NCBI GenBank assembly: GCA_000697355.1
Contig: JNEN01000835.1
Location: forward strand, 124,001-188,000
Origin: Syncephalastrum monosporum B8922
Lineage: Eukaryota > Mucoromycota > Mucoromycetes > Mucorales > Syncephalastraceae
Length of the DNA stretch: 64,000 nt
Direction: 5' to 3'
Under the pieces are notes generated by a model. That model did not search any database, was not told where the DNA came from, and saw only the letters and a program-made list of their open reading frames with translations. The stretch's first letter is position 1, and each line of letters opens with the position of its first letter. The translations under genes and the position numbers were made by a program. Of the stretch, positions 1 through 64,000 are shown one piece after another.

Positions 1-73
1 GCATAATAAGCACTGAATTGAGACAGCAGAAATTGCGTAAAAGTAATGTTTATATGCGGGTAATCATGCTAAT

Positions 74-1208
74 TTAGTTCCAAGCAATGACACGGCCTTC
101 GTCACTGCTCTGCTTGGCGAGTTCAATCGCACGGATGCAGTTGTAGCCGTCTTTAGGAGTCACGGCCAGAGGCTCCTTGCCCATGATAGCCAAGCCGACA
201 TTGTTGTAGAAAGACAGGTAGTCACCCTTCTCGGTCTCGACCTTGCCCACAATATGGAGGCCGTTGACGTTGGAATCGAGCGTACCCCACTGTTCAGGCT
301 TCTCGACACCATAGCCAGCCGATGAAGGGACCAGGCCAGCCTTCAGTTGATCCTCCTGCACATCGAGGTAATGCTTCACGAACGCGCCCTCCATACCACG
401 CAGCGAGAAGCGCAGCACAGGGGTCTGGCGAGCCAGCATGCTGGAACGCAAGATGACGCTGAAGTCGTTGGCATATTTGAAGATAATCGTAAAGTCGTCG
501 ACCACGTTGGATTCCTTGAGCTGTCGCTGGTTGCTGATGGTGGCGAATAGGCTTTGTGGGGTGCCAAAGAGGGAGAGCGCTTGGTCGATCAGGTGAGCGC
601 CCAGGTCATAGAGCATGCCCGAGCCGGGCTGATCATCGCGTTCACGCCATCCAGGCTTGACAAAGTTGCGGAAACGGTCAAAGTGCGACTCGAACTCGAC
701 AAGGCGTCCCAGGTGTCCGTTTTTGATCAGCTTCTTGGCTGTCAAAAAGTCGGCGTCCCACCGGCGGTTCTGGTATACACTGCATACTCGGCCGGTCTTT
801 TGTGCCACCTCATCCAGTTCCTTGGCTTCGGTGGAAGTGATGGTGAACGGCTTCTCCACCACCACATGTTTGCCCTTCTGCATAGCTTCCTTGGCCAGAG
901 GGAAGTGCGAATCGTTGGGAGTCGTGATCACGACCAGATCGACATTGGTCATGTCAAACAGCTCTTGGGTGCTCTTGGCCACATGCACCCAGGGGTACAC
1001 CTCTTTGCTCTTGTCGCTATGACGCTCAACGACGGCGGTCAGCTGCAAATAAGGCGACGACGTGATCAGAGGGCAGTGGAACGTCTTTGAGGACATGCCT
1101 ATGCGTAAAAACGCACATACCTTTGTCAGTCAACTTCGTATTAACACATATACCGCGCAACTTACCAAAGCCGACGACACCAACGTTGATCTTGGTCTGA
1201 GAGGACAT
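74..1208 (-). CDS. Gfo/Idh/MocA-family NAD(P)-dependent oxidoreductase
   Basis: Two exons (1208-1166 and 1098-74) with a 67-nt intron give a protein of about 355 residues, normal for the family. Joining the exons restores the N-terminal Rossmann motif GVVGFGMSSKTFH; the intron splits the glycine codon of GFG. The EKP motif (GKHVVVEKPF), whose lysine is catalytic in this family, lies near residue 110. The segment GMLYDLGAHLIDQAL is the conserved start of the C-terminal substrate domain. The family oxidises or reduces sugars, inositols and related polyols with NAD(P); the closest general resemblance is to YdgJ/YhhX-like proteins, but the substrate cannot be read from sequence. No signal peptide is seen, so a cytosolic enzyme is likely. 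The downstream in-frame ATG at 1096 is not the start, because it would remove the dinucleotide-binding strand. Confidence 0.93.
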
Positions 1209-1976
1209 TATTAACCGTGTACTAAGAGGATGAGGATGGAATACGAGTGAAACGCAGAATACAGTGGCAAGATATATAAGGCTGCTCTGTCTTCTGCTTA
1301 TTAATTCTGTAGTCGGGATGTTTCGACCCTTGTATTTCCCCGCAACTTACCGTTCGTTCACCCAGCCATTCAGAGCACGCTGAGTCGGGGATCACTCAGC
1401 AAATACCAGCTCCACTCCACTTGATCCCGCTAAAAAGCCTATTTCCAATGTTCACCTTTCCAAAACTACAGTGATTCCAGCCAAAATTGATGTCACTTGT
1501 GGATCTAGTCAACTTCGCGCTTTCAGAAATGGAAGTCGTATTTTTAGAAGCCAAGTCGCTTGGACCTTATAAATGATGTCGTGTCGCGCTGATTTCCTGG
1601 CCCTTACAAAAAAACGATAGAAGCAGACCCTGGTTTATCTATGCTGATTTTTTTTTTCTTTTCGAAACTTTACATTTAAGTTGAATATGGCAATTATATT
1701 TGAAACTGGGCAAGGAAATCTTGCTTATGAAAACGACGGCCCTGAGCCCATGGGATACATTGTTGATCAGGATGAATTTGTTCTTTAGACGATAAGTACT
1801 CATAGTGGGTACTTTGAAACGCGTTCTTTGGTGAGTCATCTGGAGGTTGCCCAATGCTGACAGAGACCGAAAGATGAAGACACTTGAATGAAGAAGGCTA
1901 TGTCAAAAAATGATAATGCGCGCGTTACACGATTCAAGATAAGGTTAGATTATTCGATCTGAGGATTGAAAGATGT
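1209..1976. other. Intergenic stretch, no gene recognised
   Basis: About 770 bases hold the promoter of the minus-strand oxidoreductase and AT-rich sequence. A minus-strand reading frame at 1639-1854 has no recognisable domain and a low-complexity lysine-rich end, so it is not called. Confidence 0.5.
1266..1280 (-). promoter_or_regulatory. TATA-like element of the Gfo/Idh gene
   Basis: On the minus strand the sequence reads CCTTATATATCTTG about 65 nt upstream of the ATG at 1208. The position and sequence fit a TATA box. This is inferred from sequence only; the transcription start is not known. Confidence 0.4.
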
Positions 1977-2480
1977 ATGAGCGCATCCGCAGCAGCTAAG
2001 GAGATGGGCATTCACATTCGGACTTCTCAGAGATGGGATCAGCAATACAACGTGTGTTCTGATAGTATTTTTATGGTTTGTAAGCAGGTTGGCCGTAAGT
2101 GTATCTTGAGCGAAGAACATAAAATGGCCGTTATCAATCCTATTGATGCTAGCCCTTCTGCTACTATTGTTGAAGTGATTAACCACTGTTGAAGCTATTC
2201 AATGATCTTAAAGTTTCGCGCAGCACTGGTATAGTTTCAATGAAAAGCGAATTTTTCATTGAAAAAGACTGACTGACGTGTATCTTGACGACTCTGCTTT
2301 TGACATCAATAGAAACTCTCCAAAGCTTGTTTCCAACAAGGTACGCCTGCCATTGTTACCAGACCTACTACCCCATCCAACACTACGTCTCTGCTAGGTG
2401 CCATCTCTGCTGCAGGTTCGATTGTAGTTGGGTTGGAAACACCGAGACTTGCGGAGAAGACAGAGGCTGAAGGGTAACCT
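1977..2480 (+). pseudogene. Decayed DDE (IS630/Tc1-mariner-like) transposase remnant
   Basis: The first 70 codons resemble the helix-turn-helix region of Tc1/mariner or IS630-like transposases (SASAAAKEMGIHIRTSQRW, then ILSEEHKMAVINPIDASPS). Around 2280-2475 the frames read DDSAFDINRNSPK and then, after a shift of one base, QGTPAIVTRPTTPSNTTSLL followed by GAISAAGSIVVGLETPRL. This resembles the segment around the second catalytic Asp and the downstream beta strands of such transposases. Stop codons and a frameshift separate the pieces, and the C-terminal catalytic block was not found. It is therefore a dead fragment. It lies immediately upstream of the inverted-repeat element and may or may not belong to it. 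Confidence 0.65.
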
Positions 2481-2509
2481 TAGTTCAGGAATAGTAACAG
2501 GTCACTAGT

Positions 2510-3020
2510 AGCAGATATCAGTAGCAGTGTCCGTTCATCTCCAGCCAAACCTGACGCCTTGACCATCATTGACTACTAGAGACAGTGCTCCACTATAGCC
2601 CGTCGTCCAAATCAATACCACTAAACACTTACTTTTGATACAACACATCGTGAGAAAAAATCAAGCTTAAATGGAGTGGAAGAGTGATTTTTTTATTGGA
2701 ATCCTTTTTTTTGTGTGTTTCTTTATTCTTAACACGTCATGTCCCCCAAACGCAAGCAAGCCGAAAGAAAAGAGACCACGCAAACACCAGGCATCCGAGG
2801 TTGCATCCGACGCACAGTGGTGTATCGACCAAGGAACATTTGTCAGCTTCAATGCATACATTGGACGTTTCCAACCACTTGATCAGCGAGCCGCAGAACA
2901 ACGTTACGAGTCGACTTGCAAAAAACATCTGACGGGCAAAGCATTGGTCGACGACAAGATTTGGACTAAAAGCGTGCCCTATATCCGTTATTGGACGCAA
3001 CGCCAAGAGGAGATTCGCCT
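2510..3020. repeat. Left arm of a long inverted repeat
   Basis: This segment reappears, reverse-complemented and somewhat diverged, at about 3945-4421. Matching landmarks include the poly-T/A-rich stretch at 2690-2715, the run encoding the reading of CCGAAAGAAAAGAGACCACG, and the distal end GCAGTGTCCGTTCATCTCC. Arms are roughly 470-510 bp and the spacer is about 925 bp. The arrangement fits the ends of a foldback-type DNA transposon or an inverted duplication. Identity was judged by eye. Confidence 0.75.
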
Positions 3021-3129
3021 GGACAAGCTTGCTCAAGATTCCGATGATTTGATTGACACTGTGAACGAGCAACGCATGCTGTCACTCCAACAACGTGCAG
3101 ACGCGAAATATCTTCGATTTGAGCTGTAG
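2671..3129 (+). other. Open reading frame inside the inverted-repeat element, unknown product
   Basis: A 152-codon frame runs through and past the left repeat arm. Its first ~30 residues are hydrophobic and come from the T-rich run. The remainder is charged and helix-prone (for example GRFQPLDQRAAEQRYE and IWTKSVPYIRYWTQRQEEIR) and ends QQRADAKYLRFEL. The right arm carries a partly matching but frameshifted version in inverse orientation, which shows this coding stretch is part of the repeated element. A better start may be the ATG at 2739 in another frame, with a frameshift. No family was recognised; it could be an accessory ORF of a transposon or a remnant. Confidence 0.35.
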
Positions 3130-3944
3130 ACAGCAGTAGTATGGACGACTCATCGCCGCCGGCATCAAATGATCAGGAGGCAGGTGTTTCAGCTATATTC
3201 AACCCACGATAACGCTACACCGATTGCTCGTCACGAAGATGGCGTGTCCTGGTTTTGCAAGGTAACAGCGTCGGCCAACTGTTTGCAAGGTACCGTTATG
3301 CTGTAGAAGACCTGATAAACTATCATACGACGCTGCTGCCGTAGGATTACTGCAACAAGATTTCAGGCCTTGTCTACGTTCGTGTTTTGAATCATGAATA
3401 ACAAAGCACAGTAAGAACAGTAATTATTGAAACGATTCTGGACGATTTGACACGCACAATATATTCCAGCGCCATGGATTACAGCTTTGACTTGCCGAAT
3501 TTTGTGTATTTGGAGGTTTCGACGAAATCATTCTCAACATCATGATATCCAGCGCATCATTACCGTATGGACAACGCGCCTCTTGAGGAGCTTGGCTAAA
3601 ATGTAAGTTATGTCTCTCCACTCAATAATGAAACTCATGACACCTGGCGCCTTTGCAGGATCCAAAAGTGAACTGACACACCCCAAAAACAACCTCAAAG
3701 AAATAGCACTTTGGAGCACATAATACGACCCAGTGATCTCATTTTTCCTTACCGATCCTGCTCGTGCACCTCCAACAGATCGATACAAGTCCAGCTGAAG
3801 GTGACCATACGCGGCCAGACGCACTGATCGTGAAAAAACAGCGGAGACTCGCCGTACAATCTCGTGGATATGGAGAGGCCAAAGCTGAAGGAAGCCCCCA
3901 TGACATACAGTGCCCGTAAAATATCGGCCCATTTTCAATCTTCA

Positions 3945-4421
3945 GGCGGATCTCCTCTTGGCGTTGCAACGGATATAGCGCAGGCCTTTGTCCAAATCTC
4001 GGAGTCCATCAATACTTTGTAACGCTATTTTGCAGCTCGCTGATTAAGTGGTTGGAAACGTTCAATGTATACTTGGAGCTGACGAATGTCCTTGGGCGAT
4101 ACACCACTGTGCGTCGGATGCAACCTCGGATGCCTGGTGTTTGCGTGGTCTCTTTTCTTTCGACTTGCTTGCGTTTTGGGGGCATGACGTGTTAAGAATA
4201 AAGAATCACACAAAAAAAAAAAGGACTCCAATAAAAAAAATCACTCTTCCACTCCATTTAAGCTTGATTTTTTCTCACGATGTGTTGTATCAAAAGTAAG
4301 TGTTTAGTAGTATTGATTTGGACGACGGGCTATAGTGGAGCACTGTCTCTAGTAGTCAATGATGGTCAAGGCGTCAGGTTTGGCTGGAGATGAACGGACA
4401 CTGTTACTGGTATCTGCTGTG
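3945..4421. repeat. Right arm of the long inverted repeat
   Basis: Reverse complement of the segment starting at 2510. Read on the minus strand it gives a frame matching the left arm over QASRKKRDHANTRHPRLHPT, with small indels. It departs from the left arm inward of about 3945, where the spacer (3021-3944) begins. The spacer contains no frame I can assign to a known transposase. Confidence 0.75.
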
Positions 4422-4541
4422 TTCTACAGCACGTATTTGGGTTCTGCCGAACAGAGGAGCACTGCCTCTAGTAGTCAGTGATGGTCAAGGCGTCAGGTTT
4501 GACTGGAGATGAACGGGCACTGTTACTGGTATCTGCTACTT
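4330..4541. repeat. Imperfect tandem duplication at the outer end of the right arm
   Basis: The block beginning GTAGTCAATGATGGTCAAGG (about 4352) recurs about 125 bases later (about 4478) as GTAGTCAGTGATGGTCAAGG and continues with matching sequence through CTGTTACTGGTATCTGCT. The two copies differ by several point changes. The left arm has one copy only. Confidence 0.7.
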
Positions 4542-5857
4542 CCATGTGCACGTACTCGGGTTTCTCTGCCTTAGTCGTCCAAATGACAAGGGCTTGTTCG
4601 TTGCTAATGACGTTTTTTTTTTTCTATTTTACATAATCTCGCCATCTGCATGTGATGCGAGTTTCCTCACCAATCCATCCGAGCCATTCCACTGATGGTG
4701 TGGGCAATCCAGTATCAATATGACATGACGCAAAGCTGCTTTGTTTGCGTCTCATCGAACCCATAGGCGCCAACAAGAAGATAATGGATATGTAGACGAA
4801 GGATATATTATATAGCGGCCATCATTGGTGACAGTGGAGTTATGAAAACTGCCTACTGGACCACAATATAAAATCCTACACATAGGTCATTCAATTTTTC
4901 TACAAAGCTTTACATATGAGTGATCCAATTTGGTAAGGTGGGATGATTCATAAATATATTGCTCCATATCTCTACAAGTTCTTGCTTCACCTGATACGAT
5001 ATCGAAGCAAAAAGAAAGACCATATCATGACTACTTTTGGTGTCTCATGAGAAATGCTAGTGTAAGAGGCATCAAGAGAAACAGCGTAAATTCAAAGAGC
5101 ATAGAAAAGCCTTAAAAGGCACGGCAGTACCTTTCAAGGCTTAAAAAAGCATCAAAATGCCTCAAAATTCGCGCCTTAATAAGTTCTTGCAGTATTGCGA
5201 TGATATGAAATAAGTCAGCATATAGTGCTCTCTCAGTGATGGGACACCAATATACGGAGATAGTCAGCAGTGACATTATCTTCAGATGCTGCTTCAATAT
5301 AGTAATTAGAAAAACGATCAAGCGACGATAGTCAGTAGAAAACCTTTGTCACAGCGTATTGGATTATCCATGTGTATATTCCATATACAGTACAATACAA
5401 TTTCATAGTATTATCGATTCCTTACATGGTGTCATGTCCATGTTTATACGCAATGTCTACATGTTATGCCTTCTAAAGGCTCGATCTAAAGTATAATAGG
5501 ACACGATTGATGTGGATGACATCCACAGTCACTGGGCAATAAGCACGGACAGCCAGTAACATGGCAGACACGCTTCTTATAGTTATATATACTGAGCATG
5601 GTTCTCATATAGAATAGACAAGAGTCAGTGCTACGGTTCGATTTATGGCGAATAGTATGGATGGATATGAATGCACATGCCTGATTAGTAGTTTGAATAT
5701 ATAGACCGTGATCTCGAGGCGGTAATGAACTGTAAACCAAGGCTGAGTTGTAAAGTTGAAATGCCTTAGTAAGTCAAATTCGCGAATTGCATAAGAATAA
5801 TTCCCCACACTCGAGCCGACAATCAGGCTTTCCTCTGCTACTACCAGTGAAGCAAAC
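4542..5857. other. Intergenic stretch, no gene recognised
   Basis: About 1.3 kb of AT-rich sequence between the repeat element and the MDR gene. Short frames on both strands show no domain, and no RNA gene was recognised. Confidence 0.5.
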
Positions 5858-7075
5858 ATGAAGGGTTTCGTCGTCAACAAGTGGCTCAAGGGTCCTGAAG
5901 AAATGGTGCTGTCTACCAACGTACCTGCCCCGGAGCCCAAGAAGGGTGAACTGCAAGTGGCTGGTATGTAAAACTGACCTCCATCGACATCGCCGCTCAC
6001 GTTGAATGTCAAACCTTTCTAGTCAAGGCTGTCGGTCTCAACTTCTTTGACACACTCATGGTATAGTGATTTAGGCGATTCTCAACATGAGCACATCCTG
6101 ATTGGACAATCACCTTAGATCCAAGGCCGTTACCAGATCAAGCCACCTTTCCCTTTCATTCCCGGTGGTGAGTTTAGTGGAGTGGTGCTCAAGTCGACGG
6201 TGCCTGAATACAAGCCCGGCGATCGCGTCTTTGGCTCCAACTACTCCTTTGCCGAGATTATCACCGTCGATGCCAAGAAGGTGCTGCCTGTGCCCAAGAA
6301 CTTCACTTTCGAGCAAGCCTCCGGGTGAGTCCATGCGTGTTTCTCTGCGTATTCTTGATCGAACTAACAGTGTTGCAAAATCCCAGATTGTTCATCACCT
6401 ACCCCACCTCCTATTCCGCCCTCGTGCTCCGTGCGCAGCTGAAAGCAGGCGAGTACTGTCTTGTTCACGCTGCTGCAGGCGGCGTTGGACTGTGCGCCGT
6501 CCAAATCGCCAAGGTGCTCGGTGCCAAGGTGATCGCTACTGCCGGTTCGGCTGAAAAGCTTGAGGTGGCGAAGCGTTATGGCGCTGATTATGCCATCAAC
6601 TACCGTGACAAAGACTGGACCGAGCAGGTTAAGAAAATCACCAACGGGAAGGGCGCAGACGTTGTTTACGACCCTGTTGGCCTTGTCGAGCAGAGCACAA
6701 AGTGCACGGCATGGAACGGTCGCATCCTTGTCATTGGCTTCGCCAAGGGCGGCTGGGAGCAGCTCCCTACCAACCGCGTTTTGCTCAAGAATATCTCGAT
6801 TGTGTAAGTAGTTCTCTAAAATGTAGCGAAGTGTCATACTGAATGAGCTCCTTAGCGGTCTTCACTGGGGTGCTTATACCAAGAACGAGCCCGAGGCGAT
6901 TCCCAAAGTCTGGAAGGCACTGTTTGAGCTTTTTGAGTCAGGCAAACTAGCACCTGCCATCTATGACAAGGTCTACACGCTGGCCACTATTCCCGAGGGC
7001 TTGCGCGCGATCAATAACCGTGAGACATGGGGTAAAGCCGTTGCCACTGTTGCTTCTCCCGATAGCAAGTTGTAA
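5858..7075 (+). CDS. NADPH:quinone oxidoreductase-like MDR-superfamily enzyme
   Basis: Five exons (5858-5963, 6023-6060, 6119-6324, 6387-6803, 6856-7075) give about 328 residues, typical for zinc-independent quinone-oxidoreductase-type medium-chain dehydrogenases. The N-terminal GroES-like fold contains KAVGLNFFDTLM and PFIPGGEFSG. The nucleotide-binding domain has the glycine-rich AAAGGVGLCAVQIAKVLGAK followed by VIATAGSAEKLE, as in NADPH-using members. KGADVVYDPVG and the C-terminal KAVATVASPDSKL complete the fold. There is no structural-zinc cysteine lobe, so it is not an alcohol dehydrogenase. The likely role is NADPH-dependent reduction of quinones or enones in the cytosol; the substrate is unknown. 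All four introns are under 70 nt and fall at conserved positions that keep frame. Confidence 0.93.
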
Positions 7076-8583
7076 CCATAGACTCTATGCATGTAATTGT
7101 GTAATTAAGAGACCTTCGATAATATATGTATTTCAGTATCCCATGATCCAATGAAAACAAGGTGTATTTCTCGGAGACTACATCACAAAACTAGCCACGG
7201 AGCAAACACTCGTTGCATTATGATTTGCATGTAACAGCTGATTGACTTGCAGTGTTGTCGATGAACTGTGAAGCAAAACATGTATGTGCAAGGTAGCACC
7301 CCTATCCAAACACCTGCTGTATACATCTGATACGAAAAGTTTTGTACGGATACCCTTTTTCGTTGAACATGTGGTGCAGAATCACTCAGTCACCATCATA
7401 TCTGTTCCATACTTCGTTGGTGACCATGGTGGCTCGAGATGGCATTTTTAAAATATGATACATATTTACCACGATGCTTACGCATTGTCATATTCTCAAT
7501 AGATAAACTCTATTTGTCGGTAATATTCCAGGAAGAACATGATTAATATAGGATGCTCAGCGTGTTCCCCGTGAATGCACGTAACCGAGTATATTGGATT
7601 GACAGGTGGCCTAAACGTAATTTACGATCCGCTGTGCCATACACGCAACTTGTCCTACGAAATTTCATGCCCGTGCAAATTGATTTGGTAGACATGCCCA
7701 TTAAACGTTCTATGCAGAACATGGGAGCAATTGTAGATATTAACCTGTTTTCCTTCCGATAATGCGCCTTAGTAGATTAGGCGCATCAAACGATGGAACC
7801 CAAGCGCAAAGGTTACCAAATGAGTATAGTTGTTGAGTAATCGATTGCTGCAATTATCATACATTAGTTGCTTGCTGGGAACCTCCTGAGGTACCTTTAT
7901 TTATTCGGGTATGGCATTTCACAATTGTCGACTATGATTGCATCTGTCTCACTTGTAGGTTTCGTATGTCGACATACGGAAGGGAGGAGGTCATGCAAAG
8001 CCGAATTACCGAGCGGATTAATCTGGAAGGAAAGAAGCGAACGCACACAGTATATCCCTGGGATAAACATTCTACGAGATGGAGGCTCGGTGTGGAGTTA
8101 CACAAAGGGCTTTGGTTGGCCAGACACCAGGCACGTGCACTGAATGATTGGTGGAGAGCAAGAGGTACTCAAAAAAGGCAAGCACAGTGTGCTGTTTTTG
8201 GGCGCGTGAAACCCGACACCTGATCGGTATACAAATATATGTCGAAATAGCCATTTCGCAGAGGTGAGAAACAATCAGATAAACGTAGTGTATACACGTT
8301 TAAAACATAGTAAGAGGTGGAGCAATGCACAGGTGTACAGACGCGCAAACAAGAAAAACAAAGGCAATGCGCGGAGTTGGGGGGACTTTGGATAAAATGA
8401 ATATATGAATGATGGCCCGTCAGAGTCTCCCCCGAACGTGTGTGTAGCATAAGCACATTACGATCCTTTTAGAAGAGTAAACTTCCTCAGCTTCCATTGT
8501 GGCTGAATTTAAAATGACACAAATTACCAAGACTTCAACACGCTCGAACCCGTTTAGTCGATGCATTTCCTTTCCAAACGAGA
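7076..8583. other. Intergenic stretch with one small palindrome
   Basis: About 1.5 kb without a supported gene. A short perfect palindrome, ATGCGCCT ... AGGCGCAT, lies at 7762-7786 with a 9-nt loop. Frames at 7868-8223 (+) and 8169-8456 (-) overlap each other and have no recognisable domain, so they are not called. Confidence 0.5.
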
Positions 8584-9979
8584 ATGGAACAACATTTGCA
8601 TCGACGTACCTCGTCCAATACGTCCTCCAATTTCTCACTTCTCGAGACACCACCTGTGTCGGTGCGTTCCTCTGTTAATACGATAACAAGTTCTCCGGTA
8701 CCTGCAGCAGGTCTCTCGCCCTCCTCCATGACCGCATTCACACACCCAACTACCATGGCCATGCAGCACTCTTCTCAGCACCCCCCACCCCCTTCAGCCA
8801 CCACGCAAAAGCCTGCACATGCAAATACTTTTGTGCATAAGCTCTACAAGTAACTATCGCGTCCGCCAACGATCGATCAGATAATATCACATTTATTGAC
8901 CGACTATTCTTTAGCATGGTGGTCGATAGCCAATACCAGCATCTTATCGCGTGGAACTATACCGGCTCGTCTTTCATTGTTTGTAACATCATGGAGTTCT
9001 CTCGCGACGTGCTACCAAAGCATTTCAAGCACAACAACTTCTCTAGTTTTGTTCGTCAGCTAAATATGTACGTATATACGCTCTTCCTTGTGTTATTTTC
9101 TTGTAATCACGTTTAATAATGCATGACATGTACTGACTTTGGCAGGTATGGATTCCACAAAGTCAATAAATCGCCACGGGGACATCGCACGTTGGCCGAA
9201 AATCAGATCTGGGAGTTTTCGCATGCAAAATTCCTTCGCAACAGACCTGATCTCCTCGACGACATCAAACGGAAAGCAATGGAATCTTCAGATACATCGC
9301 GCCGTGAGGCAGGCGATCTCCACGCCCATGTTGCCATGATGCAAGTCGCTCAGTCCGACATGATGCAACAGATTGGTCATTTATTCGACAACTTCAACGA
9401 GCTCGTCAAGGAACTAGCTGAAACTCGTCGCAAGCAGGAAAGTCAGCATCAAATCATGAAGAACATGGCTCAATATATCCAACAGCAAAATGGTACGTAA
9501 GATATGTGTCTATGAGGAACTACGCGAAATAGTAATGCAAAAGGGGACGTCTAGGCCACTACGTAAATCTGGAGCAATTCGACACTTCTAAACCTGAGCG
9601 ACCTCCGTCAATCTTTATCACATCACCCGATCCTTCCAATGCACACCATCCCACTAACGGCAGTAACAATACCATCCTCCAAGACATGCTGGGACGGAGT
9701 CCACTGACAGTGCAGACCCAGAACTTGACGCGTTCAGAACTCAACCCTCATGGAAGCAGGCCAAACTCCTCCTTGGGCCTATCTTACAGTCCTACCAGCA
9801 TCATATCCGATGATGAATCCAACTCTCTCTACTCGCCTCATACTCCTCGTCATCTTTCTTCGCATCAAGGCCGCATTACTGATACCGTCGATCCGCCCAC
9901 CCCGCAACCTTCTGCCAACCACCAACATGACCAGCCTTTCAACTTTGTTCATTCTCTCGACACGCTGTCCCACCGGTAG
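8584..9979 (+). CDS. Heat-shock-factor-type (HSF) transcription factor
   Basis: Four exons (8584-8849, 8915-9067, 9146-9492, 9555-9979) encode about 396 residues. After a Ser/Thr/Pro-rich leader of about 80 residues comes a full HSF DNA-binding domain: NTFVHKLYNMV, then FSRDVLPKHFKHNNFSSFVR, QLNMYGFHKVN and WEFSHAKFLRNRPDLLDDIK. Two introns interrupt the domain, one in the Asn codon of KLYN and one in the Met codon of QLNM; joining them restores the family consensus exactly. A helical, hydrophobic-repeat segment (LHAHVAMMQVAQSDMMQQI...) follows and is probably the coiled-coil oligomerisation region. The C-terminus is Ser/Pro/Asn-rich and probably disordered or activating. It should be a nuclear sequence-specific regulator; whether it is the main heat-shock factor or an Hsf/Skn7/Sfl1-like paralogue is not decided. 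No response-regulator domain is present. Confidence 0.93.
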
Positions 9980-11429
9980 CTGCTCAAGAAGCATTCATGA
10001 AGAAAAATTGAACCCATCGAACGTCCAGGTGATCGGAAAGAAGAGAGAAAGAGATGGTCCTTATATGTTTATATGTTATTTGCATTATCCCATGCCCACC
10101 ATACTCACAACGCACGCCGTTATACATGCACGCACACATCTCCCTCGCGCACATAGTTTACCCGCCCTCCATACAGCTTCCAATCACACATTCGTGTAAT
10201 ATACAATCACAGCATGTGCCTATTTATGTTAAACGATTTGTTGAAAGCCTCGTGTCGAAAAAGAGCACGGACCTATACATGACGGGCATAGTACGAGAAA
10301 GCTCGCTGATGACGATAATGGATAGGCACACATAGGCATGGCATGTCGAACAAACATTATATTCTACCGTAGCCAGTGTGTTAAAGAGCATAGGTTCAGC
10401 TTTCCAGCGTGATTGACCTTCTCCAAGATTGTAGGCACGCCGGGCTAGGGACGGTACTGACGAAAGCAAATGTGTCATATATGTGCTTGTAAGCTGTACT
10501 TTATAAATATGCGAACGCGCCTCGTCGACACATAAGCTCGGCGTCTCATTACTACAGCAGATTATGTGCCAACGGTGTGAAACAGACGTTACACAACCAC
10601 AAGATATCGCAGTCGAGATGCCGAAATAGGAAACTTTAAATACCAGGTATTACCGGAAAAGATCGCCTTTTACATGAAAATTCAACTGCTTTATCGCTAC
10701 TCCATGCGCATGGAACAAACAATACTACATATCCTAGAAGCGAGGCATAAGCGAGGCATACATGTAACTTGCTATATTGAGGTAGCCAATGTTATGCCCG
10801 ATATTTGACGACATACAGCGATGCACGTATGTGCCATCTGAGACTTCTTGTCGTAGGCTTTATAGATATAGGTATACCATTTCCATCAATAAATGTACAT
10901 CTCTACACTGAGACATATACTACGATTCTAAGGCAACTCAGCATACGTCCAGCATGGTAGTTGTGCCGTACGGGGTCACCCCACTTCCTACGAATACCCG
11001 AGACGCTCAGTAATGATGCGATTGCTTGCATGATTGTGAATTTGACGAAGTCTAGGTTTTCTGGCAATCCGGGGAACAGATGGTATCTTGTATAAGGCTT
11101 CCTTTTTATTGGTGGCTATATGTACTGTACTTCCGAAGGTAGAGAAAAGGGCAGTTTTCGATGCTTTTGATGGAGATCTCCATTTCGAGAGCTTTTAACC
11201 ATAAAAGATTTGCGGCGGCATGTGCGAAGGTCAGAATCATTAATGTTGTGCACCGTTACCGCAATGCCCGCCCAGCAACCTGAACAGTGGTTACTGTTGC
11301 AATGCGTCTATATAAGCAGACGTTTATGCAATAGTCGCCAGATAATCAGCGTTCTGCATCCTTTCTAATTTCTTTCCTTACCCTTCCCTTTCCTTTCCTC
11401 TTTTCCCGGCCCATTTCAATCCTTCAATA
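9980..11429. other. Intergenic stretch upstream of the protease gene
   Basis: About 1.45 kb with no supported gene. The final 130 bases contain a TATA-like element and a long pyrimidine tract leading to the protease start. Confidence 0.5.
11308..11317 (+). promoter_or_regulatory. TATA box of the secreted protease gene
   Basis: CTATATAAGC lies about 120 nt before the ATG at 11430 and is followed by a C/T-rich leader (11365-11410), the usual layout for a highly expressed fungal gene. Inferred from sequence. Confidence 0.5.
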
Positions 11430-14286
11430 ATGAAATCCTGCTGGACTCTCTTGGCAGCCAGCGTCTTTGTGCTAGGCACAATGGCCAAGCAAGACGAACA
11501 AGCTGCCCACGCCCCTGTTGTCCCTGGCCGTTACGTCGTCGAATTCTCATCTGGGCAAGATGTCGCCAACCGAGCAGACAAGCTGATCCACAATATCAAG
11601 CAGCAATTCAAGGACGCTGAGCTCTCAGTCGTATCAAACTTCAAGCACAGTCTGTTTAATGGTTTCACATTGTCCATTGGTGACCAAAAAAGCACTAGCA
11701 AGTCCGCCTCGAACGATGACCAACTCGCCTCGACCATGAAGTCCATTCTTTCGAGCGCTGATGTCGCGTCGGTCTATCCTGTGAAAGTTGTGCCGCGACC
11801 TACCCTTGATCCTGCCATTGTCATTGATGCTACTTCTGCCGCCGACCTGAACAATATCATACCGCATGCCATGACTCAGGTGGACCGTGTGCACAAGGAG
11901 CTTAAGAATAAGGGCAAGGGCATTGTCGTGGGTATCCTTGATTCGGGTGTGGATTACTATCATCCTGCTTTTGGCGGCGGTTTTGGCAAGGGCTATAAGG
12001 TCGCTTACGGCTACGATCTCGTCGGAGACGACTACAATGCTGATAAAAACCCGACCACCGTCCCCGGCCCCACACCCCTCGACAATTGCGGTGCTAAATC
12101 TGGTGCAAGTGGTATGTGCTCCTTTTTCTTTGAATAATAGATAAGCTTTTTGCTCATATCTTTTGTGTATCCGTAAATTAGGCCACGGTACACATGTGTC
12201 GGGCATCATTGCCGGCAAGACGGATGTAAGTACTGTTTGTTTATTTTGTTGCATGCTCGTATGCTCAAACATTACTGTACATGCAGAACTTCACTGGTGT
12301 TGCTCCTGAGGCTACACTGGGCATGTGGCGTGTCTTTGGCTGCTCTGGTTCGTCTTCGGACGAAGTTATCATGCAGGCCATGATGGACGCCTATGACGCA
12401 GGCGTAGACCTTATTTCCATGAGTCTCGGCGACACCGATGGCTGGTCTGAGAGCCCCAGTGCCGTGCTCGCAGAGCGTATCGTCGCTAAGGGCGTTCCAG
12501 GTAAAGTTTATAGGGCGCATTGGGTTGCAGATGCAGTTTTGTTGACTTGTTCTGCTTTCTCTTTACGGCAGTAATCATCGCTGCCGGCAACGACGGCCAG
12601 AACGGTGCCTTCACTGCCTCGTCCCCAAGCACTGGAAAGGGCGCCACATCGGTGGCATCGTTTGACAACGACTATTACTTTGCCAAGCAATTTGAAGCCG
12701 AGGGCCTGGATGGCAAGCAAGTCTATACGCCTAGCAGCCCTGAGCCGGCTGGTGATATTCCCAATGGCGAGCTCGCGGTAGGCGACAAGAACGTTGGCAG
12801 CGGCTCGGACGGCTGCACGGCCTCAAATGTGCCCAGTGATGTCAAGGGCAAGCTCGCCCTGCTGCAGCGTGGCTCCTGTACTTTTGACGTCAAGGCTGAG
12901 AATGCTGCCAAGGCCGGTGCCATCGGTGTTGTCGTGTTCAACAGCGCGGGTGATACCTTCACCCCCTCGGTCACGAATGCTTCTCCGATCCCTGTCGTGG
13001 GTATTTCGCACGATGTCGGCACCAAGCTTGCGGCCCTCATCAAGAAGAGTGGCGCTGTTAAGGTGACATTCAACCGTAAGCAAGTCGTCCTGCGTCTTTC
13101 AACGGGCAACTCCGTCTCGTCCTTCTCTGGTGTCGGTCCTACCTACGAACTTGAGCTCAAGCCTTCTCTTGCTGGCGTTGGCGGCAATGTCTACTCGACT
13201 TTGCCCCGTTACCTTGGCAGTTGGGGTGTGATGAGTGGTACCTCAATGGCTACGCCGTACGTTGCCGGTTCGGTCGCGCTCTACCTCAAGAGCCTCGAAA
13301 ACAAGAAACAGAAGCCCGCCTTCATCACCGAGCAATTCCAGAACTATGCATACAAGGCTCTTCATGACAACAGTGAAAGTTCCCTCGGCATCGAGACGCC
13401 CCTTCGCCAGGGCGCTGGTTTGGTACAAGTCTATGATGCCATCACTCAAGGCCTGCATATTTCCCCCGGTGCCATCTCCTTCAATGATACCGCCCATCAG
13501 ATCAAGAGCCACACTCTTACCATCACCAACCACGGTCACTCGACTGCCTCCTACGAGATCTCCAACAACGTTTCCGTCTCGGTGCTTCCTTATGATACCA
13601 AGGTGTCTTACCAGCTCCTCGAGCCCCCGAACTTCAAGGCCGTTGACCAGGCTAAACTTCGTATTTCCAAGAAGACCTTGAAACTTGGTCCCGGAAAGTC
13701 GGCCAAGGTCAAAGTCTCCATTATCCCGCCCAAGGCCGACAAGTCTCAGCACGTCATGTATGGCGGCTACGTCCAGTTCAAGAGCAAGACAGCTTCGGTC
13801 AAGGATATCTCTGTACCTTACTTTGGCATTGTCGGTGACCAGACCGAGCTGCCTGTCTTTGGCGATGATGTGCCCTATCTGACCGATTCCGAACTTGAGA
13901 CCAAGTTTGGCCAGAATGAGACTTACACATTTGATCGCAGCGACAATTCGACCACGCCTTACTTTGTTTTCAACATCTGGAATCCCTCGGCCCATATCAA
14001 TGCTGAAGTGCTGAACAAGAATGGCCGTGTGCTTGGCTATGCCTTCAGCCCTAGCTCGCTCAGCTACCTTTCCCGCAATTATGGAGATTCTCCTTATTAC
14101 AGCCTTTCCTGGGATGGTACTTATATCCCTACCCTCGGTAACTGGCAGCTCCCTCTCCCTCTCCCTGTCCTTCCTGGTACCTACTCCATCCGTTGGAAGG
14201 CACTCAAGCCGCTCGGAAACGCTTCCAAGCCTTCCGACTGGCAGACCTGGACCTCGGGTCCCATCAAGGTTAAGGGTCTGTTCTAG
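11430..14286 (+). CDS. Secreted subtilisin-like serine protease with PA domain (S8A)
   Basis: Four exons (11430-12111, 12182-12225, 12287-12500, 12572-14286) give about 884 residues. A hydrophobic signal peptide (about residues 1-19) is followed by an I9-type inhibitory propeptide containing GRYVVEFSSGQDV. The catalytic triad is complete: Asp in VGILDSGVDYYHP near residue 171, His in GHGTHVSGIIAG near 229, and Ser in SGTSMATPYVAG near 538. The oxyanion Asn is in IIAAGNDGQ. A protease-associated (PA) insert occupies roughly residues 360-475, and C-terminal beta-rich Fn3-like modules follow. This is the architecture of minor extracellular protease Vpr and fungal cell-wall-linked subtilases. It probably degrades external protein for nitrogen. 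Exon 2 is only 44 nt and carries the catalytic His. No GPI signal is evident. Confidence 0.95.
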
Positions 14287-14919
14287 ATTCATTCATGTAC
14301 TTTTACTACTATTTACTTGTTTGTTGTAGCCTTATGTCAGTACTGTTATAAAACGTATTTTCCTCTTACTCGTCCATTGTTTTCATTCAAAATAACTGTC
14401 GTGTCAAAATGCATTTTTTATACATTCATAAGCGGCCAGAGTCATCGTTGTTGGTATTTCGCGCTCATGGCACGTTGACCAGTACTTCACCTGTGGCTAA
14501 GAAACTGAATAATTTTCATAGAATGTAGTTTCAAATTTCATCAACATATGCTCACCCGGTGGGGTGGATCAAACATTTGGCACGAGACACATGTTTGATG
14601 GGGAGTACCGATGATGGACGGGCCACCGACCGCCTGGGCTATACAACGTGAAGGCGAAAGGTGAGGCGAGGATCAAACGGGAAAGAAGGAATAACATTAG
14701 GAGGAAGGCGAGTGATTGAGATTCATGTCAATATGTGATATCCATGACCACTGGAAGCTTGAAATGGATATGTTATTTCTTCTTTCACCTTGTTTGCCCT
14801 ATATTTTTCTCAAACTTGTGACATCAGGAGACACACATCCCTCTTTGGGTTTTCTCTTCCTTTCTCTTTCTTTTAACCTTTGTCCTTGTACACTTTAAAC
14901 ACATAACCTGTGGTTTGAC
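14287..14919. other. Intergenic stretch, no gene recognised
   Basis: About 630 bases downstream of the protease. Contains only its 3' flank and AT-rich sequence. Confidence 0.5.
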
Positions 14920-15600
14920 TTGTGCTCATTACAAAGCCTCTATCACACACTTGCATTATGCCTTGTTCTCTCTACCTTTTCCAAAGCTACCAGTGTTAAC
15001 TACTACTATCAAGGCCTAGAGCCTTTGACTCATCGTGACGCTGATTCATCTAATACTGCATCCACGATTTCCGGTGTCACGACTGTTTCATCCTCTGCCA
15101 TCTGCATCTCTTCATCCTAAGCTTTCTCTAGCTCGTATTCCCCTTTGAGGCACCTATTGAAGGAACAGGATAAGGATATGCTCAAAATGATTTTTGATCA
15201 GCTGGATAAATTGGAAAGCTTTGTCTTGCAAAGCACGCGACGGTTGGCGGTGGATCAGCAAAGTGAGCCCGACTCGGTGGAAGAAAAGATGAAAACATTT
15301 GCTTTACGCTGCCAATACCTCCAGTAAGCGTCCATTCTCATTTCTATTTCTTTGTGAGCCTTTGACCTTGGTTTTATTTTCATTTCCCTAATCCTTGTCA
15401 CTCTTATTCTGGACTTATTCAATCAGCATAAGCCAGATATACTGTATGTGCTTCACAAGAGCTGGCGGAACCCAATGGATTCGGCAGACCCTGTGCTTCA
15501 CCAACCTCCCCAAGAAATCGACTATCTGCTCCTTCATTTGGAGAAGATGGTAATAAACCGACGAGCAGATGATGATTATCGCTGGTTTTAACTGTTTACA
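14920..15600 (+). pseudogene. Broken coding remnant, unknown family
   Basis: Two stretches share one frame and are separated by a single TAA at 15118-15120. The first (from 14920) begins with a hydrophobic, signal-like sequence and then a Ser/Thr-rich linker. The second (15121-15323) is a convincing amphipathic helical segment, HLLKEQDKDMLKMIFDQLDK, continuing through ALRCQYLQ. A further coding-like piece, KPDILYVLHKSWRNPMDSAD then HQPPQEIDYLLLHLEKM, lies at 15430-15555 in a different frame. An intron between them would need a shifted frame. I cannot name the family. It may be a degenerated host gene or part of a mobile element; a real gene with unusual splicing is less likely. Confidence 0.4.
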
Positions 15601-15610
15601 GGCGGTCTGA

Positions 15611-15724
15611 GACTCGCTTCGCTTCGCCCAAGAGTGACACTCCGATTGCTCTTCGGCTGTGAATGAGCCCCTTAGCCTGCGTCTACGCGTCATCACTACC
15701 CACTTTCAGTGATATTCAAGTCAT
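15611..15724 (+). repeat. Dispersed short repeat, copy 1
   Basis: Starts GACTCGCTTCGCTTCG and ends near ATTCAAGTCA. A clearly related copy in the same orientation lies at 32246-32362. Shared blocks include GACTCGCTTCGCTTCG, TCCGATTGC/TTCGATTGC, GTGAATGAGCCC/GTGAGTGAGCCC, GCCTGCG and TACGCGTCATCAC/TACGGGTCATCAC. It is probably a short non-autonomous mobile element. Confidence 0.7.
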
Positions 15725-16572
15725 GGGCTATAACATCAGAGGTTCAGTATATTGAATTTTCACATTACGAGAACTTATATCATTGCTTTTTCATTAGGAA
15801 ACAAAATCACTCTCATGGTTCTGGATGCTCCTGTCGGTCACATTGTGCGCGTACGCCGATTAAAAGAGCTTGTGTATCCGTCCAGCTCCAATGATTTCGT
15901 TCTATGCATGGTTCCTTTGCTTGAACTTGCTCTTCTAGGCAAAGCCATCGTAGAAGATATGTTACACGTTATTGACCACGGACCTCGCCGGCATTTGACT
16001 CTCGAATCCCCCATCTCAGTGCCCATACTTCCACCCTGTTTCACTCCAGCTTCGTGGTCAGTCACTGCCTCGTCAGTCAAGAGCCAGAGACGCAACGTTT
16101 GACCTCGTTTACCCGAACATCTTACCCATCCCCACATACTCTGGATCATACGCGATGCCTGGTCATTGTTTCCGTCAGCTGTACAATAGTCTTTAATGTA
16201 GTTTGCTTTATCCACCACATTGCATAATAATGACACTTGTAGTGATTCAATAGCAGATGATATGCGCTCTTCGATTTTTGACTCATTATTCAAACTAATA
16301 CATTTAAAAGCAATGCGGAAGCCAGATAACGTTTACACGCAACAGACTTCCAATCCACCAAGCAGCTGGAGAACATATGGCTTTGGTCTAATTTGTTTTT
16401 CGGAGCGATTCACTGGTACATTTGAACACGATATAAGTTTCTCCTATGCTATAAATGTTAGACTACGGTCAATAGCCCAAAAAATTCCGGTGATATTTTA
16501 TTTTCCTGTATTCGGGCGTCGCGTGAGAAGTAATCCTTTTCTTCCACTTTCACATTTTTTATCTGCTTCTTC
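15725..16572. other. Intergenic stretch, no gene recognised
   Basis: About 850 bases upstream of the polyol dehydrogenase. A plus-strand frame at 15752-16102 (116 codons) looks weakly protein-like around TLMVLDAPVGHIVRVRRLKE but has no start context or homologue I recognise. It may belong to the broken remnant upstream. Confidence 0.4.
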
Positions 16573-18051
16573 ATGACTGTCAAAATTGAAACAAACCAGG
16601 CTGTGGTTCTCTCTGCCCCCGGCAAGATGGACTTGGTGTGTAGAAAAAGCCAAGTTGTGATCACAATGCTAATATCATCCTCCACAATTCGCACTAAATC
16701 ATAGCAAGAGTGGCCAGTCCCTGAGCTCGGACCTTTAGGTAACTTTAATTAAGTCCCTTCCGGGACTCTTCCAGTTACTCAATGATGATGTCAAGACGTC
16801 TTGATAAATATCAAGGTAACGGGTATCTGTGGTTCGGACATGTACTTCTTCTCGCACATGCGCCACGCGGACATGGTCATGAAGGAGCCTCTCGTCCTTG
16901 GTCATGAAGCCGCCGGTGTAGTTGTTGCTGTTGGTAAGGGTGTGGACCGTGTGCAGCTAGGAGACAAGGTCGCCATTGAACCTGGGGTTACTTGTCGATT
17001 TTGCGATATGTGTAAGGAGGGCAAATACAATCTCTGCCCGAACGTCCAGTTGTAAGTTAAGGAACAGGGTATATGCATAAATATGCGTACTGACCGCGAT
17101 TTCCTGTAGTTACGGTACTCCCGGATACCATGGTACTCTCTGCAACTATTTCAAACTGCCCCAAGACTTTTGTTTCAAGTACGTCTTACAACTCTCGGCA
17201 AGCGAAAGGGATATACCAATAAGCTGTGTTTAGATTGCCAGAGCATGTCTCGTTAGAGGAAGGGGCGCTCGTTGAGCCCTTGTCAGTTGGTCTCTACTCG
17301 GTTCAGCGCGGGAATGTCCAACCGGGCGATACTGTGTTTGTTCTTGGAGCCGGTGCCATTGGTCTCTTGACTTCTGCTGCCGCCAAAGCGGCCGGAGCAA
17401 CGCGTATTACGGTCTTCGACGTAGTTCAGAGCCGCCTTGATTTCGCCGCCAAAACATATGCTGTAGATACGTATTTGCTGGATCGTCCACAGCCTGGAGA
17501 GCCCAATATGGAATACTCCAAACGCACAGCTAAAAGCATACTTTCTCAGCGCAATGGCTGGGGTGCGGACGTTGTGCTTGACTGTACCGGCGTCGAGACC
17601 TGTGTGCAATTGTCTGTTTTGGTAAGGGATAATTGAAGCTATTATTTCCCTGTTAACATTGCTCCAATAGCTTTGTAAAAACGGTGGTTCAGCTGTCTTG
17701 GTTGGTATGGGAGGTACAGCAATCACATTCCCAGCATTTGAGATAGCAACCCGCCAAGTCGATGTCAAAGGCATTTTCCGCTACTGCAATGTAAGTCTAG
17801 AAGATATATACTATGCTGAGCCTAACTAATGCTCTTTTCTTGTAGACGTAAGGAAATTACTACTGTGTCTGCTATCGCTAACTCACCATCGTCAATGTAG
17901 CTACCGTCGGGCTATTGAGCTGCTTGACCGTAACTTGATTGATGTCAAGCCTCTCATCACGCACAAGTTCCCTCTCAAGGATGCTCAGAAAGCCTTTGCA
18001 CATGTGAAGGAAGCTCATGGGGATACCATAAAGGTGCAAATTGTAAACTGA
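16573..18051 (+). CDS. Zinc-dependent sorbitol/xylitol (polyol) dehydrogenase
   Basis: Eight exons are inferred: 16573-16635, 16705-16738, 16796-17051, 17110-17178, 17234-17621, 17671-17790, a 2-nt exon 17846-17847, and 17901-18051. They give about 360 residues, the usual length for NAD-dependent sorbitol/xylitol dehydrogenases. The catalytic zinc ligands are Cys in TGICGSD and His-Glu in LGHEAAG. The structural zinc lobe has four cysteines in CRFCDMCKEGKYNLCPN. The NAD site is VLGAGAIGL with an acidic residue in VFDVVQSR, which favours NAD over NADP. The enzyme interconverts polyols and ketoses (sorbitol to fructose, xylitol to xylulose) in the cytosol. The 2-nt exon is needed to read NTYRRAIELL, which matches the conserved N-T/C-Y context of the family; direct joining of the flanking exons creates a stop. 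Confidence 0.92.
17846..17847 (+). other. Candidate 2-nt microexon (AC)
   Basis: The dinucleotide is flanked by TGTAG on the left and GTAAGG on the right. The introns on either side are 55 and 53 nt and each contains a CTAAC branch-point-like motif (17822-17826 and 17878-17882). Including it converts AAT|C TAC to AAT ACC TAC (Asn-Thr-Tyr). Skipping it, or retaining the second intron, gives early stops. Confidence 0.65.
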
Positions 18052-18916
18052 AGTGGATAATGTATACATTGTAAGACGATGGATATGTATGTGCTTTATT
18101 GCATATATATATCTCTGCCTGTCTGTTCCATCTGTATGGGTAACACCACATTACCCACACAGTATCCAAGATATCAATTTGACTATAACTTTGCCTATTA
18201 TATTTGTATCAAGTATTTTTCTTACTTCTGCATTTATATAGCCGTTTTCATCGATCTATGAACTTATGCTTATATGAGCATCTATCTGGTTTTTATATTC
18301 ATCGTATCAAAGATAAACCTTATTTTCAGGAGATTTTATTATGCTACACTTTGAATATGTTCCTGGCATATCTCATAGTCTCGGTGGTTCGAATATATAC
18401 CTCTGACATCGTAAAACTATGTTCATTGAAGCCGGTGCCGTATATATCTGAGCGAAGCAGACATACATAAAGGACTACCCCGATACTTATATGTTTAGAG
18501 GGAAGTTTCCGGCAGGAGAGCGTATAACATAACACAGGAAGCGTTCTCTGCCAACTTTGTACAGATATACCGTGAAGAGAAGCCGATAGCCGAGAAAGCA
18601 GAACCATAAGTATCGGAGGCAGATTCCTGGGAAATGGTGGTCGTTCGATACGGAATTTTATCTTTTTCCTCATTTTGCCTTTACAATAATCAGTGGTGCT
18701 GTCTTCCTTTAGCAGTTACAAAACTTGATACAGACAGGTACCTTTTTGTTAGTATTTATTGGAAAGAGTTGTCGATACTCTTCGTTTAAACTGAGATATA
18801 CAAGAGGGAAAAAGTAAAGACAGGATACAGTTACGACAGACGGACGACGTCGGACCAGATTGATTCATAAGGCGTCTCTCAAACCGTTAAAACGCCTGGA
18901 AGGGTTATCTACAGAC
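18052..18916. other. Intergenic stretch between two convergent genes
   Basis: About 865 AT-rich bases where the polyol dehydrogenase (+) and malate dehydrogenase (-) end towards each other. It should hold both 3' untranslated regions. No gene or RNA recognised. Confidence 0.5.
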
Positions 18917-20082
18917 TTATTGGAAAGAAGCACCCTTAGCGATGTTGCCTTGGAGCTCGGGAGTGGCGGCAGCGAAGAGAGACTTCTCGTAATCGTTGAT
19001 CTTGCCAATGGGGTGGACCTTGGCGACACCCTCCTTTCCAAGCTCGACAGGGACGGAGAAGTAGGCGACGTCGCCAGCAACCTCCTTCACGGACTGGGCA
19101 GCATCGCCAGCCGCGGCAAGGTCAATGTAGGTGCACTCGACGATACCGGTGGCACCCTTGACAGCCTCAATGATGTTGAGGGCGAAGCGAGCGCCAGCAT
19201 AAGCCATGGACAAGGTAGCGGAACCAGCGCCATCCTTGGCCTTGACGACCTCATCACCACCGAACTGGATACGGTTGGTCACCTGCTTAATCTGCTCTTC
19301 GGACAGCTTCTCAGTGCCGGAGACCTGCGACAGGAGAGGCAGAATGGTGACACCACTATGACCACCGACGACAGGAACCTTAAGCGTGGCCGCGTCAGCG
19401 CCAATGAGCTCAGAGACAAAGGTCGAGGCGCGCACAATGTCGAGGGTGGTTACACCAAAAATTCTAAACAAAAAAATCAGCCAACACGAACCCAACAAAA
19501 AATAGCTTGAAACGCCAAGGGCGAGCATTTACCTGCGGGGGTCGTACACGTTGTGCTTCTTGAAGACCTCGGCAACAATGGGGACAGTCGAGTTGACGGG
19601 GTTCGAGATGATGCACATGAAGGCCTTGGGGGCGTACTTGGCAGCAGCAGTGGCGAGATCACGGACGATGCCAGCGTTGATCTTGAAGAGGTCATCGCGA
19701 GTCATACCGGGCTTCCGCGGGACACCGGCGGGGATCTAGAGCGAACCATGAGTATGGCACAAAAGGCAACCCGCACTAATGGTTACTTACGACAACAACA
19801 TCAGAGTCCTTGATGGCCTCCTCGAGCTGCTCGCTGCCCTTGTGGCCAGTGACCTTGGACTTGGTGTTGATGTGGCTATTATGAAACGAGGGGACGCGTC
19901 AGCGACGGTTTATGCGGGATACAGCACGCAAAACAAACTAAGTACCTCAGGTCAGCAGCGACACCGGGAGTGTTGACGATATCATAGAGCGAGAGGTGGG
20001 TGATGTGCTCGGACTGCTTCAGCAGAAGAGAGAGAGGCTGGCCGATACCACCGGCAGCACCGCAGACTGTGACTTTGACCAT
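18917..20082 (-). CDS. MDH: NAD-dependent malate dehydrogenase
   Basis: Four exons (20082-19946, 19875-19791, 19735-19533, 19463-18917) encode about 323 residues. The N-terminus [20 protein letters not shown] carries the GxxGxxG NAD site directly after the start. [20 protein letters not shown] contains the substrate-binding arginines, [11 protein letters not shown] follows, and the active-site histidine is in [17 protein letters not shown]. The sequence class is the mitochondrial/glyoxysomal (not cytosolic-animal) type. It interconverts malate and oxaloacetate in the TCA or glyoxylate cycles. No mitochondrial presequence precedes the Rossmann fold and the C-terminus (AKGASFQ) is not a PTS1, so the predicted protein is cytosolic unless an unseen upstream exon exists. 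It ends tail-to-tail with the polyol dehydrogenase. Confidence 0.95.
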
Positions 20083-22429
20083 GTTTGATTGGGGAGATGT
20101 GTGTGAAAGAGATAAGGAAGAAATACCGAGGAACGCGCCGCTACAGTGTCCCCACATTAAATACACTCCGTCAAGCTCCGCTCAACCCGCACCCTTTTTC
20201 GGCTTTACGTTCATTCACATGCAGTTTCGCCCACACGTCTTTGTCCCATAGCTCATATACCTTAATGATGTCATTGCCCAATCACACAGTAATACTTGAT
20301 CCCATCCGAATCTTTCTCCATAATGCAAAAGCCGTTGCACCTTCAGTCTCAACCTCTGCACACATCTCTCGTCTCCACCTTGATGAAGGGTTTATTTGTT
20401 ATTGCAAATCTTTACCATTGATTGGTTTACGGTCCCGCACAAGTCTTTGAAAGTGACAATTTCGGAAAGATCGATCAAATATCTCGGAAGCAGCAGGAAG
20501 CACAAATTCTCACATGCCTTCCGGTACCTTACGAACTCAGGGACCGCTTCCAATATGACAGGTACATATGCACTTACTTGTATATCCTGCATGTGGCGTG
20601 ACGAGACCACCGTAAAGATGTTTTTTTACTGTAGAATGAAAATATTGACAGCAAATCTAACGGATGAAAGGAGTGAATAAATTTGTCGAAGTATTTGGCT
20701 ATAGAAAATAGTAGCGTGGCTGCTGCTACAAACATATGTCCTCTTGTGTGGATGGCGCCATCGGTTACTCGTTTATTATAGGCGGGCATCACCTTTGCCA
20801 ATCGGAAAACATTCCCCACTCTTCTGCAGCGCTCTCTCGTCTCTCTTTCCGCACTGGATTGCCTAGGTTCGTCAAATTTACAGCCTCATCTTTTTCGCCT
20901 AAATGCGGTATGCTATGCTTTGAGTTCAACCCGCCTTGGGGTATTTTCGGGTTGCGTATAATTCACCTGCGTCTTAGATTACCTTTTAATAATCCTCTAT
21001 ACAAATCCATTGACACTGCCGCTGCGCTGTACTTTTACCCGCTCCTTCTTTTCCCTTCCGTTCCTCACAATCTTTGCTCCCGACCTTTTTTTGCGCTCTG
21101 CTTTCCCATCTTCCTTCTTTAGCACCTAAATTTCTCCATTTTTTCATATGTTTCTAGCACAGCATACAAGGTAACGATCGCCTGATCTTCGTCTGTAAAT
21201 GCTTCTGTGGTCCTTCCTGACTGCCGTAGCTGCCAATATGACGGGCTGAAATCGTGATGAAGTGCGTGGATTAAATATTAGGCAAACGAAGCCGAGCAGC
21301 ACCTTGAAAGATGATGGCTGCCGCACGCAACAAGATACCCATATGGAAGAGACAAAAGCTTATGAAAACATAAGTAATCCACAACAACAAAAAATAGGTG
21401 ATAATTTATATTCTCTGCTGTATACTGTTTATATGTCTGAGCTGCTGCATCGTCGTTCTCGAATTGGGCCTATGAGTTCATGCATGAAAGTCACAAAATG
21501 AATACATGTAAGGAAGATAGTAGCTTTGGAAAAAAGTGTCAGCTGTTGTCAATACAAATGAATTGCGCAGATCGGGTCTCTGAATATCAATAAAACTCAG
21601 TATGAGTGCATTTTGAAATGAATGGCATGTGATGGCAGATAGCCCCAGGTTTCGCTTGGTCATATGTATGAGAGGGTCTTGCCACAACGTATGATGAGGT
21701 TCCTTCTGCTCTTTGTTACGAACCCTGTAAACATGACATGACCTTTGTGCCATTTGTCGGCATGCTTTCCGTTGATAAAGTACTCCTGCATCTCGCTCAA
21801 CTCTTGTATTTGCATGCATACGAAGAGTGTGCCACGCACGTTGTATTTAACGATGAGGGAAGGTCGTACTTTCACGGGTTCTGTGTAACGAAGAGATCTA
21901 CACCGAGGCAAAAATACGCGCGCGGGCCAAGGACACAAAATAGACGGACAGACAGCTGAAAAGAAAAGAAAAGAAAACAAGCAATCCATTTCCATTTCTA
22001 TTTCTATTTCTAGTTCCATTTAGTGTCCCTGAAAATATGCGGCTCCTTAAAGAGGAGTAAGCAAGGATTGTGATAATCGCGTCTGTGAGGGTGTGTATGT
22101 GCGTCAAAATTGAACAAAATCATACTCTTTCTTCCCATATCTGAATTTACACTTCCATGCCAGGCAACAGTTAGTTCGGGGCGGGTTGGTGCTTTCTCGC
22201 TTTGGCTTGCTTGCTTTCTTATATTATAATTATCCGCTGAGTACCTGTTGGCTGTTGGCTGCTCTACGCGCATATCTCAACCAAACCACTTGTATTTCTT
22301 GCCTGGTGCCTTCCTCGGTTTTCTTTTCTTTTGCTGCTGGTGTGGCTAGCAACCTTCTTTCTTGCTTCCTTTTCTTTGTTTCTTCTCTCGCCCTCTTCCT
22401 CCCTTTCCCGTCCACACTCTGCTTGGTAT
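20083..22429. other. Long intergenic stretch with promoter regions
   Basis: About 2.3 kb between the divergent malate dehydrogenase (-) and the giant linker gene (+). It contains C/T-rich segments near 21040-21120 and a short hexamer array at 21988-22021. The frames present are low-complexity or mutually overlapping, and none was supported as a gene. Confidence 0.5.
21988..22021. repeat. Short (TTTCYA)n tandem array
   Basis: About five to six imperfect copies of a pyrimidine-rich hexamer (ATTTCC/ATTTCT). A simple repeat in intergenic DNA. Confidence 0.6.
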
Positions 22430-25400
22430 ATGAACAACAACTTTGGTCCGCTCTCGCCCTCCAATTCGTCTCGGCTTCCATCCGGCATCTCTCGCTCAGG
22501 GTCCTCGTCGAGCATTGTGCGGTCGACTTCGAATCGATCGCTGTTCCTGCGCGAGTCGACGTCGACATACCGAGTAACGAACATGAGCCGACAAAGTAGC
22601 AACAATACAGAACCGGGCGGTGAAGAGTGGGCCGCTCGTAATCTAAGCTCGGATTACCAAGAGATACAAAAGCGCACGCTCACTAAATGGGTCAACACTC
22701 AACTGAAGGATGAGGAACAGCCCATGACTACTATGGAAACAGATCTCAGGGACGGCATTCGCCTCTTGAAACTCCTCGCAACCGTTGCCAAAGTCCCGGC
22801 CCCCAAACCCGAGAAAGGCCGCATGCGAATACACCACCTCTCCAACGTAGCTCGTGCGCTCAGTTTTCTCGAGGATCAAGTCGGTGCGGATGCTTTGCCC
22901 GATATTGGAAACGAAGCTATCGTCAACGGCGATTTGAAGAAGACGCTTGCCCTGATTTACTGCATCATGCTTAAATATCAGATCCAGGTCATTTTGGAAG
23001 ATAAATCTCTGCTAGATGTAAGTTGAGATCAAAAGAACAGTGGGGTGATATGGCAGCATTGATAATGTTGGGGTGTCACCATAGGACACGATGAATACTA
23101 TGGGTGCCACTGCACCATCCACGCCCTTGCCGACTTCCCGAGGCAGGAGCAACAGCACGAACGCGCCTTTTCTCTCCGCAGCACGCCGGGCCGCTAGATC
23201 ACAGGGCCCTGCAGCTGCTTCTGCACATACACAAACAGAGGCCAAGCTCGTGCTCCTTCGTTGGGTCCGCTTGCAGCTTCATGATTACGTTTCGGCCAAT
23301 ATTATCCCCATTATACAGGATTTCTCTCGTTCTTGGCGGAATGGTCTCGCGTTTTCGCTCCTCATCCACAGACATGATCCCGACCTGATACCCTCCTTGT
23401 TCACCACCTATCTCCGCAACTCACAGTGGGATAAGCAGACCTGGCATGACCTTCTTACGTTGGACTTCCAAATCGCGCACGACGCGATGAACATTCCGCC
23501 CTATCTTGAGCCAGAAGATCTAACAGAAGTTGAATATCCACACGAACCGAGCGTCATGATGTATGTCAGTGAATTCTACAAGGTCATGTCTGTCACACAA
23601 AAAGAGCAATCCGAAGAAGAATCCCGAGTTTGCGCAGCAAAACGATCTGAGTGCATCGCCGCCGTCAGCGACCTTTTTCACATCGACGAGACACAAGAAG
23701 AACAGCAACTGGAGAACATTGATACCATTGTGGAGGAGGATCCAGATACCACACCGACCACACAACAAGACAAGGTATTGAATGTGAACATGCAATATTC
23801 TAAAGGTTGCCTACTGACATCCACTTCATATGAAAACAAGTTCTTGGACCAGTCATCTCCTGCACCAAACGAGGAAGACCAAGAAAGAAACGAGGCATCC
23901 GAGGTAAATAAAATGATTTGGAAAAGCATGCATAACTCAAGATGTGTAAAGCGGCCTCGAGCAACGGACGACATCAATCAAAGTCATGATGCAACAGAGG
24001 GCGCTAAATCAAAACCGACTGAATCGCCCGCCATAGACGAGCTAAAAGAAGTCATCGAACAACTTCGCCGATTTACGGATTCTGGCACATCGACCGTAGA
24101 GAACATCACCAACACACTGAATGACGACAATGCCTCCGACCACTTATCCACCCTCACCCTTCTTGAGCGCGAGAAAGATAAATATACACCCACGATTGAT
24201 ACCATGCACACCCTTTGCAATCGGATACTCTCCGAGAAGCTGCTGGAGAACCCCAACGAGATATGCGACGAATGTGAACTTGTCGACAAGAGCTGGGGCA
24301 CCCTGAAAGACCAAATCGAATCACTGCGAAATGCACTACAGAACAAGATCAGATCAGGTCTGGAAAAGCAGGACCCGGATGCCATGGCTTTCTTCCAAGC
24401 CTCAACGACTGCCGAGAAAGAAATCATTTCATTGCGGCAGTCCGTCGATGCAGCACACCCAAAGGTTGAAAACAAAGACGCCGCCGACGAAACACGGCAT
24501 CCGATTCATCCACTCGAAAGCACGCTTGAAACGTCTGACCAGTACGTCGCAGCTGTGGAAAGTACCGCGGCATCTGCGGATACATTTACAAATACGACAT
24601 GGATGGACATTCAACAACGGTACGAAGCTCTTGCAGGGCCGTCCAAATCAGCCATGCAGTCCCATTATGAGCGGCTACAGAGGCAAAAACAGGCTCTCAT
24701 CGAGACACTGGATCTGGGAAGAGAAAGAGCACAGCGCTTCAAACGCGGTGTCACATTCGGCACCATTACGCATGCTGTGGACGAGCAACTGGACGTGGTG
24801 CAGAAAATCATGGATGACAGCAAGGCGACGGTGACAAACAATGCCATCCAGAACCTTGAGGAGCGTGTCGATATGGTAAGGTCCACATTGTTCGCGTTGC
24901 GGGAAGAATACAACGACCTCCTGGGCGAGGAAGAAGACGCGGAAGCAGAGGGTGATACGGCTGCCTTTCGCCGGCCCTTTCGCGAAACGCTGGACAAAGC
25001 GCATGAAAAGTACGAGATCGTCCGAGACTGGGTGGACCAGGTGCGCGTCTGGTTCGTCGAGGCGGAGCGGATACGAAAATGGATTGGCGAGCGAATCGAC
25101 CTCATCCATGCAAGAGACCAGGTCAGCAAGGAGTTCGATCCGCTCAATACAGAGGTGTCCCTGGCCGATACCGAGATCATTCGACTCCATGAAGAGCACG
25201 AGAAGCTTCGTCGAGAAATCGAGCAATTCGATGCAGATGATATGACGAGACTACGGCAACACGTCAAGACCCTGACCGTTGCCGGACGAGACAAGGATCT
25301 AACGCCTGCAGATACGTCCACTATCGAGATTACGCTTACGACCCTCAATATGCTGAATCAACTGATGCAACTGTTGGGTAACCGCTCGTTGATGCTCGAC

Positions 25401-28400
25401 CTCGCTATGCGCCGTATCAACTGGGAAGGCCTTTTTGGGTCGGCTGTGCAATGGATCGCTGCAACCGACGAAGAACTGACACACTTTTTGCATTCCATGG
25501 CGCGCTGGTCAAAGAAGAACGAGACACCCATCGAAGAAGTTGTCAAGAGACTGGTCATGCTTGAGCGAAAAATCGCTGATTTCGACCAAGGCGGGTATTC
25601 CGAGGTGCTGGACGCGTATCAAGAAATGGATGATCTGCATCAGAGCGAATTAGGCCAAGCACTTCCAGATCACCTAGAGAAGCGGGAGGACAGCTTTGAA
25701 AAGGCCTTTGAGGATCTCATGAAACGGTGCGCCTTTTGCCGCAAGGTCGTGGAGCAGCATTTGGGAATCATGGAGGTCGTATCACAGTTCCGCAAGCTAC
25801 GCGATCAGGGCGAACGGTTGCGCAACAGCATGATAGGCTCGGAGGACACATCCGATAACGTACTGACCTCTGAGGGGGAAGAGCGATATGCGTCCCGCGT
25901 GCAAGATTTCAAGGACAAATCGGCCTACTTGATCACCAACGTAGCCTCGCGCGTGCCGTACCCGGAAACGCCCGATATGGCAACTGCGATTGGCGCCGAT
26001 GACGAGGCAGACAATCGACTAGCCAACGAAACCATCCGGAGCTCAATCAGCGCCTACGGTACATCACTCGCTTTGATCGCAGACGGCCTGGACCAACTAT
26101 TGAGCTCGCGCCAAGACATTCTCCAGCTGCAGCACCGTGCTAAACTGGCCTACGATGAGATGGCCCGCGTGAGGGCCTGGATGGAAGAGCGGTCGCGAAC
26201 ACTACGAAAGTCGCGCATCCAAATTTCTGCCCATGATGCTATGGAGGACGAGGAGCTCGCCCGCCTCGAAAAGGAAAAGGACGGAATCGCTTCACGGCTC
26301 AATCAGATTGAGCAGGAAGATCTCGCAAACCTGCTGCAGGACGTCCGGAAACTCGAGGACGATATTGACGCCACCAATGCGGTTTCCGTCGATCGTGCTT
26401 CGCTGGTGACAGGCATCGAAAGTCTTGAGAAAGCGCATCAACAGCTTCTGCAGCTCGTCGAGCAGCGCGGTACGGAACTTGATATGGTGAAGAAGCACCG
26501 GGATTGGCAAGTGCAGTGGCAAAAGTCCAACCAATGGATCGTCTCAACTGCACGCAAGCTCTGGGACCATATCGTTAAGCGGGCGCGCTATGATCCTTCC
26601 AAGGATGATGTTGACAAACCGTCTTTTGCCTCCGACAACGAGAACACCCAAATGCTACAGACGCTAAAGGACAAGGTCTCGGAAATTGGCGAACGACACA
26701 TGATACCCTCCTCCAACAGCTATCAGGAGCTGATCAATGGCCTCTCGACCTGTCAAATAGAAGATGCCACTCAAGTTGTACAGCTCTTTAATGAGAAGCA
26801 AGACGAGCTGGAGCGCAAGTACGCTGATCTGAAGCTTCTTGTGACCTATTGCTCAGAGTTATTGTCCCAACGGTCCTGCATCGTCGAGTTCTTGCTTCGT
26901 GCGCAGGACGCGCATCGCGACGGCGAAAAGATCCGTGATAGCATCTCAAAACTGTTACGCCGTAATATGCAAGAGAAAGACGACAGCGCGCTGGACGTTC
27001 GGACAAAGGCGTTCCAAAATGAGGTGGATAAAATATCAGAAGAATGCATGCAGCCCATGCTCTATCCTGCTTACAAGGGTACGGCGCTGCTGCGGTCACT
27101 CCAACCAACAGAGACGACCAACTACAATGCTCAGATCAAGGCTCAGATCAAGGCGCTGCTCGACCGCAAAATGGACGAGCTGCACGGCCTCCGAGAAATG
27201 ATTGATCAGTTACTGCAAAAATATGAACGCGCCAACGCTATCAAGCTCCTTGTCAGCCAGTATGACGAGGAAGCCGCACAGCTCCGAGTCTGGATTGAAG
27301 AACAGGAGCAAAAGCTAAAGCAGCAGCATGTGGACGTTGCAACCGACACAGTTGAGTTTTCCAGTGACCTGGTCAAGGAGTTCCAAACCAAGCAGCGAGG
27401 TCTGAAAGATGATGTTCAAGCCTTTGAAGTGGATAAAGTCCAGACTCTCCACGTCAAGGTAGCCCAACTGGTCGAATCATCCATGAACGGCAAGTCCAGT
27501 CCGGCCGTGGATGTGACAGGTGCAGCGCAGAGCTTGGCGGATGTGGTGGACAAGCTCGAGAACTTCAAGCAAGAGCTACACGGGCATGATGTGGCTCTGG
27601 ATGCTGCCACGAAGCGTCTGGTGTGGGAGGAACGCCTGCGTCTCGGAATGGAGCAGTTGGATGCTATGAGCGAGCAACTGCGCACGTTCAACACGAATAA
27701 GGCCCAGTGGCTTGCCCAAGACGACTTTGGCCTGGATCATGTGCGCTCCTTGGAAGAGACGTGGAGTGCTTTAAACAAACAAAAGAATGTGTTTGTCAAG
27801 AAATCACTGCCGCAGATCCAGGAGAGCTATGATGACTTTGTGGAGTGCTTCCCGCAGCTCTCGCGACCTATGGCCACCCCCGACCATATTGAAGCGCGCA
27901 TGGAGTCGCTCGCACGCGCGACAACGCGGTTGCAGGAAAATATGAGTGCCCGATCCAACGAGTTGGCGCTGATCAAGCGGCGTCTTTCCTTTGATCGTCA
28001 GCTTCAAAATGCCCTTGACTGGATAGCCGAACATGACCGACGTGTTGGTGCCTTTGTAAAGGACAAGGCACGCTGGCAGCCGGACGAGGATACGGCACAA
28101 GGTGCCGAGAGCGAGCTTCGAGATACCTGCGTCACCATGCACGACGACTTTGAGAAGCAAAAGGGCACAATGCTTGGGCCCCTCCGGGATGAGTTGGAGA
28201 GCATCCGGGAAGCTGCGATGCACCAGAACGTACCGCTCATTTCGGAGACGCTGTCTAAGCGACTTGTACACATGGATAATGCCGAGAATGCGCTGCAGGA
28301 GCACCTCATGTACGCCAACGAGGTCGTGACACAGCGGTTCCTGGTCGATGCGTTCCTGCTGCGCACCACACAACTGGAGCAATCAGCCGAAATGATACGC

Positions 28401-31400
28401 GAAGAATTTGCATCAAGCCAAGAGGACGGTGCCAGCGAGACACAGCATGGCGAGCGTCTGGAGCGATTCAAGGCCGGCATCGATGACGTGCGAGATAACT
28501 TGACTACCCAGGTGCCCTACCCGACGCGCAATGGTAACTTGCATGGGGATACCATCAATTCGGTTATTCGGGACCCCCTGACGAGCCGCAACCAGCGCCT
28601 TCAGGAACTCTACGAGAGTCTGTATGCTTTACTCGAATCCAAGGAAAGCGTGTCACGGCGCAAAATTGTCTTTGATACCTTTGCCAAGGAGCTGGCAGCC
28701 TGCCAGGCGTGGATCGCATCCCACAAGTCCTCTCTGGACGCGTGCCTTGCCAAGGAACGTGACCTGGAGAGCCTTCGAGAGGGTATCCAGATAGCCAGCA
28801 GTATCGAGGCAGCGATGCAGGCCAAGAACAACGCGCTCTCTGTCCTGAAACAAGCTTTCCAGAAATGCCTTGCTGAAGATGAAGCAAGTAGCGATCAAGC
28901 GGCCGTAGACAAGGCAGAGGCCGCATGGCAGGATTTGAAGGAGCAAGCAACGTCAGCCAAGAACGGGTTCGAAAAGGCACTGGTTCCAGCTGAACTACGG
29001 GCCCGTTCTGCACGGTTGCTCCAGATGTTTGCGGACCTCGAGGCGCAGGTGTCGGTCGCGGACGTGACGACTGTCGGTGATGAAGCCATCGCGCAGTGGC
29101 AAAAGCAGCTGGACGAGCTGGAGCGCAAGGAGTACACGGAATTACAAGAGGAAGTACAGAAGATTCCAGAAGAGACGGTCCAGTCCGAATTGGAAGCGAT
29201 GGGTGAGACGATCGTCGGTATCCGCTCCACTATCACACAGCTCTACGATACTCTGAATGCAGCTCGCTTGAAGAAGACGCATGCCGAGAACACTGAAGCC
29301 TTGCAGAAGCGCATACAACAGATCAGAGCATCGACTGCTGCTGCCCGCGAAGAGAATCAGCAAACCTGTCAGACCGAAGAAGCATTGTCACAGCAACAGC
29401 GGACACTCGCGACTCTGCTCAAGGATATCAAGCAGCAGCAAGATGACTGCAAGGAGGCGGTCGACGACTATCACGCGTATCACAAGTTCATGCTTACGCA
29501 AGTTGGTGACGACGATGCCTTGGCACAAAAGCACGGCGCGATTCAGAGTGAATGGCAAGGCCTGACGGCTGCCGTGGATGACCTCGCTGGGCTGTCAGCA
29601 GCGCTTTCGCAGTGGGTTGACTGTCTGGACAGGATTGCCAAATCCGCGGATAAGCTGGGTGGTATCAACGTGGAAGACGAAGCAGCTGAGGCCGAGCTCG
29701 CAGGTATCAGACAGGCACTTGAACATGTGCAAGAAGATGCACGTGCCATCGCGGATGACCATCAAAGGGCCCTCTTTGATGCACGCTATGCCTCTGTAAT
29801 GGAACACGTGGCATCGCTCCACGAAGCTGTCAAACGCCACGGCATGGACCGCGAGAAGGAACTCTTGCTGGCTTCGGTGGATGCCCACCTGAAGCGCGTT
29901 CGCGGTGCTTGCGAGGAGCAGGGAGAAACACTGAGAACGGAACCAGGCGCTGCTGATATGAGTCCAGAGCAGATCCATGCCTGTTGCCAGGACATGAGAT
30001 CAAGAATTAGCAAAGCAGAGGAAACATGCAGCAGCAACCAAGACGAGCTCTCTGCAACCAGCTTCTGTCAAAGCCTCCAGAAACTCAACACAGCGCATGG
30101 TGTTTCAACCGACGCCATGGTGCAACCGGCCAAAAATGCTTTGGCGCAGTTGGAGCAACTAATCCAAGAAAAAGCGGCCTACTTGGAACAGCTCAAGCTT
30201 TTCGGACGGCATGCGCAACAAGCACTTGATATGCAACAAACACTCCAAGATGTACTAGACGAGAAGACTGATGGCACTGAGGACTGTGAAGAGTTATATG
30301 CCAAGCTTATCGAGCTAGGTGGTCAGCTCAAAGATGAAAAGATGCGTGAAGCCGCTCAGAAGCGCGAACAAGACCTGCTCTCCCAGCTGGAGAACGCTAA
30401 AGCGATCGTTCAGGTCCGCAAAGACAAGCAGCAGTACGACGGTGCGACGAGCAAGCTATCTGAGGTGCTTCGGCGCGTGGATGTTCTTAAAAACCGAGTG
30501 GGCTCGCTGAGCTTGCAGCCGGGTAAGAGTATGGTGACAGTCGAGCAGCAGGAGCTGCAGGAGATTGGACAAGAAGCCCAGCAAATCCCGTGCGACGAGA
30601 TCGATAGCATGTTGGCAGCCATGAAGAGTGACGAAGCGCTTCAACAAAAACGCGCCGAGCTTACGCGAAGTTTGTCCGAGTTGGACGAGCTCGTCAAGGC
30701 GCGCCACAAGAAGGTCCTAGAGCAAAGCAACATTTCCAGCTTTCTCAGTCTCGTCAAACAGCTTACTCGACATGTGAACGCGCTCGCAGACGCGATCGAG
30801 GACGCTGCACCGCACCATGCCAGCATTGTGGGCAATGCGTTCAACAAGACCGACCTGCAGGCGTTGCTTCGCAGTCTGGTGAATGCATACAAGGAGCACG
30901 AGCCCAGCATTAGCAAGCTCGTGGCGCAGACGAAGGCTGAGGCGCAAAAGTACGAGGGTGATGAACGCGTCTCCGAGCAGCTGGCGCAGATCTTGGCGCG
31001 GTGCAATAAGGTCAAGGCATCGGCTGCGGCGCGCGAGCGCGAACTGCAGACCTGCATCAGCCAGCTCGACCACGAGTTTTTCACCAAGCTGGCTATGGCC
31101 AAGACAACATCGCGTCGCAGGGAGACGAGCACAAGTAAGAGACCGCCTGGACTGCCGAGCACGGCGCGACCCAGCTCGAGTCAAGGAAATCACAGCACAT
31201 CCAGTACCCCGCCGATACGTCGGAGCCGAGTCCCCTTACGACCCTCCAAGACCCCCGTGCCGGCCCAACTGCCGCCCTCGCGGTCGGTGTCACGAACGCG
31301 CTATGTCGCGGACCCCAAGAATGAGCTGGATATGGAGCTCGGTCGCATTGTCAACGAAACACCCTACCGCGTCAAGGTCAAGATGGTCCCCGGCGAGGTG

Positions 31401-32002
31401 GGTAAGTACTGGTTCGGCGATATCAACCCCCGCCTGGTGTATTGCCGCATCTTGCCCAGCAAGCTCGTCATGGTGCGTGTGGGCGGTGGATGGGTTGAGT
31501 TATCCAAGTAAGTGACAAGGACAAGAGCCAAGGGGGGAACACGGTATTAATACAGCCCTTTTTCCAAAGGTTTCTGAGGGACCACAACATGACCACAGAC
31601 GAGCATCCCCACTCGACGACAAGTAGCGGGTCTTCAGCCGGTTCAGCCACGTCGAGCACTACGCAGCTGCAAGCACGGTGCGTATCTCCGTCAGGTCGCG
31701 TGACAATTCGCGGTGGAGGCGCTGGTGGAGCCGGGAATGGCAATGGGTCGGGCGCAGGTGGGGCGGTGAGCACGACGAGCAGCAGCAACAGCGACAGCCA
31801 CAGCCTTTTGACTGCACCTCCCACGCGGTCGAGTTCAAAGTCAACATCAAGCCGTCGGTCAAGCAAGACACCCCGGCAAGGCTACGTCGACGGCGACAAG
31901 TATATCCGAGTGGATGAAGCTGGAAATCAAGTGACAGTCAAGATGACCAAGGCCGAAGACGGGGCCAAGATGCCTATTATCACCCGCAAAAAGTTACCAT
32001 GA
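22430..32002 (+). CDS. Giant spectraplakin-like cytoskeletal linker (CH-CH, spectrin-like rod, GAS2/GAR)
   Basis: Three exons (22430-23017, 23085-31507, 31570-32002) encode about 3147 residues. A Ser-rich leader is followed by CH1 (about 81-193; RTLTKWVNTQLKDEE, LRDGIRLLKLLATV, IVNGDLKKTLALIYCIMLKY) and CH2 (about 248-362; DFSRSWRNGLAFSLLIHRHD, LEPEDLTEVEYPHEPSVMMY). This tandem is an actin-binding module. A rod of about 2400 residues follows, helical and rich in spectrin-like motifs (VRVWFVEAERIRKWIGERI, VRAWMEERSR, LRVWIEEQEQ, NALDWIAEHDRR). After a Ser/Pro/Arg-rich hinge, residues 2942-3008 form a GAS2-related (GAR) domain ending KYWFGDINPRLVYCRILPSK and GGGWVELSKFLRDH. A basic Gly/Ser/Arg tail completes it. 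GAR domains bind microtubules, so the protein should crosslink actin and microtubules. EF-hands, which precede GAR in animal spectraplakins, were not seen. The start at 22430 was chosen because the upstream frame is pyrimidine-tract leader. Confidence 0.93.
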
Positions 32003-32087
32003 AACAAACTATAATATATACCGTATCTAATAAAGTACATCCTACACACACACACGTCTATGACTAGACTATAGATAATCCACTATA

Positions 32088-32180
32088 ATGTATCCGCTGA
32101 TTGTATGTTTACTGTATATGAATCGAGCGCTTTTAAATTTGAAAAAGAAAAAAGGTTACTTTTATGCAGAAACGGCCAAT
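32088..32180 (+). repeat. Direct repeat, copy 1
   Basis: Begins ATGTATCCGCTG and ends AACGGCCAAT. A diverged copy lies at 33054-33151 in the same orientation, with shared GAAAAAGAAAAAAGGTTACT and TTTATGCAGAAACGGCC. The two copies bracket about 870 bases. Confidence 0.75.
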
Positions 32181-32245
32181 ATAAACCATGTAAGTTATTG
32201 GTTATTTTCTTCATTTGCGATCTTTATTATTATCACAAGCCATGG

Positions 32246-32362
32246 GACTCGCTTCGCTTCGTCCATGGTTGACCCTTCGATTGCGTTCCGGATGTGAGTG
32301 AGCCCATTCGCCTGCGGCTACGGGTCATCACAGCCTCCATTTAATCTTCGGTCACTCAAGTC
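32246..32362 (+). repeat. Dispersed short repeat, copy 2
   Basis: Same orientation relative of 15611-15724, starting GACTCGCTTCGCTTCG and ending near CACTCAAGTCC. It lies between the direct repeats. Confidence 0.7.
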
Positions 32363-32616
32363 CGCTCCTTATGACATGATATTAGTGTCCCCGATAACGG
32401 CACTGCGTATTGTCCTATATACGTACCTTTTCGTGTACACATGTTAAAAGTGAGCAAAGGAGCCCCAACTTTCTCTGACGACGTGTCAAAGAAGATGCAA
32501 CAGACGTCCACAAATATCATGTCCACATTTTCTTGTTTCAGACGATGTAGCAAGTCGACGTTGTCTTCGTAAGCCTTAGCTGTTGTGGCGTGATGATGGA
32601 GGTTTTTGATCCCCAT
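32356..32616 (-). pseudogene. Truncated XPG-N-like reading frame
   Basis: An 86-residue frame starts MGIKNLHHHATTAKAY and contains ENVDMIFVDVCCIFFDT. MGIKxL followed by a hydrophobic xVDV strand is the pattern of the N-terminal part of XPG/FEN1-type nucleases, which are normally several hundred residues. Here the rest is missing. A TATA-like string lies just upstream on the minus strand (about 32622-32631). The resemblance rests on two short motifs, so a chance match is possible. Confidence 0.3.
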
Positions 32617-32970
32617 ACTTGATATATAAAAGGGAGCACTGAATATGTAATAGTATGAACTTGAATAGAGTAGCGTAAGGCATGAGTAGAGAACGAAGAG
32701 AAAAGTCAAGACAAAGCGGACTGCACTCGTCTATATTGTGGTCGTTTTCATATTTTTCTCACGAATCAATCAGTATCATACAGTTGATTGTGTCAGACTC
32801 GAACGATAATACACAGCAGCGGATCAATTGGATGATAATGAACCACATAAAGAGAAGCTGAATATAACTGCCCAGTACCCGGTTCCTCTCCTCCTGTCGC
32901 TACAATTGTCCCGGTCAACGTCATTCTCGGAAGGTCTTCAGCATAAACAGTGTGCCCGGTCGGTAGGTGG

Positions 32971-33012
32971 AATGCCCAAAGCATGCGCATGGTCACCCAT
33001 CCAACGACTGGG
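32971..33012 (-). other. 5S rRNA-like fragment
   Basis: On the minus strand the segment reads CCCAGTCGTTGGATGGGTGA followed by CC, then GGGCATTCCACC. The block TTGGATGGGTGACC (33004-32991) and the following GGGxATxCCAC are hallmarks of the 3' half of eukaryotic 5S rRNA. The 5' half and the closing stem were not found, so it is at best a fragment or a 5S-derived element. Confidence 0.35.
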
Positions 33013-33053
33013 TTTGGGCAATCTGTCCGTATCACTTTTATGGCTTATATGGC

Positions 33054-33151
33054 ATGTATCCTCTGCTTGTATATATACTGTATATGGATCGAGTGTTTCT
33101 AAATGTGAAAAAGAAAAAAGGTTACTGTATTTTATGCAGAAACGGCCCAAT
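33054..33151 (+). repeat. Direct repeat, copy 2
   Basis: Begins ATGTATCCTCTGCTTG and ends AACGGCCCAA; diverged copy of 32088-32180, with a short insertion in the TTACT..TTTATG region. Confidence 0.75.
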
Positions 33152-33216
33152 CCCGATGGGGAACCCAGAACGAAAATGAAATTGCAGTCCGTCTCCTTTT
33201 TGTGCAGAGGGTCCCC

Positions 33217-34177
33217 ATGTCGCAGCGGTCGACCATCCACACCCGTTCATCGTACGATCCTCGGCAAAGCACGAGTGAGACAACCCACAGCAACCAAAGA
33301 ACACGACGCCCTGCTCGCGCTGCTGCTGCTGCTGCTGCTGCAAACACGGCCGCGCACCGCCCTAATCTCCATTCGAGCGAGGACGACGAATCCTCCCTGT
33401 CCTCATCGTCCCTGTCCGAGCCTGCAGTCCGAAGGACGACAGCAAAGCGGGCAAGAAGAACAAAGACAGCAAGCAACGTCAAGAAGGATGGCAAACGAAA
33501 AAACCAGGCTCAGGCTGCTACCACGTCGGCGATGCTCCAGGAAAAGTAAGTGGAGGACCCGTCGTGTGGGATACTCGTTCTCTTGCCGCCATGCCTGCTG
33601 ATATGGCTTTGGACTGAAATGATGTAATCGTCTCGAATTAGACTCAACGAATTGGATACGCTCGAAAAGAGCGTGAAAGACGGGACGCACGGTGACCTGA
33701 TGAAATATTGGCAGGAAATCGAGGAGAAGCGGGCACAGCGCGTTGCATTGGCCGAAGCCCAGCGCCAATCCACTCAGCACATTGCGCAGACTGAATTCGA
33801 CGCGCGTGTCAAGGCTGCACAAGATCAGTTCATGGTTCAGTATAGCTCTTAACCTGCTTTTGCATCACCTAACTGGACATCTGGCAGAAACGGCGTGCTG
33901 AGGTCCGTCGATCGATGATGGACGACATACAGGACAAGATCAAGCGTCTACAAGAAGAGCACCAGCTCTACAGCTATCGCTCACGTCAAGGTGATTCGTT
34001 TTATTTTATTGTTCGGCCCGTGTCCGTTGTCCTTGCTTATGCCATACTGCAGGTTCAAGTCAATTGTCTTACCCTAAAGAAGTGCCCGGGTCTATTCACA
34101 TCACACCGCCAGGGCTCTCAGACACAGAAGTCATGGACGATCTCTCCGTCGCGCGCAGTATTCGATACACAAAGTGA
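33217..34177 (+). CDS. Sds3/BRMS1-like component of a Sin3 histone deacetylase complex
   Basis: Four exons (33217-33545, 33642-33834, 33888-33990, 34053-34177) give about 249 residues. A Ser/Arg-rich, polyalanine-containing N-terminus (a GCT/CTG run near 33315-33345) leads into a charged helical core: LNELDTLEKSVKDGTHGDLM, YWQEIEEKRAQRV, FDARVKAAQDQFM, RRSMMDDIQDKIKRLQEEHQ. This pattern matches the Sds3-like family, whose members tether Sin3 to the Rpd3-class deacetylase in the nucleus. The C-terminus ends SIRYTK. The ATG at 33217 is the first credible start. The second intron has the weak donor GTTCAG but a good branch point (CTAAC). The family call rests on pattern recognition, not an alignment. 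Confidence 0.75.
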
Positions 34178-34478
34178 AGCAGCCCTAGTGTCTTGGATTG
34201 GCTATGGCTGGCTCTTCCTTTCCTCTATGGCTCTGTCTATACATAATATATCCTTATTTACTACTGTCAGTTTGATAATGAAATGGGATCGCAGTGAATT
34301 CCCTCGTGCAGCGCGCGTGCAGCCTTTCGCGGGACAGAAGCGCGTCTTCCATTCACATCCCGAATCGCCATATCTATGGGTGTTGCGGCTCACAATCTAG
34401 TGCTTTCTTTTTTTTTTTTTTTTTCTTCAATCCTTTTTTTTTCACCCTTCCGTCTTTTTTTCTTTCTCACTTGTCAGT
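34178..34478. other. Intergenic stretch with importin-alpha promoter
   Basis: About 300 bases containing a poly-T run at 34408-34424 and further T/C-rich leader sequence directly before the importin alpha ATG. Confidence 0.5.
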
Positions 34479-36360
34479 ATGGATCCTTTGACTGATCTGA
34501 GACGCAACGCGTACAAATCCCGTAGCCATTTCAAGCCGGAGGAGGTGCGGCGTCGACGAGAAACCGCTCAGGTGGAGATTCGAAAGCAGAAGAAGGAAGA
34601 GAATCTCGCCAAACGACGCAACTTGAAAGACGCTCCTCTGGACGAAGACTCAGACGACGAGATCGACGTTGGCACTGACAGCCAGGTGAGATCTCGCTCT
34701 TTTTCTCTATAAATGTTGTCATTCGCATGGTCAAACTCACCACGTATAACTGTATTTTAGACAGTGGAAAACTTGGGTGAGCTCGTCCACAATGTCATGT
34801 CGGCCGATGTGGAGGTTCAGCTGCATGCCACGACACAGTTCCGCAAACTCCTGTCACGCGAGCGAAACCCTCCTATCGAACAAGTCATCGCTTGTGGTGT
34901 CGTGCCACGTTTCGTCGAGTTTCTGCGCGCAGAGCACACGCCTTTGCAGGTAGGTCCATGGTTATTTATTGATTGATCATGGAACTCACTTTCTTTTCCT
35001 TTCCTTTGCTTTTTCTTTTCCTTTTTTTTTCTTTTCTTCTCCATGAACCTAGTTTGAAGCAGCATGGGCTCTTACCAACATTGCGTCTGGCTCGTCGCAG
35101 CAGACTCAGATCGTGATTGAAGCCGGAGCGGTGCCTTTCTTCATTGAGCTTTTGAGCAGCCCGGTGCTGGATGTGCGAGAGCAGGCAGTGTGGGCTTTGG
35201 GTAACATTGCTGGTGACAGCGCACGGTGCCGTGATTTCGTCCTGCAGAACAATGCTCTGCCACGCCTCTTGGCTATTTTCGACGATAGCAACAAACTCTC
35301 CATGCTCAGAAACGCCACCTGGACCCTCTCCAACTTTTGCCGTGGCAAGAACCCTCAACCGGACTGGGAACTCGTAAGTTTTTCTCATTTCTTTTCGAAA
35401 GCACCATTATGCTCACTGTCTCCCCGCCCTCCTTTTTTTCTCTCTCTCTTTCTTGTTACTGTGTTTCCATTTTAGATTTCACCTGCCCTAAGCATTTTGT
35501 CGCGACTGATCTACTCGACCGACGAGGAAGTCCTGATTGATACGTGTTGGGCCATCTCTTACTTGTCCGATGGAGCCAACGAGCGCATCCAGGCTGTGGT
35601 TGAGTCGGGCGTGTGCAGCCGTCTTGTCGAGCTGCTGCAGCACCCTTCGATGCCCGTGCAGACGCCGGCACTGCGCTCAGTGGGCAACATCGTCACTGGT
35701 GATGATGTGCAGACTCAAGCCATCATCAACTGTGGCGCCATTCCCGCCCTGCACCACCTCCTCAGCAGCCCCAAGGATGCCATTCGCAAGGAAACTTGCT
35801 GGACAATCTCCAACATCACCGCCGGCAACGTGGAACAGATACAGTCGGTGATTGACGGTGGCCTTATTCCTCCCCTTGTGTATATCCTGAGCCACGGTGA
35901 CCTCAAGACCCGCAAGGAAGCTTGCTGGGCGATCTGCAATGCGACCTCAGGCGGTCTCAACAAATTGGACCAGATCAAGTACCTGGTCTCGCAAAACTGC
36001 ATCAAGCCCTTGTGTGACATTCTGACCATGCTTGACAACAAGATCACGCTCGTCGCTCTGGATGGCCTGGAGAACATCCTGAGAGCGGGTGAGTCCGAAC
36101 GTCCCAACACGCCCGATGGCAGTAACCCCTACGCCTTGGTGGTGGAGGAGTGCGGCGGCGTCGAACTGATCCACTCGCTGCAAGCGCACGCCAACCAGGA
36201 GATCTACAAGAAGGCGTTTGCCGTCATTGACAAGTTCTTTGGCGATGATAACGAGGGTGACGACTCGGAAATGATGCCCATGGGTGGCGGTGACCAATTT
36301 GCGTTCCAAGACCAAGTACAAGCACCTCAGGGTGGTTTCAACTTTGGCGCTCCACAGTAA
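34479..36360 (+). CDS. SRP1: Importin subunit alpha (karyopherin alpha)
   Basis: Four exons (34479-34685, 34761-34949, 35053-35373, 35476-36360) give about 533 residues, the standard length. The N-terminal importin-beta-binding domain is visible ([20 protein letters not shown] to EENLAKRRN). About ten armadillo repeats follow, with the conserved tryptophan-asparagine NLS-binding ladder: [89 protein letters not shown]. The C-terminal acidic segment ([11 protein letters not shown]) and Gly/Phe/Gln tail are typical. The protein links cargo bearing a nuclear localisation signal to importin beta. Introns fall at codon boundaries in this model. Overall similarity is to the fungal Srp1/KPNA1-type clade. 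Confidence 0.98.
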
Positions 36361-36911
36361 TGAAAAACATGAACAGAAAAAAAAAATTAGGAAAACCCAT
36401 ATAAATATCTACGTACTCTTCTCTCGCTTATATTTTTTCTTCTTCTCTCCCCCTCCCCCACAACAACACTCTCTCCTACCTACCAATTTGCCCCTTTTTC
36501 ACAGTTTTGCATTGTTGAAACATATATATCATCACGCGACGTCTGTGCGTCTCCGTTGAAACACAAGAAAATGGACCAGAGGGCTAAAGGGCAGAAAGAG
36601 CGGGAAGTAGGGTGTGAAAAAAGTAGCAAGGCCGGCTGGGTTCGCGTGGATAGGCGCGTAGAGAGTGAAGAGACGGAAGGGAAGGTCATGCGCGCGGCAC
36701 CGGCGAAGGTCATATCCATCACGACCGAATCTTTGTTAAGACCACGGAAGGGTCGTGTGCGCGTCAGCACCCCCAACTCTGTCCCCCAACCCACGTCTCT
36801 CCCTCATTCACTTTTTGTCCTGCTCCCCCTATAAAAGGACTGCCCTGTTTTCAATTCCCTTCCTTTCCACTCTCGTTTTCTCATCTTTCTGTACTTGCTC
36901 TCATATCTTCC
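36361..36911. other. Intergenic stretch
   Basis: About 550 bases containing C/T-rich 3' flank of importin alpha and, near its end, a TATA-like CTATAAAAGG at 36830-36839 that is about 75 nt before the next ATG. No gene supported; a frame at 36556-36834 is likely chance. Confidence 0.5.
36830..36839 (+). promoter_or_regulatory. TATA box of the small gene at 36912
   Basis: CTATAAAAGG followed by a C/T-rich leader and an ATG at 36912. Confidence 0.5.
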
Positions 36912-37519
36912 ATGAATCCGCTGTGTTACGACCATCAAAACGTGAAGGAGGTAGCGTAAACTTGTACAATTCTTTCGTAACGCGTGTATACGCTGACACG
37001 AAAAAAAATGTGTAGATGGCTCACAGGCTCAAAGCGCGCTTGGCATTTGCCGACTTTAAGCGACAGCACGGGTACGAGCATTACGACTTGTACACACTTG
37101 AACACCGCCTCTTTGAACGAAGGCGTATTTCTACCCTCGCCAGAACAAGACGAAACATTGATAAGCAAAACAAGGCCAAGGCACACCATCATTATTACTC
37201 TATCGCTGCAGCCAAGACAACTGCGGCCACCGCCAAAGCAGCCTCACCCTCTCATGCATACGCGGCGACTGGCTACGCCACAGCCGCATCGCCGCGATTA
37301 TCAGCGCTGCGGCAGCCCGCAACGCCATCGCCACGAGAACGGACGTCGCCTTCACCGACGCCGACACTGCTCTGGCGCGCGCGTCCCTTATCGGCGCAAC
37401 GATCACCATCGAAACAGCACGACGCATTATCTTCATTTTCATGCAACACGGCGACGTGTTCTTCCGATGAGGAGGACGCAGCCCATTGGCTGGTCATGCT
37501 TAGGCACTACCATCACTGA
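36912..37519 (+). CDS. Small basic and low-complexity protein, unknown function
   Basis: A two-exon model is favoured: 36912-36950 (MNPLCYDHQNVKE) and 37016-37519, joined by a 65-nt intron GTAGCG..TGTAG in phase 0, giving about 180 residues. A single-exon start at 37016 is the alternative. The folded-looking part is HRLKARLAFADFKRQHGYEH and YDLYTLEHRLFERRR. It weakly recalls the short conserved helix of fungal Whi5/Nrm1-type G1/S regulators (RLKxRLxxAxFK). The remainder is Ala/Ser/Pro-rich and ends with an acidic patch, SSDEEDAAHWLVMLRHYHH. The family is not assigned. The TATA box and leader make a real gene likely. Confidence 0.6.
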
Positions 37520-37569
37520 ATATGTACCATACTGAGTAATATACTTCCATTCGCCTTGTAATAAACAAA

Positions 37570-38199
37570 TCATAGAGACATAACAAGTTCGCGTACGCGT
37601 TGTCGAATAATGGGATTGTCGCAATAGACACTGGTAGCGACGTAGGGTGGCTCAACACGTGCCTGTCCCAAGACAATGATCACCGGGTCATCTTGCCGAA
37701 ATGGGACATGTTGCTGAGCCAATGAATAAGACATATAAGACCAAAGATATGTAAATGGTACAGACGGCGATGACGACATACTCGTACATAAATGAATGAT
37801 GTTCAGCTTACCTTGGTCAGCAGGTGCACCAGCGCATCGCGCCGCTCCACACGCCACCCCGCGTCCTTGTAAAGTTGCTCTTCCTCGGGCATTTGGAGTC
37901 GCTCACTGAGTGCTTCTACCGTCATCCCAGGGCGATCGTGGTTGACTACAAGCACCGAAACGTCAGCGTGCGGAAAGAGTCAATACAAGAGTGGATCTAT
38001 GAATACCTTGACATGACACAATCGCATGACGCGTAATCAACGACGCTTTGTTGTTCTCTGGACTGTAAAGAATAACATTACCCGACAGTGGATCCACTGT
38101 GTACAAGAAGCCCGACCGCTCTTCAGAAGATCGTAGCAAGATGGTGACATGCTGGCCTGCCTCCACTCCAGAGCTGGACAGCGGTGACGGTGACGCCAT
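37570..38199 (-). CDS. GEMIN6: Gemin6-like protein (Sm-like fold, SMN complex)
   Basis: Three exons (38199-38007, 37945-37812, 37713-37570) encode about 156 residues, close to metazoan Gemin6. The N-terminal half has the Gemin6 Sm-like pattern: GQHVTILLRSSEERSGFLYT, then VDPLSGNVILYSPENN and ITRHAIVSCQGVN. The C-terminal half, VIIVLGQARVEPPYVATSVY then CDNPIIRQRVRELVMSL, matches the conserved end of the family. Gemin6 pairs with Gemin7 inside the SMN complex that loads Sm rings onto spliceosomal snRNAs. An intron-rich genome would need this machinery. It starts 122 bases past the stop of the kinase on the same strand; that spacing need not mean co-transcription. Confidence 0.8.
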
Positions 38200-38320
38200 G
38201 AAAAGAAAGATGACTCAACAAAGATGCGCAAGTACAAGAAGAAGAGCCGTATACATGCGTAAATTTGGATAAAAGAGGTAGTATTATTTACAAAAAGCGA
38301 GACGGTCCTAAATGAACTAT

Positions 38321-39859
38321 TTACATGGAGGTGGAATGATGGGTAAGCCAGGCACACTGGAGGACCTGCTGGATCGACCAGCGATCGTCGGGCTGGACTT
38401 GCAAGAGGCGTGAGACAACCTCTTGAAACGCGTCAGACGTGTTGCTCGGCATCTCGTACTCGCCGCGCATGATCTTCTGCTGGAGCCTTGGCTCGTAGCT
38501 GTCTTCAAAAGGCAGATGCCCTGTTCGAAGTGCATATAAAATGACGCCCAGGGCCCACATGTCGGCATGGCTAGATACGAGCGGTGCTGTTGTCTTTATT
38601 TGTTCCGGCGCCGCGTACGGAAGCGATCCGCCCGCCACCGCTTCCGCCTTCTCCTGGTACTGCATCGGCATCATGTGCATCGCCAGACCAAAGTCGCATA
38701 TCTTGAGGCTGCCCTCCTCGTCGATCAAGATGTTCTCGAGCTTGAGGTCCTTGTGACATACACGCGCCTTGTCGTGCAGATAAGCTACACCTTCACAGAG
38801 GGGCAGGAACAGCCGTCGGATCTCATCTTCGTAAAGACCCTCTGTGTGGTTCGCCATCAGTTCGAGAAGGTTCCCCCGTCCGCAGTAGTCGCTGACGACG
38901 TAAGAGGCGGCATCTGTCTCAAGCACCTTGTGGACACGCACGACCCGCGGGTGATCGAGCATTTTCCACAGTGCAATCTCGCGATCCATCCGATTCAGTT
39001 CGTCCTCGGTCGCACCCGCTCTGCGAAACACTTTGATAGCTACTTTCTGCCCATTCGTGATACAGTAACCACGGCGCACGGTACCAAATCCACCGTACCC
39101 GATGATTTTTTCCATGACATAGTCGTCCATTTCGTCGCCCTCTTGCTCCCCTTGCGCATCAGGGTCAGAGGTGCTCGACATGGCAAAGTTGGCTAAGAAG
39201 GAGGCCGCAGGCGACTTGATATGATCCCATGAATTCGCATTCACGAGAGGTGAGGTTGCGAGGGAACGTGCGCGGCGAGTGAGGTGACTCTTTTTGTGCT
39301 GCAGCGGTGGTCGAGTACGGCCAGTGAGCGGAGCGGAGCCAGATACATCAAGGGCCGTCGACGACATGGGTGTGAGCGGTGATAAGGAGGAAGGCGGCGA
39401 AGAAGACAAGGTATCGATACGGTGTGACGGATGATCGAGGTGATGGTTATCGTGATGCTGGTGGAGGGCGAGCGGCGGCGAAGGTGCGCGGCCCAAGGTA
39501 TCAGCCGTGATGAGGCCTGATGTCGCCTGCGAGTTTCGAGGCACAGGCATCGGCTCATTGCTAGCATTGCTGCTGCCGTGGCGGGTATCACAACGCAGTT
39601 GGTCTTTGAACATGCTTGACAGGTAGGCATCCTGATCCTGGCCCGCATGCTGGGTCAAAGAATGGACGCCCATCGCCGTTGTCGAGCTGGTATCAATGTG
39701 CAAGTCTGTCTTGTGCTGGTGAAGGTGGTGCAGATGGCTGGCACCACCGTCATCCTTAAGAAAAGGCAGCGACTTGCTCAAGAGTTGATGTGCCTGGTGA
39801 CTCTGTTTCGGATAATCGTGCTGTTTATATTCAGGGTCGTTGATGTGTGTATTGTGCAT
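38321..39859 (-). CDS. Serine/threonine protein kinase with long disordered N-terminus
   Basis: A single exon of 512 codons. Residues 1-240 are His/Ser/Pro-rich and low complexity. The kinase domain starts near 243: MDDYVMEKIIGYGGFGTVRR (glycine loop), VAIKVF (lysine), catalytic loop VCHKDLKLENILID near 366, DFG in ICDFGLAMH near 389, APE in GSLPYAAPEQIK, and DMWALGVILYALRTGHLPF. The HRD arginine is replaced by lysine (HKD), so it is a non-RD kinase that may not need activation-loop phosphorylation. General similarity is to CAMK/Snf1-related and fungal Npr1/Hal5-like kinases. The ATG at 39859 was chosen over the in-frame ATG at 39967 because the intervening sequence is T-rich leader coding for an unlikely Phe-rich string. 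Confidence 0.93.
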   Translation of the reverse strand: MHNTHINDPEYKQHDYPKQSHQAHQLLSKSLPFLKDDGGASHLHHLHQHKTDLHIDTSSTTAMGVHSLTQHAGQDQDAYLSSMFKDQLRCDTRHGSSNASNEPMPVPRNSQATSGLITADTLGRAPSPPLALHQHHDNHHLDHPSHRIDTLSSSPPSSLSPLTPMSSTALDVSGSAPLTGRTRPPLQHKKSHLTRRARSLATSPLVNANSWDHIKSPAASFLANFAMSSTSDPDAQGEQEGDEMDDYVMEKIIGYGGFGTVRRGYCITNGQKVAIKVFRRAGATEDELNRMDREIALWKMLDHPRVVRVHKVLETDAASYVVSDYCGRGNLLELMANHTEGLYEDEIRRLFLPLCEGVAYLHDKARVCHKDLKLENILIDEEGSLKICDFGLAMHMMPMQYQEKAEAVAGGSLPYAAPEQIKTTAPLVSSHADMWALGVILYALRTGHLPFEDSYEPRLQQKIMRGEYEMPSNTSDAFQEVVSRLLQVQPDDRWSIQQVLQCAWLTHHSTSM

Positions 39860-42221
39860 GCAAATAGATAAACAATCGAAGCGAAAAGAAAAAAAGAAGT
39901 GTGCAATCCGGGAAACGGAAGTCCAAGCAAGACAAAAAAAAAATTGACTGGATGGGATTGGCAGCAAAAATCAACTTACAACTCCGTTCCGGCAACCCTT
40001 CAGATAAGATACTATCGCAACCAATGATAACAGTCGATTCGATCATGGCAATCGGAGCAAGTGTTGCTTGTCAGACCACAATTATCGTTTTTCTGTGCTC
40101 TTGTGTGTTACCACATGAAAATGATAAACTTATCAAATGGATGCCGTCTACTGTACATACTGTACATCGACCATGTATACCATGAAGTTTACGGCTAAAT
40201 CTCTATTATCAGGAACTTGAACCTAATACATGTTACTTCTCAGATATACACGGAAAGACCTGTCCTCACCAGTGTGAGACTCCCATCCCATTGGATAATG
40301 AAATTATCAGGCGCGTGAAATATACCTTATCTACCACTTGTATATATAAGGAAAAAGGGCAAAGTAGAAACTTACACGATAGCCTGACGTAATTCATTTT
40401 GCATAGTCTCAAGTCATCAATATATTCGAGCACCATTGCCCGTTTATATAAGTGATTACGTTAAAGTCATCATACACGAAGCCCGCATATCATACATGTG
40501 GATGAAGCTTTCTGATATGCGATGCAGAACTGTCACATGTGTGACCTTTGTGCCATCTATGTCGTGCGAACCATGTTTTTATAGCATGTGATCGATCGTC
40601 GTTGCCGAAAAATACTGTAAGCGCTGTTTCAGTTCAGCTTTTGCTCATACAGTTCAGCTTTTGCCGTTTCTGTTCAGCTTTTGGCTGTTTCAGTTCAGCT
40701 ATGAACATGGTCGTCGTTGACATGAGTTTTCAGTCCTGATTCAGGGCCCCTGGTCATACAAAATCTTTAGTCAGGGGCATTGCCGCGATCGAGCAAGTGA
40801 TAAACTATATGATATTTGTAAATATGGTTTGGTCAGAGACATCACCACGATGCCATTGTTAGTTCTTTTCACGCGACGGATTCAGAAACCCATAGTTGAC
40901 AACAATTTACAAGTCGCGTTACTTTTTCGTAGGCAAACCGGCCAATTGCAATTAGTAGGACAGAAGAAACTGTCACTATGCGAAAAAATAGTCTTTCCTG
41001 TAAAGTAATGTCAGAAAGCAGTTTACTGAAAGTGCAACCATGCTATCTGTGTCTTTTCATAATTATAAGCAGATCGACTTCTCATTCATCTGTGAAGAGT
41101 GTACCTTGCATCGCGAACAGCCCTTCCAACACCAATGAAGCAGTCTTCTGCTTCATATGCAAAACCAACTCAGCCTTTCTCGGCAATAGAACATTAAAGT
41201 GTTCCCGAGAGAGCCGCATGCTGTCGGTTTTCGGCAATATGTATAACAGAAGTTGACATCAAAGGGGATCCTTGAACCACCTAGAAGACCAGATTACTTT
41301 TGCACAAGGCGACTTTCTTCCCGAACTCTTATGCAGATATTTATTAAGCTTAATCATACATGGTCAGACCACGACCCTGGAACGGAGACCCTTGACGGTG
41401 CTTATGAATTACAACTGTCAATTTCCTGGAGCTGATGGCACGAAGGATAGCTATGCATGCCCAGTACATGTGTGTCTTTCATGCAGTAACATATGGGAGG
41501 CTATTGCGTGCGCCTTGTTGCGATTTCAGACAACTATGGTTCCAATAGTTGCTATGGCAATGATTGTACGCATAAATACCTTCTACATTCTTACTTGATC
41601 GGCATCATGGCTATGTGCCGGAGAGCTATTTCCGCGTAGTGTATCCTATAGAACTAGTCTTGTGACGAAACCCATATATCGACTCTGGAAGGAAGTTTTG
41701 GGGTGCGCTATGAGGTCCACCCAGCTTTTGTTCGAGAAATGCGAAACGCGTACAGGTCTGTGGTTGCGACATCCATATTTGACAGCAGTGACTAAGTGCT
41801 CATATATGATTGCTTATTTCTAAAAGGGAAAGGCGAAGGAGGATAGACGATGATCAATAAGAACCACGGTAAGCTCCGCAGTTATCAAAGGCGACAATGC
41901 TACAGCTCGAGTAGGATGTTTAGCAAAAAAGACATGCTGGAGCTTTATAGCTTTATACTTGACACGGAGAGCTCCAAAGAATGTACAGAGCGTCATATTC
42001 TGTCGATAATTCTTTTTTGTAGTCAGAGCATGCTTCACTATGTTGGCTTCTTTCATACACCACTACGCAGTGGATAGTGTTTAAATATCCACATATCCGA
42101 GACAAACATTCTGACAAGTATGACTGGTTGATGCGCCGCCGTACATAAGGTACAGCATAAACTAAGGTTGTATTCATAAAAGACAAAGATAGCCTATAAG
42201 CGCAAAAGTCAGGGCACGCAT
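39860..42221. other. Long intergenic stretch, no gene recognised
   Basis: About 2.4 kb. It contains a small tandem array at 40625-40710 and several short frames. A minus-strand frame at 41820-42056 and plus-strand frames near 41272-41598 have no recognisable domain. It may contain eroded mobile DNA, but nothing could be identified. Confidence 0.5.
40625..40710. repeat. Tandem array of AGTTCAGCTTTTG-like units
   Basis: Four imperfect copies of a unit containing (A/T)GTTCAGCTTTTG(C), with interruptions of CTCATAC and CGTTTC. Confidence 0.7.
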
Positions 42222-42813
42222 TTAGATCTCCTGGACAGCAAGAGCTGTTACGAGGCATCAGTCAGTAAAGATTTCACTATTAGGGTATAATCATTGACGT
42301 ACCAGGGGGGAGCGACTGCTTGAGCTTGCTGGCCTTTGCCTTATCCTTGACGACAAGAGTGTACAGGTAGCGCGAGCAGCGAACCTTGAACTTGATGGAA
42401 TCCTCGTTCTTCTTGATGCGGGCCGCTATTTTTTTTTTACATGACGTGAGACGAGGTTAACTTTTCGTAATTACAGCGTGCTTACACTTGGCGTCCTTGC
42501 GGCGGGCAATCTCAAGGAATTCCTTAATGTCTTTGATCTGCTTGGGCTACAGAGAGAAATAAGACGTTCATGAGCTTGGTTGGTCCTCGTTGGAATGGCG
42601 ATGGAGAGTGCAATTCAAGACGGAAAGGAAAGGAAAGGAATGGAGTGGAATGGAATGGAATGAAGTGGGTTGGTCGAATAGTAGGCAGGCATGATATCTC
42701 ATTTTCATGGACGCATCCATTAATCGATGCATCCATCCATCCCATTCTGGATGCATAGGATGTGGTCTCGGGTGCAGAGGAGAGGATAGGTCTTGGGCTT
42801 GGGTGCTTACCAT
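42222..42813 (-). CDS. RPL38: 60S ribosomal protein eL38
   Basis: Four exons (42813-42811, 42546-42486, 42425-42303, 42244-42222) encode about 69 residues, the normal eL38 length. The first coding exon is only the ATG, followed directly by GTAAGC. The second begins [20 protein letters not shown], the third [20 protein letters not shown] through [11 protein letters not shown], and a 23-nt exon supplies the end ALAVQEI. These match eL38 throughout. The protein sits on the large ribosomal subunit. The 264-nt first intron is long for this window. The gene is divergent from the GNL3-like GTPase with only about 133 bases between the two start codons. Confidence 0.95.
42621..42663. repeat. GGAAA/GGAATG simple repeat in the eL38 first intron
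   Basis: Runs of GGAAAGGAAAGGAATGGAGT followed by three GGAAT units. Simple-sequence DNA. Confidence 0.7.
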
Positions 42814-42946
42814 GGCGAAGGGTGCGTGCAGACGTGCTGAAAGAAGGAAGTTCCTCAGTATCGCCCCGCACTGCTTAATTTGGCTCAATTTCCCGCTTCC
42901 ATTTTTCATCTTTTTTTTTTTTTTTTCTCGAAAGCATAATCAAGCC
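42814..42946. promoter_or_regulatory. Compact bidirectional promoter between eL38 and the GNL3-like GTPase
   Basis: The 133 bases between the two ATG codons include an uninterrupted T run of about 17 (42911-42926) and AT-rich sequence TTAATTTGG. Poly(dA:dT) tracts are a usual nucleosome-excluding feature of ribosomal-protein promoters. No specific factor site was identified. Confidence 0.45.
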
Positions 42947-44586
42947 ATGGGTGCCCTCAGTAAAGTGTCTCACCTATGAAAAAGTGCACTCTGTGCTCAC
43001 TGGCTCTGTAGAAGGAAAAAAGCATTCTCGCGATGTACGATTGAACGCTACCAACAGTAAGGCTCCTACGCCAAGTGGACATTTTCAGAAGCTGATCTTA
43101 ATCGATGGGTAGAATTGAAAAAGGATCCTGGTGTTCCCGATCTATCCCATTTCAAGAAGAAGCAAGCCAAGAAAGAGGAAGAGCGTAAGAAGCAGGTAAT
43201 ACGACCTATTAACAGTATCTTTCTGCATGGCTGACTGGGTGCTCGGTAGATTGCCAAACAGCAAGAGAAGGCAGCAGCACGGCGACCCGGTGCAAACATG
43301 GGTTCTCTGCAGGCATTGATGCAGAATGCACAGCAACGTGACCAGCAGTACGAGACAGAAAACAAGCCAGCCCAGGATGGTCCGAAAGAGCTCCGAGACG
43401 CGGCCCTGACGGGCGAAAAAGACAACTCTAAAAAGGCGTACCTGCGCGAGTTTAAGAAGGTGCTTGAGAATGCGGATGTGGTTCTCGAGATTTTAGACGC
43501 ACGCGATCCCCTCGGCACACGAACACGGAGCGTAGAACGCATGATCATGGACAGTGGCCTCAACAAGAAAATTATCCTGGTCCTTAACAAAATTGGTATG
43601 CATGGAAATCCGCATGAAAAAGGGGAAAAAAAGCGCTTATCCGCTCTCTTCGTGCGTATTAGATCTGGTGCCCAAGGAAAACATCGAGAAATGGCTCAAG
43701 TATCTCCGCAACGAATACCCCACCATCAGCTTCAAGGCATCCACACAGTCACAACGCAGAAACCTCGGCCGACATAATGTGTCCGCTGACGTTGCCACCA
43801 AAGATATGCTGGCGAGCTCTGAATGTGTGGGCGCGGAGGCTCTGATGTCTCTACTCAAGAACTACTGCCGAAACGCGCATATCAAGACCTCCATCACTGT
43901 GGGTATCATCGGCTACCCTAACGTCGGAAAGTCCAGTGTCATCAACTCGCTAGCGCGCTCGCGTGTCTGCGGTGTGGGCTCTACACCTGGCTTCACAAAG
44001 GTCGCACAACAGATCACGCTGGACAAGAACATTAAGCTACTCGATTGTCCCGGTATCGTATTCGCTACCCAAGGCCAGGATGGCCAGTCCGATGCTGAAA
44101 TTGCCCTTCGTAATTGTATCAAGGTGGAGCTGCTCGAGGACCCTGTTACGCCGGGTATGTCGGAATCTTTTCTTCCACGTGCGTGAATTGTTTTTTAAAC
44201 TCGTCTTTCTTGTTATAACAGTGGAAGTCATTCTACAACGATGCGGGCACCAGCGACTTATGGACTTGTACGGCGTCGGGTTTTTCAACAATGCGTACGA
44301 GTTCTTGGTTTTGCTAGGTCAGCAGCGCGGCAAATTAAAGAAGGGTGGTGTACCCGACGTGCAGCTTGTGGCACGATCCGTTCTCACTGACTGGAACAGC
44401 GGCAAGATTCCCTTCTTTACCGATCCTCCGGCGACGACCCAAGGCCACATTGAATCCAGTGTCGTGACTTCCTTCGCTGAGGCTTTGGATGTCAACAATA
44501 TCCTCATTCCGGCTGCGGATATCAACATGGACGAGGATGATTCCCGACCAGATCATGCGGAGCGAGAAGAGATGATGGAGCTTTAA
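42947..44586 (+). CDS. GNL3/Nug1-type circularly permuted GTPase, ribosome assembly
   Basis: The well-supported exons are 43250-43595, 43663-44154 and 44222-44586, preceded by an exon ending at 43195. G motifs appear in permuted order: G4 LNKID (across an intron), then G1 [18 protein letters not shown]2 GSTPGFTK and G3 [28 protein letters not shown] and [17 protein letters not shown] are typical of nucleostemin/GNL3L/Nug1. These nucleolar GTPases act in 60S subunit maturation. The N-terminus is uncertain. An ATG at 42947 can splice (42959|43012) to give [19 protein letters not shown], but then needs a 32-nt intron (43057-43088); or it can splice directly to 43062 to give [20 protein letters not shown]. 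The first form supplies basic residues expected for nucleolar targeting, the second has a normal-sized intron. Confidence 0.88.
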
Positions 44587-44802
44587 TTGTATCACCTACT
44601 CAAGTTTCATTGGTGGCACAAATTGCCAATTTTTGTGTTCCTAGAAATCCCCAAATTGTAAAACATACAGTATAAAATATTGTGATTCTGATTCACTTTT
44701 ACCGCGCGCATTCCAGTCCCTGTCTTCTTAAAAGCAGTGTGCCTTTCTGAACCTGCTTACTCAGCCACGGAACCTCTCTTTTTTGTTTGTTTTGTTTTGC
44801 CC

Positions 44803-46037
44803 ATGACGGTCTCGACGACGACGGCATTGTTCTCGCCCACAAAAATTGGTGCTGTCAACCTGCAGCACCGAGTCGTGCTCTGCCCGCTCACCCGCCTCCG
44901 GTGCAACAACAAACTGGAGCCTGTGGAGATGGTGCAAACCTATTACGAGCAGCGCGCCACGGAGGGTGGTTTGCTAATCAGTGAGGCGACCCTGATCAGC
45001 CCTACTGCAGGCGCATTCCCTTTTTATCCGCCTGGCATGTACACCCAGGCCCAAGTCGCTGGTTGGCGCCGGATCACTGAGGCCGTCCACAAAAAGGGCG
45101 CCTTTATGTTTTGTCAGCTTTGGCACGCCGGACGCTCCGCAGCTTCGTCCATGCTTCCCAACAATGTCTTACCTGCCGCACCTTCCCCGGTGGCTATCAA
45201 AACCGGCAAGAACTATGCAGGCGAAGACTATGAAGTGCCCCATGCCTTGACAGAAGACGAAATCCAGGGCGTTATCCAGGACTTTGTGAACGCGGCTAAG
45301 CTCGCTATGGAGGCTGGGTTTGACGGTATCGAGATTCACGGTGCGAACGGGTAAGTCATTCAAGTCAGATCGTTACTCCACGTTTAGGAGAAGCATCTGA
45401 CGGCGATTCGGTGCATGCTTGACACCGCCTTATCATGCATGTTTGTTTATATATCTGTTTGTTTATCAGGTATTTGATCGACCAATTCATCAACACTTCA
45501 AGCAACATCCGAACAGACAAGTACGGTGGTTCTATCGAGAACCGCTGCCGATTTGCCCTGGAAGTCGTGGACGCCATTGTGGATGCGATCGGAGCCGACC
45601 GTACGTCGATCCGTTTCTCCCCCTGGTCCGACTGTCTGGATATGAAGGATGACACGCCCTATGAGACCTGGGGCTATTTGGTAGAGCAGCTTCAGGCGAA
45701 GCACCCCAATCTGGCCTACATCCATTTTATCGAGCCCCGGGACGATTTCGGTCGTACCACAAAAGATACCGTGAACACGCTCGACCCGTTCCGGAAAGTT
45801 TGGAAAGGTCCCTTTATTTCTGCGGGCGGCTACACAACCAACCCGGAACTCGCCTTCAAGGTGGCGGAGGAGACAGGGAACCTCATTGCATTTGGTCGTA
45901 CGTTTATCGCTAATCCCGATCTCGTCGAGCGTCTTAAGAACGGTTACCCCCTGAACCGTTACGACCGTAATACCTTTTATGTTGATACCAAGGAAGGCTA
46001 CATTGACTATCCTTTCTACACCTCGTCCTCCGTCTAG
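44803..46037 (+). CDS. Old Yellow Enzyme family NADH:flavin oxidoreductase
   Basis: Two exons (44803-45350, 45470-46037) encode about 371 residues, normal for the family. An alpha/beta barrel binding FMN is indicated by LFSPTKIGAVNLQHRVVLCP, FMFCQLWHAGRSA, DGIEIHGANGYLIDQFINTS (intron within the GNGYL glycine codon), DKYGGSIENRCRFALEVVDA, and AFGRTFIANPDLVERL. The His/Asn pair expected in OYE-type enzymes for carbonyl binding is represented by HGAN. The family reduces activated alkenes such as enals, enones and nitro-compounds with NAD(P)H. The start at 44803 (MTVSTTTALFSP) was preferred to an in-frame upstream ATG whose 22 extra residues look like leader. It converges with the septin gene 172 bases downstream. 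Confidence 0.95.
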
Positions 46038-46208
46038 TATAATCCAGCCGTAACTTAGTTATATATAAATATAAATGCGTATGTGCGTTGTGTCATTAAG
46101 TTTAAAACTATATAAATTATGCGACCTTTTTCTCCTCCATAAAAAAAAAAAGAAATAGTAATAGAATGGGTACTACAGTGCTTTCCGTCCTTTTTCTTAT
46201 CCTATTTT

Positions 46209-47867
46209 CTACCTTCTCAACGTTCCTCGGCTCTGCTGATGATACAGCTGCTCGAGCTCGGCTTCGAGCGCTTTGATCTGGGCGTGCTGAGACTCCAGAT
46301 CTTTGTTCAGACGGTCACGCTCATTAATAAGCTGATGTATAAAAGAAATGAGGAAGCGCTGTCAGTTGACTTCTATAAAGTATCTCTTTCGAAGTACCTG
46401 TTGCTCCCACTGGCGGAATCGAGTTTCCTCGCTGCGAACTTGTTCGGTAAACACCTTGCGCAGCGCATCCTCCTTCTCTCGGTGCTTGGGGTTCTCGTAC
46501 TTCTTAGCCCTGAGATCGTGGTTGGTAAGTCCGATCCTCATGTTTTGCGGATGTCTTAACTTACTTGGGCTCGCCAAACTTGCGAGTAGCCATCTGTTGC
46601 TGGCGGTAACTCTCATAATGGACCTCCTCGGTGGTGGAGATAAGATCGAGCATGTGAGAGCGGACCAGAAGATTCCGCAACTTCTTAAAGTCGCAGTGAT
46701 CCTCGTTCTCAACTTCAGCAACACCCCAGGAGTACTGGCGACCGAGAACTTCGCGGTTGTCAGGAGTCTGGACGGTCTGAGTAGAGCCGATGATGGAGAA
46801 GGGCATGGAGCTCATGATGTCCTTGTTGCGCTGAGTGACCTCCTCGTCGTCACTTTCAATAGGGCACGAGTAGACGCGGATGTTTTGAGCATCAATAACT
46901 TCGAGAATCTGCAGAGAAGAACGGAAAAGGACATACATATATATGTATATGCATATGTACAGAGTCCCCCTAATTAGCGTTTCTCCCCTGACAGTCGAAC
47001 CCCACATCTCCTTGCTCGTTTTACCCGCTTCTTGAACTGAGCCAAATCCTTAGGCGTCAGGGTATCTGCTTTCGCGATGACGGGAATTAAGTTCACACGC
47101 GATCCGAGACGCTTCATGATCTCGATATCGAGTGGCTTCAGTCTATAAAGAAGAAAAATTGAAGGTTAAAATCGAAATGAAAGTAGCAGTAGGAGAAAAA
47201 GCAGATATAAAGTCGAAAAGAAAATAAAGAAAAGAAAAAGAATGCAAGAGAGAGAGAGAGAGAGAGAGCTGAATGAATGAATGAATGAATTACCCATGGC
47301 CATTAGGACGAATGAAGTAGAGACAGACATGAACACGCATGTCAATGACGCCCTGACGACTCGGTTGTTGTTCCTGGCGCATGTAGTTCTCGTGTTGGTC
47401 GTCAATGAACTCGATAACAGGCATCCAGCTATCGTAGTTGTTCACATAGTCACCAAAGCCAGGCGTGTCAATCACGCTCAACTTGACCTTGAACATTTTT
47501 TCCTCAAGCTCTGTTTTTGTCTTGTTAATAATACACAATCATGGTTCTCTGTATGAAAAGGGTGACTTACCGGCTTTGGTTATTTCGATCTCTACTGTGC
47601 GGTCCAGCTGCTTTTCGTGGCGTTTGGCAGGATTTTTGTGATCCTTGATAGAAGTAGTGAAGAGCGTGTTGACAAAAGTGGTCTTTCCGACACCCGATTC
47701 GCCTTGAAGTTGATAAAGTTAGGTAAGAGATTATGGCGAGCCAATGAGGACAACTTACCACAGACCATGACAGTGAAATTGGCACCGCGGTTTGTAACGA
47801 TCTTGTGTCTCTGGTTAGGAAGGTGGGCGACACCGATACCAGAAGAGGAGACAGTAACAGGAGCCAT
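46209..47867 (-). CDS. CDC11: Septin, Cdc11/AspA type
   Basis: Seven exons (47867-47759, 47702-47571, 47510-47294, 47142-47025, 46908-46565, 46509-46398, 46331-46209) give about 384 residues. The N-terminus [20 protein letters not shown] precedes the P-loop GESGVGKTT (an intron falls in its first Gly codon). Switch II is [11 protein letters not shown] and the specificity motif AKADTLTP. The septin-unique element [20 protein letters not shown] is complete. A C-terminal coiled coil ([20 protein letters not shown] to LEQLYHQQ) ends the protein. The sequence around LPNQRHKIV and the short coiled coil favour the Cdc11/AspA group. Septins assemble hetero-oligomeric filaments at septa and hyphal tips. 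Intron 3 (151 nt) contains AG and GAAT microsatellites. Confidence 0.96.
47246..47291. repeat. AG and GAAT microsatellites in a septin intron
   Basis: About eleven AG units followed by about five GAAT units, just inside the donor of septin intron 3. Confidence 0.85.
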
Positions 47868-49115
47868 CGAACGAAAGAAGGGCAGAAACGGCGAGAAAAA
47901 GTGAAATGGAGCGAGAGATGGTGATTTGGGCCGAGCACACAGGAACAGGAAGGAAAGAAGAAGTACCCAAGCTGTGAAAGGAGTCTGTGGGCGGGACATT
48001 ATACTTTGTGTAACCATCCATGTGTCGTGACACAAGATGCCAGCCAATCGCATCGTAACGCCCCGTCCGTTTCTTTCTCGTTCTTTTTTTCCCTTTTGTT
48101 CGCCATGCTTACAACAGTATCTATCATATAATACTGTATTCATCTCTGTATACTTTCGCGAATGGAGATCGTATTCAATGGTGTGTATAAACCCGTTTTA
48201 AGCTCATTTTCACTGCTCTGCTCCCCTTTTTCTAGCTCTTTCCAGGGTCTCATTCTATCCATGTAGCCCCAGACAGCCGCATTAATTGCCACCTGGACAC
48301 ATCCTACCCTTTTTGTACCATCTCTTGAAAGTCAGTTGGTCATCCATAGATGCTCTCTTTATGCATACTCTGTCGATGGGACTACCAAAATGTTCTCAAA
48401 GGCATTTCAATCTGCACACACTTGGTCTTTTCTTTATGTGCGTGTGTGTGTGTGTGTGTGTGTGTCTGTAAACAAATCTAACTGTAACCAAGAAGTGCGA
48501 CAACCGACAATATGGTATGACATGGTAGCAGGTGTGAGCGACTGTGCGACATTGCACTCTGGACGACACTGTAAATGGCATTCAAGCCACCTGCCTTTAT
48601 TTGGTCAAAAAAATGCATATGTTGGCTCGCTACCTCAGCTGGTGACAGAAGACACTTCACTTGCGCGAGACAATTTTATCTACAAGTCATGAACACTGAT
48701 AGTGTATTGGAGCACGGACGCGTTATCGACGTGCGCTTCCACTCCTTAAACCGCTGCTATTACGCTACATCAACACTTACGACAGCTACATCCGTAATAT
48801 GCGTCAGTACCAAGTGTTCAAGGATACAACGCACCGTCGTCTTTGGCAGCGTATGAACAGACGGGAGGGATGTCATAGTGCTGATGAGCTTTGTATGTAG
48901 AAACGACTGTCGCCCTTTTCTCTCTATACGTTTCGTCTTTTTCTTCCTCCATCTCTATGGTGTACTGCTGCTTCCTTATGTCGCCTCACAGAGATAAGGC
49001 AGACATGTTTTCTTGATTTTGCTGAGTTGGTCCGAAACATCTGCACTGCAGCACGCAGTCCAAGCGCTTATACTGTATACTGTACTTCTCTCTCCTCTTC
49101 GTCTCTCCAAACGTG
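47868..49115. other. Intergenic stretch, no gene recognised
   Basis: About 1.25 kb between two divergent genes, with a TG microsatellite at 48437-48465. Short frames on both strands lack domains. Confidence 0.5.
48437..48465. repeat. (TG)n microsatellite
   Basis: About 13 consecutive TG units in intergenic DNA. Confidence 0.9.
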
Positions 49116-50869
49116 ATGCCTCGTCGGAAACTGTGCCAGCTCATCGTTGGCATATGGTTTTTCCTCACCTTCGTCTTGACCGTATACTATACCTACCGGT
49201 TGCAAGTCTCTTCCAAAGGACCTCGGATCCCCAAATCGTCTTGGGATTGCTCAGGCACCGGCCGGTCCCGCGTTTGCACCGTGCGCAACTTCTGCGTCGA
49301 TAAGTACAGCGGTACGCTCGACTTTATGGATCTATCTCTGTTATTCATGCGCGCTCCTTTCTTATGAGCAGGTGGTTTTGTCGCCGTCGATACCGCGCTG
49401 GAGCAAAAGATGGCCAAAGCTGATCTGAACATCAACCTCATCAACGCTGATCAGGAGGGCGATGCTTACTACAAGCCAGACGCTCAGCTTCGGCAGTCTT
49501 TGCCAGCTTCATCAGCGACTTATTATAACGGAACGCTATTTGTATATGGCTTGTACGCCTCTGACCACTACTCGCATATGCTCTTTAACGGGCTGGCCCC
49601 TCTCTACCGCACCATCCACGCTTACAACAAGACGAAAGACGACGTATGGACCTATCGGGCCATCACTTCTCAACGTTCCTCATCAAAGAAACCGCTCATG
49701 ACCACCGAATTTTTCAGCAATAACCCTGATATCGTTCGCGACAAAGTCGATCTGACGAGCGATCAGCAGATGCTGCTTCCGAAAGAGCCCATGTGCTTTT
49801 CCGAGGCCATCATTGGCGCAGGCAACGCTTGTTCCATGTCCTTTTATTGCGAGAACCCTATTGAGGCATCCACCTATGCGGCACTGCGTGATGAGGCTGT
49901 GGATTATTATATGGCTCAAGATAACTGGCATCACCAGAGCGATCATGCCAAGCACCAAGGGTCCGGCAGGGATGATCTCGCTTGTATTGAGAACATGGAG
50001 ACCGTGAGCCAAAATAACGGCAAGCCGAAGCGCGTTGTGGCGTTAATCAATCGCACCCCGCGTACCTGGACGAACATGCTCGACTTCCGTCAGTCTTTGC
50101 TCGATCACAAGAGTGATTATGATTATACCATCAAAACATTCACCTTTGACGAGGGCTGCTCCGTGGCATCCTCGGCTTACCTAACGCATGACGTCGACAT
50201 TCTTATTACACCGCACGGTTCGCAAGAAGGCGCAGCACTGTTCATGAAAGATAAGACCACCGTCATCAGCGTGGATGCGCGCGGATACTCGGAGGATTGG
50301 TTTGCTTACCCCTTTATTGCCATGGGACGCCGGTTCTACACACTCCAGGTATGTGTGTGTCATATCATTTTAGTCAGCCTCGCGTGGTCTGATCACATCA
50401 TCCAAAATTATATTTGTCATAGTGCCAGAAAGAGTCGTGTGTCGAAATCGATGTGAACTTGGCCAACAAGGTGTTCCAAGATTTTGCTGTCTCTTTACCA
50501 TCCGATGGAGCCGTGCGCGAGTGCATCTCCTGGGTAAATGATGTATCGCCTGAACAATGCATCCTAAATTTTTTGCCGGACATCAAGAACGGTCGAGCTC
50601 GTGAAATCTCCTCCGCTTACTCCAAGAATGTGGCACGAAAAGCGGACATACCGAAACTCCTGAAGCTTGTCAACGAGACGATGACCGAGCAAGACGTGTT
50701 CCGGGATTTAACTTACAAAGATATCTGTGATCAAGAAAAATGCTGCGGCTTCAACTGTAAATATGCGCTCGAGACGGTAATGTACGGAAGCCAGCTCGGT
50801 GGCCGGATGCGGGCCTGGAGCACACCGAGCGACCCCGTTGAGGAAAGCAAGGAGGACTGGATTGTATAG
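49116..50869 (+). CDS. Type II membrane glycosyltransferase, GT61 (DUF563) family
   Basis: Three exons (49116-49311, 49372-50348, 50423-50869) encode about 539 residues. A short basic tail is followed by one transmembrane anchor (LIVGIWFFLTFVLTVYY, about residues 9-26), giving a Golgi/ER type II topology. The luminal domain contains YASDHYSHMLFNGLAPLYRT, PKRVVALINRTPRTWTN, and the conserved C-terminal segment VDILITPHGSQEGAALFMKD. This matches GT61 enzymes (plant xylosyltransferases, EOGT and fungal DUF563 proteins), where the latter region forms the nucleotide-sugar site. Several Cys residues near the end (CDQEKCCGFNC) may form disulphides. The acceptor is unknown; cell-wall or secretory glycan modification is likely. 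The first codon is taken as 49116 because upstream GTG is not a eukaryotic start. Confidence 0.9.
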
Positions 50870-51027
50870 AGTAGAATCATACATTTCAACATATATATTT
50901 ATAATTGCTACTGTAATTATGTACATGGAGTAAAGGACGAGAAGAAGAAGGTATCATGGATGAACGAATGTGTATATACAAAGTAAGGACGGCGGTGGAG
51001 GGTACAAGGGTGCGAAAGGGACTCGAA

Positions 51028-51330
51028 TCACCAGGAACTCGACAGATCCTTCTGGACGTAGTCATCAGCGGTATGATTTGACAGCCCAAACAAGGCAGTG
51101 CTTCGCCTGCGATTCATGTGGGCAGGCGTGGCAGAAGACGAGACGTTTGGAATGGCCTGAGGCTGCGTTGGCTGCGGGAAGCTGTGGCATGAGGAGGAAG
51201 TCGAGTTGAATCGGGTCAACGCGTCCTCACTGTCGCTGCAAGAAGACACAGAGTTGCGATTGTTTGTGGTTTGTTTCTTGTTGCCGTTGTTGATGGAAGT
51301 CCAAAATCCGTTGATGACAGAGGAGAACAT
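51028..51330 (-). CDS. Small Ser/Asn-rich protein, unknown function
   Basis: A single exon of 100 codons starting MFSSVINGFWTSINNGNKKQ. The middle is Ser/Thr/Asn-rich and the end, HMNRRRSTALFGLSNHTADD then YVQKDLSSSW, looks conserved in style. An in-frame ATG at 51369 would add a Phe-rich stretch derived from a pyrimidine tract, so it was rejected as start. No domain recognised. Codon pattern and leader support a gene, but RNA evidence would be decisive. Confidence 0.5.
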   Translation of the reverse strand: MFSSVINGFWTSINNGNKKQTTNNRNSVSSCSDSEDALTRFNSTSSSCHSFPQPTQPQAIPNVSSSATPAHMNRRRSTALFGLSNHTADDYVQKDLSSSW

Positions 51331-52484
51331 GATGAAAAAAGTAGAAAAGAAAAGTAGAAAGATGGCCATCTCGCGTAAGCGCTTTTTATCGTTTCAGCGT
51401 TCCCGAAAAGGAAAGATTGTTTGGTTTATGCCAACAAATTGAATTGCGAGCAGGTGATATCTGTAGCCAATCAAAGCCAAGATCGCCCACGCCAGCTTCA
51501 TGATATAGCTGCTTTTTTCAGCGTCTTACACTTTACCTAAAAGCTTAAAATAAAATCGCATGGTGAAATGCAGTCAAAAGCCGTAGCGTGACATTCCTTT
51601 TAGGTTTCTGATGAACGGATGATGTTTCTTGATCATTTCTCACACAACTTTCCTTTGGACCAATAAAAAATATGACCACCCAGACTAGAGCCATAGTTTG
51701 GTCTTGGACTTGCCTTTTTTTTTTCACATGCTACCACTTTTGGTATGACTCGAGACGTCAAACTCGCATTAAGGTATCTGCGAACGAATCATGGCTATAA
51801 GATCACTTTTCGCCTGTCTTACCTGTATACCAAAAAGCGATGAACACACATGTGACTTGAACCAGACAGTGAGGTTGTGTTATAGCGATGTTTGTAAAAG
51901 ATGATACAGTGTATATTTAGCCTAGGAACGCGAGGATGCTACATCCTGAGAATGAATCATCTCGTCTAAAATCACGTATGAAAAAATGCAAACAAATAAA
52001 TGATAAGAGGATCTTTTACAGATAGTGCATGTACAAAATGTACATGGAAACTACGAGAAAGTAAATAGAAAGTTTATTCTGTGTAAGGTATGCACAGCAT
52101 ACATGAAGTGATGTCATACGATTCCAGCTTGCTGTCCCTGTTTAATTTTTGATTTTCCATGTCCAGCATCTTGTGTGTCTCATATGTCAAGAGAATCGTT
52201 GGTTTCATGACGAGCATACATGTTTGAGTCTGGCCATTCATAGTAGACCAAAGGATGCCAGCTGTACCAGGGTGTTTGTAGCGTTAATCGAAGATACAAC
52301 GTGATTCCCTTTGTGGCGCTTGCTTTTCTCTTCTGCTTTAATGTAATTACTGTAGTCTCTGGATATTAAACGCTGGATCTTGGATGCATGAATTGCACAA
52401 AGGAAGCCCAGTCTACATGCTATGTAACTAGATGTCCACAGAGGATACTTCAAGTAAAGAGAATGTACAAGGTGCGTGCTGAGT
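51331..52484. other. Intergenic stretch, no gene recognised
   Basis: About 1.15 kb of AT-rich sequence between the small gene and Mgr2/Romo1. Nothing identifiable. Confidence 0.5.
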
Positions 52485-52925
52485 TTATTCGTTTTGCTTG
52501 TTGTTGACATTGTTGTTTGCGTTGATGTGGATAGGCAAAGGTTTCTGGTTCCAAGCAATGCCGGCGGGGAGCCTGCCCTCCGAGCGAATGACGGATCCAA
52601 TGGCTAAAGTCAAAATTCATTAATAAACGAACGAGATTTTCTAGTACGCTTGTGCTTACACATGAAGAAGCCAAAAGAGGCAGCTGAACCCAGCATGTAC
52701 TGACTCAGCATGGAGACGGGGCCCTTGGTACCGCTGCCAAATCTAAATAGTTCAAGCCGATGGCAACAGCGAAGCCATTCTGTTTAACACACGCGTGAGA
52801 AGAAAAAAGAGCTGTGGTTACCTGATCAAGTTAATGCCACCAAAGACGAAGCCAATGCAGAGACCGACAGTGCCACCCATGAGGGCACCCATTTTCATTT
52901 TCTCAAACGCGGTTGGTTCTTGCAT
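52485..52925 (-). CDS. MGR2: Mgr2/Romo1 mitochondrial inner-membrane protein
   Basis: Three exons (52925-52822, 52742-52660, 52603-52485) encode about 101 residues. The sequence EKMKMGALMGGTVGLCIGFV, then FGGINLIRFG, carries the first Gly-rich membrane helix. SQYMLGSAASFGFFMSIGSV is the second helix, followed by IRSEGR. These are hallmarks of the Mgr2/Romo1 family. In yeast Mgr2 is a TIM23-translocase subunit that gates lateral release of inner-membrane proteins; animal Romo1 also affects redox and mitochondrial shape. The hydrophilic C-terminus (about 25 residues, Asn-rich) is species-specific. Both introns lie in positions that restore uninterrupted family sequence. Confidence 0.95.
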
Positions 52926-53040
52926 GCTTATATGATTCCGCAACAGAAAACAAGAAGGAAACCGAGTCAAGCTTGGAGACTACGATTTAGCGCGCTTTGG
53001 GCCTGCGCAGATTGAATTTTTCTTTATTTGAGTGGATTGT

Positions 53041-55354
53041 TTAGGCACGGATGGGCAGCTTGGCACCGTCACGAAGGAAGAGCGGCAATTGGGCCAAAGG
53101 CGCTTCGACCGTGAGGGTCTGGCCGCCCTCGTACTCCTTGTCCGTCCAGGCATCCGTCCACTTGGCACCCGCAGGCAGATACACTTGTCTGCTGCGCGAC
53201 TTGTACTCGAGCACGGGCGCCACCAAGATCGAAGGTCCAAAGAGGAACTGGTCCTCGATAGCCCATGCCGCCTCGTCCTCGCTAAAGTCGTAGAAGAGAG
53301 GCCGCATGGGCGGTGTACCCTTCTTGGATGCCTTCTCCATCTGCTCCATGACGTAGGGTCGCAGGCGCTCGCGCATGTGCAAAAAGCTGCAGAGAATCGG
53401 GTATGCCTCTTCGCCAAAAGACCATACCTCGTTCGGTGCACCGATCTGAGGCTCAGGGATAGGGTCGCGGAAGCCGTGGAGACGGAACAGAGGACAGAAT
53501 GCGCCATACTGGAACCAGCGCACAATCAATTCGCGAAACTCCGGGTCGTGAATGTTGCCATGCACGAAACCACCGATATCCGTCGTCCACCAAGGAATAC
53601 CACTCAAGCCCATGTTAAGGCCGGCGCGCACTTGGCGGGCCAATGTGGGAAAGGTCGAACTGATGTCGCCCGACCAGATCTAATGTTGCGTGTCAGCCGT
53701 CGACAATACTAGCGTGGTACTTGCAATCTGCAATGTCTTACCGCTTGGCCCCAGCGCTGGGAGCCAGCCCAGCCAGAACGCGAGAGCGAAATGATATCAC
53801 CATCCTCATGACCTGCCTCCCGCATGCCTTTGTAGAAGCCCATACCGTGCAGCATAGGGCTAATATTGTATACGGAGGCGCCGTCACCAATATGGAAGCG
53901 TAGCATCTCGGGATGTACGGGCTCCACCTCTGGCTCGTCCGCATCCAACCACCAGATCTTGATACCGTAATCGTGGTAGTTCTTCTTGACTTTCGACCAG
54001 ATGAACTCTCGACCCTCTGGGTTGGTCGCATCGTAATGCGTGATATACTTGTGCTCGTTGATGCGCGGGTTATCGGAGAAACGGTGGTGCACGGCCGGAC
54101 CACGCGCGTTGCGAAGCAGCAAGCCGCGGCGCTCGAGCTCCTCAAAGTTTTCCGAGTCAGGTTGCACTGTGGGCCAGATGGATACCATGATCTCCACGCC
54201 CATCTCCTTGAGCTCCTTGACCATCGCGGCTGGATCGGGGAATGCCTTAGGGTCAAACTTCCAGTCACCGTGATGAGTCCAGTGGAAATAATCAATGACA
54301 ATAATGTCAAGCGGAAGCTGGCGTTTTTTATATTCACGCGCAACTTCCAGAACTTCCTGCTGTGATCGATAGCGAAGACGGCACTGCCAGAAACCCGAAG
54401 CATAGTATGGGAGAGGAGGAGCATGGCCAGTGGCATCTGCATAATTGGCCATAATATCGCCTGTCGTCTCGCCCGTTGTAATCCAGTACTATCGCAAGGT
54501 ATATCAATGTATCGCTCCTACTTGATAAATACCAGAGACAGTCGATGCTTACGTCCATCTGGTTGGCACAGTCGGCCACCCACCGCGTCATATTGTTCCC
54601 CAGCTCTACACGTCCCAAGGCAGGATTGTTCCACAGGAAGCCATATCCACGGTTGGAAACGAGGAAAGGGATGGTAACATGCGAATTGCGCTGGCAGAGA
54701 TCCACGACGCAGCCTTTTTGGTCCAATTTGCCGTGACCATGCTATATAAAAATTGGGAAGTTAGATGAACATGGAGCTACGCATACTTTCTTTACTTACC
54801 TGGCCTAGACCGTAAAGACGCTCCCCCTCATAAGCCTGAAAGTTGGCCTCAATTTTATAAGAGTCACCTGCGAGAGAACGGATAACACGGCCATTGATCC
54901 AAATGTGGGGCTCAGCCTCGGCCAAAAGTTCTTTGTTTTTCTTGATATCATGAAACGTAATACGGCCTTTCTTGAGCGTCACACGCGCCTCAATGTTTCC
55001 GTTACGGACACGGCCTTCCGTCTCGGTGATCGTAACCTCGCTTGAGGAGGTAGCAGGACTCGTCTCATCCAGCAAGGCACCGGGAAGGTCGTCGCGAATT
55101 TTACTTGCTTGCGTGACGCGAACACGCAGACTGCAAGATAGGCAAAAGTACACACGCAGATGGAGTCAGTACCATATCGAGATGGAGTCACAAACGCGTT
55201 TCCTTCCCCCTCCTTTACTGTACCTGTCCGTTCCCCAGGGCTCGATGAGGATCTGCTCATGATAGAGCTGATACTTGAGACCAGCACCTTGCTTTGTGAA
55301 CACACCTTCGTTGTTATCAAAGTATTCGCGCTGAATACGATCGGTTTGAGTCAT
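53041..55354 (-). CDS. Glycoside hydrolase family 31 (alpha-xylosidase/glucosidase-like)
   Basis: Five exons (55354-55224, 55130-54800, 54741-54553, 54488-53742, 53679-53041) encode about 678 residues. The N-terminal beta-sandwich includes LYGLGQHGHGKLD. The catalytic barrel has PPLPYYASGFWQCRLRYRSQ, IVIDYFHW, a nucleophile region WWLDADEPE (Asp near residue 399), and acid/base region IWSGDISSTF (Asp near 471). GIPWWTTDIGGFVHG and VRWFQYGAFCPLFRLHG are conserved in GH31. There is no signal peptide, so the enzyme is probably cytosolic. Compared with secreted alpha-glucosidases (WiDMNE) the nucleophile motif is of the LDADEPE type seen in bacterial-like GH31 xylosidase subgroups. It probably removes alpha-linked xylose or glucose from imported oligosaccharides; the exact substrate is not known. 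Confidence 0.94.
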
Positions 55355-57268
55355 TATGGTGTTTTTTACAGAGAAAAGCTGTTGCGGCTGTTTGGGACAA
55401 AAAAGAAGAACCCGATTGAATATGCCAGCTTTTTATTTTGTTGGGGCCTCGGCCACATATAGAAGATGCAGAATTAGCTCATTTCAGAAATGTAGAACTC
55501 AGTCTTACCGTATTTTTTGCTAGAGAACTCTAATGCTATGTGACCACTTTAGCGTAGACCACTGTTAACATTGTCTTCTGGGAAATTTTGGGCTCGAAAA
55601 GTTCATGCAAATTCTCCGGAACAAGGTCATCTATGCACCCAAGTCCGGAGAATACAATAGGACAATAAGCAAATCTGGAAAGGGTCACAAACCCCATGTT
55701 CCAGGCGCTAGGCACACCAATGGTAACACGATCTCTTAAGGGAAAGCAGCTCAAGATCATTCCGAGGCGCCCCTGCTACCTTCTCACGGTTTGACGAGAA
55801 AAGATCATGAGTAAGGTCCTGGAACAGTGCGGGACATGTTGGGCAGACTCCTTCCAGGTCGTTTGACCTAGAATAGATACATTCTCACTCTGTAACGAGA
55901 ATAATTTCACTGCCACACAATCGAATACAGCAGGCAGCAAACCAGTATAGCTACCATCTTCTAACTGATGCACGAAGGGAGTTATCCGACTTGCTCACTC
56001 GTATGGGACATGCTCTTTTCACAGAGTAATATCATGTTATGATGCTTAACCGGTATGCGTATACAAGTCCGAGTGTTTGAGTATGTAAGCAGCCCACACT
56101 TTCCCTTCCAATAAGAAGAACCAATCTTGTTACGTAATTTTTGTTTGTGGCATCATGTTTGTGTATCTGGATGTATGAGGCGGTATAATTTCGGTGGAAA
56201 GTAGACAGATCATACGTGTAAATGCGAGGCGAAGCTGTCATCTGTACAATCGTAATACAATAAGTCAGATCGACTAAGTGCAAGTTGAGGGGCGAACCAC
56301 TTGCCGCGCGGACCTGTTTATACCCATAATCCGGATTTTGAACTGGTTTTCGTTACATATATGCACAGAAATTTAATAACTGGCGTAAGCAGGATACTAT
56401 GCCTCAGACTGAGTAGAATTACTCCAGGCTCCCTCGCTATGAGGAAAACCAGTACTGTCCATGACTTGTTCCGAATAAACTTTAGCTGACTTTAGTTACG
56501 TAAACAACGTTTCTATTTTTTTCCATTAATGGTACTTCTTGCTTCAACGTCTTACGAGGAACCGCTGTATCATTTGGGACATCGCTGTGTACGAGAGGAG
56601 AGTTCTTCTTCATTCTGTGAGAAAATATGATGTTAACGTGTATATCCATGGATGGTTGGTCTCTCGTTAGATTCGTACGTTAGCAAAGAATCTCTGTATA
56701 CTATTCTCACGGGACACCGGATCCAATCGGCCTATTGACTCGATACTCGGGGAGTAGAAGTTGTCTTTCATGAAATAAACGTCACTTTCAAATCTAGAGG
56801 TAGAGTATCTCAGTATATAGATCGGAAGCCCAATCTGGTATCTACCATCTGTAGCGCCTGATGGGAAAAACGGTACATTGCTTGAATTATGTGACGACAG
56901 GGGCAGACATACTTATGTAATGTGTTTGTGCGAGATATTACATACTCTAGAATGTCTTCCACTACACAAGCATATCATGGTGCCTGTCGACTATTGACTG
57001 GCGTAATTCTTGAAATGATCATTGCGACGCAGCGGTCAATTTTGTGTAATGTCGAACTATGTCTACGTTTTGTTCACCCAAAGCTCTTGCTTCTTTATCC
57101 TTTTTGGTCATTGTGTCACGTTCGGAATGTCCTCAACGAATAGGAAATAAGCTAAAAGCTTTATTACATGAGGTTGGTAATACTAATTACATGTGAACAC
57201 TTTTGAAGTGAGAAAATTCTGTGTGTGTGTGAGGAGGTACACAAGGAAAAAGTCGACTCGCGGTCATA
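55355..57268. other. Intergenic stretch, no gene recognised
   Basis: About 1.9 kb between the GH31 gene and the transporter, both on the minus strand. No frame with a domain was seen. Confidence 0.5.
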
Positions 57269-59228
57269 CTACTCTTCCGTACCCGTCTTTGCATTTTCGG
57301 CCCGTGGAACCAAGTCGTCCGCGACGGCCTTTTCACTCCTGGGCCGCTCCAAGTCAATAGGTACATCGTCCAGCGCGCCGCCCAGCTCCTCCAACGTACG
57401 GCCCTTGGTTTCAGGGTACAAAAAGAACACAATAGCTGCCATAGCGTAGTTGGTAGACATGAAGACAAAGAAATAACGCGGTCCCACACTCGGATTTGCC
57501 AAAGCAATCGAAGACGCTTGCGAGATCCAGGTGTTGAAAAGCCAGTTGCAAGCTGTGGCCGCAGAGTTACCCATGGTGCGGATCTTGAGAGGGAAGATTT
57601 CGCTCTGGTAAATCCATGCAACAGGCTACAAGGCAACAAATAATCTGTCGTAAGCTTTTGTCCACATGCCGTACGAGCCACTTCATTTTTACGTACCCCC
57701 CATGAAAGCGAGAAAACTATAGAAAAGAGATAGAAGAAAGCCTAAGGACAAAATGGTTAGAAGAGGGATCAATGAACCGCCTTGTACATACAATGATAGC
57801 GCGATGAGCAGAAGCATTTTCCACATATCCTGCAAGACCGTTGGCTAGCTGCTCAGCAGTGGGACCGGGGAAACTCATGTAGACAGCCGCGATAAGCATC
57901 AATAGCGTACCCATGCCAACGCTTCCGAGCCACATGAGACGTGTACGGCCAGCTCGATCGACAATGAATGTGATAGTGATGAAGTTGGTTACCGGTCCAA
58001 CAATACCATAAATGGCATTGACAAGCAGAGAGGTGTGAGTATCAAACCCAAGAGCACTATAAACGGTGGGACCGTAGCTAGGAAAACCGGTGTGTTAGAG
58101 CACGCGCAGATACAAATCCTGGCTTTATCTTACTAGTTGGCAATGTTCACACCCGTCAGCTGAGCACCGATCTGGGCACCACATGCAAGCAGGGTGCGAC
58201 GGATATACTTGGGATTAATGAGGTCCTTGGGGTTCGAAGAGACGTGGTGAAGCTCGACTTCCACTTCAGCGTGGATTTCTGCATAAGTCTTTCTCTGTTC
58301 CTCCTCCGTAGAATACAGGAAACTGATCACCTCCTTGGCCTCATCGTAGCGTCCTTTGGACATCAGCCACCGTGGTGAGTAGGGAAGGAAGAATGTGCCA
58401 AAGAAGAGAATCACGGACGGAACGCATTGGATGGCGCAGGGAATCTGCCACTGCGTATCGTTGTCGATAAAGTTGCATCCGTAAACAACCCTATAGAGCG
58501 ATTCAGCCTATATGCGTGATAAAACTCAATCAGCCTTTCTCGACTTACCACGTAGATACCAAGACACCAAAGCCAATGAACTGTTGTGACAGACCAACTG
58601 TAAAGCCACGAATAGCAGGTGTGGCAATTTCTGCCTGGTACAATGGCACGATCATGGACAGCAGGCCGATACCAACACCAATAATGAAGCTACGTAGTAC
58701 ATCACATGTACGTTAGTACTGACGGCAATAATAATCAACAATGAATATTATACCGGCCAACGATAAACATCGCTACATTTCTGGCACCAGCTTGAAGGGC
58801 GCCACCGAGAGCAGCAAAGAAACAACCTACTTGAATGCTACGCTTTCTGCCGAACCGGTTTGCAAGATAGGATGCTACGCATGCACCAAAGAAGGCACCG
58901 ACATTGAAAAGGGACACGATGGCACCTTGAATGGACGAATCAGGATTCCCAAAGTAGGCCTTGAAGTGCTCTTCGACGATGATACTAGCGCATCGATTCC
59001 AGGAAGATGAGCATGCGTAAAGGTGAGCATCATGAATATCTATTACCTTCCAATGATACCCGAGTCATAGCCGAAGAGGAAACTACCCAGAGCTTTTAAG
59101 TGTAGAGGAACAGTAGTCAATAGACATGTCTTTGTGTGGTGGACGACAGCACGTATAGACAGCCCTCTTCACTGCTGTGTGATCCTACCTGCAAATGAAG
59201 CGCATAAAATGTTATATGCTCGCACCAT
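57269..59228 (-). CDS. MFS sugar transporter
   Basis: Eight exons (59228-59189, 59092-59047, 58984-58754, 58689-58549, 58490-58134, 58077-57792, 57741-57697, 57625-57269) give about 500 residues with about 12 hydrophobic helices. Sugar-porter signatures include GSFLFGYDSGIIGS, ANRFGRKRSIQVG (loop 2-3), VPLYQAEIATPAIRGFTVGL, PYSPRWLMSKGRYDEA, VDRAGRTRLMW (loop 8-9) and FFLYPETKGRTLEELG. QLTGVNIANYYGPTVY corresponds to the QQ-x-GxNxxxYY region of helix 7, with one Gln replaced (GAQLTGVN). It is a plasma-membrane proton-linked or facilitative hexose/disaccharide carrier. Several exons are short (40, 46 and 45 nt). It is divergent from the GH3 beta-glucosidase. Confidence 0.94.
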
Positions 59229-60214
59229 ATTCTTTATAAGACAGTGCTAGTAGTATGTAGCAGTGAGAATAAAGAAACCAGAGAAGATGAACTTGTGAGC
59301 TTCTTGAGAGCTGGTTCATTTATATGATAGGCGTCGGCAAAAAAAAAGCTATTGTGATGGCCCAAAACAGATATCCACCGGCAAGTGGTAAGGGTCAGTT
59401 CCATATGGGCATACCCTTGTGACATACTCCCACACATAAAAGCGAGATGGCTTGGAACCTTTTTTTTTTTTTGCATTCTGGGCGAGGGGAAGCGCGCGGG
59501 GAAGGATGCGCGAGGATGTCAAGGGTGTCATCTTTGTGTCGCCTTCTTATTTCGAGCATTTGGAACCTGGACATGACGCATACGTAGCTAAAATGCGGTT
59601 TAAACAGACAGAATATGAGATGACCAAATTTGGAAGAGGATGCCCTGTGGAGAAATGAGGAGAATTGACCAAAGTAAACGAGTGATAAATTTCCTTGTCT
59701 TCCGCGGCGTTCCCAGAGAACTTTTTCCCAGGAATACACGGGAATCTGAGCACCCCACTTTTTTCCTCCCATATATGTGATGATTTCGTCCTTCATTGTT
59801 TATTGCATGATGCTTTGTGTGGTGTGTGTGGGCGGGTGTACTAAAGATGCGTTATAATTTTGGTAATGTGCGCATTATACTCTCCCGAATTCCGCTTCCT
59901 GCGATATCCAACGGACGGAATAGCGATTACCTAATATCATCAGTGCAACATATGGAATCATCAGGAACAGCAATAGATGCACCTGCATCCGTTGTTTGAG
60001 CTTGCGGTTGTGCGTGTGAATACCCTACCTGAGCTCATCTTACTCGTCCAATATGAAGATAGAACATTGTTGTGTTGCTTACTCAAGCAGGGAGAATTTC
60101 TTCAATAAAGTTAGCGAGTTTGTGTAAGAGAAGCAGGGGATGAGTACATCCTTCAAAATATATATAACGTTGATTTCTGGTAGATACCATTTTTTTAACG
60201 TATTCATAGTCATA
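59229..60214. promoter_or_regulatory. Shared upstream region of the transporter and the GH3 gene
   Basis: About 985 bases lie between the divergent starts at 59228 (-) and 60215 (+). A poly-T run sits at 59460-59473. No operator could be named. A minus-strand frame at 59395-59796 was examined and rejected. Confidence 0.4.
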
Positions 60215-63190
60215 ATGTTCCTTAGTCTTCAAGGAGCTATAAGCGTCATTTTTGGCGCCTCTCTTCTTGTTTCAGCTGTCCATGCTGTACCTGTCACAGA
60301 AGAAAAACGGTATATACTACATTTGTTCATAATTTTATATGTTTTTTTTTTTGACCGGACGCATGCGTTTGCAGTGATGACGGACAAAACCCAGTTTATC
60401 TTGATCCCTCGGCGTCCATTGCCGATCGTGTCGAGGACTTGCTGAGCCGCATGAATAATGAAGAGAAGATGTATCAACTCATACAGGGCAATATCGCGGA
60501 CATGATTGACACGGATTATAAGTTAAATTCGTCTGCTTTACATCCATATGGTACAACATTTGGTAAGGGTGCTACAACCATACGGAAAACCAGTATACTC
60601 ATTGACTTGATAGCTGCCAACATGGATCGCGACCCTTTGGCTCGTCTGATCAACGAGACACAGTCGTATATGGTCAACGACAACAGACTTAAAATCCCGA
60701 CAATCATGCAGTCGGAAGGTGTACACGGATATCTGGACGTAAACGCTACCACTTTTCCGGCTGCTCTGGCCCTCGCTGGTACATTCAACACGGATCTCAT
60801 GGAGAAGGTCGGCGATGTTATTGGCACAGAAGCTGCTAGCCTTGGTCTACATAATATTTTTGGTACGTGTTTAGTGATGTAGACACAATTAATGCTCATT
60901 TTACGGTTCTTTAATTAGCACCTGTGCTTGACCTGGCACGGGAACCACGGTGGGGCCGCATTGAGGAAAACTACGGCGAAGACCCTCATCTAACTGGCGA
61001 AATGGGGTATGCCTACGTCAAGGGTATCCAAGGCACACCCAAGGAAGGTACCGCCAAGACGGCGAAGCATCGTATTGGCGCCATGGTCAAGCACTTTGTT
61101 GGATTTGGCAGGTAAGTCACAAGTACAAAAGATCAGCAGTTTATCCAGAATCTCATATTCAATGAACTTTTGATATTCATAGTCCAATGGGTGGTCTGAA
61201 TATTGCACCAGTAAGTGACTATTACTACTGAGTGAAAAATGCTCATGTTCTCGTATTGTCCAGGTTCTTGGTGGTGAACGAGATATGCGCACTCTATATT
61301 TGCCGCCATTTAAGCGCACCATCATCGACGCAGGTGCTTTGTCTATCATGAGTGCTTACCAGTAAGCAGGACTAATGGCGTTTCTTACATCTGAATACGT
61401 CTGTACTAACATGGTCTGCTTTCTTTTTGAAAGTGCCTACGACGGTATCCCAAGCGCCATCGATAAGCATACACTGACCGATATTCTTCGTAATGAATGG
61501 GGCTATGAGTATTTTGTTATATCGGACTCTGGTGCTATCGCCAACCTTTGCGATATCCATTACGTCTGTGATGGATCTATTTTGGATCCAGTGGCCGCTG
61601 TTAAGGCTATAAATGCTGGTAACGACGTAGAGATGGGTGGCCGTCCTGTAAGTTTCGAGATAATGTTATAAAGAATAAGAAAAAGCGTTCTCATTTGTAC
61701 ACCAAATTATTTCTAGATTCATTATGCGACAATCCCGGACCAGATCAAAAAGGTACCCTAAACATACAAGTATATATTCATGGTGTACTAATATGAAGGG
61801 CCCAGGGTAATATCAAGCAAACAGTTGTGGACGAAGCCGTGCGACGCGTCCTGCGCACAAAGTTCGCTCTTGGTCTTTTCGAGGTCCCTTACGGCACATC
61901 CAACTATAACGCCTCAATCCACACCAAGAGACATCTCGACATTGAGCTGCAAACAGAAGAAGAAGCTATCACATTATTGGAGAACGATGGCACGCTGCCC
62001 CTGTCAGAGTCGATTGAGTCTATTGCTGTGATTGGCCCACAGGCAAACGTGATGCAATACTCAGACTACACAGCCCACGGTGCCTTTGAGCGTGGCGTGA
62101 CGCCCTTGGCTGGTATCCAAAAGCTGGTCGGCGACAAAGTCAAGGTCAACTATGCCGAGGGCTGCAAACTTTGGTCACTCGATCAAAGCGGTTTCGAAGA
62201 GGCCGTGGAAGCCGCCAAGAAATCCAAGGTGGCCGTTGTGATGGTCGGCACCTGGACGCGTGATCAAACGGAGCTGTGGTCTGGATATAATGCGACTACG
62301 GGTGAACATGTCGATGCAAATGATTTGCGGCTCGTCGGTGCTCAAATGGACCTTGTCAAGGCAGTCCAGAAGACAGGCACACCTACCGTTGTTTTGCTGA
62401 TCACGGGCAAGCCAACTGCTGAGCCCTGGCTCAAAGACAATGTCAATGCTATCCTAAATGCGTTCTATCCTGGTATGTGCAGTCGCGTACATGCCTCTAT
62501 CGACTGCTCATTCGTATCACTATTTAGGTGAGCAAAGCGGCACAGCTATTGCCAATATCCTGTTTGGCAAGACCAACCCAAGTGGCAAGTTGCCAATCTC
62601 TTTCCCTACCTCGGTCGGCAGTCTCCCCGCATTCTATAACTACCCGAAATCAGGCCGCCCAACTGTTCCCGGAAAAATTTACTCCAACGGCACAATGGAA
62701 TTTGGCTACCAATATATACTTGGGACTCCAGTTCCTCTCTGGTATTTTGGTCACGGCAAATCCTACACCACCTTTGAGTACTCGAACCTCAGGCTGTCAA
62801 AGACAAAGGTGCATGGTGGAAAAGACAGTACGGTCTCTGTGGAGGTAAGTATAAGTATAAAAAACCAAATGGTCTGTAGACCAATTCACATATTATTATT
62901 ATTAGGTGACCGTGAAAAATACGGGCAAAATGGATGGAAAAGAAGTCGTCCAGGTGTACATTGATGATGTGCTGTCTAGCGTGGTGGTGCCCAACAAGGC
63001 GCTCAAGGGCTTCAAGAAGATATCGATCGACGCTGGCAAGCAAAAGACAGTCAAAATCCCTATCAAGTTGGAAGACCTTCAGGTTTGGAATTATGACAAC
63101 GAGTGGGAATTAGAAAAGGGAGACTTCAATGTCTTTGTCGGTGGAAGCTATTCTGAGCTTGCTTTGAACGCAACTTTCACTGTTGTCTAA
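60215..63190 (+). CDS. Secreted GH3 beta-glucosidase
   Basis: Ten exons (60215-60309, 60375-60862, 60919-61111, 61183-61210, 61264-61361, 61434-61647, 61717-61752, 61806-62472, 62528-62844, 62906-63190) encode about 806 residues. A signal peptide (MFLSLQGAISVIFGASLLVS..) precedes the GH3 N-terminal barrel: IPTIMQSEGVHGYLD, APVLDLAREPRWGRIEENYG, YVKGIQG, KHFVGFG, and the nucleophile Asp in FVISDSGAIAN near residue 331. The C-terminal domain has LLENDGTLPLSES and IAVIGPQAN, then SGKLPISFPTSVGSLPAFYN. A fibronectin-III-like end (VTVKNTGKMDGKEVVQVYID) completes it. Such enzymes release glucose or xylose from beta-linked oligosaccharides outside the cell. Exons 4 and 7 are only 28 and 36 nt but are needed to keep conserved sequence. 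Confidence 0.95.
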
Positions 63191-63647
63191 TGTAGTACAG
63201 CACATAACAGTCTTAAGACCCCTTCGTAGAAGATGTATCAATATGTAGTTGCAAACATATAAGTTAACAAGATAAAGCCATCGAACTACCCTCAAAAGTA
63301 CGCTCAATTAAGAAATAGGCCGTATGTAAGATGCTCACTTACGTTTTTGTTGTATTTCTTGTTCGTCTCCTCTTGGAGCTTTATTCTTGTACATTGTCCT
63401 CCTGCCAGTAGAGAATCACATATCAAAGAAGCTGAAATCTGACGTGGTGCTATAAATCCGTTCTTTAATTTTCTGGCGTTGTCCTTTCTTATCTCCTCTC
63501 TTCCGAGTGCAAGCCATGCATTTTAAGACATATAATACCAAGTTCCACCTTCATGCTTTATAAGAGTCTAGAGTGCTTGCTTGTCTAAATACATATACAC
63601 TGTTTTCATTTGTACAAACTTGAGGCAAGGCATGACTAAGTATTTGC
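63191..63647. other. Intergenic stretch between convergent genes
   Basis: About 455 AT-rich bases holding the two 3' ends. Nothing else recognised. Confidence 0.5.
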
Positions 63648-64000
63648 TTATAACTTTGCAAAGTAATTATCAGGATCCCACTTTTGCTTGAGCTTGCACA
63701 GCTGTACATAGTTGATACCGAATTCGCGAGCGGTGGGCCCCGCAAAGTCGCTGTGATTGATGTAAAGGCGGTAAGCATCGCCTTTGCCACTCAAGTATTT
63801 TGTCATGTCCTGCGCCCATGCAACCATTTGATCCTCGAGACTCGGGTCCGTGAATACAGCCGCCACACCGGTATCAAAGTTGGGGTCACGCCAAGCAAAG
63901 GCCATGTCGGTGCGGCTGTGCTTCATGATGGCATCGGGCTGAACCATCAGAATCAAGCAGCCTGTCGCGCTCGCTGCGGGTGTAGTCTCGTACAGGGTGT
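63648..64000 (-). CDS. C-terminal part of a BBE-domain FAD-linked oxidase (cut by window edge)
   Basis: The frame is open to the window end and lacks its start. The visible about 117 residues end with YINHSDFAGPTAREFGINYV and QLCKLKQKWDPDNYFAKL, the berberine-bridge-enzyme (BBE) signature in which a Tyr/Asn segment lines the flavin site and KxKxDPxNxF closes the protein. Upstream, DMAFAWRDPNFDTGVAAVFT is also typical of the substrate domain. Fungal BBE-like enzymes oxidise oligosaccharides or secondary metabolites with a covalently bound FAD. The FAD-binding part lies outside this window, so the subgroup cannot be set. Confidence 0.85.
   Translation of the reverse strand, partial: TLYETTPAASATGCLILMVQPDAIMKHSRTDMAFAWRDPNFDTGVAAVFTDPSLEDQMVAWAQDMTKYLSGKGDAYRLYINHSDFAGPTAREFGINYVQLCKLKQKWDPDNYFAKL

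Follow-up and report, generated by a model that had tools for sequence, protein, structure and literature searches.

The window, by which we mean the whole 64,000-nucleotide stretch of DNA that was analysed, carries a giant gene on the + strand at positions 22430-32002, in a 27.5-Mb assembly of Syncephalastrum monosporum B8922. Joining its three exons yields a single frame of 3147 residues with one terminal stop, encoding a tandem CH pair, a long repeat rod, a basic linker and a GAS2-related (GAR) domain, with the following features:

22430-23017, + strand: exon 1, encoding a Ser-rich N-terminal leader and CH1 (joined frame; junction shared with S. racemosum P0002)
22664-22981, + strand: CH1 domain (Pfam CH, 58.8 bits, E 7e-16)
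23018-23084, + strand: intron 1, GT..AG (splice check of the joined frame)
23085-31507, + strand: exon 2, encoding CH2, the rod, the basic linker and most of GAR (open for 2808 codons)
23241-23588, + strand: CH2 domain (Pfam CH, 53.6 bits, E 2.8e-14)
24054-31025, + strand: rod of about 19 spectrin-like repeats of about 122 residues each, R-2 to R16 (profile self-comparison, repeat HMMs, AF2, fold matches)
25155-28823, + strand: block-duplicated part of the rod, interpreted as A B C A B C A A B C (HH self-comparison of windows)
31098-31301, + strand: basic Ser/Pro/Arg linker, where animal spectraplakins have EF-hands (composition; low pLDDT)
31329-31590, + strand: GAR domain, split by intron 2 (Pfam GAS2, match to the MACF1 GAR)
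31508-31569, + strand: intron 2, GT..AG, within the GAR coding region (joined frame, alignment to P0002)
31570-32002, + strand: exon 3, encoding the end of GAR, a Ser/Gly-rich spacer, a C-terminal motif and the stop (joined frame, alignment to P0002)
31880-31999, + strand: conserved C-terminal motif GYxxGDKYIxxDxxGNQxxVKMxKA (loose pattern, family tails)

The coordinates and splice sites proposed in a preliminary description of this DNA proved exact to the base. Besides the GT..AG borders and the unbroken joined frame, they agree with the annotated Syncephalastrum racemosum orthologue P0002, the closest relative carrying an organism name, which is collinear with the window protein, runs unbroken over both junctions and is identical at 2585 of 3110 aligned residues (83%). 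A closer relative, P0001, shares 98% identity across 90% of exon 2. At intron 2 the frame would also survive an acceptor 9 bases later or a donor 9 bases earlier; the S. racemosum orthologue supports the borders 31508-31569. P0001, P0003 and similar entries end at ...VELSK and look like readings missing exon 3, GAR being split by this intron. Just 3' of the gene lies a 73-nt direct repeat (32088-32160 and 33054-33126; 88% identical, 966 bases apart).

That neighbouring genes or chance open frames were joined in reading is hardly credible: the 8.4-kb exon 2, whose open frame is far beyond chance, by itself carries CH2, the rod and most of GAR, the orthologue is collinear across both junctions, and precomputed domains place CH and GAS2 together in 77 of the 80 proteins returned by a CH2-based search. 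Since a single exon encodes CH2 along with most of GAR, separate transcripts for the CH and GAR parts are unlikely, and the original reading of a single gene with a CH pair, a rod and a GAS2-related domain is borne out by one frame with two Pfam CH matches and one to GAS2.

Both CH domains exceed the Pfam cut-offs in an HMM search, as had been claimed for them, and provide the protein with a tandem N-terminal pair of the actin-binding type, as in animal spectraplakins. They are strongly conserved in a family alignment of 34 sequences (window exon 2 and 33 homologues from clades A and B of the family tree described below). When the profile of this alignment was compared with the PDB, the CH pair matched alpha-actinin at 2.4e-57 and beta-spectrin at 4.6e-57, followed by dystrophin (3.3e-47), plectin (1.1e-41) and MACF1 (2.5e-36), all among the best 60 of 77 matches. 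The actin-binding domains of alpha-actinin, beta-spectrin and dystrophin, three proteins not known to carry a GAR domain, are thus its best sequence matches, and MACF1 and plectin are not its best-scoring relatives. The gene is not itself an alpha-actinin, in which a short rod is followed by C-terminal calmodulin-like EF-hands: its rod has about 19 repeats and no Pfam EF-hand is detected. A separate alpha-actinin-like gene lies on contig C78 of the same genome, with CH pieces found by tblastn and an EF-hand-like frame recognized by eye. An AF2 model of the N-terminal part, computed without an alignment, reached a pLDDT of only 43 and was unusable.

The rod had been described as bearing spectrin-like motifs, and this description stands on its tandem repeats, on their predicted three-helix fold and on a profile match to beta-spectrin, although the Pfam Spectrin model (PF00435) finds no match in the window protein. 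The same model found nothing in the whole genome, a weak test given that control genomes gave no match either, and in three relatives its scores fell short of the curated threshold (P0037, 9.3e-6; P0113, 6.9e-6; P0157, 2.3e-4). The family profile matches beta-spectrin repeats (3edv) at 2.6e-7, among the best 60 of 77 matches. In an AF2 model of 27936-31505, the rod part is predicted to form spectrin-type three-helix repeats, and alpha-actinin and spectrin repeats are among its best fold matches; Foldseek alone returned no PDB match for it at E<=0.001, the best being desmoplakin spectrin repeats at 1.8e-3. Profile match, periodicity and fold together indicate a spectrin-repeat rod, as in animal spectraplakins.

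Repeat borders were derived from the period. In the self-comparison of the rod, 148 of 3321 window pairs reached an HH probability of at least 95, all at offsets of about 1, 3, 4, 6 or 7 units; the rod has grown by duplication of a three-repeat block. In Endogone P0157 the models of the individual repeats were all recovered (19 of 19) and in order, but in Mortierella P0158 and Basidiobolus P0161 they gave scattered matches only, with no three-repeat block duplication seen. The Mortierella alpina protein P0158 (3539 residues, CH-rod-GAR) has a rod that shows no collinearity with the rods of the Mucorales type, and unit R7 is the best match for three of its stretches, as though this rod had been assembled afresh.

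Between rod and GAR lies a strongly basic linker, with 15 K/R against 1 D/E in 68 residues. An S-K/R-T-P element in the linker was discarded as a feature, being too patchy (52 of the 159 anchored sequences defined below). The GAS2-related domain claimed for this region scores above the Pfam cut-off on exon 2 alone (36 bits, E 6.3e-9); the spliced domain matches the MACF1 GAR 5ve9 at E 1.7e-5 and also matches GAS2, and the family profile matches the MACF1 GAR at 3.8e-7 (among the best 60 of 77 PDB matches). Exon 3 alone gave nothing credible in Pfam. The Cys-x-Cys of animal GAS2, whose cysteines we take to be zinc ligands, aligns with Tyr-Arg-Val in the window GAR.

Cryo-EM of GAS2 places K237, R242, R252, G254-256, W257, K266 and H267 facing tubulin, and mutation of K266 weakens binding (PMC12084551). 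Out of 165 sequences, we tallied these positions in the 159 carrying a VxVGGGW anchor, leaving out the six without it. Arg occupies position 242 in 157 of the 159, and the same number have Lys or Arg at position 237; among the 133 anchored sequences that extend far enough, position 267 is His in 116, and position 266 is Asp in 100, unlike the Lys of GAS2. R252, GGG and W carry no weight in this tally because they are part of the search anchor; they are invariant in the 34-sequence alignment. The microtubule-contact residues of GAS2 are thus mostly kept in the fungal family, K266 being the one that differs.

The C-terminal tail, announced as a basic Ser/Gly/Arg tail, is indeed Ser/Gly-rich but only mildly basic (17 K/R and 9 D/E among 138 residues), the strong basicity residing in the linker before GAR. 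Beyond its low-complexity spacer lies a motif of about 25 residues that had been overlooked, present in all four clades of the family and in 97 of the 119 anchored sequences whose tail runs for 60 residues or more past the VGGGW anchor. It corresponds to no Pfam family, and its loose pattern was not found in Endogone P0157, Mortierella P0158 and P0160, or Umbelopsis P0132. Binding of EB1 through an SxIP-type motif was also considered; the window protein has just two matches, both loose and neither near GAR, and for this reason we make no EB1 claim.

Three homologue searches were run, one of which scored the 7985 candidates sharing most words and another of which listed 120 of its 237 matches. 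Among the matches listed, relatives with organism names are fungal and come chiefly from genera that we take to belong to the order Mucorales, with which the window protein shares full-length collinear homology, and additionally from Endogone, Mortierella and Basidiobolus; Umbelopsis is represented by P0132, with GAS2 only, and Podila and the mushroom Cyclocybe by one long protein apiece. NCBI taxonomy assigns Endogone to Mucoromycota, Mortierella alpina to Mortierellomycota and Basidiobolus to Basidiobolomycota, and a Pfam scan found two CH stretches and GAS2 in each of P0157, P0158 and P0161. The gene family is real, conserved and little known.

A family tree was built from 163 sequences, comprising 159 listed homologues and four readings from this genome (FastTree, midpoint-rooted, 2574 columns kept; P0063 and P0064 excluded). 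It resolves four clades, and the S. monosporum genome holds one giant paralogue in each: clade A contains the window protein (40 sequences, not counting the poorly placed P0059), clade B the member on C86 (57 sequences), clade C that on C17 (45 sequences) and clade D that on C24 (8 sequences). Clade C has no CH1 and retains a degenerate CH2-like domain (23 sequences, HH probability 96 to CH2), and its rod and GAR are kept; its giants, such as L018 on C17 and P0066, might bind microtubules while lacking an actin end. P0063, a Podila minutissima protein of 4716 residues in which helicase domains are joined to CH and GAS2, is probably a fused gene model. Two further GAR loci in the genome have no CH listed nearby and are possibly a second fungal GAR family: on C126 (L020, 3160-5769, - strand) a frame of 870 residues has a GAR preceded by a stretch rich in Ser and Pro, and on C159 (L021, 3873-4559, - strand) a GAR lies in a 229-residue frame adjoining a frame of 816 residues (4394-6841, - strand).

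In view of this architecture we consider it probable that the window protein is a fungal giant cytolinker that works in the manner of a spectraplakin and was assembled within the fungal line. Its tandem CH head would bind F-actin, the rod would space or tether the two ends, over about 100 nm if extended, and the basic linker and GAR would bind the microtubule lattice, so that the protein could tie actin cables or the cortex to microtubules in coenocytic hyphae. We infer such a long tether from what CH pairs and GAR domains are established to do, and the linker role, for which sequence support is good, should hold. The Asp common at position 266 and the Tyr-Arg-Val in place of Cys-x-Cys speak against this reading. 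Clade C, lacking CH1 and keeping rod and GAR, implies that crosslinking is not essential to every member. The same clade lends some weight to a rather improbable alternative, in which the protein is mainly a binder or bundler of the microtubule lattice, or a cortical substitute for spectrin, with a weak or autoinhibited CH pair and crosslinking not its main job. The failure of PF00435 to find a spectrin in the genome, a weak test as noted above, and the presence of an alpha-actinin-like gene also speak for this alternative. Against it, the two CH domains of the window protein lie well over the cut-off and are strongly conserved throughout clades A and B.

A crosslinking protein of this kind would most resemble the animal spectraplakins (MACF1/ACF7, dystonin, Shot), whose order of CH pair, long helical repeat rod and GAR, with probable actin and microtubule ends, it shares as the preliminary description had it. 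The absence of EF-hands noted there also holds: at E<=1, Pfam returned neither an EF-hand nor an SH3, plakin or plectin-repeat family, whether for the window protein or for six relatives (P0002, P0037, P0113, P0157, P0158 and P0161). The fungal protein further differs from animal spectraplakins in a CH pair that does not score closest to MACF1/plectin, in its repeats of about 122 residues with their fungal block duplication, in not conserving the Cys-x-Cys of animal GAS2 and in its extra C-terminal motif. Other known systems are more distant. Yeast Kar9 is a far shorter chain (375 residues in its structure) that is not known to have a CH or GAR domain. GAS2 and GAS2-like proteins share the GAR domain and most of its tubulin-contact residues, and GAS2 is not known to have a long rod. 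Unlike the fungal protein with its CH pair, GAS2 is described as having a single CH3 domain (PMC12084551).

The origin of this likeness was approached through the CH pair. In a tree of 20 chosen fungal CH pairs and eight references (seven PDB chains and the alpha-actinin of this genome), with its fimbrin as outgroup, the fungal family forms one clade (SH-aLRT 99.9, UFBoot 100). Topologies were compared without the outgroup on 238 columns (20 chosen fungal sequences, 8 references, two rows partial). Forcing the fungal pairs together with MACF1 and plectin cost 5.7 log units and was rejected by AU (0.022), although not by KH (0.072) or SH (0.12); AU rejected none of the other placements, with actinin (0.36), dystrophin (0.62) or spectrin (0.09). 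We read this as modest evidence against placing the CH pair close to plakins. Separate assembly is favoured because of the CH topology, the fungal rod duplication and the missing EF-hand, plakin and SH3 parts taken together: an actinin-, spectrin- or dystrophin-type CH-rod protein would have been joined to a GAR module, and the rod would then owe its length to fungal block duplications, with no EF-hand, plakin or SH3 part.

The competing history is direct descent from an opisthokont spectraplakin that predated the animal-fungal split, fungi having lost the EF-hands and plakin region that animals kept or gained. The identical domain order and the occurrence of CH pair and GAS2 in Basidiobolus and Mortierella besides Mucoromycota speak for it, and Paradzik et al. 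(2022, PMC9145010) argue for spectraplakin ancestry at the opisthokont base, partly from fungal CH/SR/GAS2 forms. We nevertheless regard it as unlikely, given the AU rejection of the MACF1/plectin grouping (which KH and SH do not share), the lack of EF-hand, SH3 and plakin matches in the seven proteins scanned, and the failure to find a rod like that of the window protein in Mortierella P0158 or Basidiobolus P0161. Assembly separate from that of animal spectraplakins is the better reading without being conclusive. Of the earlier suggestion that the protein is ancient or independently assembled, antiquity within fungi stands, Basidiobolus, Mortierella, Endogone and many Mucorales all having the CH pair together with GAS2, and independence is favoured, though not conclusively, by the three lines of evidence given above.

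The statement that this architecture is usually described as a metazoan one no longer reflects the literature, and the novelty attached to it has been cut down because PMC9145010 reported the same general domain combination in Fungi in 2022, in the shape of different intermediate CH/SR/GAS2 forms. Among the open-licence papers that our searches listed, it is the one found to deal with fungal CH/SR/GAS2 proteins, and none of the other titles listed is an experimental study of a fungal member. Section 2.3 of that paper does not deal with Mucorales paralogue families, rod history or a C-terminal motif, and its main text contains no word starting with 'mucor'. As far as our literature searches reach, what is new are the four paralogue clades, one of them having lost CH1, the block duplication in the rod, the C-terminal motif conserved in the family and the evidence against the CH pair being a near relative of plakins.

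A broader scenario, which we offer tentatively and rate somewhat short of an even chance, is that early-diverging, mostly coenocytic fungi invented a spectraplakin system of their own: a CH-rod-GAR giant may have arisen before Mucoromycota, Mortierellomycota and Basidiobolomycota separated, been lengthened in three-repeat blocks in Mucoromycota, and given rise in Mucorales to four paralogues that divide the work, one with the microtubule end only. The family is relevant to the question whether spectraplakins are older than the split between animals and fungi, and its GAR domains may fold without the animal cysteines. Giants that crosslink actin and microtubules have been studied in animals; four of them conserved in fungi would amount to an independent natural experiment in linker building, and would offer a simple test system in hyphae.
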